Positions 1 to 64,000 of a DNA stretch of 64,000 bases are shown one piece after another. The translations under genes were made by a program, and so were the position numbers. Numbering within the stretch: position 1 is the stretch's first letter; every line of letters starts with the position of its first letter. The notes under the pieces are model-generated. The model saw nothing but the letters and a program-made list of their open reading frames with translations. It had not been told where the DNA came from and made no database searches. Source of the DNA: Cyanobium sp. CH-040 (GTDB lineage: Bacteria > Cyanobacteriota > Cyanobacteriia > PCC-6307 > Cyanobiaceae); NCBI RefSeq assembly GCF_024346135.1, contig NZ_JAGQCJ010000013.1, forward strand, positions 1-64,000, written 5' to 3'.

Positions 1-139
1 CGTGCTCGCAGCGGAACTGGGCGCCGGCCGCCACCGGCTCACCAGCTTCCGCCGCGAAACCCCCACCGCCATCGCCGCCTCGCAACGTCAGCCATCCGAG
101 CGCGAGCCGGCGCAACCCGAGCAGCTCCTGGCCGCCTGA
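1..139 (+). CDS. 3' end of an unidentified protein (partial)
   Basis: An open frame enters from the left edge (first full codon at position 2) and ends with TGA at 137-139. Only 45 residues are visible. They are rich in Arg, Ala and Gln and end in LLAA; I recognise no domain. It converges on larE, whose stop lies 40 bases downstream. It may be only a low-complexity tail, so no function is proposed. Confidence 0.5.
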   Translation, partial: VLAAELGAGRHRLTSFRRETPTAIAASQRQPSEREPAQPEQLLAA

Positions 140-178
140 GACGGGGGCGCCCGGGGGAGGGCTGGCAACGCCTGAAGA

Positions 179-1024
179 TCACAGGTCGCGGTTGAGCTTG
201 CCGCTCACCAGGCCCTCCAGATCGAGCGACACGGCGCTGAAGCCCAGCTCCAAGAAGGTGGAGACCAGCTCGGCTCTGAGCTGGGGATCGGCCCAGCGGG
301 CGCAGGCCTGAGCCAGCAGGGCCGCTGGCAGTTCGATGCGGGCGGTCTCCCCCTGGCTGCGCACCCGCACCTCCGGCCAGCCCTGCTGCAGCAGCCAGGC
401 CTCGGCGGCCGCCACCCGCTGCAGCCTGGCGGCCGTGATCGGCTCGCCGTAGGGGAAACGGGACGCCAGGCAGGGCTGGGCCGGTTTGTCCCACCAGGGC
501 AGCCCCAGGGCTCGGGACAGCCGCCGCACGCCGGCTTTGTCGATGCCCAGCTCCGCCAGCGGGGACCGCACCCCATGTTCCCGGGCGGCACGGATGCCCG
601 GCCGGTGATCCCCGAGGTCGTCGTGATTGACGCCATCGAGCACCACGGCGCCGCCGGCGCTGGCGGCGATCGGCGCCAGCAGGCCGTGCAGTTCCCGCTT
701 GCAGGCGTAACAGCGCTCCTGGGGATTGGCGGCGTAGGCCGGATCGGCCAGCTCGGCGGTGGGGATCTCCCGGTGGCGGATGCCCAGCCAGCGCGCCTGC
801 TGCGCGGCCTCCCGGCGCAGGTGGGGGGCCAGGGCCGGTGAGACGCCGGTGACGGCCAGGGCGGCTGCGCCCCGCTGTTCCACCGCGATGGCCGCCACCA
901 GGGCACTGTCGACGCCCCCGGAGTAGGCCACCACGACGCGCGGCAGTGCCGCCACCTGGTGGCGGAGATCGCTCAGGCCCCGCTCCAGCGAAGCCGGCAG
1001 GGAGTCCAGGAGGGTGAAGGCCAT
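179..1024 (-). CDS. larE: ATP-dependent sacrificial sulfur transferase LarE-like
   Basis: 281 residues, PP-loop ATPase family. The N-terminal PP-loop SGGVDS is at residues 35-40, and PCLASR with Cys186 matches the cysteine that LarE proteins give up as sulfur donor during synthesis of the nickel-pincer (lactate racemase) cofactor. A second CYACK motif lies near residue 106. Family knowledge: LarE adenylates a carboxylated nicotinate dinucleotide and transfers sulfur to it. No larB, larC or larA is seen nearby, so here the protein may serve another sulfur-transfer role. Its start at 1024 faces the divergent cobO-like gene across about 110 bp. Confidence 0.85.
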   Translation of the reverse strand: MAFTLLDSLPASLERGLSDLRHQVAALPRVVVAYSGGVDSALVAAIAVEQRGAAALAVTGVSPALAPHLRREAAQQARWLGIRHREIPTAELADPAYAANPQERCYACKRELHGLLAPIAASAGGAVVLDGVNHDDLGDHRPGIRAAREHGVRSPLAELGIDKAGVRRLSRALGLPWWDKPAQPCLASRFPYGEPITAARLQRVAAAEAWLLQQGWPEVRVRSQGETARIELPAALLAQACARWADPQLRAELVSTFLELGFSAVSLDLEGLVSGKLNRDL

Positions 1025-1134
1025 CGGTGAACCCGGCAGCGGCCGCAGGGATCCTGGCAGGTTCGCGGACGGCGCGGCCGGGAGACTGGGTGGCCGGCGA
1101 GGCTGGGTAGCATCGGTTCCACTGTCCCCGCGCC

Positions 1135-2349
1135 ATGAGCTCCAGCAGCACCGGCACGCCGCAGCGGGGCAGCCAGCGCGGCACCGGCCGGGGCATCGGC
1201 ATCCGCACGGCCGCCGGCAGCGAGGAGCGCGTGCACGGCCAGCTGCACGTGTACGACGGCGACGGCAAGGGCAAGAGCCAGGCGGCGCTGGGGGTGGTGC
1301 TGCGCACCATCGGCCTGGGCATCTGCGAGCAGCGGCGCACCCGGGTGCTGCTGCTGCGTTTTCTCAAGGGGCCCGGCCGCGCCTACGACGAGGACGCCGC
1401 CATCGAGGCGCTGCAGCAGGGCTTCCCCCACCTGATCGATCAGGTGCGCACGGGGCGCGGTGAGTACTTCGGCGCCGATGCCATCACCCGCTTCGACCGG
1501 CAGGAGGCCCAGCGGGGCTGGGACATTGCCAAGGGCGCCATCGCCTCCGACCTCTACTCGGTGGTGGTGCTCGATGAGCTCAACCCGGTGCTCGATCTGG
1601 GTCTGCTCGACAGCGAGGAGGTGTGCCGCACGCTGGCCGCCAAGCCGGCGGGGATGGAGGTGATCTGCACGGGCCGCGGTGCCCCGGCCCAGCTGATCCA
1701 GCTGGCGGATCTGCACTCGGAGATGCGCGGCCACCGCCGCCAGCACCCGGGCGCCGGCCAGGAGCCGGAGCGCGAGGGCGAGCCCTCCCGCCAGGGTCTC
1801 GATGGCATCGAGATCTACACCGGCGAGGGCAAGGGCAAGAGCACCAGTGCCCTGGGCAAGGCCCTGCAGGCGATCGGGCGAGGCATCAGCCAGGACAAGA
1901 GCCACCGGGTGCTGATCCTGCAGTGGCTGAAGGGGGGCAGCGGCTACACCGAGGATGCGGCCATCGCTGCCCTGCGCGAGAGCTATCCGCACCTGGTGGA
2001 TCACCTGCGCTCCGGCCGCGACGCGATCGTGTGGCGGGGCCAGCAGCTGCCGATCGACTACGTGGAGGCCGAGCGGGCCTGGGAGATCGCCCGGGCGGCC
2101 ATCGCCTGCGGGCTCTACAAGACGGTGATCCTCGATGAGATCAACCCCACCGTGGATCTGGAGCTGCTGCCGGTGGAGCCGATCCTGCAGACGCTGCTGC
2201 GCAAACCGGCGGAAACCGAGGTGATCCTCACCGGCCGCTGCAAGAACCGCCCCGCCTACTTCGACCTGGCCTCGGTGCACTCGGAGATGGTGTGCCACAA
2301 GCACTACGCCGAGCGCGGCGTGGACCTCAAGCGGGGCGTGGACTACTGA
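1135..2349 (+). CDS. cobO: Tandem two-domain corrinoid adenosyltransferase (CobO/BtuR-like)
   Basis: 404 residues made of two complete CobO-type P-loop domains. The first Walker A GDGKGKS is at residues 42-48 and the second, GEGKGKS, at about 230-236. Each half then repeats the family landmarks: a RVLLLRFLKG or RVLILQWLKG strand, VVVLDELNP or VILDEINP (Walker B), and a TGR...HSEM block near the end. CobO transfers the adenosyl group of ATP to cob(I)yrinic acid or cobalamin and is normally a single domain of about 200 residues. Both P-loops look intact, so both halves may bind ATP. The join is an Arg/Glu/Gly-rich stretch near residues 200-225. Cobalamin relevance is supported by cbiG-cobJ at 47.6 kb. 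Confidence 0.85.
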   Translation: MSSSSTGTPQRGSQRGTGRGIGIRTAAGSEERVHGQLHVYDGDGKGKSQAALGVVLRTIGLGICEQRRTRVLLLRFLKGPGRAYDEDAAIEALQQGFPHLIDQVRTGRGEYFGADAITRFDRQEAQRGWDIAKGAIASDLYSVVVLDELNPVLDLGLLDSEEVCRTLAAKPAGMEVICTGRGAPAQLIQLADLHSEMRGHRRQHPGAGQEPEREGEPSRQGLDGIEIYTGEGKGKSTSALGKALQAIGRGISQDKSHRVLILQWLKGGSGYTEDAAIAALRESYPHLVDHLRSGRDAIVWRGQQLPIDYVEAERAWEIARAAIACGLYKTVILDEINPTVDLELLPVEPILQTLLRKPAETEVILTGRCKNRPAYFDLASVHSEMVCHKHYAERGVDLKRGVDY

Positions 2350-2362
2350 ATCGGCGGGGCGA

Positions 2363-3535
2363 TCAGTAGCGCGGCACCTCCGGGTCGATCTGTTCGCTCC
2401 AGGCGTCGATGCCGCCGCTCACATTCACACCCTCGATGCCGTGGCGCCCGAGGGCGATCAGGGCCTTGGCGCTGCGGCCACCCATCTTGCAGTGCACATA
2501 GAGCTTCTTGCCCTCGGCCAGGCGGCGCACGTCCTCAACCGCCTCGCCGCTCTCGATGCGGTCCAGCGGCACCAGCACCGCGCCGGGGATCACGGCGATG
2601 TCGGCCTCCTGGGGGTTGCGCACATCCAGCAGCAGGATGTCCTCGATCTGGCCATCGATCACGGTTTTCAGCTCAGCCACGGTGATGCTGGGCACGGCAC
2701 CTGCTTCCTCCTGGCCAGGGGCGGTGCCGCCCACGCCACAGAATTCCTGGTAGTCGATCAGTTTGTCGATCACCGGCCGCTCCGGGCTGGGCCGCAGCTT
2801 GAGCTCGCGGAACTTCATGCCCAGGGCATCGAACAGCAGCAGCCGGCCACTGAGGGTGGTGCCGATGCCGGTGATGATCTTCACGGCCTCGGTGGCCTGG
2901 ATGACGCCGATGATTCCGGGCAGCACGCCCACCACGCCGCCCTCGGCGCAGGAGGGCACCATGCCCGGCGGCGGCGGCTCGGGGAACAGGTCGCGGTAGT
3001 TCGGGCTTTCGGCATCGAGGTTGAACACCGTCGCCTGGCCCTCGAAGCGGAAGATCGAGCCGTAGACGTTGGGCTTGCCCAGCAGCACGCAGGCGTCGTT
3101 CACCAGGTAGCGGGTGGGGAAGTTATCGGTGCCGTCGCAGACGAGGTCGTAGGGCTCGATGATCGCCAGGGCGTTCTCGCTGGTGAGGGCCGTCTCGTAG
3201 AGATCCACCTGGCAGTGGGGGTTGATCTCGAGGATGCGGGCCTTGGCCGATTCGATCTTGGGTTTGCCCACCCAGCTGGTGCCGTGGATCACCTGGCGCT
3301 GCAGGTTGGAGTGATCCACCACGTCGAAGTCGACGATGCCGATCCGGCCCACGCCGGCCGCGGCCAGGTAGAGCAGCAGCGGTGAGCCCAGCCCGCCGGT
3401 GCCCACGCACAGCACCGATGCCGCCTTCAGCCGTTTCTGGCCGTCCATGCCCACTTCCGGCAGGATCAGGTGGCGCGAGAAGCGGGCCACCTCATCGGGG
3501 CTGAGCTGAACGCCGCTGATGTCGGGAGGGAGCAT
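2363..3535 (-). CDS. moeB: MoeB/ThiF-type adenylyltransferase with C-terminal rhodanese domain
   Basis: 390 residues. An E1-like adenylation domain (residues 1-about 265) carries the nucleotide loop GTGGLGSP at about 45-52 and the CDGTDNFPTR block; the presumed catalytic Cys196 sits in VPSCAEGG. A rhodanese domain follows, with active-site Cys349 in VHCKMGGRS. Such proteins activate the C-terminus of small sulfur carriers (MoaD, ThiS) and pass persulfide sulfur to them for molybdopterin or thiamin synthesis. The paired CxxC zinc ligands of E. coli MoeB are not visible (YRDL stands where CYRC would be). It lies 19 bases downstream of the JAMM peptidase gene and is probably co-transcribed with it. 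Confidence 0.9.
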   Translation of the reverse strand: MLPPDISGVQLSPDEVARFSRHLILPEVGMDGQKRLKAASVLCVGTGGLGSPLLLYLAAAGVGRIGIVDFDVVDHSNLQRQVIHGTSWVGKPKIESAKARILEINPHCQVDLYETALTSENALAIIEPYDLVCDGTDNFPTRYLVNDACVLLGKPNVYGSIFRFEGQATVFNLDAESPNYRDLFPEPPPPGMVPSCAEGGVVGVLPGIIGVIQATEAVKIITGIGTTLSGRLLLFDALGMKFRELKLRPSPERPVIDKLIDYQEFCGVGGTAPGQEEAGAVPSITVAELKTVIDGQIEDILLLDVRNPQEADIAVIPGAVLVPLDRIESGEAVEDVRRLAEGKKLYVHCKMGGRSAKALIALGRHGIEGVNVSGGIDAWSEQIDPEVPRY

Positions 3536-3554
3536 GGTGGCGCTGCCGGCCGGT

Positions 3555-3998
3555 TCAATCCTCCATTCTCCATGGCAGGGGCTGGGGCTGCTCCACCTCC
3601 TCCGCCAGCCACCAGAGCCGTTGCTCGCCGTCCTGACCCTGGATCAGCATCAGGGCAGGTCTCACGCACAGCTCCAGGTCCGTGGCGGAGGGGACCGGAA
3701 GGCCTGTGGGATGGCTGTGGGCATGGCCCAGCACATCCAGACCCCTGGCCCTGCCCCAGCGCTGAGCCAGCAGTTGCTCCCGCGGGTCGATGGCGAAGCG
3801 CCCGTGCCGCTCAGACGGCGCAGGCCACACGTTCAGACAGGGCCAGAGCCGGCGCAGACACCACCGGCCGGCGGGATCGCGCCGGTCTCCGAGCAACAGC
3901 AGGCAGCCCTCATCGGGCGCCGCTGAACGCAACAGGCAGGACAGCTGGATGCGCAGCCGCTGATCTGCCCCCAGGGCGGTTGGCGCAGAGCTGAGCAC
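3555..3998 (-). CDS. JAMM/MPN+ (Mov34, M67-type) metallopeptidase
   Basis: 147 residues with GTG start. The zinc-protease signature HxHx7SxxD is present as HSHPTGLPVPSATD (His94, His96, Ser104, Asp107), and the upstream catalytic Glu is probably Glu30 in APDEGC. Bacterial members cleave after the C-terminal Gly-Gly of ubiquitin-like or sulfur-carrier proteins, or process cysteine-loaded carriers. The gene sits immediately upstream of moeB-rhodanese on the same strand, which supports a job in sulfur-carrier processing. No ThiS or MoaD-like small protein is seen within the adjacent kilobases. Confidence 0.85.
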   Translation of the reverse strand: MLSSAPTALGADQRLRIQLSCLLRSAAPDEGCLLLLGDRRDPAGRWCLRRLWPCLNVWPAPSERHGRFAIDPREQLLAQRWGRARGLDVLGHAHSHPTGLPVPSATDLELCVRPALMLIQGQDGEQRLWWLAEEVEQPQPLPWRMED

Positions 3999-4042
3999 CC
4001 CGATACCTTATGAACGACCGCCACCGTGTGCAACGCAGGTCC

Positions 4043-4474
4043 ATGAGCGACATCCTCTCCACCACCGCCGATCCCGGCGCCGATGCCAGCGTCGGCAGCG
4101 AAGCCGCCGGTGATGTGGCCGCCAGCGTGGAGGGCACGGCGGGCACCAGCGCCGTCGAGGACGCCGCTGCCGGCTTCAGCCAGCGTTACAGCGAGATCCT
4201 CGGCCAGGCCAACACCCTGCTGGAGCAGGTGGACTGGAGCCAGATGGGCCGGATCGGCAAGGCCGTGGGGATCCTGCTGGTGGTGATCGTGGCCCAGATC
4301 CTGATCAAGGGCGTGCTCGACACCATCAACCTGCTGCCGATCGTGCCGGGGCTCCTGGAACTGCTGGGTCTGGTGGTGGTGGGCCAGTGGAGCTGGCAGA
4401 ACCTCACCACGGGCGAGAAGCGCAGCGCCGTGATGACGCGCATCCAGAACCTCAGGCGCGACTACCTGGGCTGA
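4043..4474 (+). CDS. CAAD-domain membrane protein (CURT1-like)
   Basis: 143 residues. A low-complexity Ala/Gly/Ser N-terminus of about 55 residues is followed by an amphipathic stretch (FSQRYSEILGQANTLL) and two hydrophobic helices (about residues 75-95 and 100-118), ending in an amphipathic LTTGEKRSAVMTRIQNLRRDYLG-type helix. This matches the cyanobacterial CAAD domain, which is appended to some aminoacyl-tRNA synthetases and related to thylakoid-curvature CURT1 proteins. I chose ATG 4043 over the in-frame ATG at 4010 because the extra residues (NDRHRVQRRS) resemble no part of the family. Its end overlaps the convergent kinase gene by 23 bases. Confidence 0.8.
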   Translation: MSDILSTTADPGADASVGSEAAGDVAASVEGTAGTSAVEDAAAGFSQRYSEILGQANTLLEQVDWSQMGRIGKAVGILLVVIVAQILIKGVLDTINLLPIVPGLLELLGLVVVGQWSWQNLTTGEKRSAVMTRIQNLRRDYLG

Positions 4475-5387
4475 ATCGCGCCTGCAGCCGGTCGAGACTG
4501 GCCTGGGCCTGGCGCCAGTAGCCGCCTCCGCAGCCGCCATCGAACAGATGGGCGTGGTTGAGCAGGTGATAGAGGTTGTAGAGCTGGGCCCGGACATCGG
4601 CGCCCGGCGGCAGAGGCCATGTGTCCTCATAGCCCTGGAAGAAGGCTGCCGGAAATCCCCCGAAGAGCCCGGCCATGGCCAGATCAACCTCACGGTCGGC
4701 CCAGTGGCTGGCGGGGTCGAACAGGGCGGCCCCCGATCCCGGTGTCAGCAGGCCGGCATTGCCGCTCCAGAGATCTCCGTGCACCAGCACAGGCTCGCAG
4801 CGATGGGCGCCCAGCCACGCCGGCAGAGCGGCCAGCAGCTGCTCGACGCCCCGCAGATGCCTGCCCGCCGCCGCCCCCAGTCGCAGCTGGGGGGCGATGC
4901 GGCAGTCAATAAAAAAGCCGGCCCAGTCGCTGTGCCAGGTGTTGGGCTGGGGGGTGGAGCCGATGAAGTTGTCGGTCTCGAAGCCGTAGCGCCCGGCTGA
5001 GCCGCCGCGGCTGCGGCGGTGCAGCTCGGCCAGTCCACGCCCCAGCTCCCGCCAGTCCTGGGCCCGACCGCCGCCGCCGCTGTGCAGATCGAGCCAGGGC
5101 AGCACGAGCACCGCCAGCGTGCCGGCAACTCCCACGGCCAGAGGCTCGGGCACCCGCAGGGGAGGGCGAGCCCAGACGCCCAGGGCCCGCAGGCCGGCGG
5201 CCTCCGCCTCGAGCAGAGGCAGGGCCTCGGCCCGGTTGGTCTTGACGAACAGGCGGCGTCCGTCGGCCAGATCCGCGCGCCAGGCCTGATGGATGCAGCC
5301 ACCCCCCACCGGGGCGAGCTGCGTCAGGGTCACCTCCAGCCGCTCGGCAAGCCAGGAAGCCAGCAGCGCCTGGGGGAGATCGGACAC
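4452..5387 (-). CDS. Fructosamine/ketosamine-3-kinase family protein
   Basis: 311 residues from a GTG start at 5387 (an in-frame ATG at 5417 would add ten residues). Kinase landmarks are the N-terminal GGGCIHQAW loop, FVKTN (ATP-binding Lys), the catalytic loop VLVHGDLWSGNAG and the metal-binding ALFDPASHWADREVDLAM block. Family members phosphorylate ketosamines on glycated protein lysines so that they decompose (deglycation). It is divergent from crtD, with start codons only about 37 bases apart, so both promoters must lie in or near each other's 5' ends. Confidence 0.88.
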   Translation of the reverse strand: MSDLPQALLASWLAERLEVTLTQLAPVGGGCIHQAWRADLADGRRLFVKTNRAEALPLLEAEAAGLRALGVWARPPLRVPEPLAVGVAGTLAVLVLPWLDLHSGGGGRAQDWRELGRGLAELHRRSRGGSAGRYGFETDNFIGSTPQPNTWHSDWAGFFIDCRIAPQLRLGAAAGRHLRGVEQLLAALPAWLGAHRCEPVLVHGDLWSGNAGLLTPGSGAALFDPASHWADREVDLAMAGLFGGFPAAFFQGYEDTWPLPPGADVRAQLYNLYHLLNHAHLFDGGCGGGYWRQAQASLDRLQARFSPGSRA

Positions 5388-5423
5388 GACGCGGCGGCAG
5401 GGGGGCCTTGCCAGCATGGCGCG

Positions 5424-6986
5424 ATGCGACTGCCCGCAAGGCCATCCCCGCTGCGGCCTGCCCTCCAGACGCCCCCGGCCGATGCCCCCCTGGATGTGGT
5501 GGTGGTGGGGGCAGGCATCGCCGGCCTCACGGCCGCGGCGCTGCTGGCCCGGGAGGGTCTGACGGTGGAGCTGCTGGAAGCCCACCGCCAGAGCGGAGGC
5601 TGTGCCGGCACCTTCCGCCGCGGCCCTTACACCTTCGATGTGGGCGCCACCCAGGTGGCGGGCCTGGAGCCGGGGGGCAGCCATGCCCGCCTGTTCCGCC
5701 ATCTGGGGGTGACGCCGCCGGCGGCGACGCCTCTGGACCCCGCCTGTGTGGTGCACCTCGCCGACGGCGGCGGGCCGGTGCGGCTGTGGCGGGATCCGCA
5801 GCGCTGGCGTGAGGAACGGCAGGCGCACTTTCCGGGCAGCGAACCCTTCTGGCGTCTCTGCGCCGCGCTGCACCGCGCCAACTGGGAGTTCGCCGGACGC
5901 GATCCGGTGCTGCCCCCCCGCAGCCTCTGGGACCTGGGCCAGACGCTGCGGGCCCTGGGCGCCGGCAACCTGCTCTCAGGACCGCTGATCGCCTCCAGCG
6001 TGGCCGACCTGCTGCGCCTGAGCGGCTGCGGCGGCGACACCCGGCTGCGCCGCTTTCTCGATCTGCAGCTGCGCCTCTACTCCCAGGAGCCGGCGGAGCG
6101 CACCGCAGCCCTCTACGGCGCCACCGTGCTGGCCATGGGTCAGGAGCCTCTTGGGCTCTGGCACCTGCACGGCTCGATGCAGGCGTTGAGCAGCCAGCTG
6201 GAGACGGCACTGGCGGCCGGCGGCGGCCGCTTGCGGCTTGGACACCGGCTGCAGCGGCTGAGACGGGCCGGCAACGGCCTCTGGGAGCTGGAGGCGACGG
6301 TGGGCCGGCAGGGCGGGGACTACCGCCGGCTGGCGCGCGACGTGGTGCTGGCGATCCCGCCCCAGGCCCTGCCCGATCTGCTGGGTGAGCAGCTGCCGCC
6401 GGGCTACGGCCGGCGCCTGCAGACGCTCCCCGACCCCAGCGGCGCCCTGGTGCTGTACGCGGCGGTGCCGCGCCGGGCGCTGGCGCCGGCCACCCCCGCC
6501 CACCTGCAGTTCGACGGCACCAGCCCGGGAGCCCTGTTCGTGTCGGTGAGTCAGGAGGGGGATGGCCGCGCCCCGGCGGGTCAGGCCACGCTGATCGCCA
6601 GCGTGTTCACCGAGGCCCGGCCCTGGTTCGGGCTCGAACCCGGCGCCTATGCCGCCGCCAAGGCGGAGACCCAGGCCGCCATCCAGGCAGGGCTGCAGCA
6701 GGGCCTCGGCCTGCCGCCGGACGCCTGGCTGCACGCCGAACTGGCCACGCCGCGGGGCTTCGCGCGCTGGACCGGACGGCCCTTCGGCTTCGTGGGGGGG
6801 CTGGGTCAGCGGCCGGGCTGCTTCGGCCCCTTCGGCCTGGCCAGCCGCACACCGCTGCCCGGCCTGTGGCTCTGCGGGGATTCCATCCATCCCGGCGAAG
6901 GCACTGCGGGCGTGAGCCTCTCGGCGCTCACCGCCTGCCGCCAGCTGCTGGCCCGTCGCGGCCGGCCGCTGCAGCTCGGGGCCTGA
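5424..6986 (+). CDS. crtD: FAD-dependent carotenoid desaturase, CrtD type (C-3',4' desaturase)
   Basis: 520 residues. The dinucleotide-binding motif VVVVGAGIAGLTAAALLAR is at about residues 22-40, followed by the carotenoid-desaturase block GGCAGTFRRGPYTFDVGATQ; the C-terminus has GLWLCGDSIHPGEGTAGVSL, the usual FAD-contacting end of the CrtI/CrtH/CrtD family. The strongly conserved internal block VGATQVAGLEPGG and the length fit the cyanobacterial CrtD used in myxoxanthophyll-type carotenoid synthesis rather than the isomerase CrtH, but substrate cannot be settled by eye. Start at ATG 5424. Confidence 0.75.
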   Translation: MRLPARPSPLRPALQTPPADAPLDVVVVGAGIAGLTAAALLAREGLTVELLEAHRQSGGCAGTFRRGPYTFDVGATQVAGLEPGGSHARLFRHLGVTPPAATPLDPACVVHLADGGGPVRLWRDPQRWREERQAHFPGSEPFWRLCAALHRANWEFAGRDPVLPPRSLWDLGQTLRALGAGNLLSGPLIASSVADLLRLSGCGGDTRLRRFLDLQLRLYSQEPAERTAALYGATVLAMGQEPLGLWHLHGSMQALSSQLETALAAGGGRLRLGHRLQRLRRAGNGLWELEATVGRQGGDYRRLARDVVLAIPPQALPDLLGEQLPPGYGRRLQTLPDPSGALVLYAAVPRRALAPATPAHLQFDGTSPGALFVSVSQEGDGRAPAGQATLIASVFTEARPWFGLEPGAYAAAKAETQAAIQAGLQQGLGLPPDAWLHAELATPRGFARWTGRPFGFVGGLGQRPGCFGPFGLASRTPLPGLWLCGDSIHPGEGTAGVSLSALTACRQLLARRGRPLQLGA

Positions 6987-7001
6987 GGGCGCCCGGGGCG
7001 C

Positions 7002-7913
7002 TCAGAGGAACTCGGGACGCAGCCTGCGGCAGCGCTCGAGTTCGGCCTGCAGCCCGTCCCAGTCGGACGCCAGCAGCCGCCGCTCCAGATCGTCGAGACT
7101 GGCGCGGTAGGCCACCAGTGCCTCGGCCACGGCTTCCCGGTTGCAGCGGGCCATGAGCACGCCCAGCTCCGGATTGCCTCCGCCCACCCGGGTGGTGTCG
7201 GCAAAGCCGCTGGACGCCAGGAGGCGCACCAGCTGCGGCAGGTCGCAGGTCGGCGCCGCGGCGGCCGCACCGCGCTCAGCGGCCAGCAGCAGGCCAGCGC
7301 TCACCAGCACCGGCAGGTGGGAGATCAGGGCCACGGCCCGGTCATGGGCCTCGGCAGCGCAGGTGAGCCAGCACGCCCCCACGGACTCCGCCAGGGCCCG
7401 CACCACAGCGAGGGCCTCCGGTTCGGTGTCCACGGCCGGGGTCGCCACCCAGGGGCGGCCGCGGAACAGGTCCGCACGGCCCGCCTCCACGCCGGCATCG
7501 GCGGTGCCGGCCATGGGATGGCTGGCCACGAAGCGCGGATGCAGGCGGCGCCAGCGCTCCAGCACCGGCACCTTCACCGAGCCCACGTCGGTGACCACCG
7601 CCTGGGGGGGCAGTGCGGCCACCAGCTCGGCCGGGGGCTGCAGCAGGCGGTCCAGCGGCAGCGCCAGCACCACCAGCCGGCAGCCGGCCAGCACCGAGGC
7701 ATCGGTGTCCACCACCTGGGCCAGCCCGCGCTGGCGGGCCCGCTCGGCCGTGGCGGGGCGATGCACCAGGGCTCGCACCCCATGGCCCTGCCGCTGCAGA
7801 TCCAGCGCCAGGGAGCCTCCGATCAACCCCAGCCCCACCAGGCCGATCGGCCCCTGGAGGCGGCCGACGGGCACCGCCGGGGAACCGGCCGGGGAACCTG
7901 GAGTTGTCATCAC
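7002..7913 (-). CDS. tyrA: Arogenate/prephenate dehydrogenase (TyrA)
   Basis: 303 residues. Rossmann motif GLVGLGLIGGSLALDL at about residues 24-39, then VVLALPLD, TDVGSVK and the family hallmark SHPMAGT followed by the helical dimerisation domain with HDRAVALISHLP. Catalyses the NAD(P)-dependent oxidative decarboxylation leading to tyrosine; cyanobacterial enzymes usually prefer arogenate and NADP, an inference here. Divergent from the DinG-like gene across 56 bp; convergent with crtD, 15 bases between stops. Confidence 0.92.
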   Translation of the reverse strand: MMTTPGSPAGSPAVPVGRLQGPIGLVGLGLIGGSLALDLQRQGHGVRALVHRPATAERARQRGLAQVVDTDASVLAGCRLVVLALPLDRLLQPPAELVAALPPQAVVTDVGSVKVPVLERWRRLHPRFVASHPMAGTADAGVEAGRADLFRGRPWVATPAVDTEPEALAVVRALAESVGACWLTCAAEAHDRAVALISHLPVLVSAGLLLAAERGAAAAAPTCDLPQLVRLLASSGFADTTRVGGGNPELGVLMARCNREAVAEALVAYRASLDDLERRLLASDWDGLQAELERCRRLRPEFL

Positions 7914-7969
7914 GGCTGCAGAGCCCTCTGGTCAGCTTCCTACGATCGAGGGGCACCGGCTGACGGCGG

Positions 7970-9412
7970 ATGCTCGAAGCCCGCGCCCACCACCAGCTCA
8001 AGGCGCTGCTGCAGCGTGAAGGTGGCGGGCGCTGGCCCCACCACCTCAGCCTCAGCCGGCTGGTGGCCCGCAGCCTGCGGCGTGGCGACCACACCCTGGT
8101 GCGCCTGGCCCCGGGCACCGACCCCAGCTGGTTGATCAGCCTGCTGGTTCCCCTGGCCCTCTGCGACACGCCCCTGGCGGTGGTGCTGAGCGAGCCCCTG
8201 CGCCGGCGGCTGCTGCAGCTGGAGCTGCCCCGTCTGGTGGCGGCCGACGCCAGCCTGGCCCTGCCCTGCGTGGAGGGGGCGGATCCCGGCGGGGCGAGGG
8301 TGTGGCTGCTCAGTCACCGGCAGCTGGTGGAGGCCTGGCAGAGCGGGGGGCTGGGAGAGCGCCAGCTGGTGATTCCCGAGGCCGAACAGCTCGATGCCGG
8401 CCTGCGGGAGGCCCTCGCCATCCGGCTCGAGACCGGCCACTGGGATCAGCTGCGGCGTGCCCAGCCGGGGGCGTCGGAGGCGCTGCTGGAGCTGCACGGC
8501 CGTCTCAGCCGCCGGGTGCTGCACCACCCCCGCACGGCCGCCGGCCTGGTGCCCCTGGCCCCGGAGGATGAGGCGCCGCTGCGGCAGCTGCTCGCCCTGC
8601 TGGGATCGCTGCCGCAGCCATGGCGCCGCTGGCTGGCCAGCGGTGACGAGCGCTGGGCCAGCTGGGCCCAGCGGGATGCCCGGCTGATGGAGTGGACCCT
8701 GCATCGCCAGCCGCTCGAACCCCTGCAGGTGCTGGAGGGCCTGCTCGAAGGACGGGGCGCCGTGGTGCTGGGCCAGCTGGGGCCCACGGTGGAGCTGAGC
8801 GGCGCGCTGGGGCTGGCGCCGGAGGTCTGCGTGGAGCTCGGTGATCCACCGCTGGCCGACCCGCTGCCCCTGTTCGCCCCCCTCAGGCAGCCGCTGCCCA
8901 ACAGTCCCCATTTCGGCGAACACCTGCTGGAGCAGAGCCGGCGGCTGGTTCTGGGGCAGGCGGGGGTGAGCGTGATCCTGCTCGACGACGACGAGCTGCG
9001 GCTGGGTCTGGTCAGTGCGCTGGCCGCCGAGTTCGGCAGCCGGGTGGTGCATGAGCACACGGCGCCGGAGAGCAATGGGGTGGTGTGCTGCCGCTGGAGC
9101 TGGTGGCTGGAGCACCAGCAGCGTCTCCCCCTCCCCTGCCAGCTGATCGTGGCGCTGCTGCCGATCGCCAGCCTGGAGGACCCGCTCACCGCCGCCCAGG
9201 TGCAGTCCCTGCGCCGCCAGGGTCGTGACTGGTTCCGCGAACGCCTGCTGCCAGAGGGTCTGACGCGGCTGCAGCTGGCCGTCGGTGGTCTGCGCCGCAA
9301 CGGTGGGCGCCTGGCCATCCTCGATGGCCGGCTGCGGGGTCGCAGCTGGGGGCGGCAGGTGCTCACGGCGCTGGAACCCTGGCTGGCCCTGAGCCGCCTC
9401 CTGCCCCGCTGA
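7970..9412 (+). CDS. Degenerate DinG-like (XPD-type) helicase homologue lacking catalytic motifs
   Basis: 480 residues. The C-terminal third follows the DinG helicase C2 layout: LIVALLPIASLEDP corresponds to the IVKLPFAPPDDP strand, RLLPEGLTRLQLAVGGLRR to the motif VI helix, and GRLAILDGRL to the VVILDRRL strand. However, the motif VI arginine pattern (QGxGRxIR) reads LAVGGLRRN, no GxGKT/S Walker A is found in the N-terminal half (the equivalent region reads RLAPGTDPSW), and no DEAH box is visible. It is therefore probably a non-ATPase nucleic-acid-binding or structural relative. No pseudogene signs: the frame is intact and Leu/Arg-rich codon use matches its neighbours. Confidence 0.65.
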   Translation: MLEARAHHQLKALLQREGGGRWPHHLSLSRLVARSLRRGDHTLVRLAPGTDPSWLISLLVPLALCDTPLAVVLSEPLRRRLLQLELPRLVAADASLALPCVEGADPGGARVWLLSHRQLVEAWQSGGLGERQLVIPEAEQLDAGLREALAIRLETGHWDQLRRAQPGASEALLELHGRLSRRVLHHPRTAAGLVPLAPEDEAPLRQLLALLGSLPQPWRRWLASGDERWASWAQRDARLMEWTLHRQPLEPLQVLEGLLEGRGAVVLGQLGPTVELSGALGLAPEVCVELGDPPLADPLPLFAPLRQPLPNSPHFGEHLLEQSRRLVLGQAGVSVILLDDDELRLGLVSALAAEFGSRVVHEHTAPESNGVVCCRWSWWLEHQQRLPLPCQLIVALLPIASLEDPLTAAQVQSLRRQGRDWFRERLLPEGLTRLQLAVGGLRRNGGRLAILDGRLRGRSWGRQVLTALEPWLALSRLLPR

Positions 9413-9486
9413 GCGACGGCAGCGACGCCGCGGCCCGGGCCGCACGACAGGCCTGACTAGCCTGGGCCGAGGCCACGAGGAATCCG

Positions 9487-9747
9487 ATGGGAGAAGCCAG
9501 GCGTCGCAGCATGCAGGGCCTGCCGCCTCGGCAGACCAAGCCGCAGAGCAGGTCCGCGGCCAACGCCAGGGCCGACGACTCGCCACGGCTGGCACCCTGG
9601 CTGCCCCTCACCCGCAACCAGGCCGACCGCTTCGTGAGCATCACCTCCCGGGGTGCCTGGATCGGCATCGCCGCCCTGGTGATCTTCTGGGTCACCGTGC
9701 GCTTCATCGGCCCCGCCGCCGGCTGGTGGACCCTGGCCGACGGCTGA
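9487..9747 (+). CDS. Small cyanobacterial membrane protein, DUF2839-like
   Basis: 86 residues. The N-terminus MGEARRRSMQGLPPRQ is basic and resembles the cyanobacterial DUF2839 family. One clear membrane segment lies at about residues 56-76 (GAWIGIAALVIFWVTVRFIG), ending in a Trp-Trp pair. Function unknown. It follows the DinG-like gene by 74 bases on the same strand. Confidence 0.7.
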   Translation: MGEARRRSMQGLPPRQTKPQSRSAANARADDSPRLAPWLPLTRNQADRFVSITSRGAWIGIAALVIFWVTVRFIGPAAGWWTLADG

Positions 9748-9876
9748 GTCGCAGGGCACAGACGGGAAAGCTGGGCTGGCGCGCAGGAGTGGGGTGGGGG
9801 AACCCTCACGCCGCAGCCCCACACGCGCCCAAAGCTGAAGAAAACCTTATAGTCACCGAATCATCCGTACTCGGCC

Positions 9877-10254
9877 ATGTTCCCGCGTCTGGCGGAGCAA
9901 TACCGCTGCCTCGTCCACGATCTGGTGCTCAGCCTCCACGCCCTCGCCCGGAGTCTCCAGGACCATGGCATGGCTGCCACCTGCTACAGCTGCGGGGATG
10001 GCCGCGACGGCCATGGCGCCTCCTTCGTGGCCAACCTCGGCACCAATCACATGGTGCGATTCCTGGTGTCCGATTTCGGCATCAGCTGGGTCGAATCCCG
10101 CGACGGTCACGAACTGGTGAAGCTCGAGGGCGCCGAGGCGATCCAGGAACTCCACCGTGTCGCCCAGCTCCTGCAGGAGTCCATCACACCCGGCCTGCAG
10201 ACCCGAAGCAGCGCCAGCTCCATGGCGCTGCCGACCCGGCGGGCGGCCTCCTGA
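9877..10254 (+). CDS. DUF1815 family cyanobacterial protein
   Basis: 125 residues, matching the small cyanobacteria-specific DUF1815 family (MFPRLAEQYR...YSCGDG...NHMVRFLVSDFGISW). Function unknown; the compact alternating hydrophobic pattern suggests a soluble alpha/beta fold. A good -10-like TATAGT lies at 9848-9853, 23 bases before the ATG, with no clear -35. It converges on recA with 33 bases between stops. Confidence 0.85.
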   Translation: MFPRLAEQYRCLVHDLVLSLHALARSLQDHGMAATCYSCGDGRDGHGASFVANLGTNHMVRFLVSDFGISWVESRDGHELVKLEGAEAIQELHRVAQLLQESITPGLQTRSSASSMALPTRRAAS

Positions 10255-10287
10255 CCGGCTCGCCGGGAGTGGCGCTCGCCCGGCGGC

Positions 10288-11541
10288 TCAACCCACCGCG
10301 GGAACTCCGCCGGCCCGGGCGGCTGCCGCCAGAGGCTTCATGGAATTCGCAGTGACCTCGGAGCCCTCGGTGAGCTTCTGACGGGTGAGGTGCTCCACCT
10401 GGGCACATTGCTCGGGGTTCTGCTCCAGCCAGGCGATGGTGTTGTCCCTGCCCTGGCCGATGTTGTCGCCCTCATAGCTGTACCAGGCGCCCTTGCGAAC
10501 CACGACGCCGGTCTCCTCCGCCAGGTCCAGCAGACAGCCCAGGGTGCTGATGCCGCGTCCGAACAGGATGTCGAACTCGGCGATCCGGAAGGGCGGGGCC
10601 ACCTTGTTCTTGGCCACCTTCACCTTGGCGCGGATGCCGTATTCCTCCGTGCCGCGCTTGAGCGTCTGGATGCGGCGGATATCCAGACGCACCGAGGCAT
10701 AGAACTTCAGCGCATTGCCGCCGGTGGTGGTTTCGGGATTGCCGTAGGTGACGCCGATCTTCTGACGCAGCTGGTTCAGGAAGATCACCGTGCATCCCGA
10801 CTTGCCGATGTTGCCGGTGATCTTGCGCATCGCCTGGCTCATCAGGCGGGCCTGGCTGCCCACGGCCAGATCCCCCATCTCACCCTCGATCTCAGCCCGG
10901 GGAGTGAGGGCGGCCACCGAGTCGACGACCACGATGTCGACGGCGGCGGAGCGCACGAGCTGGTCGACGATCTCCAGCGCCATCTCACCGGTGTCCGGCT
11001 GGGAGACGAGCAGATTCTCGATGTCGACCCCGAGGGCCGCGGCATACACCGGATCGAGGGCGTGCTCGGCGTCCACGAAGGCGGCGACGCCGCCGCGACG
11101 CTGCACTTCAGCGATGGCATGCAGGGTGAGGGTGGTCTTGCCGGAACTCTCCGGCCCGTAGACCTCCACCACCCGGCCCTTGGGATAGCCACCACCCAGG
11201 GCCAGATCGAGGGTGAGCGCCCCGGTGGAGATGGTCTCCACCCGCATGCGGGAGGCATCGCCCAGGCGCATGATCGAACCCTTGCCGAAGTTGCGCTCGA
11301 TCTGGTTGAGCACCAGACCGAGGGCCTTGTCGCGCTCGGCGGCGGCCTTGGCATCAGCGGAACTCAGCGCCGACGTGGTCGCCGCTGTCGCGGGGGAAGC
11401 GGCCCCATTGCCGGCTGTGGACAGGGCGGAACTTGGCATGGTGCTGGGGGGCGTCGTGGTACCGGACTGCGAAGCGGCGGCCTTGGGATCGGCGGCCTTG
11501 GGATCAGGAGCCTTCGGATCGGCAGGCATGGGGCCGGGCAT
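10288..11541 (-). CDS. recA: Recombinase RecA
   Basis: About 417 residues. The core is canonical: [11 protein letters not shown], Walker [10 protein letters not shown], the [17 protein letters not shown]2 region and a normal C-terminus. RecA catalyses homologous strand exchange and LexA self-cleavage. ATG 11541 is used; ATGs at 11529 and 11628 are also in frame and no ribosome-binding site decides between them. Ahead of the core lies an unusually long N-terminus of roughly 65 residues, beginning with three copies of a DPKA unit and continuing Ser/Thr/Ala-rich. A candidate LexA box is 124 bases upstream. Confidence 0.95.
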
Positions 11542-11662
11542 GGAACGGTTGGTGCGATGGAGCGGGCCGCGGAGCGATCCTGCCGGAAGAATTCCGCCAG
11601 GCGGACACCCTGCGGTCCCGGCAAGCAAGTGCCACCGAAGCGGGCCGGCGTCTCAGAGGCGC

Positions 11663-12436
11663 CTAGTACACACGTACCTTATCGGATCCCGGCCACTGCG
11701 CCAGGGGGCTCTCGAACTGGTGGGGCTCCAGCCAGTGGATGGCCGCGGGCAGATCGTGGCCATCGCCGGGGGCCAGGTAGCCCCAGCTGGCCAGGAAGCA
11801 GCGCACGGCGGCGAGATCCGGCCGCGCGCACACCTGCTCGAGGGTGGGTCGCCTGTCCTCCAGAAACCACAGCGGACGGGACTCCGCCAGCAGCCGCGCG
11901 AGCACCTCGGGCTTGCTGCCCTGCTCATGGCCGAAGACCGCCCGGGGCTGCAGTCCCGCCTCCTCCAGGAGGCGGCGGGCGAAGGCGCCCCCCTTGGTGG
12001 TGAGCACGAGCCAGGCGCTGCCCTCGCCGGCCAGCCGCTGCAGCCGCTCGATCACCCCGGGGTAGAAGCGGTGCAGGGCCAGCCAAGCCGGCAGATCATC
12101 GGCAACGGCCTGGCGGCGCACCTCCTCCAGGGCGGTCTGGAGCTGGTCGGCATGCCAGCCCCAGCGGCTGAGGGCCTCGGGCAGAGCCCCCGCGTAGGCC
12201 GCGAGCAGGGCTTCCAGATCGAGATCGGCCCGCGACAGTTCAGCCGCCATCAGCACCATCTCCCAGCCCTTGTGGATCAGCGGCCGCAGACGGGCAAAGC
12301 CTGGCGGCGCCTCCGCCGGCAGGTCCAGGTCCGGCCGCAGTCTCAGGGCTGCCCGACGGGCCGACCACCAGTACTCCGGCATGCCGTCCACAAGCACGCC
12401 GTCGAAGTCACACACCAACAGCGGCGTTCGCGGCAC
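11663..12436 (-). CDS. HAD-superfamily hydrolase
   Basis: 257 residues. HAD motif I DFDGVLVDG with nucleophile Asp10 and acid/base Asp12, motif II in VLTTKGG, the motif III lysine in SKPEVL, and motif IV-like FLEDRRPT. A helical cap follows motif I. Likely a small-molecule phosphatase of the phosphoglycolate-phosphatase-like group; substrate not readable. Its 3' end carries the candidate LexA box of recA, which lies 121 bases downstream on the same strand. Confidence 0.85.
   Translation of the reverse strand: MPRTPLLVCDFDGVLVDGMPEYWWSARRAALRLRPDLDLPAEAPPGFARLRPLIHKGWEMVLMAAELSRADLDLEALLAAYAGALPEALSRWGWHADQLQTALEEVRRQAVADDLPAWLALHRFYPGVIERLQRLAGEGSAWLVLTTKGGAFARRLLEEAGLQPRAVFGHEQGSKPEVLARLLAESRPLWFLEDRRPTLEQVCARPDLAAVRCFLASWGYLAPGDGHDLPAAIHWLEPHQFESPLAQWPGSDKVRVY
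11665..11678 (-). promoter_or_regulatory. Candidate LexA (SOS) box upstream of recA
   Basis: Read on the minus strand the 14 bases are GGTACGTGTGTACT, which fits the reported cyanobacterial LexA consensus RGTACNNNDGTWCB at every defined position. It lies 124 bases upstream of the recA start codon at 11541 and overlaps the last codon of the HAD gene. The position and target gene both make sense; binding is inferred. Confidence 0.6.
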
Positions 12437-12461
12437 GGCGCGCAGAGGGGGTGCTCAGAAC

Positions 12462-12532
12462 TGGGCCGCTAGGATTCGAACCTAGGAATGGCGGGACCAA
12501 AACCCGCTGCCTTACCACTTGGCGACGGCCCA
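12462..12532 (-). tRNA. tRNA-Gln (TTG)
   Basis: Read on the minus strand it forms a full cloverleaf: a 7-bp acceptor stem TGGGCCG/CGGCCCA, D arm with GTGGTAA, anticodon stem GCGGG/CCCGC enclosing TTTTGGT (anticodon TTG), and T arm CTAGG-TTCGAAT-CCTAG. CCA is not encoded. It stands alone between the HAD gene and the R3H ATPase gene. Confidence 0.95.
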
Positions 12533-12649
12533 ACAGGAGCCCACGGAACCTGGGTTCACGCGGCACACCCGACGCCTTGGCCCGGGTGCTTAGACAGTTA
12601 CCCACAGCGCCCCGCCCTTCGTCAACGGCTGCCGGTCCGGCGCCGCCCC

Positions 12650-14296
12650 TCAGGCGGGGAACACCCGCAGACGCTGCTGATCCCCCCGGCCGAACACGGC
12701 CGTGCGCAGGCGGTAACGGGCTGCCAGCTCTGCCTGCATGCCACGGATCGCCTCACTGCGGGGCAGCAGCTCCACCGGCTGGCCCGTGGCCAGCACCACC
12801 TGTTCCACGGCCAGCCGGCACTCCTCCATCGCGCCATGGGCGTCATCACCGGCAGGGTCGGGCGCAGCCAGCTGCGGCTGGTGGCCGCCATGGCGCTCCA
12901 GCAGCCGCTCCAGGGCCCGCTGCAGCTGGGGCGCCGCCGTGCTCTTGATCACCAGAATGGGGAGCCCGAGCTCACGGGCCTGGCGGCGCAGCAGGGGGTC
13001 GCGGCCCAGCTGCTGGCGCACGCTGAGCAGCACGTCGGCCGTTTCCACGCCGGCCACGACCTGCACGGGCAGGGCCCGGGAGCGCACCACCTGATCCAGC
13101 AGGACCCGGGGGATGCCGGCGCCGTACACGCGCAGCAGCTGGGGCGGCGCGGGAGTGGGTTGGGGTGTGGAGTCCGGAAGCGGGGAGCGGGCGGGGGGCA
13201 CACCCTCGTCCCGCCGGGGAGACAGGGAGCGGGGCAGCGGCCGTGGGCGCAGCAGGGCAGGGGAGTCAGGCGGCGTGGGATGGGGCTCCGCGCAGCTGAC
13301 GCGCCCGTCCTCGGCCAGCTCCCGCACCTGGGGCCGGGCGGCCTGGCCGCGCAGCAGGGCATCCACCGTGGCGGCCACATCCAGGTGCACCAGCCAGCGC
13401 CGCCGGCTGTGCATCTCCACGGCCAGGGGGAAGGTGGGCTCGGCGGCCCGCTCCAGCACGGTCTTCTGGGTGCGCCGGCGGCGGGCCTCCTCGTCTCCCA
13501 GGGTGACCGACTGGATCCCGCCCACGAGGTCGCTGAGGGTGGGGTTCTTGATCAGGTTCGCCAGCTCGTTGCCGTGGGCGGTGGCCACCAGCATCACGCC
13601 GCGCTCGGCGATGGTGCGCGCCGCCTGGGCCTCCAGCTCGGTGCCGATCTCATCGATGACGATGACCTCGGGCATGTGGTTCTCCACCGCCTCGATCATC
13701 ACCTGGTGCTGCAGCTCGGGCCGGGCCACCTGCATGCGCCGGGCGCGGCCGATGGCCGGGTGGGGAATGTCGCCGTCGCCGGCGATCTCGTTGCTGGTGT
13801 CGATCACCACCACCCGCTTGCCCAGCTCATCGGCGAGCACGCGGGCGATCTCGCGCAGAGCCGTGGTCTTGCCCACCCCGGGGCGGCCCATCAGCAGCAG
13901 CGACCGGCCGGAATCGAGCAGATCGCGCACCATCGCCACGGTGCCGAACACGGCCCGGCCCACCCGGCAGGTGAGGCCCACGATCTCGCCGCTGCGGTTG
14001 CGAATGGCGCTGATGCGGTGCAGCGTGCGTTCGATGCCGGCCCGGTTGTCGCCGCCGAAGGCACCCAGCCGCTCCACCACGGCGGCCAGGTCGCCCCGCT
14101 CGACCGGCCGGGTGGCCAGCTCCACCACCCGGCCCGGGTAACGGGCCTCCGGCAGCCGACCCAGATCGAGCACCACCTCCAGCAGCTGATCGCGCTCCCG
14201 GCCGGCCGGCAGGGCCGCGGCGACCGGGGCCGGCAGCACCGCCAGCAGCCGGTCCAGATCGTCCGTGATGCGCTGGGGTGACTGCGGGCTGGACAC
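12650..14296 (-). CDS. Ycf45/SpoIIIAA-type AAA ATPase with C-terminal R3H domain
   Basis: 548 residues, GTG start. The ATPase domain has Walker [10 protein letters not shown] at about 137-145, [16 protein letters not shown], and Walker [14 protein letters not shown]. After a Pro/Arg/Ser-rich linker (about residues 335-385) come a second conserved module ([14 protein letters not shown] onward) and a C-terminal R3H-like segment around [20 protein letters not shown], which in this family binds single-stranded nucleic acid. Found in cyanobacteria and plastids as Ycf45; role unproven. Only 20 bases separate its start from the ldpA stop, so it may be co-transcribed downstream of ndhN-ldpA. Confidence 0.85.
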
Positions 14297-14316
14297 CGGG
14301 GAACCACATGGGTGGA

Positions 14317-15321
14317 TCAGGACCGTTCTAGCCAGGGCTGCAGCAGCGACCGGGCCAGCTCCAGGGCCCGGGGCCAGAGCTCGGGGTCATGGCGCAGTGC
14401 CCGGCCGCGCCCCTGGGCCGCCGCCAGCAGCGGCTGCAGGAGACGGCGCGCCACCCCCCCGAAGGCCACACCGGAGCAGGCCGCGGCGACCTCCGGCCGG
14501 GCCTGCAGGAACGGCAGGCTGCTCCCATTGGTGCCCCCGGCGAGCTGCAGGGGGCCCGGTGGCATCCCGGTGCTGCGCGCGGCCAGCAGGGCCACGGCCG
14601 CCCGGGCGGTGCCGGCGCCGACATCACCACTCATCGGCCGGCCGTCCAGCTGCCACAGGGGTCGGTGGCCCCAGGCGCGCAGAGCGGCGAACCGCTGCCA
14701 GAGCTCCGGCAGGGACACCTCCGCTCCGGCGCTCACGGCCAGGCGGCGCAGCGCCAGCCCGCTGGCGCGCAGCTGCCGCAGCCGCTGTTCGAAGGCCTGC
14801 TGCCGCCCGGGGCTGGTGTGCAGCTCCACCGCATCGGGCCGGAGTTCAGCAAGCAGGGGCGCCACCGTGCCCGCCTCCAGCACCAGCGAGCGTTCCTCGA
14901 TCAGGCCCTGCGGGCAGGCGGGCAGACAGCGGCCGCAGCCGTAGCAGCGCTCCGCCAGCACCCCCGGCGCGCCCGTCGCCCGCTCACCGATGGCCAGGGC
15001 CGGACAGACCCGCTCGCAGGGGCGTGGGCAATCAGGCGGACAACGGCGTGGATCGAACCAGGCCTTGCGGAAGTGGGGGTCCTCGCCGTCACTGAGGCTC
15101 ACCATCACCCAGGGAGGCGCGGCGCCGTGGGCCTCCGCCCAGGCCAGGCCGCGACGTGCGGCCGCCACCACGGCCGCATCCGCCGCCAGATCCACACAGT
15201 GGACGCCCGCCAGGGCATAGATCCCGGCCAGGTCTTCGATGGACTCCAGATCCTGATTGCTGGCGCCGGCGATCCACTTCACCCAGCGGCCGCTGGCGAG
15301 GGCCCGGTCGGCAGGGGTCAA
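14317..15321 (-). CDS. ldpA: Light-dependent period protein LdpA (iron-sulfur)
   Basis: 334 residues. The N-terminus [18 protein letters not shown] and [13 protein letters not shown] match LdpA, the redox-sensing protein that tunes circadian period in Synechococcus. Two cysteine clusters, [13 protein letters not shown] and [12 protein letters not shown], are typical of two 4Fe-4S centres. The start is taken as TTG at 15321, whose TTGA overlaps the TGA stop of ndhN, implying translational coupling; no ATG or GTG gives the conserved N-terminus. The ndhN-ldpA pairing is a recurrent cyanobacterial arrangement. Confidence 0.88.
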
Positions 15322-15773
15322 ATCAACTCGGCCAGGGGCTGCCAGCGCAGGGCCCTGGCGCCGCCCATCTCCACCACCACGCGCAGGCGAGGTTCGCGCC
15401 GGGTGAGGGACACGAGCGCCGCCAGCTCGGTGGAGGACAGCACCTGCCCTTCGAGGAGCCAGAGCAGCATCGGCTGGCTGCCCTCGAGCAGAGGTCCAAG
15501 CTGGGGCATCACGCGCTGCACCTCGCCCACGGCGGCGCCGCGCCCCACGCTCTGATGCCCCAGATGGGGTGGACGGACGCCGTGCAGCCCGAACAGGAAG
15601 GACTCCGGATCGCCCAGCCCGCGGGCGGAGGTGAGCTGGGCCCGGTAGCCGGCGGCCCGCAGCCTGCGCAGCAGCCGGGTCTCGGCACCGCCCTCGAGGG
15701 GAGCGAACAGCGCCAGCGCACCGGCCCGCTCCAGCTCCTGACGGAAACCTCGGCCGGTGAGCAGCAGCGGCAT
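15318..15773 (-). CDS. ndhN: NAD(P)H-quinone oxidoreductase subunit N
   Basis: 151 residues from ATG 15773. Begins [15 protein letters not shown] and carries [20 protein letters not shown] and RPPHLGH, the characteristic blocks of the oxygenic-photosynthesis-specific NDH-1 subunit NdhN, part of the peripheral arm that accepts electrons from ferredoxin for cyclic electron flow. Overlaps ldpA by four bases at its stop. Confidence 0.92.
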
Positions 15774-16242
15774 CGTGGGCTGGAAAGCTGGTGTGAGTCT
15801 GACAGCCGGGACGGGCACGGGAGGCCATGGACGCCACCTGGCGCCACCTGGAAGGGTGGAACGCCATGGGGTACAGTCATTCGCTGTGCCAGAAGTCTGC
15901 GCCCGTCCGCTAGCCGGGCCTCCGGACCCTGACACCGGATCACCAGTGGTGGTGGTCCTCTCCGGCCACTGGAACGGGTCTTACCGCCCGCTCCTCCGGG
16001 AAACTGCCTGAACGCGCCGGTCCACCGGTCCGGTCCAGGCAAGTCCCAGCCGCCGCTGAACGGGTCCTGATCCGTCTTGCTAGCCCCCTGGATTTCGCAC
16101 CGGGCCTGTTCCCAGTCCCGTGCGGCCGCCAAGGCCGAGCCCGACCGTCACGACTGCTGCAGCCCCACCGGTTCCACCCGGGTCCCGGCCTCGCCGGTCC
16201 GGAGGTTTCACCGGATGTCCAGCTGGCGTCTACCTCCCTCCC
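15774..16242. other. Intergenic region and structured leader before rplC
   Basis: 469 bases between the divergent ndhN and rplC starts. No further gene is visible. On the + strand several inverted repeats follow each other: GGTACAG/CTGTGCC (15871-15891, one G-T pair), CCAGTGG/CCACTGG (15943-15949 with 15966-15972), and TGCCTG/CAGGCA (16005-16010 with 16036-16041) enclosing a nested CCGGT/ACCGG. This is consistent with a long structured mRNA leader for the ribosomal operon, although the promoter position is uncertain (a weak TACAGT -10 is at 15872-15877). Confidence 0.5.
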
Positions 16243-16890
16243 ATGTCCATCGGAATTCTCGGGAAGAAGCTGGGGATGTCCCAGTTCTTCGACGATGAAG
16301 GCAGGGCCGTCCCGGTCACCCTGATCGAGGCGGGCCCCTGCCGCATCACCCAGCTCAAATCGACCGCCACCGACGGCTACAACGCCGTTCAGCTCGGCTT
16401 CGGCGACGTCCGCGAGAAGCTCGTCAACAAGCCGGCCCGCGGCCACCTGGCCAAGTCGGGTGAAGAGCTGCTGCGCCACTTCAAGGAGTACCGCGTCGAG
16501 AGCGTCGATGGCCTGGAGCTGGGCTCCGCGGTCACCGTCGGCGACTTCGAGGCTGGCCAGAAGGTGGATGTGAGCGGCGACACGATGGGCCGGGGCTTCG
16601 CCGGCTACCAGAAGCGCCATGGCTTCAGCCGCGGCCCGATGAGCCACGGCTCCAAGAACCACCGTCTGCCCGGCTCCACCGGCGCCGGCACCACCCCCGG
16701 CCGCATCTACCCCGGCAAGCGCATGGCCGGCCGCTACGGCGGCAAGCAGACCACCACCCGCGGTCTCACCATCCTGAAGGTGGATGCGGAGCGCAACCTG
16801 CTGGTGGTGAAGGGCTCGGTGCCCGGCAAGCCCGGCGCCCTGCTCAACATCCGCCCGGCCAACCGGGTGGGCGCCAAGAGCGGCAACTGA
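16243..16890 (+). CDS. rplC: 50S ribosomal protein L3
   Basis: 215 residues, begins [14 protein letters not shown] and holds the conserved [20 protein letters not shown] loop that reaches toward the peptidyl transferase centre. First gene of the ribosomal cluster; rpsJ is not upstream, which is normal in cyanobacteria where it follows tufA. ATG 16243 fits the family; the in-frame upstream extension is not conserved-looking. Confidence 0.98.
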
Positions 16891-16901
16891 GGAGCGAAAC
16901 G

Positions 16902-17537
16902 ATGGCTGATTGTGTTGTTCGCGACTGGCAGGGCAAGGAGGCCGGCAAGGCCAGCCTTGACCTGAAGGTCGCCAAGGAAAGCTCCGCCGCCGACCTCGTG
17001 CATCGCGCCGTGGTGCGGCAGCTGGCCCATGCCCGCCAGGGCACGGCCAGCACCCTCACCCGCGCCGAGGTGGCCGGCGGCGGCCGCAAGCCCTACAAGC
17101 AGAAAGGCACCGGCCGGGCCCGTCAGGGTTCGATCCGCACCCCCCTGCGCCCCGGCGGCGGCGTGATCTTCGGGCCCAAGCCCCGCAGTTACAACCTGGC
17201 GATGAACCGCAAGGAGCGTCGCCTGGCCCTGCGCACCGCGCTGATGAGTCGCATCGACGCCATCACCGTGGTGAAGGATTTCGGAACCTCCCTGGAGGCC
17301 CCGAAGACCCGGGAGATCACGGCTGCCCTGGCCCGCCTCGGCATCGCCGACGGCGCCAAGGTGCTGGTGGTGCTCGACAACCCCAGCGAGGTGGTGCGCC
17401 TCTCGGTGCGCAACCTCGCCAAGGTGAAGCTGATCGCCGCCGATCAGCTCAACGTGTTCGATCTGCTCCACGCCGATCACCTGCTGGTGGGCGAGGCGGC
17501 ACTCGCGAAGATTCAGGAGGTCTACGGCGATGGCTGA
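16902..17537 (+). CDS. rplD: 50S ribosomal protein L4
   Basis: 211 residues. The extended loop [17 protein letters not shown] is diagnostic of L4, which lines the peptide exit tunnel. Starts 11 bases after rplC and its end overlaps rplW by 8 bases, so the two are probably translationally coupled. Confidence 0.98.
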
Positions 17538-17832
17538 GCGTTTTGCAGGACGGCTCGCGGATGTGATCCGCCGGCCGCTGATCACCGAGAAGGCCACCCG
17601 TGCCCTCGAGCTGAACCAGTACACCTTCGAGGTGGATCACCGCGCCGCCAAGCCCGACATCAAGGCGGCCGTCGAGGAGCTCTTCGACGTCAAGGTGGTG
17701 GGGGTCAGCACCATGAACCCGCCACGGCGCACCCGGCGGGTGGGCCGCTTCGCAGGCAAGCGCGCCCAGGTGAAGAAGGCCGTGGTGCGACTGGCGGAGG
17801 GCAACGCCATCCAGCTGTTCCCTGAGTCCTGA
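17530..17832 (+). CDS. rplW: 50S ribosomal protein L23
   Basis: 100 residues, with [19 protein letters not shown] and the C-terminal [12 protein letters not shown] block. L23 sits at the tunnel exit and docks trigger factor and the SRP. Start overlaps the end of rplD. Confidence 0.97.
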
Positions 17833-17847
17833 GGGGTCTGAAATTCC

Positions 17848-18711
17848 ATGGCAATCCGCAATTACCGCCCCACCACCCCCGGCACCCGCACCCGCGTGGC
17901 CAGCAACTTTGCTGAGGTCACCGGAAGGGACCGCATCAAGGGACTGGTGGTGGCCAAGCACCGCCGCAAGGGCCGCAACAACCGCGGTGTGATCACCTGC
18001 CGCCACCGCGGCGGCGGCCACAAGCGTCTCTACCGCGTCGTCGATTTCCGCCGCGACAAGCACGGCGTGGTCGCCAAGGTGGCGGCCATCCACTACGACC
18101 CCCACCGCAACGCCCGTCTGGCCCTGCTCTTCTACGCCGATGGCGAGAAGCGCTACATCCTGGCTCCCGCCGGGGTGCAGATCGGCCAGGAGCTGGTGTC
18201 GGGCCCCGAAGCCCCGATCGAGAACGGCAACGCCCTGCCGCTCTCGGCCATCCCCCTCGGCTCCAGCGTCCACAATGTGGAGCTCTACGCCGGCCGCGGC
18301 GGCCAGATGGTGCGCACGGCTGGTGCCAGCGCCCAGGTGATGGCCAAGGAAGGCGACTACGTGGCCCTCAAGCTGCCATCCACGGAGGTGCGTCTGGTAC
18401 GCCGCGAGTGCTACGCCACCCTCGGCGAGGTGGGCAACGCCGAGGTGCGCAACACCAGCCTCGGCAAGGCCGGCCGCAAGCGCTGGCTGGGCCGCCGCCC
18501 CGAGGTGCGCGGTTCGGTGATGAACCCCTGTGACCACCCCCACGGTGGTGGTGAGGGCCGCGCACCGATCGGCCGCTCCGGCCCGGTCACCCCCTGGGGC
18601 AAGCCGGCGCTCGGCCTCAAGACCCGCAAGCGGAACAAGCCCAGCAACCGGTTTGTGCTCCGGAAACGTCGCCGCACCTCCAAGCGGAGCCGTGGCGGAC
18701 GCGATTCCTGA
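17848..18711 (+). CDS. rplB: 50S ribosomal protein L2
   Basis: 287 residues. Begins [14 protein letters not shown] and contains the highly conserved [19 protein letters not shown] and, near the end, the [14 protein letters not shown] loop with the histidine important for peptidyl transfer. Basic C-terminal tail as usual. Confidence 0.98.
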
Positions 18712-18746
18712 TGACCCACACCGCTTTGCTCACCGCCTGAACTGCC

Positions 18747-19022
18747 ATGGGACGCTCACTCAAGAAAGGTCCGTTCGTTGCCGACAGCCTGCTGCGCAAG
18801 GTTGAAAAGCAGAACGCAGCCGACGACAAGTCCGTGATCAAGACCTGGTCACGGGCCTCCACCATCCTGCCGATGATGATCGGTCACACGATCGCCGTAC
18901 ACAACGGCAAGTCGCATGTGCCGGTGTATGTCACCGAGCAGATGGTGGGCCACAAGCTCGGGGAATTCGCCCCGACCCGCACCTTCAAGGGCCACATCAA
19001 GGACAAGAAAGGAGGCCGCTGA
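18747..19022 (+). CDS. rpsS: 30S ribosomal protein S19
   Basis: 91 residues, [13 protein letters not shown] start and the [12 protein letters not shown] motif. Binds the head of the small subunit near the A site. Three bases separate it from rplV. Confidence 0.98.
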
Positions 19023-19025
19023 TTC

Positions 19026-19385
19026 ATGGCTAACACCACCCCAGCCCAGGCCCAGGCCCAGGCCCATGGCCGCTACATCCGCGGCTCGGCCTCCAAGGTG
19101 CGCCGGGTTCTCGACCAGATCCGCGGCCGCAGCTACCGCGATGCGCTGATCCTGCTCGAGTTCATGCCCTACAGGTCGACCGGACCGATCACCAAGGTGC
19201 TGCGCAGCGCCGTGGCCAATGCCGAGCACAACCTCGGCCTGGATCCGGCCACCCTGGTGATCAGCCAGGCCAGTGCCGACATGGGCCCGTCGATGAAGCG
19301 CTTCCGGCCCCGTGCCCAGGGTCGCGCCTACGCGATCAAGAAACAGACCTGCCACATCAGCATCGCTGTGGCTCCTTCCACCTGA
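19026..19385 (+). CDS. rplV: 50S ribosomal protein L22
   Basis: 119 residues. Conserved [14 protein letters not shown] and the tunnel-lining hairpin [17 protein letters not shown]. The N-terminus has a short Ala-Gln repeat ([10 protein letters not shown]) before the conserved core. Confidence 0.97.
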
Positions 19386-19403
19386 CCCCGAGGACACCGC
19401 CCG

Positions 19404-20132
19404 ATGGGACACAAGATCCATCCAACCGGCCTGCGCCTGGGGATCACCCAGGACCACCGCTCGCGCTGGTACGCCCCCAGCAAGACCTATCCCACCCTCC
19501 TCCAGGAGGATGACCGCATCCGCAAGTTCATCCACAAGAAGTACGGATCGGCCGGCATCTCCGACGTGCTGATCGCCCGCAAGGCCGACCAGCTCGAGGT
19601 GGAACTCAAGACCGCCCGGCCCGGTGTGCTGGTGGGTCGCCAGGGCAGCGGCATCGAGGAACTGCGTGCCGGCATCCAGAACACCGTGGGGGATGCCCAT
19701 CGCCAGGTGCGCATCAACGTGGTTGAGGTGGAGCGGGTCGACGCCGACGCCTACCTGCTGGCCGAATACATCGCCCAGCAGCTGGAGAAGAGGGTGGCCT
19801 TCCGCCGTGTCATCCGCATGGCGGTTCAACGGGCGCAGCGCGCCGGTGTGCTCGGCCTCAAGATCCAGGTGAGCGGCCGCCTCAACGGCGCCGAGATCGC
19901 CCGCACGGAGTGGACCCGGGAAGGCCGCGTGCCTCTGCACACCCTGCGCGCGGACATCGATTACGCCACCCGGGTGGCCAGCACCACCTACGGCGTGCTG
20001 GGCATCAAGGTGTGGGTGTTCAAGGGTGAGGTGCTGCCCGGCCAGGCAGATCAGGCGCCCATGGGTGCCGCCCCGCGCCGCCGGGCCAGCCGGCAGCCCC
20101 AACAGTTCGAAGACCGCTCCAACCAGGAGTGA
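19404..20132 (+). CDS. rpsC: 30S ribosomal protein S3
   Basis: 242 residues. [15 protein letters not shown] start, a KH-domain [10 protein letters not shown] loop, and the [13 protein letters not shown] block of the C-terminal domain. The last 30 residues are a basic, Gln/Arg-rich tail beyond the core. S3 forms part of the mRNA entry helicase. Confidence 0.98.
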
Positions 20133-20148
20133 TCAGGAGGCCTGAACC

Positions 20149-20610
20149 ATGCTGAGTCCACGACGCGTCAAATTCCGCAAGCAACAGCGCGGCCGCATGC
20201 GCGGCATCGCCACCCGCGGCAACACCATCGCCTTCGGGCAATACGCCCTCCAGGCCCAGGAGTGCGGCTGGATCACCTCGCGCCAGATCGAGGCCAGCCG
20301 CCGGGCCATGACCCGCTACGTCAAGCGGGGAGGCAAGATCTGGATCCGCATCTTCCCGGACAAGCCGGTGACCATGCGGCCTGCCGAAACCCGCATGGGC
20401 TCCGGTAAGGGCAACCCGGAATTCTGGGTGGCCGTGATCAAGCCGGGCCGCATCCTCTTCGAGATGGGGGGTGCCGACATCACCCCCGAGATCGCCAAGG
20501 AAGCCATGCGCCTGGCGCAGTACAAGCTGCCCGTGAAGACCAAGTTCCTGACCCTGGCGGATCAGGAAGCCGACCTGGCCGCCGAGGCGGTCGCCACCGT
20601 GGAGTCCTGA
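20149..20610 (+). CDS. rplP: 50S ribosomal protein L16
   Basis: 153 residues, [19 protein letters not shown] start and [18 protein letters not shown]. Organises the A-site region of the large subunit. Followed after two bases by rpmC. Confidence 0.98.
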
Positions 20611-20612
20611 CC

Positions 20613-20849
20613 ATGGCTCGTCCCTCGATTGCCGACACCCGCAAGCTCGCCGATGGCGAGCTCAGCGACCAGATCAACGCCACCCGGCGTGAGCTGTTCG
20701 AGCTGCGCTTCCAGCAGGCGACCCGCCGTCTGGAAGGCACCCACCGCTTCAAGGAAGCCCGCATCAAGCTGGCCCACCTGCTGACGGTGCAGAACGAGCG
20801 TCAAAGCTCCGGCAGCCCGGCTGCCGAGCCCAGCTCATCCGCCTCCTGA
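20613..20849 (+). CDS. rpmC: 50S ribosomal protein L29
   Basis: 78 residues. Core [23 protein letters not shown] and [15 protein letters not shown] are typical. The last 15 residues (Ser/Ala/Pro/Glu-rich, ending SSSAS) form a tail that makes this L29 about 10-15 residues longer than common versions. Confidence 0.95.
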
Positions 20850-20865
20850 TTCCCCCGCAAATCCC

Positions 20866-21117
20866 ATGGCTACCAAGGAACGGGTCGGCATCGTCGTCAG
20901 CGACAAGATGGACAAAACGGTGGTGGTGGCGGTGGAAAACCGCTTTCCCCACCCCATCTACAAGAAGACGGTGAGCCGCACCAAGCGCTACAAGGCGCAC
21001 GACGAAACCAACAACTGCAAGGTGGGCGACCAGGTGCGCATCACCGAAACCCGCCCACTCAGCCGCACCAAGCGCTGGACCGTGGCCGAGGTGCTCAACA
21101 CCTCCGCCGCCAACTGA
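20866..21117 (+). CDS. rpsQ: 30S ribosomal protein S17
   Basis: 83 residues with [19 protein letters not shown] and the [14 protein letters not shown] block. A primary 16S rRNA binder. Confidence 0.97.
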
Positions 21118-21130
21118 GGAGGACCGACCG

Positions 21131-21496
21131 ATGATTCAACAGGAAACCTTCCTCAACGTCGCTGACAACAGCGGCGCCAAGCGCATCCAGTGCATCCGGG
21201 TGCTGGGCACCAACCGTCGCTATGCCCACGTCGGTGACGTGATCGTGGCCGCCGTCAAGGACGCGATGCCCAACATGGGCGTGAAGAAGTCGGATGTGGT
21301 CAAGGCCGTGGTGGTCCGCACCAAGGCCACCCTGCGGCGCGAAACCGGCAACGCGATCCGCTTCGATGACAACGCCGCCGTGATCCTCGGCAACGAGAAC
21401 AACCCCAAGGGCACCCGTGTCTTCGGCCCCGTGGCGCGGGAGCTGCGCGAGCGCAACTTCACCAAGATCGTGTCCCTCGCCCCGGAGGTGATCTGA
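21131..21496 (+). CDS. rplN: 50S ribosomal protein L14
   Basis: 121 residues beginning [19 protein letters not shown]-terminal [20 protein letters not shown] is diagnostic. Forms inter-subunit bridges. One base separates its stop from rplX. Confidence 0.98.
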
Positions 21497-21497
21497 C

Positions 21498-21854
21498 ATG
21501 GCTACCGCAACCCCCAGGGCCAAGGCCCCCGTGCGCACCAAGATGCGCATCAAGAAGGGCGACACCGTCCAGGTGATCGCCGGCAAGGACAAAGGCAAGA
21601 CCGGCGAGGTGCTGCGCACTCTGCCCTACGAGAATCGCGTCGTGGTGGCGGGAATCAACCTCCGCACCCGCCACGTGAAGCCCACCCAGGAGGGCGAGAC
21701 CGGTCGCATCGTCACCGAAGAGGCATCCCTGCATGCCTCCAACGTGATGCTCTACTCCAACAGCCAGAAGGTGGCGAGCAGGGTGGAGGTCGTGACCGAC
21801 AAGGACGGCACCAAGAAGCGTCGTCTCAAGAAAACCGGGGAATTCCTGGATTGA
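21498..21854 (+). CDS. rplX: 50S ribosomal protein L24
   Basis: 118 residues. KOW motif [21 protein letters not shown] near the N-terminus; assembly-initiator protein. A 124-base gap with no gene or clear structure follows before rplE. Confidence 0.97.
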
Positions 21855-21978
21855 TCCATTCGGGATCCTCTTCAGAACTCGGCGCCCCTCAGCAGCCCAT
21901 CCTCTACACCAACCACTCCAGCTCTCAGCCCCGTCCAGCCTTCTGACCCAGACCAGAAGCGCAACCCCCTTTCCCCCC

Positions 21979-22518
21979 ATGTCCCTGAAACAGCGCTACC
22001 GGGAGACGATCCAGCCCAAACTTCTCAAGGATCTGGATCTCTCCAACATTCACGAAGTTCCCAAGGTGGTGAAGGTCACCGTGAACCGGGGGCTTGGTGA
22101 AGCGGCCCAGAATGCCAAGGCCCTGGAGGCCTCGATCGCGGAACTCGCCACCATCACCGGACAGAAGGTTGTGGTCACACGAGCCAAGAAGGCGATCGCC
22201 GGCTTCAAGATCCGCCAGGGCATGCCGATCGGCGTGGCCGTCACCCTGCGCGGCGAGCGCATGTACGCCTTTCTGGAACGTCTGATTCACCTGGCTCTTC
22301 CCCGCATTCGCGACTTTCGCGGTGTCAGCCCGAAGAGTTTCGACGGACGGGGAAATTACACCCTGGGGATCCGTGAGCAGATCATTTTCCCCGAAATCTC
22401 CTTCGACAAGATCGATGCCATCCGTGGCATGGATGTGACGATCGTCACCACCGCCCGTAACGACGAAGAGGGCCGGGCCCTCCTCCGCGAGATGGGAATG
22501 CCGTTCCGCAGCAACTGA
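21979..22518 (+). CDS. rplE: 50S ribosomal protein L5
   Basis: 179 residues: [18 protein letters not shown], the [20 protein letters not shown] block and [20 protein letters not shown]. Binds 5S rRNA. Start at ATG 21979. Confidence 0.98.
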
Positions 22519-22537
22519 GCCCTCTTCGGACCCGACC

Positions 22538-22939
22538 ATGGCCAATCACGATCCCATTTCCGACATGCTCACCCGCATCCGCAATGCGAGTGAGAAGCGT
22601 CACGAGACCACCAGCATCCCTGCCTCCCGACTGCTGCGCAGCATCGCTGATGTGCTGCAGCAGGAAGGATTCATCGCCGGCATCAGCGAGGAAGGTGACG
22701 GCGTGCGCAGGCAGCTGGTGCTGGAGCTCAAATACAGCGGCAAGCACCGCCAGCCCACGATCCGCTCGGTGCAGCGCGTGAGCAAGCCCGGCCTGCGCAT
22801 CTACAAGAACAACCGCCAGCTGCCGAAGGTGCTCGGCGGCCTTGGAGTGGCGATCATCTCCACCTCCAAGGGTGTGATGAGCGACCGTGATGCCCGCAAG
22901 CAGGGCGTTGGCGGTGAAGTGCTCTGCTACGTCTACTGA
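22538..22939 (+). CDS. rpsH: 30S ribosomal protein S8
   Basis: 133 residues. [15 protein letters not shown] start and [20 protein letters not shown] end, both diagnostic. In many bacteria S8 represses the spc operon; no matching operator is proposed here. Confidence 0.98.
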
Positions 22940-22955
22940 TCAGGGAGATTCAGCC

Positions 22956-23495
22956 ATGTCACGTATCGGTAAAGCCCCCATCCCCGTGCCCGACAAGGTG
23001 AACGTCAGCCTCAACGGCCTGGACGTCACCGTCAAAGGTCCCAAAGGGGAACTCAGCCGCACCCTGCCCGAGGGGGTGACCATCAGCCAGGAGGGCAACA
23101 CCCTCGTGGTGGCCCCGGCCCAGGACAACCGCCGTTCCCGGGAGCGTCACGGCCTCTGCCGCACCCTGGTGGCGAACATGGTCGAGGGCGTCAGTCAGGG
23201 CTACACCCGCAAGCTGGAGATCACCGGCGTCGGCTACCGCGCTGCGGTGCAGGGCAAGAAGCTGGTGGTCAGCGCCGGCTACAGCCACCCGGTGGAACTT
23301 GTGCCGCCCGACGGCATCACCTTCGCCGTGGAGAACAACACCACGGTGCTGGTCTCCGGCGCCAGCAAGGAGCTGGTGGGCAACGAGGCCGCGAAGGTGC
23401 GCGCCATCCGCCCGCCCGAGCCCTACAAGGGCAAGGGCATCAAATACGAGGGCGAGCGCATTCTGCGCAAAGCCGGAAAGACCGGCAAAAAATGA
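22956..23495 (+). CDS. rplF: 50S ribosomal protein L6
   Basis: 179 residues from ATG 22956 (an upstream in-frame start inside rpsH is not credible). [15 protein letters not shown] and the C-terminal [18 protein letters not shown] are conserved. Located near the sarcin-ricin loop. Confidence 0.98.
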
Positions 23496-23527
23496 GGTCT
23501 GTCTGAGCGCATCTAGCCTGTATTCCC

Positions 23528-23893
23528 ATGTCTTCCCTCTCCCGCAAACAGCAGACCCAGAAGCGTCACCGCCGGTTGCGCCGCCACCTCAGCGGCACCT
23601 CCGAGCGGCCGCGCCTGGCGGTCTTCCGCTCCAACAACCACATCTACGCCCAGGTGATCGACGACAGCGTCCAGAGCACCCTCTGCTCGGCGTCGACCGT
23701 CGACAAGGAGCTGCGCACCGGTCTCAAGTCCTCCGCCAGCTGCGATGCTTCAGTGGCGGTGGGCCAGCTGGTCGCCCAGCGCGCCCTCGCCAAGGGCATC
23801 TCCCAGGTGGTCTTCGATCGCGGCGGCAACCTGTACCACGGCCGGGTCAAGGCCCTGGCTGATGCCGCCCGGGAAGCGGGCCTTCAGTTCTGA
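23528..23893 (+). CDS. rplR: 50S ribosomal protein L18
   Basis: 121 residues: [29 protein letters not shown] and [17 protein letters not shown]. Binds 5S rRNA together with L5. Confidence 0.97.
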
Positions 23894-23907
23894 TCCCTGC
23901 TCTCACC

Positions 23908-24552
23908 ATGACCGAAACCAACGATCAGCTTCAGTCCACCACCATCCCCGGGGCCGCCGATGTCCCCCCGGCAGCCGAGGGTCAGCAGGAGCGCCGCGGC
24001 CGCGGCGAGGGACGGGGCGGTGACCGCCGGGGCGGCCGCGGCCGGGAAGGCCGCCGCGGCCAGGAGCGCGACTCCGAGTGGCAGGAACGGGTGGTGCAGA
24101 TCCGCCGCGTCTCCAAGACCGTCAAAGGCGGCAAGAAGATGAGCTTCCGGGCCATCGTCGTCGTCGGCAATGAGAAGGGCCAGGTGGGCGTGGGCGTCGG
24201 CAAGGCCGGCGATGTCATCGGCGCCGTGCGCAAGGGTGTGGCCGACGGGAAGAAGCACCTGGTGAAGGTGCCCCTCACCCGCCACAGCTCGATCCCCACC
24301 CTCAGCAACGGCCGCGACGGGGCCGCCAGCGTGCTGATCCGTCCGGCAGCCCCCGGTACCGGGGTGATCGCCGGCGGTTCGATCCGCACGGTGCTGGAGC
24401 TCGCCGGCATCAAGAACGTGCTGGCCAAGCGCCTCGGCTCCAAGACCCCTCTCAACAACGCCCGTGCGGCCATGGACGCCCTGGCCGCCCTGCGTACCCA
24501 CAAGGAGACCGCCAAGGAGCGGGGCATCTCCCTTGAGCAGATCTACTCCTGA
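23908..24552 (+). CDS. rpsE: 30S ribosomal protein S5 with Arg/Gly-rich N-terminal extension
   Basis: 214 residues, about 45-50 longer than E. coli S5. The S5 double-stranded RNA-binding core begins near residue 57 ([19 protein letters not shown]) and ends with the usual [18 protein letters not shown] region. Ahead of it is an acidic/neutral segment and then, at about residues 30-53, a stretch composed almost only of Arg, Gly, Glu and Asp ([17 protein letters not shown]). S5 acts in decoding fidelity and mRNA entry. The extension is in frame with a strong conserved start, and no ATG fits the core alone. Confidence 0.97.
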
Positions 24553-24561
24553 AGCCTCGCC

Positions 24562-25011
24562 ATGACCATCACCCTCCAGTCCCTCAAGCCCCAGAAAGGC
24601 GCCCGCCGCCGCAAGCTGCGCAAGGGCCGCGGCATCGCAGCAGGTCAGGGCGCGAGCTGCGGCTTCGGCATGCGCGGTCAGAAGTCCCGTTCCGGCCGTC
24701 CCACCCGTCCCGGGTTCGAGGGCGGTCAGATGCCCCTGTACCGCCGGATTCCCAAGCTCAAGCATTTCGAACTGGTGAACCCCAGCCGGTTCACGGTGCT
24801 CAACGTGGCCCGGCTGGCCGACTGCAAAGCGGGCAGCACCGTCAACCTGGACTCCCTGGTGAAGGACGGCATCGTCACCAGCCCCAAGCACCCTCTCAAG
24901 GTGCTCGGCAACGGCGAGCTCAACGTGAAGCTCACGGTGCAGGCCGCCGCCTTCACGGCCAGCGCCCGGGCCAAGATCGAAGCCGCAGGCGGCACCTGCG
25001 AGGTGATCTGA
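24562..25011 (+). CDS. rplO: 50S ribosomal protein L15
   Basis: 149 residues with [34 protein letters not shown] and the VNLDSLV block. Last gene before a predicted intrinsic terminator and secY; rpmD (L30) is absent between rpsE and rplO, as usual in cyanobacteria. Confidence 0.97.
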
Positions 25012-25044
25012 ACAGTTCCGGAGGCCCTCCGCCCTAGGGTCTGA

Positions 25045-25077
25045 GCCGTCCGCCATGTCACCGGCGGGCGGCTTTTT
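25045..25077 (+). terminator. Predicted intrinsic terminator/attenuator between rplO and secY
   Basis: GCCGTCCGCC at 25045-25054 pairs with GGCGGGCGGC at 25063-25072 (ten pairs, one G-U), with an 8-base loop and a TTTTT tract directly after. It lies inside the ribosomal/secY gene string, so it probably reduces rather than ends transcription into secY, or secY has its own promoter in 25078-25158. Confidence 0.7.
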
Positions 25078-25158
25078 GCTGGCCACCTCCGGCTGGCCGG
25101 CATTCCCAGCGCCCATCCCAGCGGCGCCGTGCCCCTCCTCCCTACCGCCCCAGCCACC

Positions 25159-26478
25159 ATGCTCGTCAGTCGGGGACGCAATCCCAGCGCCGGCGAAATC
25201 CTCAGCCAGCTGATTCAGTCCAAAGGCCTGCGCGACCGTGTGCTCACCACCCTCGGTCTGCTGCTGGTCGTGCGGCTGGGCATCTACATCCCGGTGCCCG
25301 GAATCGACCGGGTGGCGTTCCAGGACTTCCTGGCCCGGGGCGGCCAGCTGATCGGCTTCCTCGACATCTTCACCGGTGGCGGCCTGTCGACGCTGGGGGT
25401 GTTCGCGCTGGGGATCCTGCCGTTCATCAACGCCTCGATCATCATCCAGCTGCTCACCGCAGCCCTGCCCCAGCTGGAGGACCTGCAGAAGAACGAAGGG
25501 GAGGCCGGCCGGCGCAAGATCGCCCAGATCACGCGCTACGTGGCGCTCGGCTGGGGCATCCTGCAGAGCATTGTCTTCGCCCTGATCCTGCGGCAGTACG
25601 CCACCCAGGGGCTGTCGGAGCCGGTGTTCGTGATCCAGACCGCGCTGGCCCTGGTGACGGGCTCGATGGTGGTGATGTGGATCAGCGAAGTGATCACCGA
25701 ACGGGGCATCGGTCAGGGCGCCTCCCTGGTGATCTTCGTGAATATCGTCGCCACCCTGCCCCGGGCCCTTGGCTCCACCATCGAGCTGGCCCAGAGCGGG
25801 GATCGCAGCACCGTGGGCGGCATCGTGGTGCTGGTGCTGGTCTTTCTGGTCACGATCGTCGGCATCATCTTCGTGCAGGAAGGCAACCGCCGGATTCCGA
25901 TCGTCAGCGCCAAGCGTCAGGTGGGCGGGGCCGGCGTGCTGGCCGCCCGCCAGAGCTACCTCCCCCTCAAGCTCAACGCCGGCGGGGTGATGCCGATCAT
26001 CTTCGCCTCGGCCGTGGTGTTCCTCCCGCTCACCATCGCCAACCTCACCGGCGCACCCTGGCTGATCCAGGTGGCCGGCTACCTCAACCCCAACAGCAGC
26101 ACCCCCTGGCTGTATGCCCTGCTGTTCTTTGCCCTGATCTGCGGGTTCGCCTTCTTCTACGCCTCCCTCACGGTCAACCCGGTGGACATCGCAACCAACC
26201 TCAAGCGCGGCGGCGTGGCCATTCCCGGGGTGCGCCCCGGGTCGGCCACCGCCAGCTATCTGAGCGCGGTGCAGAATCGGCTCACCCTGCTGGGCGGCCT
26301 GTTCCTGGGGGCCGTGGCGATCATCCCCTCCGCCGTGGAGGGGGCCACCCAGGTGCGCACCTTCCAGGGCCTCGGCGCCACCTCGCTGCTGATCCTGGTA
26401 GGGGTGGCCATCGACACCGCCAAGCAGGTGCAGACCTACGTGATCTCCCAGCGCTACGAGGGCATGGTGCGCCAGTGA
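25159..26478 (+). CDS. secY: Preprotein translocase subunit SecY
   Basis: 439 residues from ATG 25159 (an in-frame GTG at 25129 would add ten unlikely residues). Ten membrane segments are apparent; conserved IPVPGID in the plug region, ALGILPFINASIIIQ and the cytoplasmic RAATQGLSEP-type and QSYLPLKLNAGGVMP blocks. Forms the protein-conducting channel with SecE and SecG in plasma and thylakoid membranes. Placed between rplO and adk as in many bacteria. Confidence 0.97.
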   Translation: MLVSRGRNPSAGEILSQLIQSKGLRDRVLTTLGLLLVVRLGIYIPVPGIDRVAFQDFLARGGQLIGFLDIFTGGGLSTLGVFALGILPFINASIIIQLLTAALPQLEDLQKNEGEAGRRKIAQITRYVALGWGILQSIVFALILRQYATQGLSEPVFVIQTALALVTGSMVVMWISEVITERGIGQGASLVIFVNIVATLPRALGSTIELAQSGDRSTVGGIVVLVLVFLVTIVGIIFVQEGNRRIPIVSAKRQVGGAGVLAARQSYLPLKLNAGGVMPIIFASAVVFLPLTIANLTGAPWLIQVAGYLNPNSSTPWLYALLFFALICGFAFFYASLTVNPVDIATNLKRGGVAIPGVRPGSATASYLSAVQNRLTLLGGLFLGAVAIIPSAVEGATQVRTFQGLGATSLLILVGVAIDTAKQVQTYVISQRYEGMVRQ

Positions 26479-26543
26479 GCCCCGCCAGGGGACCACAACC
26501 CTGCGCAGCCGCCCCTCCGTTCCACCACCCGATCCCCGAAGCG

Positions 26544-27098
26544 ATGAAGCGACGCCTCCTGTTTCTCGGCCCCCCCGGCGCGGGCAAGGGCACCCAGGCC
26601 CAGATGCTGGCAGCGGGCCGCGGCCTGCTGCACCTCTCCACAGGCGACCTGCTGCGCGCGGAAGTGGCCGCCGGCTCGGAGCTGGGCAAGCAGGCCGAAG
26701 CGGTGATGGCCCGGGGAGAGCTGGTGAGCGATGCCCTGGTGCTGGCGATCGTGCGCAGCCGGCTGGAAGGCCAGCCCCAGGGCGGCGGCTGGCTGCTCGA
26801 CGGCTTTCCCCGCAACCTGGCACAGGCAGAAGCTCTGGCGGAGCTGCTTGACGATCTGGGCCAGCCGATCGAGCTGGTGGTGCTGATGGAGCTCGACGAT
26901 GGCGTGCTGCTCCAGAGGCTGCTGAGCCGGGGACGGGCCGACGACAACGAGGCCGTCATCCGCCATCGCCTGGAGGTGTACCGCGAGCAGACCGCCCCCC
27001 TGATCAGCTACTACCGGGAGCGAGGACTGCTGGAGGCCGTGGAAGCCGACGGCACGATGGAGACCGTCGCGGGCCGGATCGCCGCACTGCTGGAGTAG
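26544..27098 (+). CDS. adk: Adenylate kinase
   Basis: 184 residues. P-loop [10 protein letters not shown] near the N-terminus, [10 protein letters not shown], the [13 protein letters not shown] lid-adjacent block and [13 protein letters not shown]. Short-LID form (no zinc-type LID insertion), as in other cyanobacteria. Converts ATP plus AMP into two ADP. Start chosen at the ATG before KRRLLFLG, 65 bases after the secY stop. Confidence 0.96.
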
Positions 27099-27171
27099 GC
27101 CCCCGCCGCCTGAACCACGGTTGACGGCTGTGATAGGGTGGCGGTTTGCAAATTCGGAGAGCCCACCGCCC

Positions 27172-27285
27172 ATGAAGGTGCGCGCCTCAGTCAAGAAAAT
27201 GTGCGACAAGTGCCGCGTGATTCGGCGGCACGGCCGGGTGATGGTGATCTGCACCAACCCCAAGCACAAGCAGCGCCAGGGCTGA
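27172..27285 (+). CDS. rpmJ: 50S ribosomal protein L36
   Basis: 37 residues: begins [14 protein letters not shown] and ends KHKQRQG, with the CxxC...C...H zinc ribbon intact. Start ATG 27172, stop TGA 27283-27285. infA, which often precedes rpmJ, is not between adk and rpmJ (only 73 bases). Confidence 0.97.
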
Positions 27286-27296
27286 ACTCCTGCGCC

Positions 27297-27314
27297 GGCC
27301 GCCTGCGGGCGGCC
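27297..27314 (+). other. GC-rich hairpin between rpmJ and rpsM
   Basis: GGCCGCC (27297-27303) and GGCGGCC (27308-27314) form a perfect 7-bp stem with a TGCG loop. No T-tract follows, so it is not a standard terminator; it could affect mRNA stability or pausing before rpsM. Confidence 0.45.
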
Positions 27315-27364
27315 TACCCCACCCACCCATGGGTGGGCACCCCCTGCCCCTCACTCGTTTTCCC

Positions 27365-27730
27365 GTGGCTCGGATTGCCGGCGTCGATATTCCCCGCGAC
27401 AAGCGGATCGAGATCGCCCTCACCTATGTGTATGGCATCGGTCTTACCCGTGCTCAGAAGATCCTTGCCAAAACCGGGGTGAACCCGGACACCCGGGTGA
27501 AGGACCTCGATGACGCCGACGTGCAGAAACTGCGCGGCGCGGCCGAGGCCTACACCCTGGAAGGCGACCTCAGGCGCCAGGAGGGCATGGCCCTCAAGCG
27601 CCTCCAGGACATCGGCTGCCTGCGCGGCCGCCGTCACCGCCTCGGGCTGCCCGTGCGCGGTCAACGCACCCGCACCAACGCCCGCACCCGCCGGGGCGCC
27701 CGCAAGACCGTGGCGGGCAAGAAGAAGTAA
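27365..27730 (+). CDS. rpsM: 30S ribosomal protein S13
   Basis: 121 residues from GTG 27365 ([14 protein letters not shown]). The ATG at 27329 would add twelve residues with no family resemblance. Core [11 protein letters not shown] and the basic C-terminal [21 protein letters not shown]-type tail. Contacts tRNA in the A and P sites. A 156-base gap with no gene follows. Confidence 0.97.
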
Positions 27731-27886
27731 GGGCCGTCCGCTTCTCACCAGGGGCGTCCGCACACCCCAGGGTCCTGCCGGGTCTCCGGCTCCGCTTCAC
27801 CGCGCCGGTCGCCACCGCGCCGACCCGTCACCAGGGCCCCAGCCTCCGTTTCCGATCACCTTCCCTGCATCCGCAGGCCCATCCCC

Positions 27887-28279
27887 ATGGCCAAGCCTCC
27901 CCAGAAGTCCGGCCCCAAGAAGGCCAAGCGCAACGTTCCCAACGGTGTTGCCCACATCCAGAGCACCTTCAACAACACGATCGTCTCGATCACCGACACC
28001 GCCGGAGAGGTGATCGCCTGGAGTTCCGCAGGAGCGAGCGGCTTCAAGGGGGCACGCAAAGGCACCCCGTTCGCGGCGCAGACCGCCGCCGAAGCCGCTG
28101 CCCGCCGCGCCCTGGATCAGGGCATGCGCCAGATCGAAGTGCTCGTGCGCGGTCCCGGCTCCGGCCGTGAGACGGCCATTCGCGCCCTGCAGGTGGCCGG
28201 CCTGGAAATCACCCTCATCCGCGACGTGACGCCACTGCCGCACAACGGCTGCCGTCGTCCCAAGCGCCGTCGCGTCTGA
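27887..28279 (+). CDS. rpsK: 30S ribosomal protein S11
   Basis: 130 residues: [40 protein letters not shown] and the C-terminal [18 protein letters not shown]. Platform protein near the Shine-Dalgarno helix. Confidence 0.98.
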
Positions 28280-28332
28280 GCCTGCCGCGTCCCCAGAGCG
28301 GACAACCCGTCAACCTTCCGAGCCTTCAGACC

Positions 28333-29271
28333 GTGCTGCACTACCAAATTGACCGGGTCGAGCACCAGGTCGCCGAAGACCGGTCCCAGACCGGGGTGTT
28401 CCTGATCGGTCCCCTGGATCGCGGCCAGGCGACCACCCTCGGCAACGCCCTGCGCCGCGTGCTGATCGGCGGCCTCGAAGGCAGCGCCATCACCGCCGTG
28501 CGCATCGCCGGCGTCAATCACGAATACGCCACCGTGCCCGGCGTCCGCGAGGACGTGCTCGACATCCTGCTCAACTGCAAGCAGGTGGCGGTCAACAGCC
28601 GCAGCCGGGACCTGGAGATCGGCCGGCTGGTGGTCACCGGCCCGGCCACCGTGACCGCCGCTGATCTCCAGTTCTCCTCCCAGGTCCAGGTGATCGATCC
28701 CTCCCGGCTGATCGCCACCGTGGCCGATGGCCACAGCCTGGAGATGGAGGTGCACGTGGAGCGTGGCGTCGGCTACCGCCCCGTGGACCGGCACACCGAG
28801 GACACCAGCGCCATCGATCTGCTGCAGATCGATGCGGTGTTCAAGCCCGTCAAGCGGGTCAACTACTCGGTGGATGAGACCGCCGTGGGCGAAGGTGGTT
28901 CGGCCCGGGAGCGGTTGCGGCTCGAGATCGAGACCGACGGCAGCGTGACGCCCGATGACGCCATGGCCCAGGCTGCCAATCAGCTGATCGCCCTGTTCCA
29001 GCCCCTGGCCAGCCTGACGGCGGTCGAGGAGCCTGGCCAGGAACCGGAGCCTTCCGCAGAAGCCCAGATCCCCCTGGAGGAACTGAACCTCTCGGTGCGC
29101 GCCTACAACTGTCTGAAGCGGGCCCAGGTGAACTCCGTGAGCGATCTGATGGGCTTCAGCTACGAAGATCTGCTGGAGATCAAGAACTTCGGCTCCAAGT
29201 CAGCCGACGAGGTGATCGAAGCGCTCGAGCGCATCGGCATCACCCTGCCCCAGAGCCGCACCAGCGCCTGA
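28333..29271 (+). CDS. rpoA: RNA polymerase subunit alpha
   Basis: 312 residues, GTG start. N-terminal dimerisation domain with [20 protein letters not shown] and [20 protein letters not shown]-terminal domain with [19 protein letters not shown] and [16 protein letters not shown], which contacts UP elements and activators. Positioned in the alpha operon between rpsK and rplQ as usual. Confidence 0.98.
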
Positions 29272-29306
29272 TCGGCGGCCTTCGACCATCCCCGGACCCA
29301 AGCACC

Positions 29307-29657
29307 ATGCGACACCAATGCCGAGTCCCCCAGCTGGGACGCCCCGCCGACCAACGCAAGGCCATGCTGCGTGGACTCACCACCCAGCTGATCCGCGAAG
29401 GTCGTGTGACCACCACCAAGGCCCGCGCCAAGGCCCTGCGTGACGAAGCCGAACGCATGATCACCCTGGCCAAGGACGGCAGTCTTGCCGCCCGCCGCCG
29501 GGCGATCGGCTACATCTACGACAAGCAGCTCGTGCACGCCCTGTTCGACAAGGCCCAGGAGCGCTACGGCGACCGCAGCGGTGGTTACACCCGGATCATC
29601 CGCACGGTGCCACGCCGGGGCGACAACGCCGAAATGGCCATCATCGAGCTGGTCTGA
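29307..29657 (+). CDS. rplQ: 50S ribosomal protein L17
   Basis: 116 residues, [21 protein letters not shown] start (L17 family RHxxxxxxLGRxxxHRxxLL) and [24 protein letters not shown] end. Located near the tunnel exit. Confidence 0.97.
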
Positions 29658-29684
29658 GACCAGGGCCTGGCACGACCGAGAGCG

Positions 29685-30536
29685 GTGGCTCAGCTGCCCC
29701 TGCCCTTGCGGCGGATCGCCCTCTGCTTCCAGTACGACGGCAGCGCCTTTCATGGCTGGCAACGCCAGCGCAATGCCTCCAGCGTGCAGGCCACGCTGGA
29801 GGCTGCTCTGCGTGACCTCGACCCCGACGGTCCTGGCCACTGCCTCGCAGCCGGCCGCACCGACACCGGCGTGCACGCCGCAGCCCAGGTGGCCCACTTC
29901 GACTGCGCCGGGCCGATCCCGGCAGCGCGCTGGCCCAAGGCCCTGAACGGACGACTGCCGTCCACGATCCGGGTGCGCGCCGCCAGTGAGGTGCCTGCCG
30001 GCTGGCACGCCTGCTTCTCGGCCTGCTACCGCCGGTACCGCTACACCATCTACAACGGCCGCAGACCCAATCTCTTCCTCCAGCCGTGGAGCTGGCATCG
30101 CTACAGGCTGCCGATCGCCGTGGAGCCGATGCGCACGATGCTCGAGATGATGCTCGGCGAGCACGACTTCGCCGCCTTCCAGCTGGCCGGCAGCCGCCGG
30201 AGCCACAGCCGCACCTGCCTGCAGGAGGTGGCTGTGGAGCGGCAGGGGGATCTGATCAGTGTGGAACTTCAGGCCAGCGGCTTCCTGTACGGGATGGTGC
30301 GGCTGGTGATGGGGCAGCTGGTGGCCGTGGGGGAAGGGCGGTTGAGTGCCACGGAGTTCGAGCGGCGCTGGCGCCGGCGGGAACGGGCGGCCGTGAAGGA
30401 AGCGGCCCCGCCCCAGGGCCTCTGCCTGCTTCGCGTCGGCTACGCGCAGCAGGTGTTCCCTCCTGCCGCCTGGTACGATTGTCAACCGCGGTATCAGCTG
30501 GGTCTCTCCGATCCACCGGATCAGGCGCCGGATTGA
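29685..30536 (+). CDS. truA: tRNA pseudouridine synthase A
   Basis: 283 residues, GTG start. The catalytic aspartate lies in [11 protein letters not shown]; also [12 protein letters not shown] near the N-terminus and [21 protein letters not shown]. Modifies uridines 38-40 in tRNA anticodon stems. Conserved cyanobacterial place between rplQ and rplM. Confidence 0.96.
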
Positions 30537-30850
30537 GGCAGCAGGGACGCAAGCCCTGCCGCCGTGACTGGCCCCTCCACAAGCTCAGCCGCTCCCCCGT
30601 CCGCTCCGGAGTTCCCGCAACAGGGCAACCCGGATCAGCGAGGAGTTGAGCAGTCTCCGGTGGTGTTGAGAAGCTGGCCTACGCCGATCCGCCGAGCCGC
30701 AGGCCCTTCAACCGGCCGAGCGGTAGGTTGAGCGACGGACTGACCGTCACGGACGCTGCGGCTGCCATGCCAGCCGACTGCAGCCGTCACGTCAGCCCCT
30801 TCAACCGCCAGCCCTGCCCCCTACGGCCTGCCGGTGCCCGACCAGGCGCT
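30537..30850. other. Intergenic leader before rplM
   Basis: 314 bases without a gene. Two small perfect hairpins are visible: GCAGGG/CCCTGC (30541-30546 with 30554-30559) just after truA, and GACGG/CCGTC (30734-30738 with 30744-30748, loop ACTGA) about 100 bases before rplM. No T-tract terminator. Probably holds the rplM-rpsI-rpmE promoter and leader. Confidence 0.4.
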
Positions 30851-31303
30851 ATGAACAAGACTCCTCTGCCATCCACCGATTCGATCGACCGCCAGTGGTA
30901 CCTGGTGGACGCTGCGGATCAGACCCTCGGCCGCCTGGCCAGCGAAGTGGCCTCCGTGCTGCGGGGCAAGAACAAGCCCAGCTACACCCCCCACCTCGAC
31001 ACGGGTGACTTCGTGGTCGTGATCAACGCCGACAAGATCCGGGTGAGCGGCAACAAGCCCACCCAGAAGCTGTACAGGCGCCACTCCGGCCGGCCCGGTG
31101 GCATGAAGACCGAGACCTTCGCCCACCTTCAGGCTCGGATCCCAGAGCGCATCGTGGAGAAGGCCATCAAGGGCATGCTTCCCCACAACGCTCTCGGCCG
31201 GCAGCTGTTCCGCAAGCTGAAGGTCTACAAGGGCAGCGAGCATCCGCACGCCGCCCAGAATCCCCAGGTTCTCGCCCTCGACCCCGCCACTGCAGCCCAA
31301 TGA
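30851..31303 (+). CDS. rplM: 50S ribosomal protein L13
   Basis: 150 residues from ATG 30851. [40 protein letters not shown] and [20 protein letters not shown] are diagnostic. Stop overlaps the rpsI start (ATGA). Confidence 0.98.
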
Positions 31304-31701
31304 GCTCCGCCAAAGTCGTCTACTGGGGTACCGGCCGTCGCAAGACCGCCGTGGCCCGCGTCCGTGTGATCCCCGGCAGTGGCTCGGTGACCATCAACGG
31401 CCGCCCGGGCGACAACTACCTCAATTACAACCCCGTCTACCTGGCTGCCGTCAAGGCTCCCCTGCAGACCCTGGGTCTGGAGGGTGAGTACGACCTGCTG
31501 GTGAACGTGCGCGGCGGCGGTCTCACCGGCCAGGCCGATGCCATCAAACAGGGCGCCGCCCGCGCCCTGTGCGAGCTCTCACCCGAGAACCGCAGGCCCC
31601 TGAAGACCGAAGGCCACCTGAGCCGCGACCCCCGCGCCAAGGAGCGGCGCAAGTACGGCCTCAAGAAAGCCCGCAAAGCCCCCCAGTTCTCGAAGCGCTG
31701 A
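31300..31701 (+). CDS. rpsI: 30S ribosomal protein S9
   Basis: 133 residues: [39 protein letters not shown] and the invariant C-terminal [12 protein letters not shown] that touches the P-site tRNA. Overlaps rplM by four bases, so the two are coupled. Confidence 0.98.
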
Positions 31702-31703
31702 TC

Positions 31704-31961
31704 ATGCCCAAGGCCGACATCCACCCCACCTGGTACCCCGAAGCCAAGGTGGTCTGCAATGGAGAAGTGGTGATGACCACCGGCTCCACCCAGCCCGAGA
31801 TCCACGTTGATGTGTGGAGCGGCAACCACCCCTTCTACACCGGCACCCAGAAGATCCTCGACACCGAGGGCCGGGTGGATCGGTTCATGCGCAAGTACGG
31901 CATGGGTGGTGCCAGCACCACCGGCAAGCAGGACAAGGAGAGCGCCGAGACCGGCGCCTGA
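31704..31961 (+). CDS. rpmE: 50S ribosomal protein L31
   Basis: 85 residues. MPKADIHPTWYPEAKVVCNG start and DVWSGNHPFYTGTQK. Only one of the cysteines of zinc-type L31 remains (Cys18), as in other cyanobacterial versions. Spans the subunit bridge. Starts two bases after rpsI. Confidence 0.97.
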   Translation: MPKADIHPTWYPEAKVVCNGEVVMTTGSTQPEIHVDVWSGNHPFYTGTQKILDTEGRVDRFMRKYGMGGASTTGKQDKESAETGA

Positions 31962-32012
31962 AGACCTGCACCCCTGCCTGACGGCTGACCCGCACGGGGC
32001 GGCATCACACGT

Positions 32013-32038
32013 GGCCGGATGTCCGTTGGCATCCGGCC
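32013..32038 (+). other. Perfect hairpin between rpmE and prfA
   Basis: GGCCGGATG (32013-32021) and CATCCGGCC (32030-32038) form a perfect 9-bp stem with an 8-base loop, followed by TTCGTC. The U-run is too short for a confident terminator; an attenuator or mRNA stabiliser between the ribosomal genes and prfA is possible. Confidence 0.5.
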
Positions 32039-32102
32039 TTCGTCATGGCGGCCGCTGAGCATCCAGCATCTCCCGGCGGTATGGCCGGCGCTCACTTCCG
32101 TG

Positions 32103-33209
32103 ATGGACACCTCCCTGCTGCACGAGCGCCTGGAAACGGCCCGGCGCACCTTCCACACCCTGGAACGGCAGCTCGCCGATCCCGACGTGGCCGCCGACCC
32201 CGCGCAGCTCCAGAGGATCGCCCGCGAACGGGCCCGGCTGGAGCCCCTGGTGCTGGATCAGCAGCAGCTCCAGCGCCTGGAGCAGGAGCAGCATCAGGCC
32301 CGCGCCCTGCTCCGCGACCATCAGGACGACGAGGCCATGGCAGCCCTCGCCAGTGAGGAGCTGGTCCGGCTGGAGCAGGAGATCGGCGGACTGCGCCAGC
32401 GCCTCACCCTGGCCCTGCTGCCCCGCGATCCCCGCGATGAGCGCAGCGTGATGCTGGAGATCCGCGCCGGTGCCGGCGGCGATGAGGCGGCCATCTGGGC
32501 CGGGGATCTGGCCCGCATGTACGAACGCCACGCCCAGAGCGTGGGCTGGCGGGTGGAGCCGGTGAGTGCCTCGGAGGCCGAACTCGGGGGCTACAAGGAA
32601 CTGATCCTTGCCATCCGCGGCGACGGCGTTTACAGCCAGCTGAAATTCGAGGCGGGCGTCCACCGGGTGCAGCGGGTCCCGGCCACCGAGTCCCAGGGCC
32701 GGGTGCACACCTCCACCGCCACGGTGGCGGTGATGCCGGAGGCCGATCCGGTGGAGGTGCAGATCGATCCGGGCGATCTGGACATCAGCACGGCCCGCTC
32801 CGGCGGCGCCGGCGGCCAGAACGTGAACAAGGTGGAGACGGCGGTGGATCTGCTGCACAAGCCCACCGGCATCCGCGTGTTCTGCACCCAGGAGCGCTCC
32901 CAGCTGCAGAACCGTGAGCGTGCCATGGAGATCCTGCGGGCCAAGCTCTACGAGCGCGAGCTGGCGGCGGCCCAGGCCCGGGAGCGCTCCGCCCGCCTGG
33001 CCCAGGTGGGCAGCGGCGACCGCAGCGAGAAGATCCGCACCTACAACTACAAGGACAACCGGGTGACCGACCACCGGCTGGGCCGCAACTTCACCCTCGA
33101 GCCCGTGCTCAACGGCCAGCTCACGGACCTGATCGGTGCCTGCGTCGCGGCCGACCAGAGCAGGCGGCTGGAGGAACTGGCCGCCGGGGCCAGCGGTGCC
33201 GACGGCTGA
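32103..33209 (+). CDS. prfA: Peptide chain release factor 1
   Basis: 368 residues from ATG 32103. The peptidyl-tRNA hydrolysis loop [15 protein letters not shown] is at about 235-249 and the RF1-type stop-codon motif PAT (not SPF as in RF2) at about 194-196. RF1 reads UAA and UAG. Last gene of the rplM-rpsI-rpmE-prfA string. Confidence 0.97.
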
Positions 33210-33252
33210 GGTCTACCGGCAGCGCGGCAGACCGGCTGACGTGCCGGGTGCG

Positions 33253-33798
33253 CTAGGCCGCCAGGGGGCCGGCGGCCGGATCGTCGGTGGGCACCACCTC
33301 CAGTCCGATCACGTACTTGGCCCATTCCCGGTGCACCCCGGCGCGCACCAGGCGGGTGGCCTCGAAACCGGGACCGCTGAGGGGACGGTGGGGCTCCCGC
33401 GCCAGGCGCATCCCGGCCTCGCGTGGGGTGCGGTTCCCCTTGCGCACGTTGCAGGGCAGGCAGGCGGTGGTGACGTTCTCCCAGCTGTCGCTGCCGCCCC
33501 GGCTGCGGGGCAGGATGTGGTCGATCGAGAGCCGCTCACCGTTGTAACCGCAGTACTGGCAGCGATGACCATCCCGCTGGAACAGATTGCGGCGGGTGAG
33601 CGGCAGGGGCTTGTAGGGCACCCGCACGAACTGGCGCAGCCGGATGACGGTGGGCAGCAGCAGATCGTCGCGGATCACCCGGCCGGGATCATGCTCGAGA
33701 CCCTCGGCCTTGCCCTTGAGCAGCATCACCATGGCCCGCCGCCAACTGGTGATGTTGAGGGGTTCATAGGAGGCATTGAGGACGAGAACGTGCCCCAT
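33253..33798 (-). CDS. HNH endonuclease family protein
   Basis: 181 residues from ATG 33798. Two CxxC pairs (CQYCG and CLPCN) bracket the HNH core LSIDHILPRSRGGSDSWENV, giving a zinc-stabilised HNH nuclease fold. The N-terminus MGHVLVLNASYEPLNI and WRRAMVMLLKGKAE match a widespread cyanobacterial family without assigned function; it may be a DNA repair or defence nuclease. Divergent from the murF-alr gene. Confidence 0.85.
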   Translation of the reverse strand: MGHVLVLNASYEPLNITSWRRAMVMLLKGKAEGLEHDPGRVIRDDLLLPTVIRLRQFVRVPYKPLPLTRRNLFQRDGHRCQYCGYNGERLSIDHILPRSRGGSDSWENVTTACLPCNVRKGNRTPREAGMRLAREPHRPLSGPGFEATRLVRAGVHREWAKYVIGLEVVPTDDPAAGPLAA

Positions 33799-33890
33799 CG
33801 CCACAACCGGGATCGTCAGAATGCTAACGAGGCTGATCCCTTGGGTCGGTGTCGTCCACGACCGGGCATGCCTCCGGAGCGCCCTGCCCC

Positions 33891-36383
33891 ATGACCCTTC
33901 CCGCACCACGAGAGCTGGCCGCCCTGCTGGATGGCGAGCTGCGGGGAGTGCCGGCGGAGCAGCCCCCGCGTGCGGTGGCGATCGACTCGCGCCGGGTGCT
34001 GCCGGGCGATCTCTTCGTGGCCCTGGGGGGCCGTCACTGCGACGGCCACGAGTTCGTGGAGGCGGCCGAAGCCGCCGGGGCGTCGCTGGTGGTGCTGCGG
34101 CGGGACCGCTGCCCCGACGCCGGCGCGGGGCGGCCGGGCTGTGCCCGCCTGCTGGTGAACGACCCACTGCTGGCCCTGCAGCGGCTCGCCGCCTGGTACC
34201 GCCGCACCCACATCCGCAGGGTGGTGGCGATCACCGGCAGCAACGGCAAGACGGTGGTCAAGGCCGCCCTGACCGCCATGCTGGCCGGCCGCTTCCGCGT
34301 GGCCGCCAGCCCCGGCAGCTGGAACAGCCAGGTGGGCGTGCCCCTGGCGGTGCTCACGGCTCCACCCGGCACCGAGCTGGGGGTGTTCGAGGCCGGAATC
34401 TCGGCCCCGGGGGAGATGGAGCGCCTGGCGGCGATCCTGGCGCCCGACCACGGCGTGCTGGTGAACGTGGGCCTGGCCCACCTGGGCAGCTTCGGCAGCC
34501 GCGAGGTGACGGCACGGGAGAAGATGCGCCTGTTCCAGGACATGGACGAGCAGGGCTGGGTGATCGCCCCGGATGACCCGCTGGTGAACGCCCAGCCGCT
34601 GCCCTGCCCCCGCATCCACCCCGGCGCGGGGCCGCCGCGGCTGCTGGGCCAGAGCCCCCAGGGCAGCGGGATGCTGCTGCACCTCGATCTGGGCGGCAGC
34701 CAGGCCCAGGTGAGGGTGCGCACCCGCTCCCAGCCCCTCATCGAGGACCTGGTGATCGCCATGACCGCCGCCCAGCGGCTGGGGGTGCCAGCCGAGGAGA
34801 TGGTGGAGGTGCTGCAGGACTACACGTTCGGTCCCACCCGCATGGAGACCTGGCGGACTCCGGAGGGCATCACGATCGTCAACGACACCGCCAGCGACGA
34901 TCCGCTCTCGGTGCAGACCGCCCTGGCCACGGTGGCCTCCTTCCCAGGGGACGGCCGACGCCTGTTCGTGTTCGGCGGGATGGCGGATCTGGGCTCCGGC
35001 GAGCGGCGGGAACACGAACTGATCGGGCGAATGGCGGCCGAGCGGGGCTTCGCGGAGCTGCTGCTGCTGCCCCACCCTGCCCGCAGCCACACTGCCGCGG
35101 CCTGGAATGTGCGCCATCCCGGCCAGGCGGCCCGGGAACTGGGCGACACCGCCGCCCTGCGCCAGACGATCCGGCAGCTCGCCGAACCCGGAGACACCGT
35201 GCTGCTCAAGGGTGCCGCCCGCCAGGAGCTGAGCAGCGCGGCCCGGGCGATCTGGGAATCGATGGCGCCGCGCCGCCTGCTGGTGGATCTCGACGCCATC
35301 CGCGACAACATCGCCCGCTTCCGCAGCCTCTGCGGCCCCGGGGTGGCAATGCTGGCGGTGCTCAAGGCCTGGGCCTACGGCACCGAACTGCCGCGACTGG
35401 CGACGGCGCTGCAGGACAGCGGCATCGACTGGATCGGGGTCTCCGCCGCCGACGAGGGTGCCGCCATCCGCCGGGCCGGCGTGCACCGGCCGGTGCTGGT
35501 GATGCTGATGGACACCGATGAGGTGGACAAGGCGGTGCGCTGGCGGCTGACGCCGGTGGTCTATTCCCTGCTCTTCGCCCGCAGCCTGGTGGCGACCCTG
35601 CAGGCGATGGGCGCCCGCCTCGATGTCCACCTCGAGATCGAGACGGGCATGGGTCGCCTCGGTGTGGCGCCGGAGGAGGCCCTGGCCGCCGCCCGGCTGC
35701 TGCGCGAGTCCGGCGTCGTGACCGTGAGCGGCGTGATGACCCATCTGGCCAGCGCCGATGATCCCGCCGCCGATGGCGACACCACCGCTCAGCTGCAGAG
35801 GTTCGACGCGGTGGTGGACGAGCTGCGCCGGGACCTGGGCACGCCCCTGCTGGTGCACGCGGCCGCCACCTCCGGCGCCGTGCGCTTCCCGGCCTCCCGT
35901 CATGACATGGTGCGGCTGGGTCTGGGGCTGTTCGGTCTGCATCCCTCGCCGGCCGTGGCCGGCGCGATCGAGCTGGAGCTGGCGGTGGCGTTCATCAGCC
36001 GCCTGGTGCAGGTGCGCCACTGCAGCCAGGGCCAGCGCATCGGCTACAACGGCACCTACCGGGTGAGCGCCCAGCGCCAGCGCATCGGCATCGTGGCCGC
36101 CGGTTACAACGACGGCGTGCCCTGGCGGTTTGGCAACCGGGGCGAGGTGATGATGCAGGGCCGGCGCCTGGCGGTGCTGGGCCGGGTGTCGATGGACTCG
36201 ATGGCGATCGATCTGGAGCCGCTGCCGGAGGCGGCGGTGGGCGATGAGGTGCTGATCTTCGGGGCCCACGAGGGCCAGGTGCTGCGCCCGGAGGAGGTGG
36301 CCAGGCAGGCGGGCACGATCCCCTACGACCTGCTGGTGAAGGTCGACGGCCGGCGCGTGCAGCGCATCTTCCGGGGCGGCTGA
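33891..36383 (+). CDS. murF-alr: Fused MurF ligase - alanine racemase
   Basis: 830 residues. MurF half (about 1-455): AIDSRRVLPGDLFVAL, the ATP loop VAITGSNGKTVVK, SWNSQVGVPLAVL, VFEAGISAPGEME and NDTASDDPLSVQ. It joins the last peptidoglycan precursor step, adding D-Ala-D-Ala to the UDP-MurNAc tripeptide. Alr half (from about 458, MAPRRLLVDLDAIRDNI): PLP lysine Lys492 in AVLKAWAYG, EIETGMGRLGV, and catalytic Tyr719 in IGYNGTY. It makes the D-alanine that the first half needs indirectly. Start at ATG 33891. The two enzymes are normally separate in cyanobacteria; this fused order is best known from Bacteroidetes. The frame is continuous and base composition matches the neighbourhood. Confidence 0.9.
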   Translation: MTLPAPRELAALLDGELRGVPAEQPPRAVAIDSRRVLPGDLFVALGGRHCDGHEFVEAAEAAGASLVVLRRDRCPDAGAGRPGCARLLVNDPLLALQRLAAWYRRTHIRRVVAITGSNGKTVVKAALTAMLAGRFRVAASPGSWNSQVGVPLAVLTAPPGTELGVFEAGISAPGEMERLAAILAPDHGVLVNVGLAHLGSFGSREVTAREKMRLFQDMDEQGWVIAPDDPLVNAQPLPCPRIHPGAGPPRLLGQSPQGSGMLLHLDLGGSQAQVRVRTRSQPLIEDLVIAMTAAQRLGVPAEEMVEVLQDYTFGPTRMETWRTPEGITIVNDTASDDPLSVQTALATVASFPGDGRRLFVFGGMADLGSGERREHELIGRMAAERGFAELLLLPHPARSHTAAAWNVRHPGQAARELGDTAALRQTIRQLAEPGDTVLLKGAARQELSSAARAIWESMAPRRLLVDLDAIRDNIARFRSLCGPGVAMLAVLKAWAYGTELPRLATALQDSGIDWIGVSAADEGAAIRRAGVHRPVLVMLMDTDEVDKAVRWRLTPVVYSLLFARSLVATLQAMGARLDVHLEIETGMGRLGVAPEEALAAARLLRESGVVTVSGVMTHLASADDPAADGDTTAQLQRFDAVVDELRRDLGTPLLVHAAATSGAVRFPASRHDMVRLGLGLFGLHPSPAVAGAIELELAVAFISRLVQVRHCSQGQRIGYNGTYRVSAQRQRIGIVAAGYNDGVPWRFGNRGEVMMQGRRLAVLGRVSMDSMAIDLEPLPEAAVGDEVLIFGAHEGQVLRPEEVARQAGTIPYDLLVKVDGRRVQRIFRGG

Positions 36384-36447
36384 AGCGGAAGCCGACGCAG
36401 ACCCGCCCGGCCGGCCCGATGCGTTCAGGTAAGCTCCTGGAGCCGCT

Positions 36448-36536
36448 GGAGAGGTGGCTGAGTGGTTGAAAGCGGCTCCCTGCTAAGGAGTTACAGGAGG
36501 CAACTTCTGTCGAGGGTTCGAATCCCTCCCTCTCCG
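36448..36536 (+). tRNA. tRNA-Ser (GCT)
   Basis: Class II tRNA: acceptor GGAGAGG/CCTCTCC, D arm GGTGGCTGAGTGGTTGAAAGC, anticodon loop with GCT, a long variable arm, and T arm GGTTCGAATCC. About 89 bases with discriminator G; CCA not encoded. Confidence 0.95.
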
Positions 36537-36558
36537 TTGTCCATCGTCCCGACGGCGA

Positions 36559-37515
36559 TCACCCGAGCCGGCAGCAGGCGCTGAGCCGGCGCGCAATCTC
36601 AGGCAGCAGGGAGGAATCGCCAGCGCAGGCCTCGCCTTCGCTGAAGGCCACCAGCAGGAACGGGGCATGGCCTTCGGCCTCCACGTAGGCCGCATCGTGG
36701 CGGGCCTGGCTCATCCAGCCCGCCTTGCTCCACAGCCGGGCCGCCGCGGGCAGTCCCTCGCCCAGAAAGCCGTCCACCTGGTTCTCCGGATCGGCCGCGC
36801 GCTGCAGCGGATCGAGGCTGCGGGCCAGCACGGCGCGCATGCGGGCGCAGGCCGGCGGAGACACGATGGCGGACGCCATCACGGCCTGCAGCAGCCTGGC
36901 GGTGGCCTCGGTGCTGAGGCGGTTGCGGTTCCCGCCTTCGGGTCCATAGAACTCCCGCTCCCGCCCGAACGGCCCGTCACTCCAGGTCTTCTGGCAGGCG
37001 TTCACCCCGTCCAGTTCGGGCCAGCCCAGCTCGCCGAGCCACCGGTTCACCAGCTGCCGCTGACTCACCCAGCTGTCCATGGCGGTGGCGGGCAGCTCCG
37101 GACCGCTGGTGGTGCCCGTGAGCAGGTCCAGCACCAGGCCCGTGGCGTCGTTGCTGGAGTCGCGGATCATCGCCTCCAGCGCGCGCCGCAGCTCGGGACC
37201 ATCCTCGAGCAGATCGTCCTGCAGCCAGGCCTCGGCGGCGATCAGATACACCAGCTTCACCACACTGGCGGGATAGCGCTGGCGCCCCCCGCCCCAGCTC
37301 GCCCCCAGTGCCGACGCCGCGGCCGCATCAGCGCCGGAATCGCCAGCGGAGCCGGTGAGCGGGGAGGCGTAGCGCACCCAGGTGATCGAAAGCCGCTGGC
37401 TCAGGCCTGCCCGTCCATCCAGCTCCAGGGCCCGGACCAGATCCGCCAGGATCTGCTCCATGGCCGGACTGGGGCTGTAGAACGCCATGGCTACCGGCAC
37501 CTGTTGCGGCGACAT
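36559..37515 (-). CDS. Class A beta-lactamase-like serine hydrolase
   Basis: 318 residues from ATG 37515 (ATG 37488 is also possible). The penicillin-interacting SxxK is SVVK with nucleophile Ser84 and Lys87, an SxN motif is at about 120-122 (SSN), and a KxG near the C-terminus reads KAG. No lipobox or clear signal peptide is visible. Possibly a peptidoglycan-active or esterase-like relative rather than an antibiotic resistance enzyme. The start codon is only 5 bases from that of the divergent NlpC/P60 gene. Confidence 0.78.
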   Translation of the reverse strand: MSPQQVPVAMAFYSPSPAMEQILADLVRALELDGRAGLSQRLSITWVRYASPLTGSAGDSGADAAAASALGASWGGGRQRYPASVVKLVYLIAAEAWLQDDLLEDGPELRRALEAMIRDSSNDATGLVLDLLTGTTSGPELPATAMDSWVSQRQLVNRWLGELGWPELDGVNACQKTWSDGPFGREREFYGPEGGNRNRLSTEATARLLQAVMASAIVSPPACARMRAVLARSLDPLQRAADPENQVDGFLGEGLPAAARLWSKAGWMSQARHDAAYVEAEGHAPFLLVAFSEGEACAGDSSLLPEIARRLSACCRLG

Positions 37516-37520
37516 TAGAC

Positions 37521-38315
37521 ATGGCTCCCCAGCCCAGCGCTCCAACACCTCCCGGCCTCGCCAGCGGGACGCCAGTGGCGGCCGAGCTGCTCCGCCCCGG
37601 CAGTGTCTGGGCGCTCCAGGCCGCACTGAACCTGCAGGCAGGACCGCGGGGTGACGGTCTGGCCACCCAGGCGGCAGCGGGCCGGCGTCTGCAGCTGCTC
37701 GGCGCTGCCCAGACCAGCCAGTCCGCCGGGGCGTCGACCCCGCAGCGCCTGCGCGTGCGCCTGCTGGAGGATGGCTACCCGGGCTGGGTGGACCCGCAGG
37801 CACTGCTGGGGGTTGCCGTGGCGGCCAACCGACCCAGGCCCCGGCTGCTGCAACGGGCCGCCATCGAGGGCCTGCTCGACGCGGTGCTCGCCTGGGCGCT
37901 GGCGGCGGCGGAGCGGCCCAACACCTACCTGTGGGGCGGCGCCATCGGCCCGGACTTCGACTGCTCCGGCCTGGTGCAGGCCGCCTACGCCAGCGTCGGT
38001 GTGTGGCTGCCGCGGGACGCCTACCTTCAGGAACGCTTCTGCCAGCCCGTGGCCGTGCGCCCCGGGCAGACCCATCTGCTGGCAGCCGGGGATCTGATCT
38101 TCTTCGGAACGCCCCGGCGCTGCACCCACGTGGGTCTGCATCTGGGAGGCGGACGCTATCTGCACAGCTCCGGCCGGGAGCACGGCCGCAACGGCATCGG
38201 CATCGACGACCTGAATCCGCGCAACGACCATCCGGTGGCCCGGCACTACCGCAGTGAGCTGCGCGGGGCCGGGCGGGTGATGCGCGCTCACGACGGCAGC
38301 CCCCTGCCCGCGTAG
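37521..38315 (+). CDS. NlpC/P60 (C40) peptidoglycan endopeptidase
   Basis: 264 residues. C-terminal NlpC/P60 domain with catalytic Cys148 in DFDCSGLVQ, His203 in THVGLHLGGGR and a third polar residue likely His215 in YLHSSG. An SH3-like segment occupies about residues 20-100. Family members cut the D-Glu to diamino-acid bond in peptide stems. No signal peptide is obvious, as for some cyanobacterial homologues. It sits with murF-alr, the beta-lactamase-like gene and a glycosyltransferase in an envelope-related stretch. Confidence 0.88.
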   Translation: MAPQPSAPTPPGLASGTPVAAELLRPGSVWALQAALNLQAGPRGDGLATQAAAGRRLQLLGAAQTSQSAGASTPQRLRVRLLEDGYPGWVDPQALLGVAVAANRPRPRLLQRAAIEGLLDAVLAWALAAAERPNTYLWGGAIGPDFDCSGLVQAAYASVGVWLPRDAYLQERFCQPVAVRPGQTHLLAAGDLIFFGTPRRCTHVGLHLGGGRYLHSSGREHGRNGIGIDDLNPRNDHPVARHYRSELRGAGRVMRAHDGSPLPA

Positions 38316-38339
38316 GTTCCATCCAGCCGCGCCGCAGCC

Positions 38340-39290
38340 ATGGATCTTTCGGTGGTGGTGCCGCTCTACAACGAAGAGCAGAGCCTGGCGCCGCTGGTGG
38401 CTCAGGTGCTGGCCGCGGTGCGCCCGCTGGGCCTGAGCTTCGAGCTGGTGCTGGTGGACGACGGCTCCCGGGACGGCACCGCCGCCGAGCTGAAGCGCCT
38501 GCAGCCGGAGGTGCCGGAACTGGTGGCGGTGCTGCTGCGCCGCAACTACGGCCAGACCGCGGCGATGGCCGCCGGCTTCGATGCCAGCAGCGGCCGGGTG
38601 ATCGTCACGCTCGATGGCGACCTGCAGAACGATCCGGCCGACATTCCACTGTTGCTCACGCGCCTGGCGGAGGGCTACGACCTGGTGAGCGGCTGGCGGC
38701 ACCAGCGCCAGGACGCTTCCCTCAGCCGGCTGCTGCCCAGCAGGGTGGCGAACCGGCTGATCGGCAAGGTGACGGACCTGCGCCTGCATGACTACGGCTG
38801 CTCGCTGAAGGCCTACCGGCGGGAGGTGATCGAGGATCTCAATCTCTATGGCGAGCTGCACCGATTCCTGCCCGCCCTGGCGGCGATCGAGGGAGCGCGG
38901 ATCACGGAGGTGCAGGTGAATCACCACGCCCGTCGCTTCGGCCGGAGCAAGTACGGCATCGACCGCACGTTCCGGGTGCTGATGGACCTGCTCACCGTGT
39001 GGTTCATGAAGCGCTTCCTCACCCGGCCGATGCACGTGTTCGGGCTGGGTGGTCTCGTGGCGATGGGGGCAGGGCTGCTGATCAGCCTCTGGCTGGTGGG
39101 CGAGAAGCTCCTTCTGGGAGTGGATCTCGGAGACCGGCCGCTGCTGTTGGTGGCCCTGATCAGCTTTCTCGCCGGTGTGCAGCTGTTCTGCTTCGGCCTG
39201 CTGGCCGAACTGCAGATGCGCACCTATCACGAAAGCCAGGGGCGGCCGATCTACCGCATCCGCGACACGTTGCGGGGCAGCGGCAGCTGA
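38340..39290 (+). CDS. Membrane glycosyltransferase family 2 (polyisoprenyl-phosphate type)
   Basis: 316 residues. GT2 fold: SVVVPLYNEEQSLAPLV, VLVDDGSRDGT and the metal-binding TLDGDLQNDPADIP. Two C-terminal membrane helices at about 230-252 and 262-288. This layout (DPM1/GtrB/ArnC-like) transfers a sugar onto a lipid-phosphate carrier for envelope glycan modification. The 3' end overlaps the convergent small membrane gene by 40 bases. Confidence 0.88.
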   Translation: MDLSVVVPLYNEEQSLAPLVAQVLAAVRPLGLSFELVLVDDGSRDGTAAELKRLQPEVPELVAVLLRRNYGQTAAMAAGFDASSGRVIVTLDGDLQNDPADIPLLLTRLAEGYDLVSGWRHQRQDASLSRLLPSRVANRLIGKVTDLRLHDYGCSLKAYRREVIEDLNLYGELHRFLPALAAIEGARITEVQVNHHARRFGRSKYGIDRTFRVLMDLLTVWFMKRFLTRPMHVFGLGGLVAMGAGLLISLWLVGEKLLLGVDLGDRPLLLVALISFLAGVQLFCFGLLAELQMRTYHESQGRPIYRIRDTLRGSGS

Positions 39291-39763
39291 GCCCCGGCCA
39301 CCCCAGCGCCAGCAGCCGCCCTCGGGCTGCAGCGGAAGCGCTCCATGCCCTGCGCTGCCTCCAGGACGACGGCAAGGTCCACATCCCGCAGGCCACGGCG
39401 CAGCACGGGCAGCGCCGCCATATCGCCCCACTGCCGGGCCGTGCGCATGGCCTGGAGGCGCGAGGACGCATCTCCGCTCAGCTGACGTTCCAGCCGGGCC
39501 AGGAGGATGGCCCGCTGACGGGCGTCAGGGGGCGGCGGGATCGGGGCGGGGTCGGCCCCGGAGGTGGACGGCTCAGGGACGGCAGCGGCGACAACGGCGC
39601 TCCGGTCGCCAGCGTCGCCGCGCACCAGGGCGATCTGGGCCCGGTTGAGTGCAGCGATGGAACTGGCGTCGGTGGAGCGCAGCAGCACCGGCGATCGGCG
39701 CCGCAGCGACCAGTAGGCGAACAGCAGGAGTGCGGCGACTCCGCCAAGGATCGTCGGGCTCAT
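39251..39763 (-). CDS. Small membrane-anchored HEAT-like protein
   Basis: 170 residues from ATG 39763. One N-terminal membrane segment (PTILGGVAALLLFAYWSL), then a Pro/Ala/Ser-rich linker and a helical part (RQRAILLARLERQLSGDASSR, LQAMRTARQWGDMAALPVLRR, GLRDVDLAVVLEAAQGMERF) resembling two HEAT repeats. Function unknown. Divergent from psaI with 89 bases between starts. Confidence 0.7.
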   Translation of the reverse strand: MSPTILGGVAALLLFAYWSLRRRSPVLLRSTDASSIAALNRAQIALVRGDAGDRSAVVAAAVPEPSTSGADPAPIPPPPDARQRAILLARLERQLSGDASSRLQAMRTARQWGDMAALPVLRRGLRDVDLAVVLEAAQGMERFRCSPRAAAGAGVAGAQLPLPRNVSRMR

Positions 39764-39852
39764 GGATTGAACTTTTATGTCGCCGTCGGCGGGGCCGGGA
39801 AGCCCCTCTGGGAGCAATCTTTACAGTACCGGCGGTAACTATGGCCCATGTC

Positions 39853-39969
39853 ATGACTGGAGATTTCGCCGCTGCCTGGATGCCTTCGGTGTTCGTTCCC
39901 CTTGTGGGCATCATCGGACCGGCCGTGGCCATGGCCCTGCTGTTCAACGTGATCGAAGCCACCGAATGA
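39853..39969 (+). CDS. psaI: Photosystem I subunit VIII
   Basis: 38 residues from ATG 39853 (ATG 39841 would add MAHV). One membrane helix, PSVFVPLVGIIGPAVAMALLF, with the conserved W-x-P-x4-P-L-V-G pattern of PsaI. PsaI anchors PsaL in the PSI trimer interface and precedes psaL, as in other cyanobacteria. A TTTACAGT element lies at about 39820, shortly upstream. Confidence 0.85.
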   Translation: MTGDFAAAWMPSVFVPLVGIIGPAVAMALLFNVIEATE

Positions 39970-40131
39970 CCTTGCCGGGGCACTCCAGGGCCATCCTGTC
40001 GGCCTCCGAGCACCTGATCCCTGCCGATCTGCACCGCAGAGCCCCGTCCTGCTCAGCGACCCACTCCTGAGTCATCCAGCTGAGTCGTCCACGACTCAGC
40101 CCTCCACTGCCCAGCCTTCGAGAACCACCCC

Positions 40132-40620
40132 ATGACCGTGACCCCCGTGGCCGACCCCTGCGTCGGCAATCTGGCCACTCCCGTCAACAGCAGCTACTTC
40201 AGCAAGGCATTCCTGAACGCGCTGCCCGCCTACCGGCCGTCCCTCTCCCCGAATCGCCGGGGTCTGGAAGTGGGCATGGCCCACGGCTATCTGCTCTACG
40301 GGCCCTTCGCCGTGACCGGCCCCCTGCGCGCCACCGAGTACGCCAGCACGGCCGGGCTGCTGGCGGCCATCGGTCTGGTCTCGATCCTCACCGTCTGCCT
40401 CTCGATCTACGGCACGGCGGGTACCGGGCCGAATGTGGAGCCGGCTGATGCCACGGTCGACAATCCCCCTGCCGATCTGTTCACCAAGGCAGGCTGGGCT
40501 GAGTTCGCCAGTGGCTTCTGGCTGGGCGGCTGCGGCGGCGCCGCCTTCGCCTGGTTCCTCTCCAGCATGGCGCTCAACAGCCCCCTGGCTCACCTGGGTG
40601 GAATCTGGGGCGCCAGCTGA
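40132..40620 (+). CDS. psaL: Photosystem I reaction centre subunit XI
   Basis: 162 residues. [41 protein letters not shown] region with the chlorophyll-binding N-terminal signature and three hydrophobic segments, the last two near [20 protein letters not shown] and [17 protein letters not shown]. PsaL is needed for PSI trimer formation. Starts 162 bases after psaI; two short tandem duplications and a terminator follow it. Confidence 0.95.
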
Positions 40621-40632
40621 CGCCGACAGGCA

Positions 40633-40692
40633 ACAGATCCCCTCACAGATCCCCTCCTGGCTGTTTCCACACCTCTCGGCTGTTTCCACACC
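40633..40692. repeat. Two adjacent short tandem duplications 3' of psaL
   Basis: ACAGATCCCCTC occurs twice back to back (40633-40644, 40645-40656). Directly after, GGCTGTTTCCACACC occurs twice (40659-40673 and 40678-40692, period 19). All copies are exact. They lie 12 bases after the psaL stop, before the terminator. Confidence 0.85.
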
Positions 40693-40740
40693 CCGGGACA
40701 GCGCCCTCACCCAAACCGTTCCGACCGATCAGGTCGGCCT

Positions 40741-40764
40741 GGCCCCGCAACACGGGGCCTTTTT
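40741..40764 (+). terminator. Intrinsic terminator after psaL
   Basis: GGCCCCG (40741-40747) pairs with CGGGGCC (40753-40759) around a CAACA loop and is followed by TTTTT. It ends the psaI-psaL transcription unit. Confidence 0.85.
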
Positions 40765-40903
40765 CATGGCTGGGCACGCAGTGCTTGGAAGGCTCTCTGT
40801 CGTCAATGCTCTCTGTGGTCAGGGTTGACTGCCTTCAGGGCCCTGGCCCAGGCAGGGGTCTCAGCAGGATGATCGGAACCTGACGTGCCGCTGAGCGCAG
40901 ACC

Positions 40904-41182
40904 ATGCCCGCAACGACCACGAGGCTGAACCCACACCGCCCGACGCCGCGTCCGGGCATCCCGGCCATCCGGCTGCCGCTTCTGCTGGCGGCTGGCCTGG
41001 CGCTGACGGGCTGCAACCTGAAGACCGGCGAGGCCCTGATGCGCCAGGGACATCAGGCGATGGTGGAGTGTCAGCACGGTGAGAGGGCCATCACCGATGG
41101 CGATGAACTCCGCTGCGAGGACTGGGAGTACGTGCGCAGCAACTATCTCGAACGCAGACGCTCTGACAGGCAGGCGCCCTGA
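40904..41182 (+). CDS. Small lipoprotein of unknown function
   Basis: 92 residues. A basic N-terminus, hydrophobic stretch LPLLLAAGLAL and lipobox LTGC with lipidated Cys37. The mature part of 56 residues is polar with two cysteines (ECQHGE, RCEDWEY) that might form a disulfide. No recognised family. It is convergent with psaB. Confidence 0.65.
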   Translation: MPATTTRLNPHRPTPRPGIPAIRLPLLLAAGLALTGCNLKTGEALMRQGHQAMVECQHGERAITDGDELRCEDWEYVRSNYLERRRSDRQAP

Positions 41183-41222
41183 ACCCACGGCCGGATCGCC
41201 GCACTGGCCCGCGCCATGACAC

Positions 41223-41247
41223 AAAAAACCCCGGCACGGGCCGGGGT
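41223..41247 (-). terminator. Intrinsic terminator of the psaA-psaB operon
   Basis: On the minus strand CCCCGGC and GCCGGGG pair around a short loop and TTTTTT follows (41223-41228 on +). It lies about 105 bases after the psaB stop and is the natural end of the psaAB transcript. Confidence 0.85.
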
Positions 41248-41271
41248 GATGTGTCCCTCGAGAGGAGAACA

Positions 41272-41293
41272 GGTGTTCTCTTGAGAGAACACC
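41272..41293 (-). other. Perfect hairpin in the psaB 3' untranslated region
   Basis: GGTGTTCTC (41272-41280) and GAGAACACC (41285-41293) form an exact 9-bp stem with a TTGA loop (TCAA on the psaB strand). It lies between the psaB stop and the terminator and may protect the transcript 3' end; palindromic enough to be a protein site. Confidence 0.6.
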
Positions 41294-41350
41294 CGCTCGG
41301 TTCAAGGTCGTTGGGTCGAAACGGAGTACAGCCTCAATCCCGGGAGGGAA

Positions 41351-43573
41351 TCAGCCGAACTTGCCGGACGTGGACGCGATCAGGAAGGCGGCGTAGGTGA
41401 GGAAGTAGCCCACGGTGAAGTGAGCGAGACCCACCACACGGGCCTGAACGATCGAGAGAGCCACGGGCTTGTCACGCCAGCCCACCAGATTGGCGAGCGG
41501 TGTGCGCTGGTGAGCCCAGACGATGGTCTCGATCAGCTCCTGCCAGTAACCACGCCAGGAGATCAGGAACATGAAGCCGGTGGCCCAGACCAGGTGGCCG
41601 AAGAGGAACATCCAGGCCCAGACGGCCAGGTTGTTGGTGCCGGCCGGGTTGTAGCCGTTGATCAGCTGGGAGCTGTTGAGCCACAGGTAATCGCGGAACC
41701 AGCCCATGAGGTAGGTGCTGGATTCGTTGAACTGAGCGACGTTGCCCTGCCAGATGGCGAGGTGCTTCCAGTGCCAGTAGAAGGTCACCCAACCCACGGT
41801 GTTCAGAGCCCAGAAGACAGCCAGATAGAAGGCATCCCAGGCACTGATGTCGCAGGTGCCGCCACGGCCGGGGCCGTCGCAGGGGAAGGAGTAGCCGAAG
41901 TCCTTCTTGTCGGGCATCAGCTTCGAACCCCGGGCATCCAGGGCGCCCTTCACCAGGATCAGGGTGGTGGTGTGGAGACCCAGCGCGATGGCGTGGTGCA
42001 CCAGGAAGTCACCAGGACCGATCTGGAGGAACAGGGAGTTGGTGCCGGAGTTGAGGCTCTCCAGCCAACCGGGCAGCCAGACGGCGCCGTAGTTGGGCCA
42101 GGCGGTGGCGGCGATGCTCTCGGGGTTGGAGAGCAGCACATCCATGCCGTAGAGGGCCTTGCCGGAGGAGGCCTGAACGAACTGGGCGAACACAGGCTCG
42201 ATCAGGATCTGCTTCTCGGGGGTACCGAAGGCCACGACCACGTCGTTGTGGACGTAGAGGCCGAGGGTGTGGAAGCCGAGGAACAGGGACACCCAGCTGA
42301 GGTGGCTGATGATCGCTTCCTTGTGCTCGAGCATCCGGGCCAACACGTTGTTCTTGTTGGCTTCGGGGTCGTAGTCACGGATGAAGAAGATCGCACCGTG
42401 GGCGAAGGCACCGCACATCAGGAAGATGGCGATGTACTGGTGGTGGGTGTAGAGGGCTGCCTGCGTGGTGTAGTCCCGGGCGATGAACGCATAGGAGGGC
42501 AGCGCATACATGTGCTGCGCCACGAGGCTGGTGACCACACCGAGGCTGGCCAGGGCAAGTCCGAGCTGGAAGTGCAGGGAGTTGTTGACCGTGTCGTAGA
42601 GACCCTTGTGGCCTGCACCCAGATCCCCAGGGGTTCCCTTGGGAGGGTTGTGGGCCTCGAGGATCTCGCGGATCGAGTGACCGATCCCGAAGTTGGTGCG
42701 GTACATGTGGCCGGCGATCACGAAGATCACGCCGATCGCCAGGTGGTGATGGGCGATGTCCGTGAGCCAGAGGGCCTCGGTCTGGGGGTGGAAGCCACCC
42801 AGGAAGGTGAGGATCGCGGTGCCGGAACCCTCAGCGGTGTTGAACACCTGGTAGGGGGTATCCGGGTTCTGGGCGTAGACGCCCCAGTTGCCGGTGAAGA
42901 ACGGAGCCAGACCGGCGGGGTGGGGCAGCACGGAGAGGAAGTTGTCCCAACCGACGTGCTGACCGCGCGACTCGGGAATCGCCACGTGCACCAGGTGGCC
43001 GGTCCAGGCGATGGAGCTGAAACCGAACAGAACCGCCAGGTGGTGGTTGAGACGGGATTCAGCGTTCTTGAACCAGGCCAGCGAGGGGCGGAACTTGGGC
43101 TGGAGGTGGAGCCAGCCGGCGAACAGGGCCCAGGCTGACAGGATCATCATGAAGATGGCGCCCTGGTACAGCTCGGCGTTGGTGCGCATGCCGATCGTGT
43201 ACCACCAGTGGTACAGACCGGAGTAAGCGATGTTCACCGGAGAGGAGGCACCGGCCTGGGTGAAGGCGGTGATGGCCCCTTCACCGAAGTGGGGATCCCA
43301 GATCGCGTGAGCGATGGGACGGACATGCAGAGGATCGGTGACCCACTGCTCAAAGTTGCCCTGCCAGGCGATATGGAACAGGTTGCCCGAAACCCAGAGG
43401 CCGATGACGGCCAGGTGTCCGAAGTGGGTGGAGAACAGCTTTTGGTAAAGCCGCTCCTCGGTCATGCCGTCGTGACTCTCGAAATCGTGAGCCGTGGCGA
43501 TGCCGTACCAGATCCGGCGGGTTGTCGGGTCCTGTGCCAGACCCTGGCTGAACGAAGGAAATTTCGTTGCCAT
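41351..43573 (-). CDS. psaB: Photosystem I P700 apoprotein A2
   Basis: 740 residues, full length. The F-X iron-sulfur loop [12 protein letters not shown] is intact, and the many His residues in membrane helices that bind chlorophyll ([23 protein letters not shown]) are present. Forms the PSI heterodimer with PsaA. Starts 19 bases downstream of the psaA stop. Confidence 0.99.
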
Positions 43574-43592
43574 TGGGAAAGGTCAGGAAAGG

Positions 43593-45896
43593 TCAGCCGA
43601 CCGCAATCATGCGGGCCAGGAAGAACGACCAGGTGGTCGCGATACCACCCAGGAGGTAGTGGGCGACACCCACGGCGCGGCCCTGGGTGATGGACAGCGC
43701 TCGGGGCTGGATGGCCGGCGCCACCTTCAGCTTGTTGTGAGCCCAGACGATGGACTCGATCAGCTCCTGCCAGTAGCCGCGGCCGCTGAACAGGAACATC
43801 AGGCTGAAGGCCCAGATGAAGTGGGCACCGAGGAACATCAGGCCATAGGCGCTGCTGCTGGAGCCATAGCTGTTGATCACCTGTGCGGCCTGAGCCCACA
43901 GGAAGTCACGCAGCCAGCCATTGATGGTGATCGCGCTCTGGGCGAAGTTGCCGTTGGTGATGTGCTGGACGCTGCCGTCGGCGTTGACGGTGCCCCAGAC
44001 GTCGCTCTGCATCTTCCAGGAGAAGTGGAAGATCACGATCGACAGGGAGTTGTACATCCAGAAGAGACCCAGGAACACGTGGTCCCAGGCCGACACCTGG
44101 CAGGTGCCGCCACGGCCGGGGCCGTCGCAGGGGAAGCGAAAACCGAGGTTCGCCTTGTCGGGGACCAGACGGGAGCTGCGGGCATACAGCACACCCTTCA
44201 GCAGGATCAGCACGGTGACGTGGATCGTGAAGGCGTGGATGTGGTGGACCATGAAGTCCGCCGTGCCCAGGGGAATGGGGGCGGCGGCGACCTTGCCACC
44301 CACGGCGACGACGGAGCCGTTGAACACCTCGCTCACACCCGCAAGGGCATTGGGAGCGGTGGTGCCGGCAGCGGCGGCGTGCAGACCCTGGATCCACTGC
44401 GCGAAGACGGGCTTCAGGGCAATGGCGGAGTCGCTGAACATGTCCTGGGGACGGCCCAGGGCACGCATGGTGTCGTTGTGGATGTACAGGCCGAAGCTGT
44501 GGAAGCCCAGGAAGATGCACACCCAGTTGAGGTGGCTGATCAGGGCGTCGCGAGCCTTGAGCACCCGATCGAGCACGTTGTCGATGTGCTGGGCGGGGTC
44601 GTAGTCGCGCACCATGGCGATGGCCGCGTGAGCGCCTGCCCCGACCACCAGGAACCCGCCGATCCACATGTGGTGGGTGAACAGCGAGAGCTGGGTGGGA
44701 TAGTCGATCCCGAGGTAGGGGTAGGGCGGCATCGCATACATGTGATGCGCCACGATGATCGTGAGCGAGCCGAACAGGGCGAGGTTCACGGCCAGCTGAG
44801 CATGCCAGCTGGTGGTCATGAACTCGAACAGGCCGTCATGACCATTGGGAGCGGGGAACAGCAGGGGATCACCCTTCTGGCCCTCGAGAATCTCCCTCAG
44901 GCTGTGACCGATGCCCCAGTTGGTGCGGTACATGTGGCCAGCCACGATGAACAGCACCGCGATCGCCAGATGGTGATGGGCGATGTCGGTCATCCAGAGG
45001 CTGCCGGTGACCGGGTTGAGTCCACCCTTGAAGGTGAGGAAGTCGCTGTAGGCAGCCCAGTTGCCGGTGAAGAACGCCGAGATGCCGGCGCCGAACCCGG
45101 GATAGAGCTGGGACAGGACGTCCTGGTTGATGAACTCGTGGGGAAGCGGGATGTCCGCGTAGGACGCGATGGTCTTGCCGTTGATGGCCAGCGGCTGGCC
45201 GGCATCGATGGCGTCCATCAGAGCCGTTGTCGGCAGGGACACGTGCAGGAGGTGTCCTGTCCAGGAGAGGGAGCCCAGACCCAGCAGACCTGCCAGGTGG
45301 TGGTTGAGCATGGACTCAACGTTCTGGAACCACTCCAGCTTCGGAGCTGCCTTGTGGTAATGGAAGACGCCGGCGTTGAGCATCAGGCCGGCCATCACCA
45401 GGGCACCGATGGCCGTGCAGAGGAGCTGGAACTCATTGGTGAAGCCCCAGGCCCTCCACACGTGGAAGAGGCCGGAGGTGATCTGAATGCCGTTGAAGCC
45501 GGCACCCACGTCACCGTTGAGGATTTCCTGGCCGAACACGGGCCAGACCACCTGGGCTGAAGGCTTGACGTGCAGGGGGTCAGCCAGCCAGCCGGTGTAG
45601 TTGGAGAAGCGGGCACCGTGATAAAAGGCGCCGCTCAGCCAGATGAAGATGACGGCCAGGTGGCCGAAGTGAGCCGAGAAGATCTTGCGAGAGACCTCTT
45701 CGAGGTCGCTCGTGTGGCTGTCGAAGTCGTGAGCGTTGGCGTGGAGGTTCCAAATCCAGGTGGTGGTTTTGGGACCTTTGGCCAGGCTGCGGTCGAAATG
45801 CCCGGGCTTTTCGAAAAGCTCGAACGTGGCCGGAACGCGGTTCCGGTCGACCATGGCCTCGGCCTTTTTCCCACGCTCTGGTGGGCTGATGGTCAT
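43593..45896 (-). CDS. psaA: Photosystem I P700 apoprotein A1
   Basis: 767 residues from ATG 45896 ([18 protein letters not shown], the conserved PsaA N-terminus). F-X loop [25 protein letters not shown] and the C-terminal [18 protein letters not shown] are intact. The in-frame extension upstream of 45896 is not conserved and runs through a leader hairpin. Regulated probably by light through elements described upstream. Confidence 0.99.
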
Positions 45897-45943
45897 CGAG
45901 ACGTTCCTCGAGGGACGGAGTCGAGGTGGGGGTCCCCACCCCT

Positions 45944-45992
45944 GCCGGTGACGGCGCGCCTTCTGGAAACCAGCAGGCGCGCCGTCACCGGC
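45944..45992 (-). repeat. 17-bp perfect inverted repeat in the psaA leader
   Basis: GCCGGTGACGGCGCGCC (45944-45960) is the exact reverse complement of 45976-45992; the 15-base spacer is TTCTGGAAACCAGCA. The stem can extend three more pairs including one G-T. It begins 48 bases upstream of the psaA start codon, so it would be in the mRNA leader if transcription starts near 46115. Confidence 0.85.
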
Positions 45993-46121
45993 GGGCCCCA
46001 TGGAACCAGCGGGACAGGCCCGTCGGTCCATGGGCTCCAGCCGCAGGGGGGTTCGGCGAAAAATCACCAAACCCCCTGCCGCGGCTGGGGCTTGGGCCCC
46101 AGTTAGGGGACCGCTCGGCGC

Positions 46122-46127
46122 AGTATA
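46122..46127 (-). promoter_or_regulatory. psaA: Possible psaA -10 element
   Basis: TATACT on the minus strand, matching the TATAAT consensus at five of six positions. No convincing -35 lies 17 bases upstream, which would fit a promoter that needs an activator. The predicted leader is then about 220 bases. Confidence 0.4.
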
Positions 46128-46132
46128 GGGGC

Positions 46133-46174
46133 CAGTTTCAAAGGGCTTCGGGGCTCAGTTACAAAGGTTCAATA
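46133..46174. promoter_or_regulatory. Direct repeats resembling HLR1 (RpaB-type) elements upstream of psaA
   Basis: CAGTTTCAAAGG (46133-46144) and CAGTTACAAAGG (46156-46167) differ at one base and have a 23-base period; a third related half, GTTCAATA, follows at 46167-46174. GTTACAAA fits the half-site of the light-response element HLR1, which RpaB binds upstream of psa genes, but the spacing differs from the standard two-base gap. Binding is an inference. Confidence 0.45.
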
Positions 46175-46184
46175 GGCCTGATTC

Positions 46185-46214
46185 CCAGTCGTGGACTGGC
46201 CTCTCGGGGCCAGT
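46185..46214. other. Overlapping, mutually exclusive inverted repeats
   Basis: CCAGTC-GTG-GACTGG (46185-46199) and ACTGGCC-TCTCGG-GGCCAGT (46195-46214) share five bases, so only one can form at a time. They lie between the psaA promoter region and the lipoprotein gene. Confidence 0.5.
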
Positions 46215-46351
46215 AAGCACTATCAGGAAATCACCATTCGAACCGCAATACTTATATCTTCACTGCGAACATCACCGCCGGTGCCGCCCCGGTGCGCGGA
46301 TCGCTCCGGCCAGCAGAATGCCCGCAGCAACCCATTGGAGAGACGAGGGTG

Positions 46352-47650
46352 ATGCGGGCCGGCAGCGAACCACGGCGCAGGCTCTCCGGGGCGGCGCCCC
46401 TCCAGGGCTTGATCCTGGCCCTGCTGCTGCTGGTGCTGCTGCTGCCGGCGGGCTGCACCCGCAGCAGCCAGGCGGGTGCATCGAAGGCGGCCGGCGCCCC
46501 GTCCTCCGCCCGTCCGGCAGGACGGCTGCAGGAGGTGGCGCCCCCCCCGGCCGTGCAGCAGCTGGCGGCGGTGCTGTCGGAGCACCGTCCCCGGGTGACC
46601 ATCGCCGCTCCCCGGGACGGCAGTCTGCTGCCGCCGGGGGAGTGGATCCTGGAGATCACAGGCAGCGACTGGCCTCTGGCGGACGCCGGTGGGCTGGGGC
46701 TGGGAGCCCACATCGCGGTGCAGGTGGACGAGGCTGCGCCTGTGCGCCTGACGAAAGCACAACCGGACTCGGATGGCTTCCGGCTGAGTGTGCCCATGGC
46801 GGAGCTGGCGCCGGGCAGCCATCGGATCACGGTGTATGCAGCCCGCCCCTGGGGGGAAACGGTCAAGCGCCCGGGGGCCTCCGCCCAGATCCGCGTGCAC
46901 CGTGCAGCCATCAACCCCCTGGGACTGCCGGCTGCGGGCAGCGCTCAGCTGATCGCCGCCAGTCCGGCGGAGCTGAGCACCGCCGAGCCGGTGCTGCTGG
47001 ACTGGCTGCTCAGGGATGCCCCGCTTCAGGGTCTGCGCGAGGGCGACCGGCGCTGGAGGGTGCGAGTGACCATCAACGGGGACAGCGTGCTGATCGACCA
47101 GAACACGCCGCTGTGGCTGAAGGGATGGCGCAGCGGCAGCAACAGTGTGCTGCTGGAGCTCGTGGATGAGCGCGGCGACCCCATCAATCCGCCCTTCAAC
47201 AGCCTCGTGCGCGAGGTGAACCTGGGGGGGGGAGGTCCCCGGCCCCGCTGGCTGGGGGGCCCGCTCAGCGAAACGGAGCTGGCGGCCCTGCTGGGCGAGG
47301 TCCAGCGTGCACCCCCCGCCGGCCCCGCGGCGGAATCGGCAGCGGCACCGGCCGATCCTTCGGGCGATGCAGCCGACGGCGGCATTGAGGCTGCAGGGCC
47401 GCCGCCGGCCGCGGCAAGCGCCGATGGGCCGGTGCAGGCCGGAGAGGAGACCGGCGATCCCGAGGCTGGCGTGGAACCACCTCTGGATGGGGCCGCATCC
47501 TCCGATCTAGCCGTGTCTGCGCAACCCGGAGGTCCGGCAGCCGAGCCGGAAGCACCGGAAGCCCCCCTCAGGGCGGACCAGCCGGATCCCGCCGCAGAAG
47601 CGGGCACAGGAGCTGCGAGCCCACAGACTCAGGAGCCCCCGGAGGCATGA
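46352..47650 (+). CDS. Lipoprotein with low-complexity acidic tail
   Basis: 432 residues from ATG 46352, with GGAG about 12 bases upstream. Signal LILALLLLVLLLPAGC with lipobox LPAGC (Cys35). A folded-looking part (about residues 70-300, with VTIAAPRDGSLLPPGEWILEI and TINGDSVLIDQN) suggests beta-sandwich domains. The last 110 residues are Ala, Pro, Glu, Gly and Asp only in bulk, predicted disordered. Function unknown; the stop overlaps the cbiG-cobJ start by four bases, so the two are co-translated. Confidence 0.8.
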   Translation: MRAGSEPRRRLSGAAPLQGLILALLLLVLLLPAGCTRSSQAGASKAAGAPSSARPAGRLQEVAPPPAVQQLAAVLSEHRPRVTIAAPRDGSLLPPGEWILEITGSDWPLADAGGLGLGAHIAVQVDEAAPVRLTKAQPDSDGFRLSVPMAELAPGSHRITVYAARPWGETVKRPGASAQIRVHRAAINPLGLPAAGSAQLIAASPAELSTAEPVLLDWLLRDAPLQGLREGDRRWRVRVTINGDSVLIDQNTPLWLKGWRSGSNSVLLELVDERGDPINPPFNSLVREVNLGGGGPRPRWLGGPLSETELAALLGEVQRAPPAGPAAESAAAPADPSGDAADGGIEAAGPPPAAASADGPVQAGEETGDPEAGVEPPLDGAASSDLAVSAQPGGPAAEPEAPEAPLRADQPDPAAEAGTGAASPQTQEPPEA

Positions 47651-49458
47651 ACCGCCAGGGAGTGTGGGGACTGAGCTTCAGTCCCGGTGGTGAAGCTCTG
47701 CTGGAGCCCCTGCGCCAGGCCGGCCTGATCGATCAACCCCTCCTGCTCAGCGGCGAGCCCCGCCTCTCCGCCAGCATGGCCGAACACTGGAGCCAGGCCC
47801 GGGGCTTCGTGGTGGTGGGCGCCTGCGGGCTGGTGGTGCGGCTGGTGGCGCCGCTGCTGGCGAGCAAGCAGGAGGATCCGGCCGTGGTGGTGCTCGATCC
47901 CCAGGGGCGCTACGCCATCCCCCTGCTGGGCGGGCATCAGGGAGGTGCCGAGCGGCTCGCTCAGCTGGTGGCGGCCGTGCTCGGCGCTGGCGTGGTGAGC
48001 ACCGGCAGCAGCAGTGGCCGGATGCACCTGCCGCTGGACAGCTTCGGCCGCGACTGGGGCTGGCGGCGGGCTGGCGCCACTGACGCCTGGAGCGCCCTGA
48101 TGAAGCAGGCCGCCCAGCCGGAGGCGGGGCTGCGGGTGTCGCAGGACGCCGGCTGCCGCCTCTGGCAGCGGCTGGAGGCATCACGCCAGCTCACTCCCAT
48201 CGAAGCGCTCCAGCCGGAGGAACCGCCGCCGGCTGATCTGGCCATCACCATCCAGCAGGGTCCGGGCTGCCGCTGGCATCCTCCCAGCCTCTGGCTGGGG
48301 CTGGGCTGTGAGCGTCACACCTCCCTGGCGCTGCTGGAGCGGCTGGTGGATGGACGGCTGAGGGACCTGAACCTGGCTCCCCAGGCCGTGGCCGGGGTGG
48401 CCAGCATCGACCGCAAGGCGGATGAACCGGCCCTGCTGGCGCTGGCGAGCCGGCGCGGCTGGCCGCTGCGCTGGTTCCCCGCCGCTGAGCTGGCCGCCGT
48501 GGCCGTGCCCAACCCCTCGGCGGTGGTGGCGGCCGAGATGGGCACCGCCAGCGTGGCCGAAGCCTCGGCCCTGCTGGCCGCAGGACCGGCGGCCCGCCTG
48601 CTCGCGGGCAAGCAAGTGGAGCGGGCAATGAGCGGCGAGCAGGGAGCCGCCACCCTCGCCATCGCCCTGGCCGGGGAACAGTGGCTGCCCAAGCAGGGGC
48701 AGCTGCATCTGGTGGGCAGCGGCCCGGGGCGCCTGGACCTGCTCACCCCCGATGCCCGTCGCGCCCTGGCCGGCGCCACGGTGTGGGTGGGCTACGGCCT
48801 CTACCTCGACCTGCTGGAACCCCTGCGCCGCCCCGACCAGCTGCGCTGGGACGGCCGGCTCACAGAGGAGGAGGCCCGCTGCGGCCTGGCCCTGGACCTG
48901 GCCAGCCAGGGACTGAACGTGGCGCTGGTGTCCTCCGGCGACAGCGGCATCTACGCCATGGCCGGGCTGGCGCTGGACCTGTGGCTGCGGCGGCCCGCCG
49001 ACGGACGCCCCGCTTTCACGGTGCATCCCGGCCTCTCGGCGCTGCAGCTGGCCGCGGCCCGGGTCGGGGCGCCGCTGATGCATGACTTCTGCACCGTGAG
49101 CCTGAGCGACCGCCTCACCCCCTGGGGGGTGATCGAGCGGCGGCTGCGGGCGGCGGCGGCCGGCGATTTCGTGGTGGCCCTCTACAACCCCCGGTCCCGG
49201 GATCGCCACTGGCAGCTGGAGCGGGCCCGCGAACTCCTGCTGGCAGAGCGCCCCAGCTCCACACCGGTGGTGGTCGCCCGCCAGCTGGGCCGCCCCCAGG
49301 AACAGGTGACGGTGCACACCCTGGACACGCTGCCGGTGGAGGAGGTGGACATGCTCACGCTGGTGCTGGTGGGCAACAGCACCAGCCGCAGCAGCGGCGG
49401 CTGGGTGGTGACGCCCCGGGGGTATCCGGGGGCGGAGATCACCGACAAGTCGGGATGA
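47647..49458 (+). CDS. cobJ: Fused cobalt-precorrin-5A hydrolase (CbiG) - precorrin-3B C17-methyltransferase (CobJ/CbiH)
   Basis: 603 residues. N-terminal CbiG part (about 1-350): [18 protein letters not shown] start, [16 protein letters not shown] and a C-terminal CbiG block [20 protein letters not shown]-terminal SAM-dependent CobJ part (about 355-600): [30 protein letters not shown]-type, [16 protein letters not shown] and [11 protein letters not shown]. The two enzymes act in successive ring-contraction steps of cobalamin synthesis. The gene overlaps the upstream lipoprotein by four bases and its last nine bases lie in the tRNA-Pro gene on the other strand. Confidence 0.93.
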
Positions 49459-49523
49459 CAGGATTCGAACCTGCGGCCCCTTCGTCCCGAACGAAGTGCG
49501 CTACCAAGCTGCGCTACATCCCG
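49450..49523 (-). tRNA. tRNA-Pro (CGG)
   Basis: On the minus strand: acceptor CGGGATG/CATCCCG, anticodon stem CTTCG/CGAAG enclosing TTCGGGA (anticodon CGG), T arm GCAGG-TTCGAAT-CCTGT, discriminator A; CCA not encoded. Its 3' end overlaps the cobJ stop by nine bases. Confidence 0.95.
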
Positions 49524-49621
49524 ATGGCCCGACTGTAGGTGATGATGCTTCGGCCCGCTGCCTCCGGGCGTTTCTAGAGTCCTGGGCCGTCCCAACCGGC
49601 CCGAGCGGGGTCGTCGCCGCC

Positions 49622-50491
49622 TTGCTGAAACCCGACTGGCTGCGCGTCAAGGCCCCGCAGCGCGAACGCATCGGCGCCGTGGCGGACCTGCTGGTGGACC
49701 TGAAGCTCAACACGGTGTGCCAGGAGGCCAGCTGCCCGAACATCGGCGAATGCTTCGCCGGCGGCACCGCCACCTTCCTGATCATGGGGCCGGGCTGCAC
49801 CCGCGCCTGCCCCTACTGCGACATCGACTTCGACAAGAGCGTGCGCAGCCTCGATCCCACCGAGCCCGAGCGGCTGGGGGAAGCGGTGCAACGGCTTGGA
49901 CTCAGCCATGTGGTGATCACCGCGGTGAACCGCGACGACCTGGGCGACGGCGGCGCCAGCCAGTTCGTCGCCTGCATCGAACAGGTGCGCCGGCGATCCC
50001 CGCACACCACGATCGAGCTGCTGATTCCGGACTTCTGCGGCAACTGGGATGCCCTGGCCGCGGTGATGGAGGCAGCCCCCCATGTGCTCAACCACAACAT
50101 CGAAACGGTGCCGAGGCTCTACAAGCGGGCCCGGCCCCAGGCGATCTACGGGCGTTCGTTGGAGCTGCTGCGGCGGGTGCGCGAGGGCTGGCCCCGCGCC
50201 TACACCAAATCGGGCCTGATGGTGGGGCTGGGGGAGTGCGACGCGGAAGTGCGGTCGGTGATGGCCGACCTGCGGCGTCACGCCGTGGACATCGTCACCA
50301 TCGGCCAGTACCTCTCACCCGGTCCGAAGCACCTACCGGTGGATCGCTTCGTGACGCCGGAGCAGTTCGAGGCTTACCGCCGGCACGGCGAGCAGGAGCT
50401 GGGGTTTCTGCAGGTGGTGAGCTCTCCGTTGACGCGGAGCAGCTACCACGCCGGTGAGGTGCGGCGGCTGATGCTTCAAGAACCCAGGTGA
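49622..50491 (+). CDS. lipA: Lipoyl synthase
   Basis: 289 residues from TTG 49622 ([18 protein letters not shown]). Auxiliary cluster cysteines [12 protein letters not shown] and the radical-SAM [11 protein letters not shown] are both intact. Inserts two sulfurs into octanoyl chains of lipoyl-dependent enzymes. The only upstream in-frame alternative, a GTG at 49496, is inside the tRNA gene. A GGGG about 11 bases before the TTG may serve as ribosome-binding site. A sharp drop in GC begins just after its stop. Confidence 0.93.
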
Positions 50492-50548
50492 ACGCCGCCA
50501 CCAGATCGAGGGACACACAGAAAACACACAACGAGAGGGGTATTGAAC

Positions 50549-51571
50549 GTGAAAGTGTGCTTGCACATAGGGCCACATAAAACCGGCACAAGCGCAGTTC
50601 AGAATGTTCTATCAACTCAAAGCTTTGCGGCGTTTCACTATCCCCAGATTGGCCGGTGGCCCGACGGCTCTCATCACAACTTGATATTCAGCCTGGTTCC
50701 AGAACTCGGCAGGGAGGACGCCGAGCCCTTGCCAGAGCAATCCATCGCCAATCAGCTGAGATCAGAAGTGGCAGCGGCAGGCAAGAAGCAGTTAGTCATC
50801 AGCAGCGAGTACCTCAGCCTCGGAGACTCCTGCAGCAAGTTGCTGGATTGGCTGACCGCCCACGAATTCAGCGACCCAGGGGACTCAACTGCCCTGGTCG
50901 TGGTTAGAGATCCGATTCTGAGGGCATCGTCACTATACAACCAGAGAGTAAAGGATCCACTGGTAGGCGAAACTCGAAGTCCCGACGACTTCCTTCACCA
51001 GGAAGCCAAGAAACAATGCTACTCCAGCATTATTCAAAACCTAATGCGCCATCACATTTCAACGCAGATCATTGCTTATGAACCGTCAAGCTCTCTGGTT
51101 GAGCGTGTTCTGCTTGCTGCTGGCGCGACCACTGATGAAATACCAGAGACAAGCCAGCGGAGAAATGTTTCGCTGGCGAAGCATGTATTAGTAGCCATGC
51201 TTGCCGTCAATCGAGTGGTCCCCGAGATTCAACGCAGACGCATGTATTTTGCTGCCATCAGCAAGGCTCGGCCAGCATTCCAGCCAGCCAACAACATCTT
51301 TTCGTCACAAGCGACCGCATGGGCGCTCAGTGTATTTCAAAGAGACTTGGCGATACCAAGCCTCACGGCAGGCATGAAAAGCGGAGCGAGCCAATCTGAA
51401 AAAGTAAGCCAACACAACAAAACCGAACCGGACGAGGACTTCCTTTTATTGACTGAAGGCGAAAGAATGCTCATCGAGAACGCCGTCAGAACTTCCGGCC
51501 TGGACTGGAAGAATGTATCTAAAGAGATTGACGTTCTCGCAGGAATCTCAAGGAACAGAAATCAGTTATGA
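50549..51571 (+). CDS. Sulfotransferase-like P-loop protein
   Basis: 340 residues from GTG 50549, preceded at 8 bases by GAGAGGGG. The N-terminal LHIGPHKTGTS is the 5'-phosphosulfate loop of PAPS-dependent sulfotransferases, and VVVRDPILRASSLYNQRV matches the 3'-phosphate region. Probably sulfates a glycan or other acceptor. The region is visibly AT-richer than the flanks (28 of 60 G+C in 50581-50640, versus 45 of 60 in 50161-50220). The TTG 50543 is a weaker alternative start. Confidence 0.78.
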   Translation: MKVCLHIGPHKTGTSAVQNVLSTQSFAAFHYPQIGRWPDGSHHNLIFSLVPELGREDAEPLPEQSIANQLRSEVAAAGKKQLVISSEYLSLGDSCSKLLDWLTAHEFSDPGDSTALVVVRDPILRASSLYNQRVKDPLVGETRSPDDFLHQEAKKQCYSSIIQNLMRHHISTQIIAYEPSSSLVERVLLAAGATTDEIPETSQRRNVSLAKHVLVAMLAVNRVVPEIQRRRMYFAAISKARPAFQPANNIFSSQATAWALSVFQRDLAIPSLTAGMKSGASQSEKVSQHNKTEPDEDFLLLTEGERMLIENAVRTSGLDWKNVSKEIDVLAGISRNRNQL

Positions 51572-51584
51572 ACCAGTTCGCACA

Positions 51585-52442
51585 TCAATCTAAATAGACC
51601 CAACGTGCTGGCGGCTGCACGCTGATCGAATTCACGAGATCGCAGTCAGAAGAAAGTCTGAGGCATCGCTCCCTAAAGCTATTGAGCTTCCCCTCAAAGT
51701 CGGGGATCTCCACAATTTGCCGATCAAGAGATTGACAAGCCCTGATCCAAAGAGATTGGTCCAGCTCAAGCATGTTCAGAATCCAACTGGGCATTGAGTC
51801 AAGAGAAACGTCATCAGCCACAACTGCGGAGTCAGACGCCAATGCACCAGGAGATCTTGTGTTGAGGGGAGCGGCGTAGGAAAGATCAGACGGAAGGCCT
51901 AGGGCCTGGAAGTGATGCTCAAGCGCGACCAAGGACTCATCAAATCGCTCGACAACGCCTACAAACAAGTCGACTCGATCCATATCAATGAGATCGGGCC
52001 GCAACTGCCAACCCTGACGAAATTGGAAACCCTGAAGACCCTGCGGTGATAGATGACGACTTTGAAAGTTTGCCAATATGCCTTTATATTGAGACTCCAT
52101 GTAATGACGAAAGGAAGTCTCCTGGGGCAGCTTATGCTGAACATCGCGGACAAAACGAAAGGCAGACTGATAGCGATCCCATGGCTTGCGAACAAACGAA
52201 ACCTTGAGGGCAGCCAGCTCGCCGGGAGGAGGGCAGTCAATCAAATGGGATGTAAGAGCCCGGTAAGGCTGAAGATCAAGGCTCTGCTCGACTCTTTGCC
52301 AACTCAGCCTGGCACTTGAGTTGCTTGACTCAACATACAAAACCTGAGATGAAAAGATTTTCTCAAGGATCCAACTGAACGTGGTGCCGGCGCACTTAAA
52401 TGTATGCAGATGCAGAACCTTCAGCGGCAGATCCTTGATCAT
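51585..52442 (-). CDS. Sulfotransferase family 2-like protein
   Basis: 285 residues from ATG 52442. HLHTFKCAGTTFSWIL is the 5'-phosphosulfate loop of carbohydrate O-sulfotransferases (K-x-A-G-T-T), and SFVRKPWDRYQSAFRF the 3'-phosphate binding helix. These PAPS-dependent enzymes add sulfate to sugars. Low GC like its neighbours. Its 5' end overlaps the 3' end of the large glycosyltransferase by 47 bases, so both are one transcription unit, and it converges on the other sulfotransferase with 13 bases between stops. Confidence 0.8.
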   Translation of the reverse strand: MIKDLPLKVLHLHTFKCAGTTFSWILEKIFSSQVLYVESSNSSARLSWQRVEQSLDLQPYRALTSHLIDCPPPGELAALKVSFVRKPWDRYQSAFRFVRDVQHKLPQETSFRHYMESQYKGILANFQSRHLSPQGLQGFQFRQGWQLRPDLIDMDRVDLFVGVVERFDESLVALEHHFQALGLPSDLSYAAPLNTRSPGALASDSAVVADDVSLDSMPSWILNMLELDQSLWIRACQSLDRQIVEIPDFEGKLNSFRERCLRLSSDCDLVNSISVQPPARWVYLD

Positions 52443-55400
52443 CGCCAACGAAAATCTCAACCTTTTCTAGAATCTTGCACATCTGGCGACGAGCCTTGGA
52501 GTAGGAAAAACAAGTCTTCGCAAACTCACGGGAATTTGCCGACAATTTGTTCCAAAGAGTTTCCTCCTCGATCAAGGCCGTGATAGCGGCACGCCATTCG
52601 TCAGGGCTGCGCGCAATCAGGCAGTCAAAACCATCGCGAAGGCCTATGCCCTCGGCAGCGCAAGGAGAAAGCACAGTGGGAATACCAAACGCCAATGCGT
52701 TAATGACCTTACCCTTGACCCCGGCGCCGCTTAACAGTGGCGCAACGAAAACGGCATGCTGAGTATAGACTGTAGAAACATCTTCAACATATCCATGGGC
52801 AAGAATATGCCCTGAGGAGAGCTCTTTAATGTGTTGCGGCATTCTGGAACCATAAAGGTGCAGCATATACTGGCCACCTTGATTCTGCTCTAGGAGTGGC
52901 ATCACGGAATGGCAGAACCATTGTATACCCTCTACATTGGGGTGATGAAGATAGCTGCCAACAAATGACATCCCGTTTCGTCCACGACGATGGGGGATAT
53001 CGCGGGGAAAGCGCACGAACCAGGGGCAAATAGCCGATTCAGCTTGGCAGTTTGTACTAGAATCAATTGCTGCCAGTTCCTCAGAAGAATAAGATAAGAC
53101 AAGATCCGACTGCTTCATCATTTCTACTTCCCTATCTTTTACGATCATGGCCTGATCAAATGCCTCTGGCGAACGCTGGGATGAAGCAGAACGAAGAAGC
53201 CTGAGATAATGCAAATCCGCGAGATTTAGAATTATTTTTGCACTGGGGTTGGAGCGTCGAATGAAATGGTTCACCGCTTGAGCAACGTCATACCGATTGA
53301 CATAGAACAAGTCAAATTCGGCAGCACGCTCCAGCAGAAAAGTTTCCAGTGAGAGATAAAATGGCGCTGTTATGACTTCAACTCCCTGCCTCTCAAGGCG
53401 GTCAACATAAACTCCGAAGTGCGCCAGGTTAGCGGGCAAGAATGTTACTTTTGCCCCAAAAGACTGGAGGAGCTGAATTTCGTTAACGGCAGCAAAAGAG
53501 CCAGCATCCTTATCAGGCATACTGACTTTATCGTCGACAAATAAAACACGAAAGGAAATATTCCTATCCTTCACCAAATCCGGCTGTTCACCTTCGGCAC
53601 CAAGCTGCTTGAAGGCAAGCGACCATTTACGTTTAAACTTAGGGCGGTTGACTTCTTGAAAAGCCTTAAAACCATCAGAAATATCAGTTCCACTCGTTGC
53701 CCCCTCGTAATGAAAAACAGTTGCCGAGGGAATGTACCAAGTGGTGTAGCCTGAGGCTCGGACTTTAAAGGAAAGATCTGTATCCTCAAAATACATCGGC
53801 TCTAGATAGCTGCTCAATCCGCCGACTTGATCCCAGGCTTCCCGAGAAATCATCAAAGCAGCACCAGAAAGATAGTCAGCCTGACGTGCATAGCGAAAGC
53901 GTGGATCGTGGGGGCTTTCGCCACGCCCATAGTTCCAAGGATTACCACTATTCCAAACAATTCCACCAGCATCCTGTAAGATTCCTGAAGGGTAGAGAAG
54001 CTTCGCTCCGCAGACTCCCACCCTAGGAAAACGTCGGAATCCTTCCAGAAGTTGATCGAGCCAAGATACCGTAACCTCTGTGTCATTGTTTAGAAGCACC
54101 AAGTAATCTCCTTGGGCAACCCGAGCACCTGCATGACAGGCCTTGATAAATCGCTGTGGGGTCTCATTGCGAAGGACTTTTATCCCCTTGAAGACGGAGA
54201 CAGCGTTAGTTGTTTCATCATCAGACCCGTCATCTACAAGGATCACTTCGTAAGGAACGTGGCTCCAAGCAAGTGCAATAGATGCGAGGCAACAATAGGT
54301 ATGGGCAAATTGATTATGGCAAGGGATAATGATCGAGACAAGAGGTTTCAGGCTTGTTGGAATCTCGATTGGTTCATAGGTGCTACGGCCAACTGGACCC
54401 TGATCGAGAATTGCAATAAGTCGTGCCAGATCTGTTCTGTCTGGTGTGTGCTTGCTATCCGACTCTAACCATCGACACAACGCCCTAAATCGATAGGATT
54501 GAGCAGCCGAAAGGTGGTCGGGATAGGGTGGAGAAACATTGTTCTGCAGAACTGGCAGATTTGTTAACACCTCTGGAGTTTTCAGCCACACCTGACAGCA
54601 GCTGAGAGAACCGGAAAGGTCCTGAAAGTCAAGCAGGGTATAGCGACCAGATAGAAACTGACTGGGAATCGAAATCCACTGATCGCGTTTACCAAAGAAG
54701 CTCACCCGCTTAGCCGGTACTCCATTGATCCGCAGCAAAAATTGGGAACCAACCGGAGCTCTACATTTGATTGAATGGCCGTGATCTTCAATCAGCCTCA
54801 GCTTGGTTCTTGCGATCAACTGGTCAATAACTGGATGAGCACCAGGATGGGACAAGACCCTTAGTCTGATTGCTGAATATCTCACGGGAACAGGCAGAGG
54901 AGCCTTTAGCCAGATGTCCTCAGAGAGAACAAATGATGACGCTCCCTCAACATGCAATAAACTCTGAGCTGCCGCGCGATCCCGTCGACCAAGGCGCTGC
55001 ACGAACTGGGGGGAAGATAAAATAATCAGTGGACCTGGGCCTTCCTCGTCTCCTGTGAATGATACATACACAACTTCAACCGTAACCACCATCAGTTGGT
55101 CCCGGTTTAGCGGCCGTGAAACCTTATGTTCGATCAGCTGAAAGTCTGACAGGGATTGGCCACCACGATAAGCCGAATTACTATCATAAACAGACTGAGA
55201 GAGCACTTCGCCGTCGGCAGATGCAATCGAAACGCGAACTGTCGCCTCGCAGTTCTGAAATCCTGCATACAACACAATCGCCGAGCGATTGCCCACGATT
55301 CGAGCCGAGAATGACCAGTCAGAGATGACGGGAACTGCCAGCCGGGAACCCCTTTCTTTAATTTGGACAACGCAGTATTTTTCACCACTGACGACAATCT

Positions 55401-55677
55401 CTGTCCAGTCCGAACAGGTAGTTTCATAGTCAGCATTGACAACTGGCTGATCGAAAGCAAGATCGAGCTGATGATCAACAAAATTCAGCCTAGGGCGAGC
55501 GCACGGCTCAAATCCTTGAATCGTGTCATCAACCTCAAGCAGCCAATCATGGCTGGGCTCAGAAGCCAGGACAAGATAGACATTGCCATCTTGAAGGTAG
55601 GCCGCCTTGAAATCCGGAGTGCTTGAGGCCCTCTCATCGACAACTTCAGATGATTGATGAAAATGTGGTGAGAGCAC
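52396..55677 (-). CDS. Large multidomain glycosyltransferase (GT2 plus GT4-like)
   Basis: 1,093 residues, GTG start. About 1-440: no domain recognised; beta-rich looking. About 444-700: family 2 glycosyltransferase, with VSIIIPCHNQFAHTYCCL, VILVDDGSDDETT, LVLLNNDTEVTVSWLD and YFEDTDLSFKVRASGY. About 704-1060: GT4-like domain with VLFVDDKVSMPDKDAGS, ILNLADLHYLRLLR and a donor-binding FVAPLLSGAGVKGKVINALAFG-type region. Such double enzymes build O-antigen-like or S-layer glycans. GC is lower than the flanking genome, and no gene of this kind is adjacent on the core side. Likely part of a glycan building and sulfation cassette. Confidence 0.85.
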   Translation of the reverse strand: MLSPHFHQSSEVVDERASSTPDFKAAYLQDGNVYLVLASEPSHDWLLEVDDTIQGFEPCARPRLNFVDHQLDLAFDQPVVNADYETTCSDWTEIVVSGEKYCVVQIKERGSRLAVPVISDWSFSARIVGNRSAIVLYAGFQNCEATVRVSIASADGEVLSQSVYDSNSAYRGGQSLSDFQLIEHKVSRPLNRDQLMVVTVEVVYVSFTGDEEGPGPLIILSSPQFVQRLGRRDRAAAQSLLHVEGASSFVLSEDIWLKAPLPVPVRYSAIRLRVLSHPGAHPVIDQLIARTKLRLIEDHGHSIKCRAPVGSQFLLRINGVPAKRVSFFGKRDQWISIPSQFLSGRYTLLDFQDLSGSLSCCQVWLKTPEVLTNLPVLQNNVSPPYPDHLSAAQSYRFRALCRWLESDSKHTPDRTDLARLIAILDQGPVGRSTYEPIEIPTSLKPLVSIIIPCHNQFAHTYCCLASIALAWSHVPYEVILVDDGSDDETTNAVSVFKGIKVLRNETPQRFIKACHAGARVAQGDYLVLLNNDTEVTVSWLDQLLEGFRRFPRVGVCGAKLLYPSGILQDAGGIVWNSGNPWNYGRGESPHDPRFRYARQADYLSGAALMISREAWDQVGGLSSYLEPMYFEDTDLSFKVRASGYTTWYIPSATVFHYEGATSGTDISDGFKAFQEVNRPKFKRKWSLAFKQLGAEGEQPDLVKDRNISFRVLFVDDKVSMPDKDAGSFAAVNEIQLLQSFGAKVTFLPANLAHFGVYVDRLERQGVEVITAPFYLSLETFLLERAAEFDLFYVNRYDVAQAVNHFIRRSNPSAKIILNLADLHYLRLLRSASSQRSPEAFDQAMIVKDREVEMMKQSDLVLSYSSEELAAIDSSTNCQAESAICPWFVRFPRDIPHRRGRNGMSFVGSYLHHPNVEGIQWFCHSVMPLLEQNQGGQYMLHLYGSRMPQHIKELSSGHILAHGYVEDVSTVYTQHAVFVAPLLSGAGVKGKVINALAFGIPTVLSPCAAEGIGLRDGFDCLIARSPDEWRAAITALIEEETLWNKLSANSREFAKTCFSYSKARRQMCKILEKVEIFVGDDQGSAAEGSASAYI

Positions 55678-55931
55678 TGCGTTCTAAGCTGAGGATTAAC
55701 TGAAGATCAGGGATATCCGCTGACAGCCCGATCTATTCAGCAGACTGTCGAAACACACCAACAAGGCCAGCCAACAGGCAAGGCTCGCACCAGCATAAGC
55801 AGACCAGGATTTTGGCCGAAGGTCTCGTGCCTGAAGTGAATGGGCAGAGGCAGCCTCCCCTGGGATCGACGCACCAGCGACTCTGTTATGACCTGAATGA
55901 GTCCTGAGGAGAGATGGCAAGCGCTCCGGAG

Positions 55932-58900
55932 TCAGGCAGCGGCCACCACCTCCCTCTCGGCGAGGCCCATCGCCGCTTTCTCGCTGGGCGGCACCAGCAG
56001 CCGGAAGCGGGGCCTCCAGCTGGGCCAGTCGGCCAGGATCTGGGCGGCGCGGGTGCTGCCGGTGCACTCCAGGTGGCGCTCCAACAGCGGCTTGAGCACG
56101 GCCTCCTGCTCGGCGGTGGTGAGGTCGGTGATGGCGACGGTGTCGGGATTGACGCGATCGGCAAGGCGGTCGTCCTCATCGAGGATGAAGGCGACACCGC
56201 CCGTCATGCCGGCGGCGACGTTGCGTCCGGTGCTGCCCAGCACCACCACCACGCCACCGGTCATGTATTCACAGCAGTGGTCGCCAGCACCCTCCACCAC
56301 AGCCGCAGCGCCGCTGTTGCGCACGGCGAAGCGCTCCCCGGCCCGGCCGAGGGCGAACAGTTCACCGCCGGTGGCGCCGTAGAGGCAGGTGTTGCCCAGG
56401 ATCACCTGACGGCCTGGATCGATGGCACCGGCATGGGGCACCACGGTGATGGTGCCGCCGTTCATCCCCTTGCCCACATAATCATTGGCGTCACCCAGCA
56501 GGTGCAGGGTCATGCCCTGCAGAAGGAAGGCACCGAAGCTCTGGCCTGCGGCCCCCTCGAAGCGCAGATCGAGTTCGCCGCCGAAACCCCTGTTGCCATG
56601 GCGCGCGGCGATCTCGCCAGCCAGCCGGGCACCCACGCTGCGGTCGGTGTTGCTGATCGTCAGGGTGCGCTGGAGGCGGCCATGGGTCTCGATGGCGGCC
56701 ATCACCTCGGCATCGGCCAGCAGCTGATCCTCCAGGATCGGACCGTTGCCATGGGCGGCCCGGTCATGCTGCAGCCAGCGACGGCCGGCGGCCTCAGGGA
56801 TCGGGTCCAGCAGGCAGGAGAGGTCCACGCGACTGGTCTTGGCCAGGGCCACGTCACGCACGCCCAGCAGATCGCTGCGGCCGATCAGCTCATCCATGGT
56901 GGCCACCCCGAGCACGCTCATCAGCTGCCGCACCTCCTCTGCCACGAACAGGAAGAAGTTGACGACGTGCTCGGGCAGGCCGGTGAAGCGGCGGCGCAGA
57001 GCCTCCTTCTGGGTGGCCACCCCCACCGGGCAGTTGTTGGTGTGGCAGACGCGGGCCATGATGCAGCCCTCGGCGATCATGGCGATCGAGCCGAAACCGA
57101 ATTCCTCGGCTCCCAGCAGGGCGGCGATCACCACATCCCAGCCGGTCTTGAGGCCGCCGTCGGCGCGCAGCAGCACCCGGTCGCGCAGGCCGTTCTCCAG
57201 CAGGGCGCGGTGCACCTCGGTGAGGCCCAGCTCCCAGGGGGTGCCGGCGTGCTTGATCGAGCTCAGCGGCGAGGCGCCGGTGCCGCCGTCGTGCCCCGAG
57301 ATCTGGATCACGTCGGCGTTGGCCTTGGCGACACCGGCGGCGATGGTGCCGATGCCGATCTCGGCCACCAGCTTCACGCTCACCCTGGCGGCGGGATGCA
57401 CCTGATGCAGGTCGTGGATCAGCTGGGCCAGGTCCTCGATCGAATAGATGTCGTGGTGGGGCGGCGGTGAGATCAACGGCACGCCGGGCTTGCTGTTGCG
57501 CAGCCAGGCGATGTAGTCATCAACCTTGGGGCCGGGGAGCTGGCCGCCTTCACCGGGCTTGGCGCCCTGGGCCACCTTGATCTCGAGCTGCTGACCGCTG
57601 CGCAGGTATTCGGGGGTGACCCCGAAACGGCCCGATGCCACCTGCTTGATCGCCGAACAGGCTGAATCACCGTTGCGCAGTCCACCGATGGTGGGAAGGC
57701 TGGATGAACGCCCGTCCTGATCCACATCGCTGAGCACGTGGAAGCGGGCCGGATCCTCGCCGCCCTCGCCGCTGTTGCTCTTGCCGCCGATGCGGTTCAT
57801 CGCCACCGCCAGCACCTCGTGGGCCTCACGGGAGAGGGCCCCCAGACTCATGCCCCCGGTGCAGAAGCGCCGGCAGAGGCTCTCGACGCTCTCCACCTGC
57901 TCAATCGGCAGCGGTGTGGCGGCCGGCTTCAGCTCCAACAGGTCGCGCAGGGCGGTCACCGGCCGGCTGTTGAGCAGGGTCTGGTAGGTGGCGAAGTGGT
58001 CGTAGCCCGGCCCGGCCTTGACGGCCGCGTGCAGGGCCTTGGCCATCTCCGGACTGTTGAGGTGGTATTCGCCGCCCGTGCGGTACTGCACGAAGCCCAT
58101 GAATTCGAGCTTGGTGCGATCCAGTTCGGGGAAGGCCTTGGCGTGGAAGGTGAGGGTTTCGCTCGCCAGCTCGCTCAGGCTCAGGCCGGCGATGCGGCTG
58201 GTGGTGCCGCAGAAGGCCAGGTCGATCAGATCGGCGCCGATGCCGATGGCTTCGAAGATCTGCGCGCCGTGATAGCTGGCCAGCAGTGAGATGCCGATCT
58301 TGGAGAGGATCTTGCGCAGGCCGTCCTCGAGGGCCCTGCGCACATTGGCCTGAGCCTGCTGTGCATCGAGAGGCGGCAGCTTGCCGGTTTCGATCAGCTT
58401 CTGGATGCGCGGCTGGGCGAGCCAGTGGCGGGTGGTCTCCCAGGTGAGCCAGGGGCACACCGCACTCGCCCCGAACCCGATCAGACAGGCCAGGTGGTGG
58501 GTGCTCCAGCACTGCGCCGTGTCCACCACCAGGGAGGCCCTCAGACGCAAACCCAGCCGCAGCAGGTGATGATGCACCGCCCCGACGGCGAGCAGCGGCG
58601 GCACGTAGGTGGTGGTGGCATTGATGCAGCCGGGGCTGCCGTCGATGCCGACGCGGTCACTCAGCACCAGGATCTGGTGCCCGTCACGCACGGCGGCCTC
58701 GGCCTCGTGCTGCAGTCGCCGCACGGCCTGCTCCAGCCCGGCCGGGCCACTGGCCACGGGCACCAGGGTGGAGAGCCGGACGGTGGGCAGACCCTGGTCG
58801 GCCAGCGTCGCCAGCTCGGCGTCGTTGAGCACCGGCGTGTCCAGATGCAGTCCGGCGGCTCCCGTCGGCTCGGGACGCAGGGGGGATCCCCGGCTGCCGA

Positions 58901-60545
58901 GATGCATCTCCAGGCTCATCACCAGCTTCTCCCGCAGCGGGTCGATCGGCGGGTTGGTGACCTGGGCGAAGCGCTGCTTGAAGTAGTCGTAGAGGAGATG
59001 CGGCTTGCTCGAGAGCACGGCCAGGGGAATGTCGTCCCCCATGCAGTAGGTGGGCTCCTTGCCAGCTCCCGCCATGTCCTCGATGACGAGATCGAGATCC
59101 TCGGCCGTGAACCCGTAGGCCGTCTGCTGCTGCAGCAGCTCCAGGTCGCCCAGCAGCTGCTCCTGGCCCCAGGGCTGGGCTGCCAGGCTGCGCCGGTTCT
59201 CGGCCAGCCAGGCGGCGTAGGGATGGCGGGCCGCGGCCTCCTCCTTCACCTCCCAGTTGTGCAGCAGGCGGCCCTGTTCGAGGTCCACCGCCAGCATCTG
59301 GCCAGGACCGAGCCGTCCTTTCTCGACGATCCGGGATTCCTCCAGATCGAGCACCCCGGTCTCCGAGCCCATCACCACGTAGCCGTCGCTGGTGATGCAG
59401 TAGCGGGCCGGCCGCAGACCGTTGCGGTCGAGGGTGGCGCCGACACTGTGGCCATCGGCGAACACCAGCAGCGCCGGGCCGTCCCAGGGCTCCTGGGTGC
59501 AGGCATTGAACTCGTACATGGCCTGGACGGCCGGGCGGCTCTCCAGGTCGGGCTGGTTGCGGAAGGCCTCCGGCACCAGGGTGAACAGGCTGTCGGTGAT
59601 CGGCCGGCCGCTGCGCACCAGCAGCTCGAGAGTGGCGTCGAGATTCGCCGAATCGCTGAAGGCGGGATTGACCACCGGCTTGAGATCGGCGGCGGCATCA
59701 CCCCAGACCGCCTCCAGGTGAGTTTCGGCGGCCCGGGCCCAGTTCAGATTGCCGAGCAGGGTGTTGATCTCCCCGTTGTGGCCGAGCAGGCGCATCGGCT
59801 GGGCCAGGGGCCAGCGGGGCAGGGTGTTGGTGCTGAAGCGGCGGTGGTACACCGCGAAGGTCACGGCGAAGCGCTCATCGCGCAGGTCGGCGTAGAAGGC
59901 GGCGAGCACCTCGGAGCGCACCATGCCCTTGTAGACGACGGTGCGGCCGCTGAGGGAGGCGAAGTAGAGGTCGCCGGCGCCGGCGGCGCCCCAGGCCTCC
60001 CGGGCGCGGTCACCGCAACGGCGGCGCAGGCGGAACAGCAGGGCATCGAGGGCATCGCCGTGCACCTCGGCCCCCAGCAGCCACTGCTCGATGCAGGGGG
60101 CGGTGCCACGGGCCATGGGACCGAGCACGTCCGGATCCACCGGCACGGTCCGCCAGCCCAGGCTGCGCAGGCCGAACCGCTCCGCCTCCTCGTTGCAGAA
60201 CCGGCGGGCCTGCTCCCGCCGGACCGGATCGGTGGGCAGGAAGACCATGCCCAGGCCCCGGGAGGAGTCGGCGCTGCCGGCCGCCTCCGGCCACACGGCC
60301 TCCAGGAAGCGCCAGGGGATGCCGCAGAGCACACCGGCACCGTCGCCGGAATCACCGTCACCGCCGCAGCCGCCGCGATGCTCCATGCAGCCCAGCCCCC
60401 GCAGGGACTGCTGCAGCAGCCAGTGACTGGGTTCGCCGCGCAACGAGGCGACGAAGCCCACCCCGCAGGCGTCCTTCTCCCCGGCCACGGCCGCCGGAGC
60501 GGGGCTGTCGCAGTGGGGCCATGCGGGGCGGGGGAGTCGTGGCAT
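55932..60545 (-). CDS. gltB: Ferredoxin-dependent glutamate synthase (Fd-GOGAT)
   Basis: 1,537 residues from ATG 60545. Predicted 26-residue propeptide is removed to expose nucleophile Cys27 in EKDACGVGFVA (class II amidotransferase). Central domain, FMN-binding domain with GGTGASPLSSIKHAG and ADGGLKTGWDVVIAALLGAEEF, 3Fe-4S ligands in CIMARVCHTNNCPVG, and C-terminal beta-helix. No gltD-like small subunit is adjacent, and VNFFLFVAEEVR is typical of the ferredoxin type (GlsF). Converts glutamine and 2-oxoglutarate into two glutamates with photosynthetic electrons. No NtcA palindrome is visible in the 250 bases upstream. Confidence 0.95.
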   Translation of the reverse strand: MPRLPRPAWPHCDSPAPAAVAGEKDACGVGFVASLRGEPSHWLLQQSLRGLGCMEHRGGCGGDGDSGDGAGVLCGIPWRFLEAVWPEAAGSADSSRGLGMVFLPTDPVRREQARRFCNEEAERFGLRSLGWRTVPVDPDVLGPMARGTAPCIEQWLLGAEVHGDALDALLFRLRRRCGDRAREAWGAAGAGDLYFASLSGRTVVYKGMVRSEVLAAFYADLRDERFAVTFAVYHRRFSTNTLPRWPLAQPMRLLGHNGEINTLLGNLNWARAAETHLEAVWGDAAADLKPVVNPAFSDSANLDATLELLVRSGRPITDSLFTLVPEAFRNQPDLESRPAVQAMYEFNACTQEPWDGPALLVFADGHSVGATLDRNGLRPARYCITSDGYVVMGSETGVLDLEESRIVEKGRLGPGQMLAVDLEQGRLLHNWEVKEEAAARHPYAAWLAENRRSLAAQPWGQEQLLGDLELLQQQTAYGFTAEDLDLVIEDMAGAGKEPTYCMGDDIPLAVLSSKPHLLYDYFKQRFAQVTNPPIDPLREKLVMSLEMHLGSRGSPLRPEPTGAAGLHLDTPVLNDAELATLADQGLPTVRLSTLVPVASGPAGLEQAVRRLQHEAEAAVRDGHQILVLSDRVGIDGSPGCINATTTYVPPLLAVGAVHHHLLRLGLRLRASLVVDTAQCWSTHHLACLIGFGASAVCPWLTWETTRHWLAQPRIQKLIETGKLPPLDAQQAQANVRRALEDGLRKILSKIGISLLASYHGAQIFEAIGIGADLIDLAFCGTTSRIAGLSLSELASETLTFHAKAFPELDRTKLEFMGFVQYRTGGEYHLNSPEMAKALHAAVKAGPGYDHFATYQTLLNSRPVTALRDLLELKPAATPLPIEQVESVESLCRRFCTGGMSLGALSREAHEVLAVAMNRIGGKSNSGEGGEDPARFHVLSDVDQDGRSSSLPTIGGLRNGDSACSAIKQVASGRFGVTPEYLRSGQQLEIKVAQGAKPGEGGQLPGPKVDDYIAWLRNSKPGVPLISPPPHHDIYSIEDLAQLIHDLHQVHPAARVSVKLVAEIGIGTIAAGVAKANADVIQISGHDGGTGASPLSSIKHAGTPWELGLTEVHRALLENGLRDRVLLRADGGLKTGWDVVIAALLGAEEFGFGSIAMIAEGCIMARVCHTNNCPVGVATQKEALRRRFTGLPEHVVNFFLFVAEEVRQLMSVLGVATMDELIGRSDLLGVRDVALAKTSRVDLSCLLDPIPEAAGRRWLQHDRAAHGNGPILEDQLLADAEVMAAIETHGRLQRTLTISNTDRSVGARLAGEIAARHGNRGFGGELDLRFEGAAGQSFGAFLLQGMTLHLLGDANDYVGKGMNGGTITVVPHAGAIDPGRQVILGNTCLYGATGGELFALGRAGERFAVRNSGAAAVVEGAGDHCCEYMTGGVVVVLGSTGRNVAAGMTGGVAFILDEDDRLADRVNPDTVAITDLTTAEQEAVLKPLLERHLECTGSTRAAQILADWPSWRPRFRLLVPPSEKAAMGLAEREVVAAA

Positions 60546-60599
60546 AACCCGAAGCGTTCCGGCGGAAAGTCTTGGCAGTGGACAGGGGGCATGTCTGGA

Positions 60600-60617
60600 C
60601 CCGGGACGCATCCCGGG
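60600..60617. other. Perfect hairpin between gltB and the NAGPA-type gene
   Basis: CCCGGGA (60600-60606), CGCA, TCCCGGG (60611-60617) form an exact 7-bp stem in the divergent intergenic region (60546-60796). On the minus strand it would lie about 55-72 bases before the gltB start codon, in its leader. Confidence 0.5.
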
Positions 60618-60796
60618 CCGGGGGCCGTGTCGTCTTGGCCGGAGGGCCACGTCGCCTGGCCGGTGAGACCGGAGCTGGGCCGGTGTTGCGTGCGCCCGGG
60701 GGAGCATGCACCTGCGGAACGACAGATCCTAGGGATTCGCGGCCCCGAAACGGCCCTAACGTCAGCGGCCGAAGGTGGAGCGAGAGGCGAGAGGCC

Positions 60797-62620
60797 ATGA
60801 CCAGCGCACAGTCAGCTCCGCCGGCGGCGCCTCCGGTTCGGGCCGGTCATGCCTGGACCGGAGCTGGGGGAGCAACGCGGCGTGGCGCTCTGATGGCCCT
60901 GACGTGCCTCGGCCTGGCCGGCGCGCTGCTGGAGGGGACGGCCCTGGCCGCTCCCCGGATGCCGCCACCGGTGCCGCGCAGCGGCACGCGCGCCAGGGCG
61001 GAGGTGACGCGCGAAGGCGCCGTGCTGCTGGTGAACGGACGGTCCCAGCAGGCCCGCTGGCGCTGGATCGGAGCGGAGACCGGCGCCAGCCAGCTGTGGC
61101 TGCCCCTGGAAGTGCTCCAGAACCAGCTCGGGGTGAGCAGCCGCAGCCTCAGCGACGGCAGCCTCGATCTGGAGTGGTTCGGTCGGCCCCTGAAGGTGCC
61201 TGCAGGGGCCCAGCAGGCCCTCGACGACGAAGTGGCGATCGACGCCCTGCCCCTGCTTGAGGCCGTGGGGGTGCAGACCCGGGTCGAGCAGGATCGCCTG
61301 CGCCTGGATCTGCCGATGGCCGCCCTGCTGCAGGTGCGCAGTTCCAGCCAGCCGGGTGTGCGGCGGGTGGTGCTCGATCTGGCCGGTCCGGCGCTGGTGG
61401 AGACCACGGCCGGCGGGCTGCTGGTGGGCATCAGCGCCGATGCCATGGGCCAGCAGCAGCTGCAGGCTCTGGGGCTGACGACGCGGCGCGACGGCCGCGG
61501 CCTTGCCCTGAGCAGCCGCGCAGCCACCCTCGACAGGGTGTTCACTCTCGGGGAGCCCCACCGGCTGGTGATCGATCTGCCGGGAGACGCCGCGCCGGCC
61601 GCGCCGTCGGCCCCGGCACCGATCGATCCCCGCCTGCAGGCGCTCCTGGGACGGGGCGTGCGCTGGGATCGGCTCGGCCGCGAGGGCCTGCGCATCAATG
61701 CCGTGCGGGTGGAACCGGCCAACGGCCCGCTGCAGCTGATGCCGCTGGTGCAGCCGGGGGGCATGACCGGTCTGGGCACGCTCACCCAGCTGGCCCAGCA
61801 GAACCAGGCGCTGGTGGCCATCAACGGGGGCTTCTTCAACCGGGTGCGCCGCTTGCCGCTCGGGGCCCTCAAGCGCGACGGCCGCTGGCTGTCAGGCCCG
61901 ATCCTCAACCGCGGCGTGGCGGCCTGGAACGGCCGCGAGCTTCCCCGCTTCGGGCGGCTCAGCCTGGAGGAATGGGTGACTGGGGCCGACGGCAGGCGGC
62001 TGCCGGTGGTGGTGGTGAACAGCGGCTTCGTGCAGCGGGGCATCAGCCGCTACACCTCCGACTGGGGCCAGGCCTATCAGGCCCTCAGCGGTGGCGAAAC
62101 GGCCGTGCTCGTGCGCGGCGACACCGTGCAGCAGAGCTTCGACAGCCTCTCCCTGGAGCGGGGCGTGCCGCTGCGGACCGGGGACACCCTGTTCGTGGCC
62201 AGGGGTGGCGTCACCCTGCCCTGGAATCCAGGCGAGCGCCTGAGCCTGAGCAGCCGCTCCAGCAGCCCGCTGGGGGATGCCCAGCAGCTGATCGGCGGTG
62301 GACCGCTGCTGCTGCAGGACGGCCGCAACGTGCTCAACGGCACCGCCGAGGGCTTTGCCGCCAGCTTCATGAGCCAGGGAGCGCCCCGCACCGTGCTGGC
62401 CAGCGACGGCCGGGAGGTGTGGCTGATCACCCTGGAGGGTGAGGGCAACCCCGGGCCCACGCTGGCCCAGACCGCCCAGGTGCTCCAGGGGATGGGACTC
62501 CGGGACGCCCTCAACCTCGACGGCGGCAGTTCCACGGGGCTGGTGATGGGGGGCAGCCTGCAGGTGAAGGGCCGGGGCGTGGTGGGCAGCGTGCACAACG
62601 GTGTCGGCCTGGTGCCCTGA
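60797..62620 (+). CDS. Exported phosphodiester glycosidase (NAGPA-type) protein
   Basis: 607 residues from ATG 60797, preceded by GAGAGG. The N-terminus has a weak twin-arginine motif (ATRRGALMAL) and a hydrophobic core ending in ALA. A first half with repeating strands (residues 50-290) may be an AMIN/copper-amine-oxidase-like module; the second half (about 300-607) is the phosphodiester glycosidase domain with VAINGGFFN, SGPILNRGVAAW, QLIGGGPLLLQDG and LNLDGGSSTGLV. Related proteins act on exopolysaccharide or lipid-linked sugar phosphates. Function not proven. Confidence 0.82.
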   Translation: MTSAQSAPPAAPPVRAGHAWTGAGGATRRGALMALTCLGLAGALLEGTALAAPRMPPPVPRSGTRARAEVTREGAVLLVNGRSQQARWRWIGAETGASQLWLPLEVLQNQLGVSSRSLSDGSLDLEWFGRPLKVPAGAQQALDDEVAIDALPLLEAVGVQTRVEQDRLRLDLPMAALLQVRSSSQPGVRRVVLDLAGPALVETTAGGLLVGISADAMGQQQLQALGLTTRRDGRGLALSSRAATLDRVFTLGEPHRLVIDLPGDAAPAAPSAPAPIDPRLQALLGRGVRWDRLGREGLRINAVRVEPANGPLQLMPLVQPGGMTGLGTLTQLAQQNQALVAINGGFFNRVRRLPLGALKRDGRWLSGPILNRGVAAWNGRELPRFGRLSLEEWVTGADGRRLPVVVVNSGFVQRGISRYTSDWGQAYQALSGGETAVLVRGDTVQQSFDSLSLERGVPLRTGDTLFVARGGVTLPWNPGERLSLSSRSSSPLGDAQQLIGGGPLLLQDGRNVLNGTAEGFAASFMSQGAPRTVLASDGREVWLITLEGEGNPGPTLAQTAQVLQGMGLRDALNLDGGSSTGLVMGGSLQVKGRGVVGSVHNGVGLVP

Positions 62621-62695
62621 AGCCGACGCAGGCTGCGAGAGTGGCCGATGGGATTCAGCGTCCGGACCACGAGCCCCCGGAGCGACCCCACCGCC

Positions 62696-63052
62696 ATGCC
62701 CAAGGGCCACAGCCTGCGCCTGACCACCGCCGCCGCCGCTGAGCTGGGACGCCAGGCCGCGGTGGCCGGGACCCCGGGTCTGATGCATCTGGATCTCGTG
62801 GAGGGAGGCTGCGAGCAGTGGACGATCCGGCTGCGGCCAGGGCACCTGGCGGGTGTGCCGATCGCCCGGGCCGACGGCGTCACCCTGCACGCTCCCCACG
62901 ACCAGGCGGCTCTGCTCACGGGCCTGAGCCTCGACTACCGCGGCGACCTGAGCGGGGGTGGATTTCTGGTGCGCAGCGGCGAAGGCGTGAGGACCTGCGC
63001 CTGCGGGGCAGCGTTCAGCCCGCTGGCGGGGAGGGGGCGGGCGACCCGGTAA
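62696..63052 (+). CDS. IscA/HesB-type iron-sulfur carrier
   Basis: 118 residues from ATG 62696 (ATG 62648 is also in frame). A single Cys in LVEGGCEQW and the C-terminal CAC in RTCACGAAFS reproduce the three-cysteine A-type carrier signature. Such proteins hold or pass iron-sulfur clusters. In picocyanobacteria a HesB-like gene often stands near Fd-GOGAT and rpsL, as here. Confidence 0.82.
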   Translation: MPKGHSLRLTTAAAAELGRQAAVAGTPGLMHLDLVEGGCEQWTIRLRPGHLAGVPIARADGVTLHAPHDQAALLTGLSLDYRGDLSGGGFLVRSGEGVRTCACGAAFSPLAGRGRATR

Positions 63053-63121
63053 GGTGGCGGATTGTCGATTGAGGTCGGAACGTCCGACCAGTCGTTCCGG
63101 CACCCGTACTTCCGGCCCTCG

Positions 63122-63496
63122 ATGCCCACCATTCAGCAGCTCATCCGAACCGAGCGTCAGCAACTCACGCGCAAGACCAAGTCGCCTGCCCTGCGCGCCT
63201 GCCCCGAGCGGCGTGGTGTGTGCACCCGCGTGTACACCTCCACCCCCAAGAAGCCCAATTCGGCGCTGCGCAAGGTGGCCCGGGTACGGCTGACCTCCGG
63301 GTTCGAGGTGACCGCCTACATCCCCGGCATCGGTCACAACCTGCAGGAGCACTCGGTGGTGTTGATCCGCGGTGGCCGGGTCAAGGACCTGCCCGGTGTC
63401 CGCTACCACATCATCCGCGGCACGTTGGACACGGCCGGGGTGAAGGACCGGCGCCAGGCCCGCTCCAAGTACGGCGCCAAGACTCCCAAGGAGTGA
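63122..63496 (+). CDS. rpsL: 30S ribosomal protein S12
   Basis: 124 residues from ATG 63122. [13 protein letters not shown] start, [16 protein letters not shown] and the invariant [15 protein letters not shown]. First gene of the str operon (rpsL-rpsG-fusA-tufA), separated from the S10-type cluster by about 47 kb. Lys43 (TPKKPNS) is the usual wild-type streptomycin-sensitive residue. Confidence 0.98.
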
Positions 63497-63578
63497 TCGC
63501 CGGGCCGCCGGACCCGCGCTCTGATCTGATCAGCCAGTTCTCCGGCATCCTCTCCACCAGCCCTTTTCCCGTCCCTCC

Positions 63579-64000
63579 ATGTCCCGCCGAAACGCCGCTG
63601 AGAAGCGTCCGGTTCTGCCCGATCCCCAGTTCAACAGCCGCCTGGCCTCGATGATGGTGGCCAGGCTGATGAAGCACGGCAAGAAGTCGACCGCCCAGCG
63701 CATCCTCTCGGACGCCTTCACCCTGATTCACGAACGCACCGGCAGCGATGCCCTGGAGCTGTTCGAAACCGCCGTTCGCAACGCCACCCCCCTGGTGGAG
63801 GTGCGTGCCCGCCGGGTGGGTGGCGCCACCTACCAGGTGCCGATGGAAGTGCGTCAGGAACGGGGCACGGCCATGGCCCTGCGCTGGCTGGTGAACTTCT
63901 CGCGCGCCCGCAACGGCCGCAGCATGGCCCAGAAGCTGGCCGGCGAGCTGATGGATGCCGCCAACGAGGCCGGCAGCGCCGTCCGCAAGCGCGAGGAAAC
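63579..64000 (+). CDS. rpsG: 30S ribosomal protein S7 (partial, cut by window end)
   Basis: About 140 residues visible from ATG 63579: [33 protein letters not shown] and [16 protein letters not shown]. The frame runs off the window. Primary binder of the 16S 3' domain and second gene of the str operon. Confidence 0.97.

Follow-up and report, generated by a model that had tools for sequence, protein, structure and literature searches.

A low-GC islet encoding two putative sulfotransferases of different families and a fused glycosyltransferase between lipA and gltB in Cyanobium sp. CH-040

The nearest published system is the synechan xss cluster of Synechocystis sp. PCC 6803, which encodes two sulfotransferases of distinct subfamilies together with glycosyltransferases (PMC8205485). 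Borne on a megaplasmid, the xss cluster brings its own regulators and the assembly genes Wzx, Wzy and PCP in addition to eight glycosyltransferases, and many partial clusters have been reported from cyanobacteria (PMC8205485).

Here we describe an islet in the window, the 64,000-nucleotide stretch of Cyanobium sp. CH-040 that was analysed (contig NZ_JAGQCJ010000013.1, positions 1 to 64,000). Like xss, it combines two sulfotransferases of apparently distinct subfamilies with a glycosyltransferase on the accessory DNA of a cyanobacterium, a megaplasmid there and an islet here. Unlike xss, it has a single two-domain glycosyltransferase and no Wzx, Wzy or PCP, and no XssQ/R/S regulators are found within it. 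Its gene content fits what is known of cyanobacteria.

Layout of the lipA-gltB insert

The islet and its borders comprise the following features.

49640..50491, + strand: lipA, identified by sequence as lipoyl synthase; left edge of the slot
50492..55931: whole insert, from the lipA stop to the gltB stop, GC about 0.50, against 0.70 in the surrounding DNA
50549..51571, + strand: ST1, 340-residue PAPS sulfotransferase (by motifs and predicted fold), GTG start
51572..51584: 13 bp separating the ST1 and ST2 stops, read directly
51585..52442, - strand: ST2, 285-residue Sulfotransfer_2-like putative PAPS sulfotransferase, ATG at 52442
52396..55677, - strand: GT, fused GT2-GT4 glycosyltransferase of 1093 residues (open reading frame and domain matches)
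55932..60707, - strand: gltB/glsF, identified by sequence as large glutamate synthase; right edge of the slot

ST1, ST2 and GT are the only three open reading frames between the lipA and gltB stops, and form a 5.2-kb low-GC islet. Their GC3 values are 0.46-0.57, whereas lipA, its upstream neighbour and gltB have 0.88-0.90, and the insert was most likely acquired horizontally. An earlier note on this DNA had placed the two sulfotransferase genes face to face with 13 bases between their stops and had linked them to a glycosyltransferase within an insert; the coordinates agree exactly, and the insert is indeed a three-gene low-GC block. GT carries a GT2 domain at about residues 447-660 (E 1.4e-22) and a GT4 domain at about residues 840-1075 (E 4e-20), while its N-terminal 290-440 residues are variable among relatives. 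ST2 lies downstream of GT, whose terminal 47 nt also hold the ST2 start in another reading frame, so that the two genes are probably translated together. ST1 points towards them from the opposite strand, and the three genes therefore do not make up one operon.

Several alternative accounts of the insert were considered and rejected. Integration at a tRNA site does not fit the layout, as the nearby tRNA-Pro (49449-49523) lies on the far side of lipA and does not border the insert. The gene order of the islet looks flipped relative to that in the genome G061 and to that in G140 and G121, but no inverted repeats flank the islet, which argues against a segment inverting in place. A phage origin was likewise discarded: a set of 50,697 phage records contains no relatives of ST1 or ST2, and IMG/VR contigs yielded none of ST2.

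Two putative sulfotransferase families

ST1 has a 5'-phosphosulfate loop (5'-PSB), HIGPHKTGTS, at residues 6-15 and a 3'-phosphate motif (3'-PB), RDPILRASSLY, in which R120 and S128 are eight apart. We gathered relatives by scanning 84,980 genomes, and found them in cyanobacteria, Alteromonadaceae, Rhodobacteraceae and actinobacteria. In an alignment of 26 relatives, K11, T12, S85, E87 and S128 are invariant and R120 is conserved in at least 90%. As read from this alignment, the residue pattern is that of the 5'-phosphosulfate loop and 3'-phosphate motif of PAPS sulfotransferases. ST1 itself has no match in Pfam or NCBIfam and scores over no curated cut-off, and its 26 relatives show only weak Sulfotransfer_1/4 matches in these libraries. 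The best match of the ST1 profile among solved structures is the bacterial sulfotransferase 3rnl (E 1.7e-10), followed with weak E-values by heparan 3-O-sulfotransferases and NDST, the latter aligning at the same loop.

The predicted structure is in line with this assignment. The AlphaFold2 model of ST1 (pLDDT 84, pTM 0.80) aligns to 3rnl, NDST1 and heparan 3-O-sulfotransferases with Z 13.5-15.3 across 209-224 residues, the best alignments being 3rnl (15.3), NDST1 (15.1) and 3-O-sulfotransferase-3 (14.7). All of the best 50 rows of the full-length structural alignment are sulfotransferases; a Foldseek search was less clean, with sulfotransferases in the first four rows and adenylate kinases after them. 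In the predicted model, ST1 thus has the sulfotransferase fold. ST1 shares this fold and the PAPS motifs with NDST and the heparan 3-O-sulfotransferases (1nst, 9f6z, 1t8t) and with 3rnl, but differs from them in its identity of only 11-19% and in having no deacetylase domain.

None of the curated libraries that we searched contains the ST1 family of predicted sulfotransferases, which is new here. Its non-cyanobacterial members keep the same motifs at about 17-31% identity to ST1. The homologues in Alteromonadaceae and actinobacteria are unannotated, and those on plasmids of Phaeobacter, Paracoccus and Rhodobacter are annotated as hypothetical proteins; the plasmid matches are four in all, weak, and confined to Rhodobacteraceae. 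Among the neighbourhoods that we read around non-cyanobacterial relatives, no clear glycan locus was seen, except in a Pseudomonadales metagenome-assembled genome (MAG; L124).

In ST2 the corresponding motifs are HLHTFKCAGTT and RKPWDRYQSAF, and H19, K22, G25, R91, R96 and S99 are invariant across 11 relatives. ST2 scores 17.3 bits against Pfam Sulfotransfer_2 (PF03567), under the gathering cut-off of 22, although 10 of the 11 members of its alignment match Sulfotransfer_2 (E up to 1), the best with E 6.3e-8. The top PDB match of the ST2 profile is heparan 2-O-sulfotransferase, weak at E 0.1. ST2 therefore resembles the Sulfotransfer_2 enzymes of the heparan 2-O type in motifs and profile, but, unlike members of PF03567, falls below the Pfam cut-off, and we do not file it in that family. 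Structure prediction for ST2 from the single sequence, without an alignment, was uninformative (pLDDT 34), so this assignment rests on sequence. As a side observation, an ST2-type frame in the genome G170 (L054:11098-13188) extends into about 410 extra residues without a Pfam match and stands beside a second, nearly identical ST2 copy, which suggests a recent duplication or fusion.

The earlier note had taken the two loops as signs of two families, and both loops are real: their key residues are invariant in the 26 ST1 and the 11 ST2 relatives. Direct comparison of the two profiles gives a weak similarity (probability 49%) by way of the two shared motifs, as expected if both families belong to a single superfamily. 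The further claim that the families have separate acceptor classes finds no support, because the acceptor does not follow from family membership and the closest relatives of known structure, for either enzyme, act on sugar chains. Also raised there was the prospect that the loops belong to another P-loop family. An assignment to other P-loop enzymes, such as kinases or AAA proteins, is hardly credible: Foldseek does list adenylate kinases among its weak ST1 matches, but the R-x7-S 3'-phosphate motif is conserved in the ST1 and ST2 families alike, and the uniform 50 best full-length alignments exclude it for ST1.

A slot with changing cargo

We located lipA and gltB in 142 genomes and could measure the gap between them in 131. 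The two genes are convergent neighbours in the family, with a gap of less than 0.8 kb in 123 of the 131 measurable genomes and of more than 1.7 kb in eight, the genome of the window included. A gap of 305-430 bp is common in many genomes and may hold a small YCII-domain frame, which is absent where the gap is 0-90 bp; G061 has such a frame of 103 residues between gltB and lipA (L047:6013-6324).

About five genomes hold sulfotransferase and/or glycosyltransferase genes in the slot. In G061 it contains GT and an ST2-type gene without ST1. In G121 it spans 59 kb and includes several sulfotransferase-like genes, with an ST1 gene 1.8 kb from gltB; at the lipA edge (L070:291-8195) lies a 2634-residue glycosyltransferase with several GT4-type domains, followed by sulfotransferase-like genes. 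A large protein adjoining lipA near a contig end in G155 (L075) has a start that looks homologous to that of this protein. ST1 adjoins gltB in G140, where lipA is on a separate contig; in both G121 and G140, ST1 stands beside gltB without the islet-type GT as its neighbour. Elsewhere the cargo is of other kinds: a SulP-family sulfate/bicarbonate-type transporter with a STAS domain in G024, G119 and G070 (L065, L066 and L069), accompanied in G070 by a two-partner secretion pair, and efflux genes in G193, with G181 similar by its open reading frames. Since the filling differs between genomes, the lipA-gltB slot is a recurrent, general insertion site, of which glycan cargo is one recurrent class. 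This insertion site with changing cargo is new here.

One case hints at how the cargo may move. In G075, about 285 kb away from the intact gltB-lipA pair, there is a 939-bp block made up of a gltB 3' end and an adjoining small YCII-like frame. Its identity to the gltB region of G061 is 83%, against 72% to the gltB of G075 itself, and a second gltB piece 1.1 kb further on gives 80% and 71%, respectively (L059:6235-7170 and L059:8240-8462). Three sulfotransferase-like genes follow the displaced pieces. The simplest reading of this single case would be that slot cargo moved between genera together with part of the donor gltB, by a mechanism that we infer.

The association of GT with sulfotransferases recurs outside the window. 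In 17 loci with ST1 or ST2 relatives, the window excluded, a strong GT match lies within 10 kb in eight, against 0.11 expected from random placement (Poisson P about 5e-13, shared ancestry ignored). The tightest cases are G061, where an ST2-type gene comes 4 nt after GT, and G140, where the spacing is 10 nt, the encoded proteins being only about 24% identical to ST2 of the window. A cyanobacterial MAG (L084) has ST1 and GT convergent with 6 bp between stops, which is the layout of the window without ST2, and in the MAG L124 GT is followed by an ST1-family gene. In G045, a short vestige of the ST2-type start seen in G061 and G140 lies 3' of GT and is followed by another Sulfotransfer_2 gene; ST1-type genes lie 4-10 kb from GT, and the genome has a partial ST1 copy. 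The recurring units are thus GT with an ST2-type gene and GT with ST1. ST1, ST2 and GT occur all together in no other genome of the 201, and since only one genome has all three, the trio is not a fixed cassette.

Possible role of the islet and competing readings

We favour the reading, at a probability of roughly 70%, that this is a horizontally acquired islet for glycan decoration, which would sulfate a surface glycan built elsewhere. GT may attach one or two sugar residues to a glycan assembled outside the islet, either a surface polysaccharide or that of a glycoprotein. PAPS would be supplied by the APS kinase of the cell, and such a kinase is encoded in the host genome. ST2, probably translated together with GT, and ST1, transcribed from the opposite side, would then move sulfate from PAPS to hydroxyl or amino groups of the glycan. 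The glycan would be sulfated while still in the cytoplasm and then exported by machinery from other loci, and the outcome would be a strain-specific sulfated surface epitope.

The islet had also been proposed to be self-contained, a view that its content and the rest of the genome do not bear out. It has no flippase, polymerase, ABC exporter, export or priming transferase gene; Poly_export genes are found on contigs C26 and C25, and the genome has about a dozen further sulfotransferase-like genes. Five loci score above the Sulfotransfer_2 cut-off, one of them shared with Sulfotransfer_3; a further three loci match Sulfotransfer_3, and another four are of the ST1 type. On contig C26 (C26:40001-98000 of the host genome G000; L179-L181), several sulfotransferase genes, including two more ST1-like genes without a Pfam match, and a glycosyltransferase match lie near the Poly_export gene. 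This contig is the probable main polysaccharide locus, and a likelier assembly locus than the islet.

Counting against glycan decoration are the opposite strand of ST1 relative to ST2-GT and the sub-threshold Pfam score of ST2. The convergent arrangement also suits another reading, possible but doubtful in our view, in which ST1 and GT-ST2 are independent insertions at a shared permissive site with no common substrate. The unrelated transporter, secretion and efflux cargo of the slot favours it, as does the separate occurrence of GT-ST2 in G061 and of ST1 by gltB in G121 and G140. However, the direct convergent pairing of ST1 and GT in L084, their succession in L124 and the proximity of ST1-type genes to GT in G045 speak against it. 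Alternatively, the substrate of the islet enzymes could be a lipid, a small molecule or a protein. StaL, the curacin and olefin-synthase domains and TPST, which take acceptors of such kinds, have the same fold, but we consider it unlikely that one or both sulfotransferases use a lipid, a secondary metabolite or a protein tyrosine as acceptor, given that heparan N- and 3-O-sulfotransferases are among the enzymes closest to ST1 by structure and profile, that heparan 2-O-sulfotransferase is nearest to ST2, and that linkage to a glycosyltransferase is repeated. Decaying or silent cargo, as the ST2-type vestige and partial ST1 copy of G045, a member of another genus, might imply, is very unlikely here, where all three frames are full length and keep every conserved motif residue.

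Phage adsorption, grazing and aggregation in cyanobacteria are influenced by the glycans at the cell surface. We offer tentatively, and as a suggestion that may well prove wrong, that the picocyanobacterial gltB 3' end is a docking site where sulfotransferase-glycosyltransferase cassettes, carried with pieces of donor gltB, are swapped between genera, giving strain-specific sulfated coats, and that ST1 belongs to a sulfotransferase family which occurs in several phyla but is missing from the curated libraries searched.

As Pfam and NCBIfam have no label for the ST1 family, counts of sulfotransferases in cyanobacteria, Rhodobacteraceae and actinobacteria are too low, and a survey that relies on PF00685, PF03567 and PF13469, like the one in PMC8205485, would not detect this family. 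With one glycosyltransferase, two sulfotransferases and relatives in which the site is empty, the islet offers a simple setting in which to work out the target of each sulfating enzyme.
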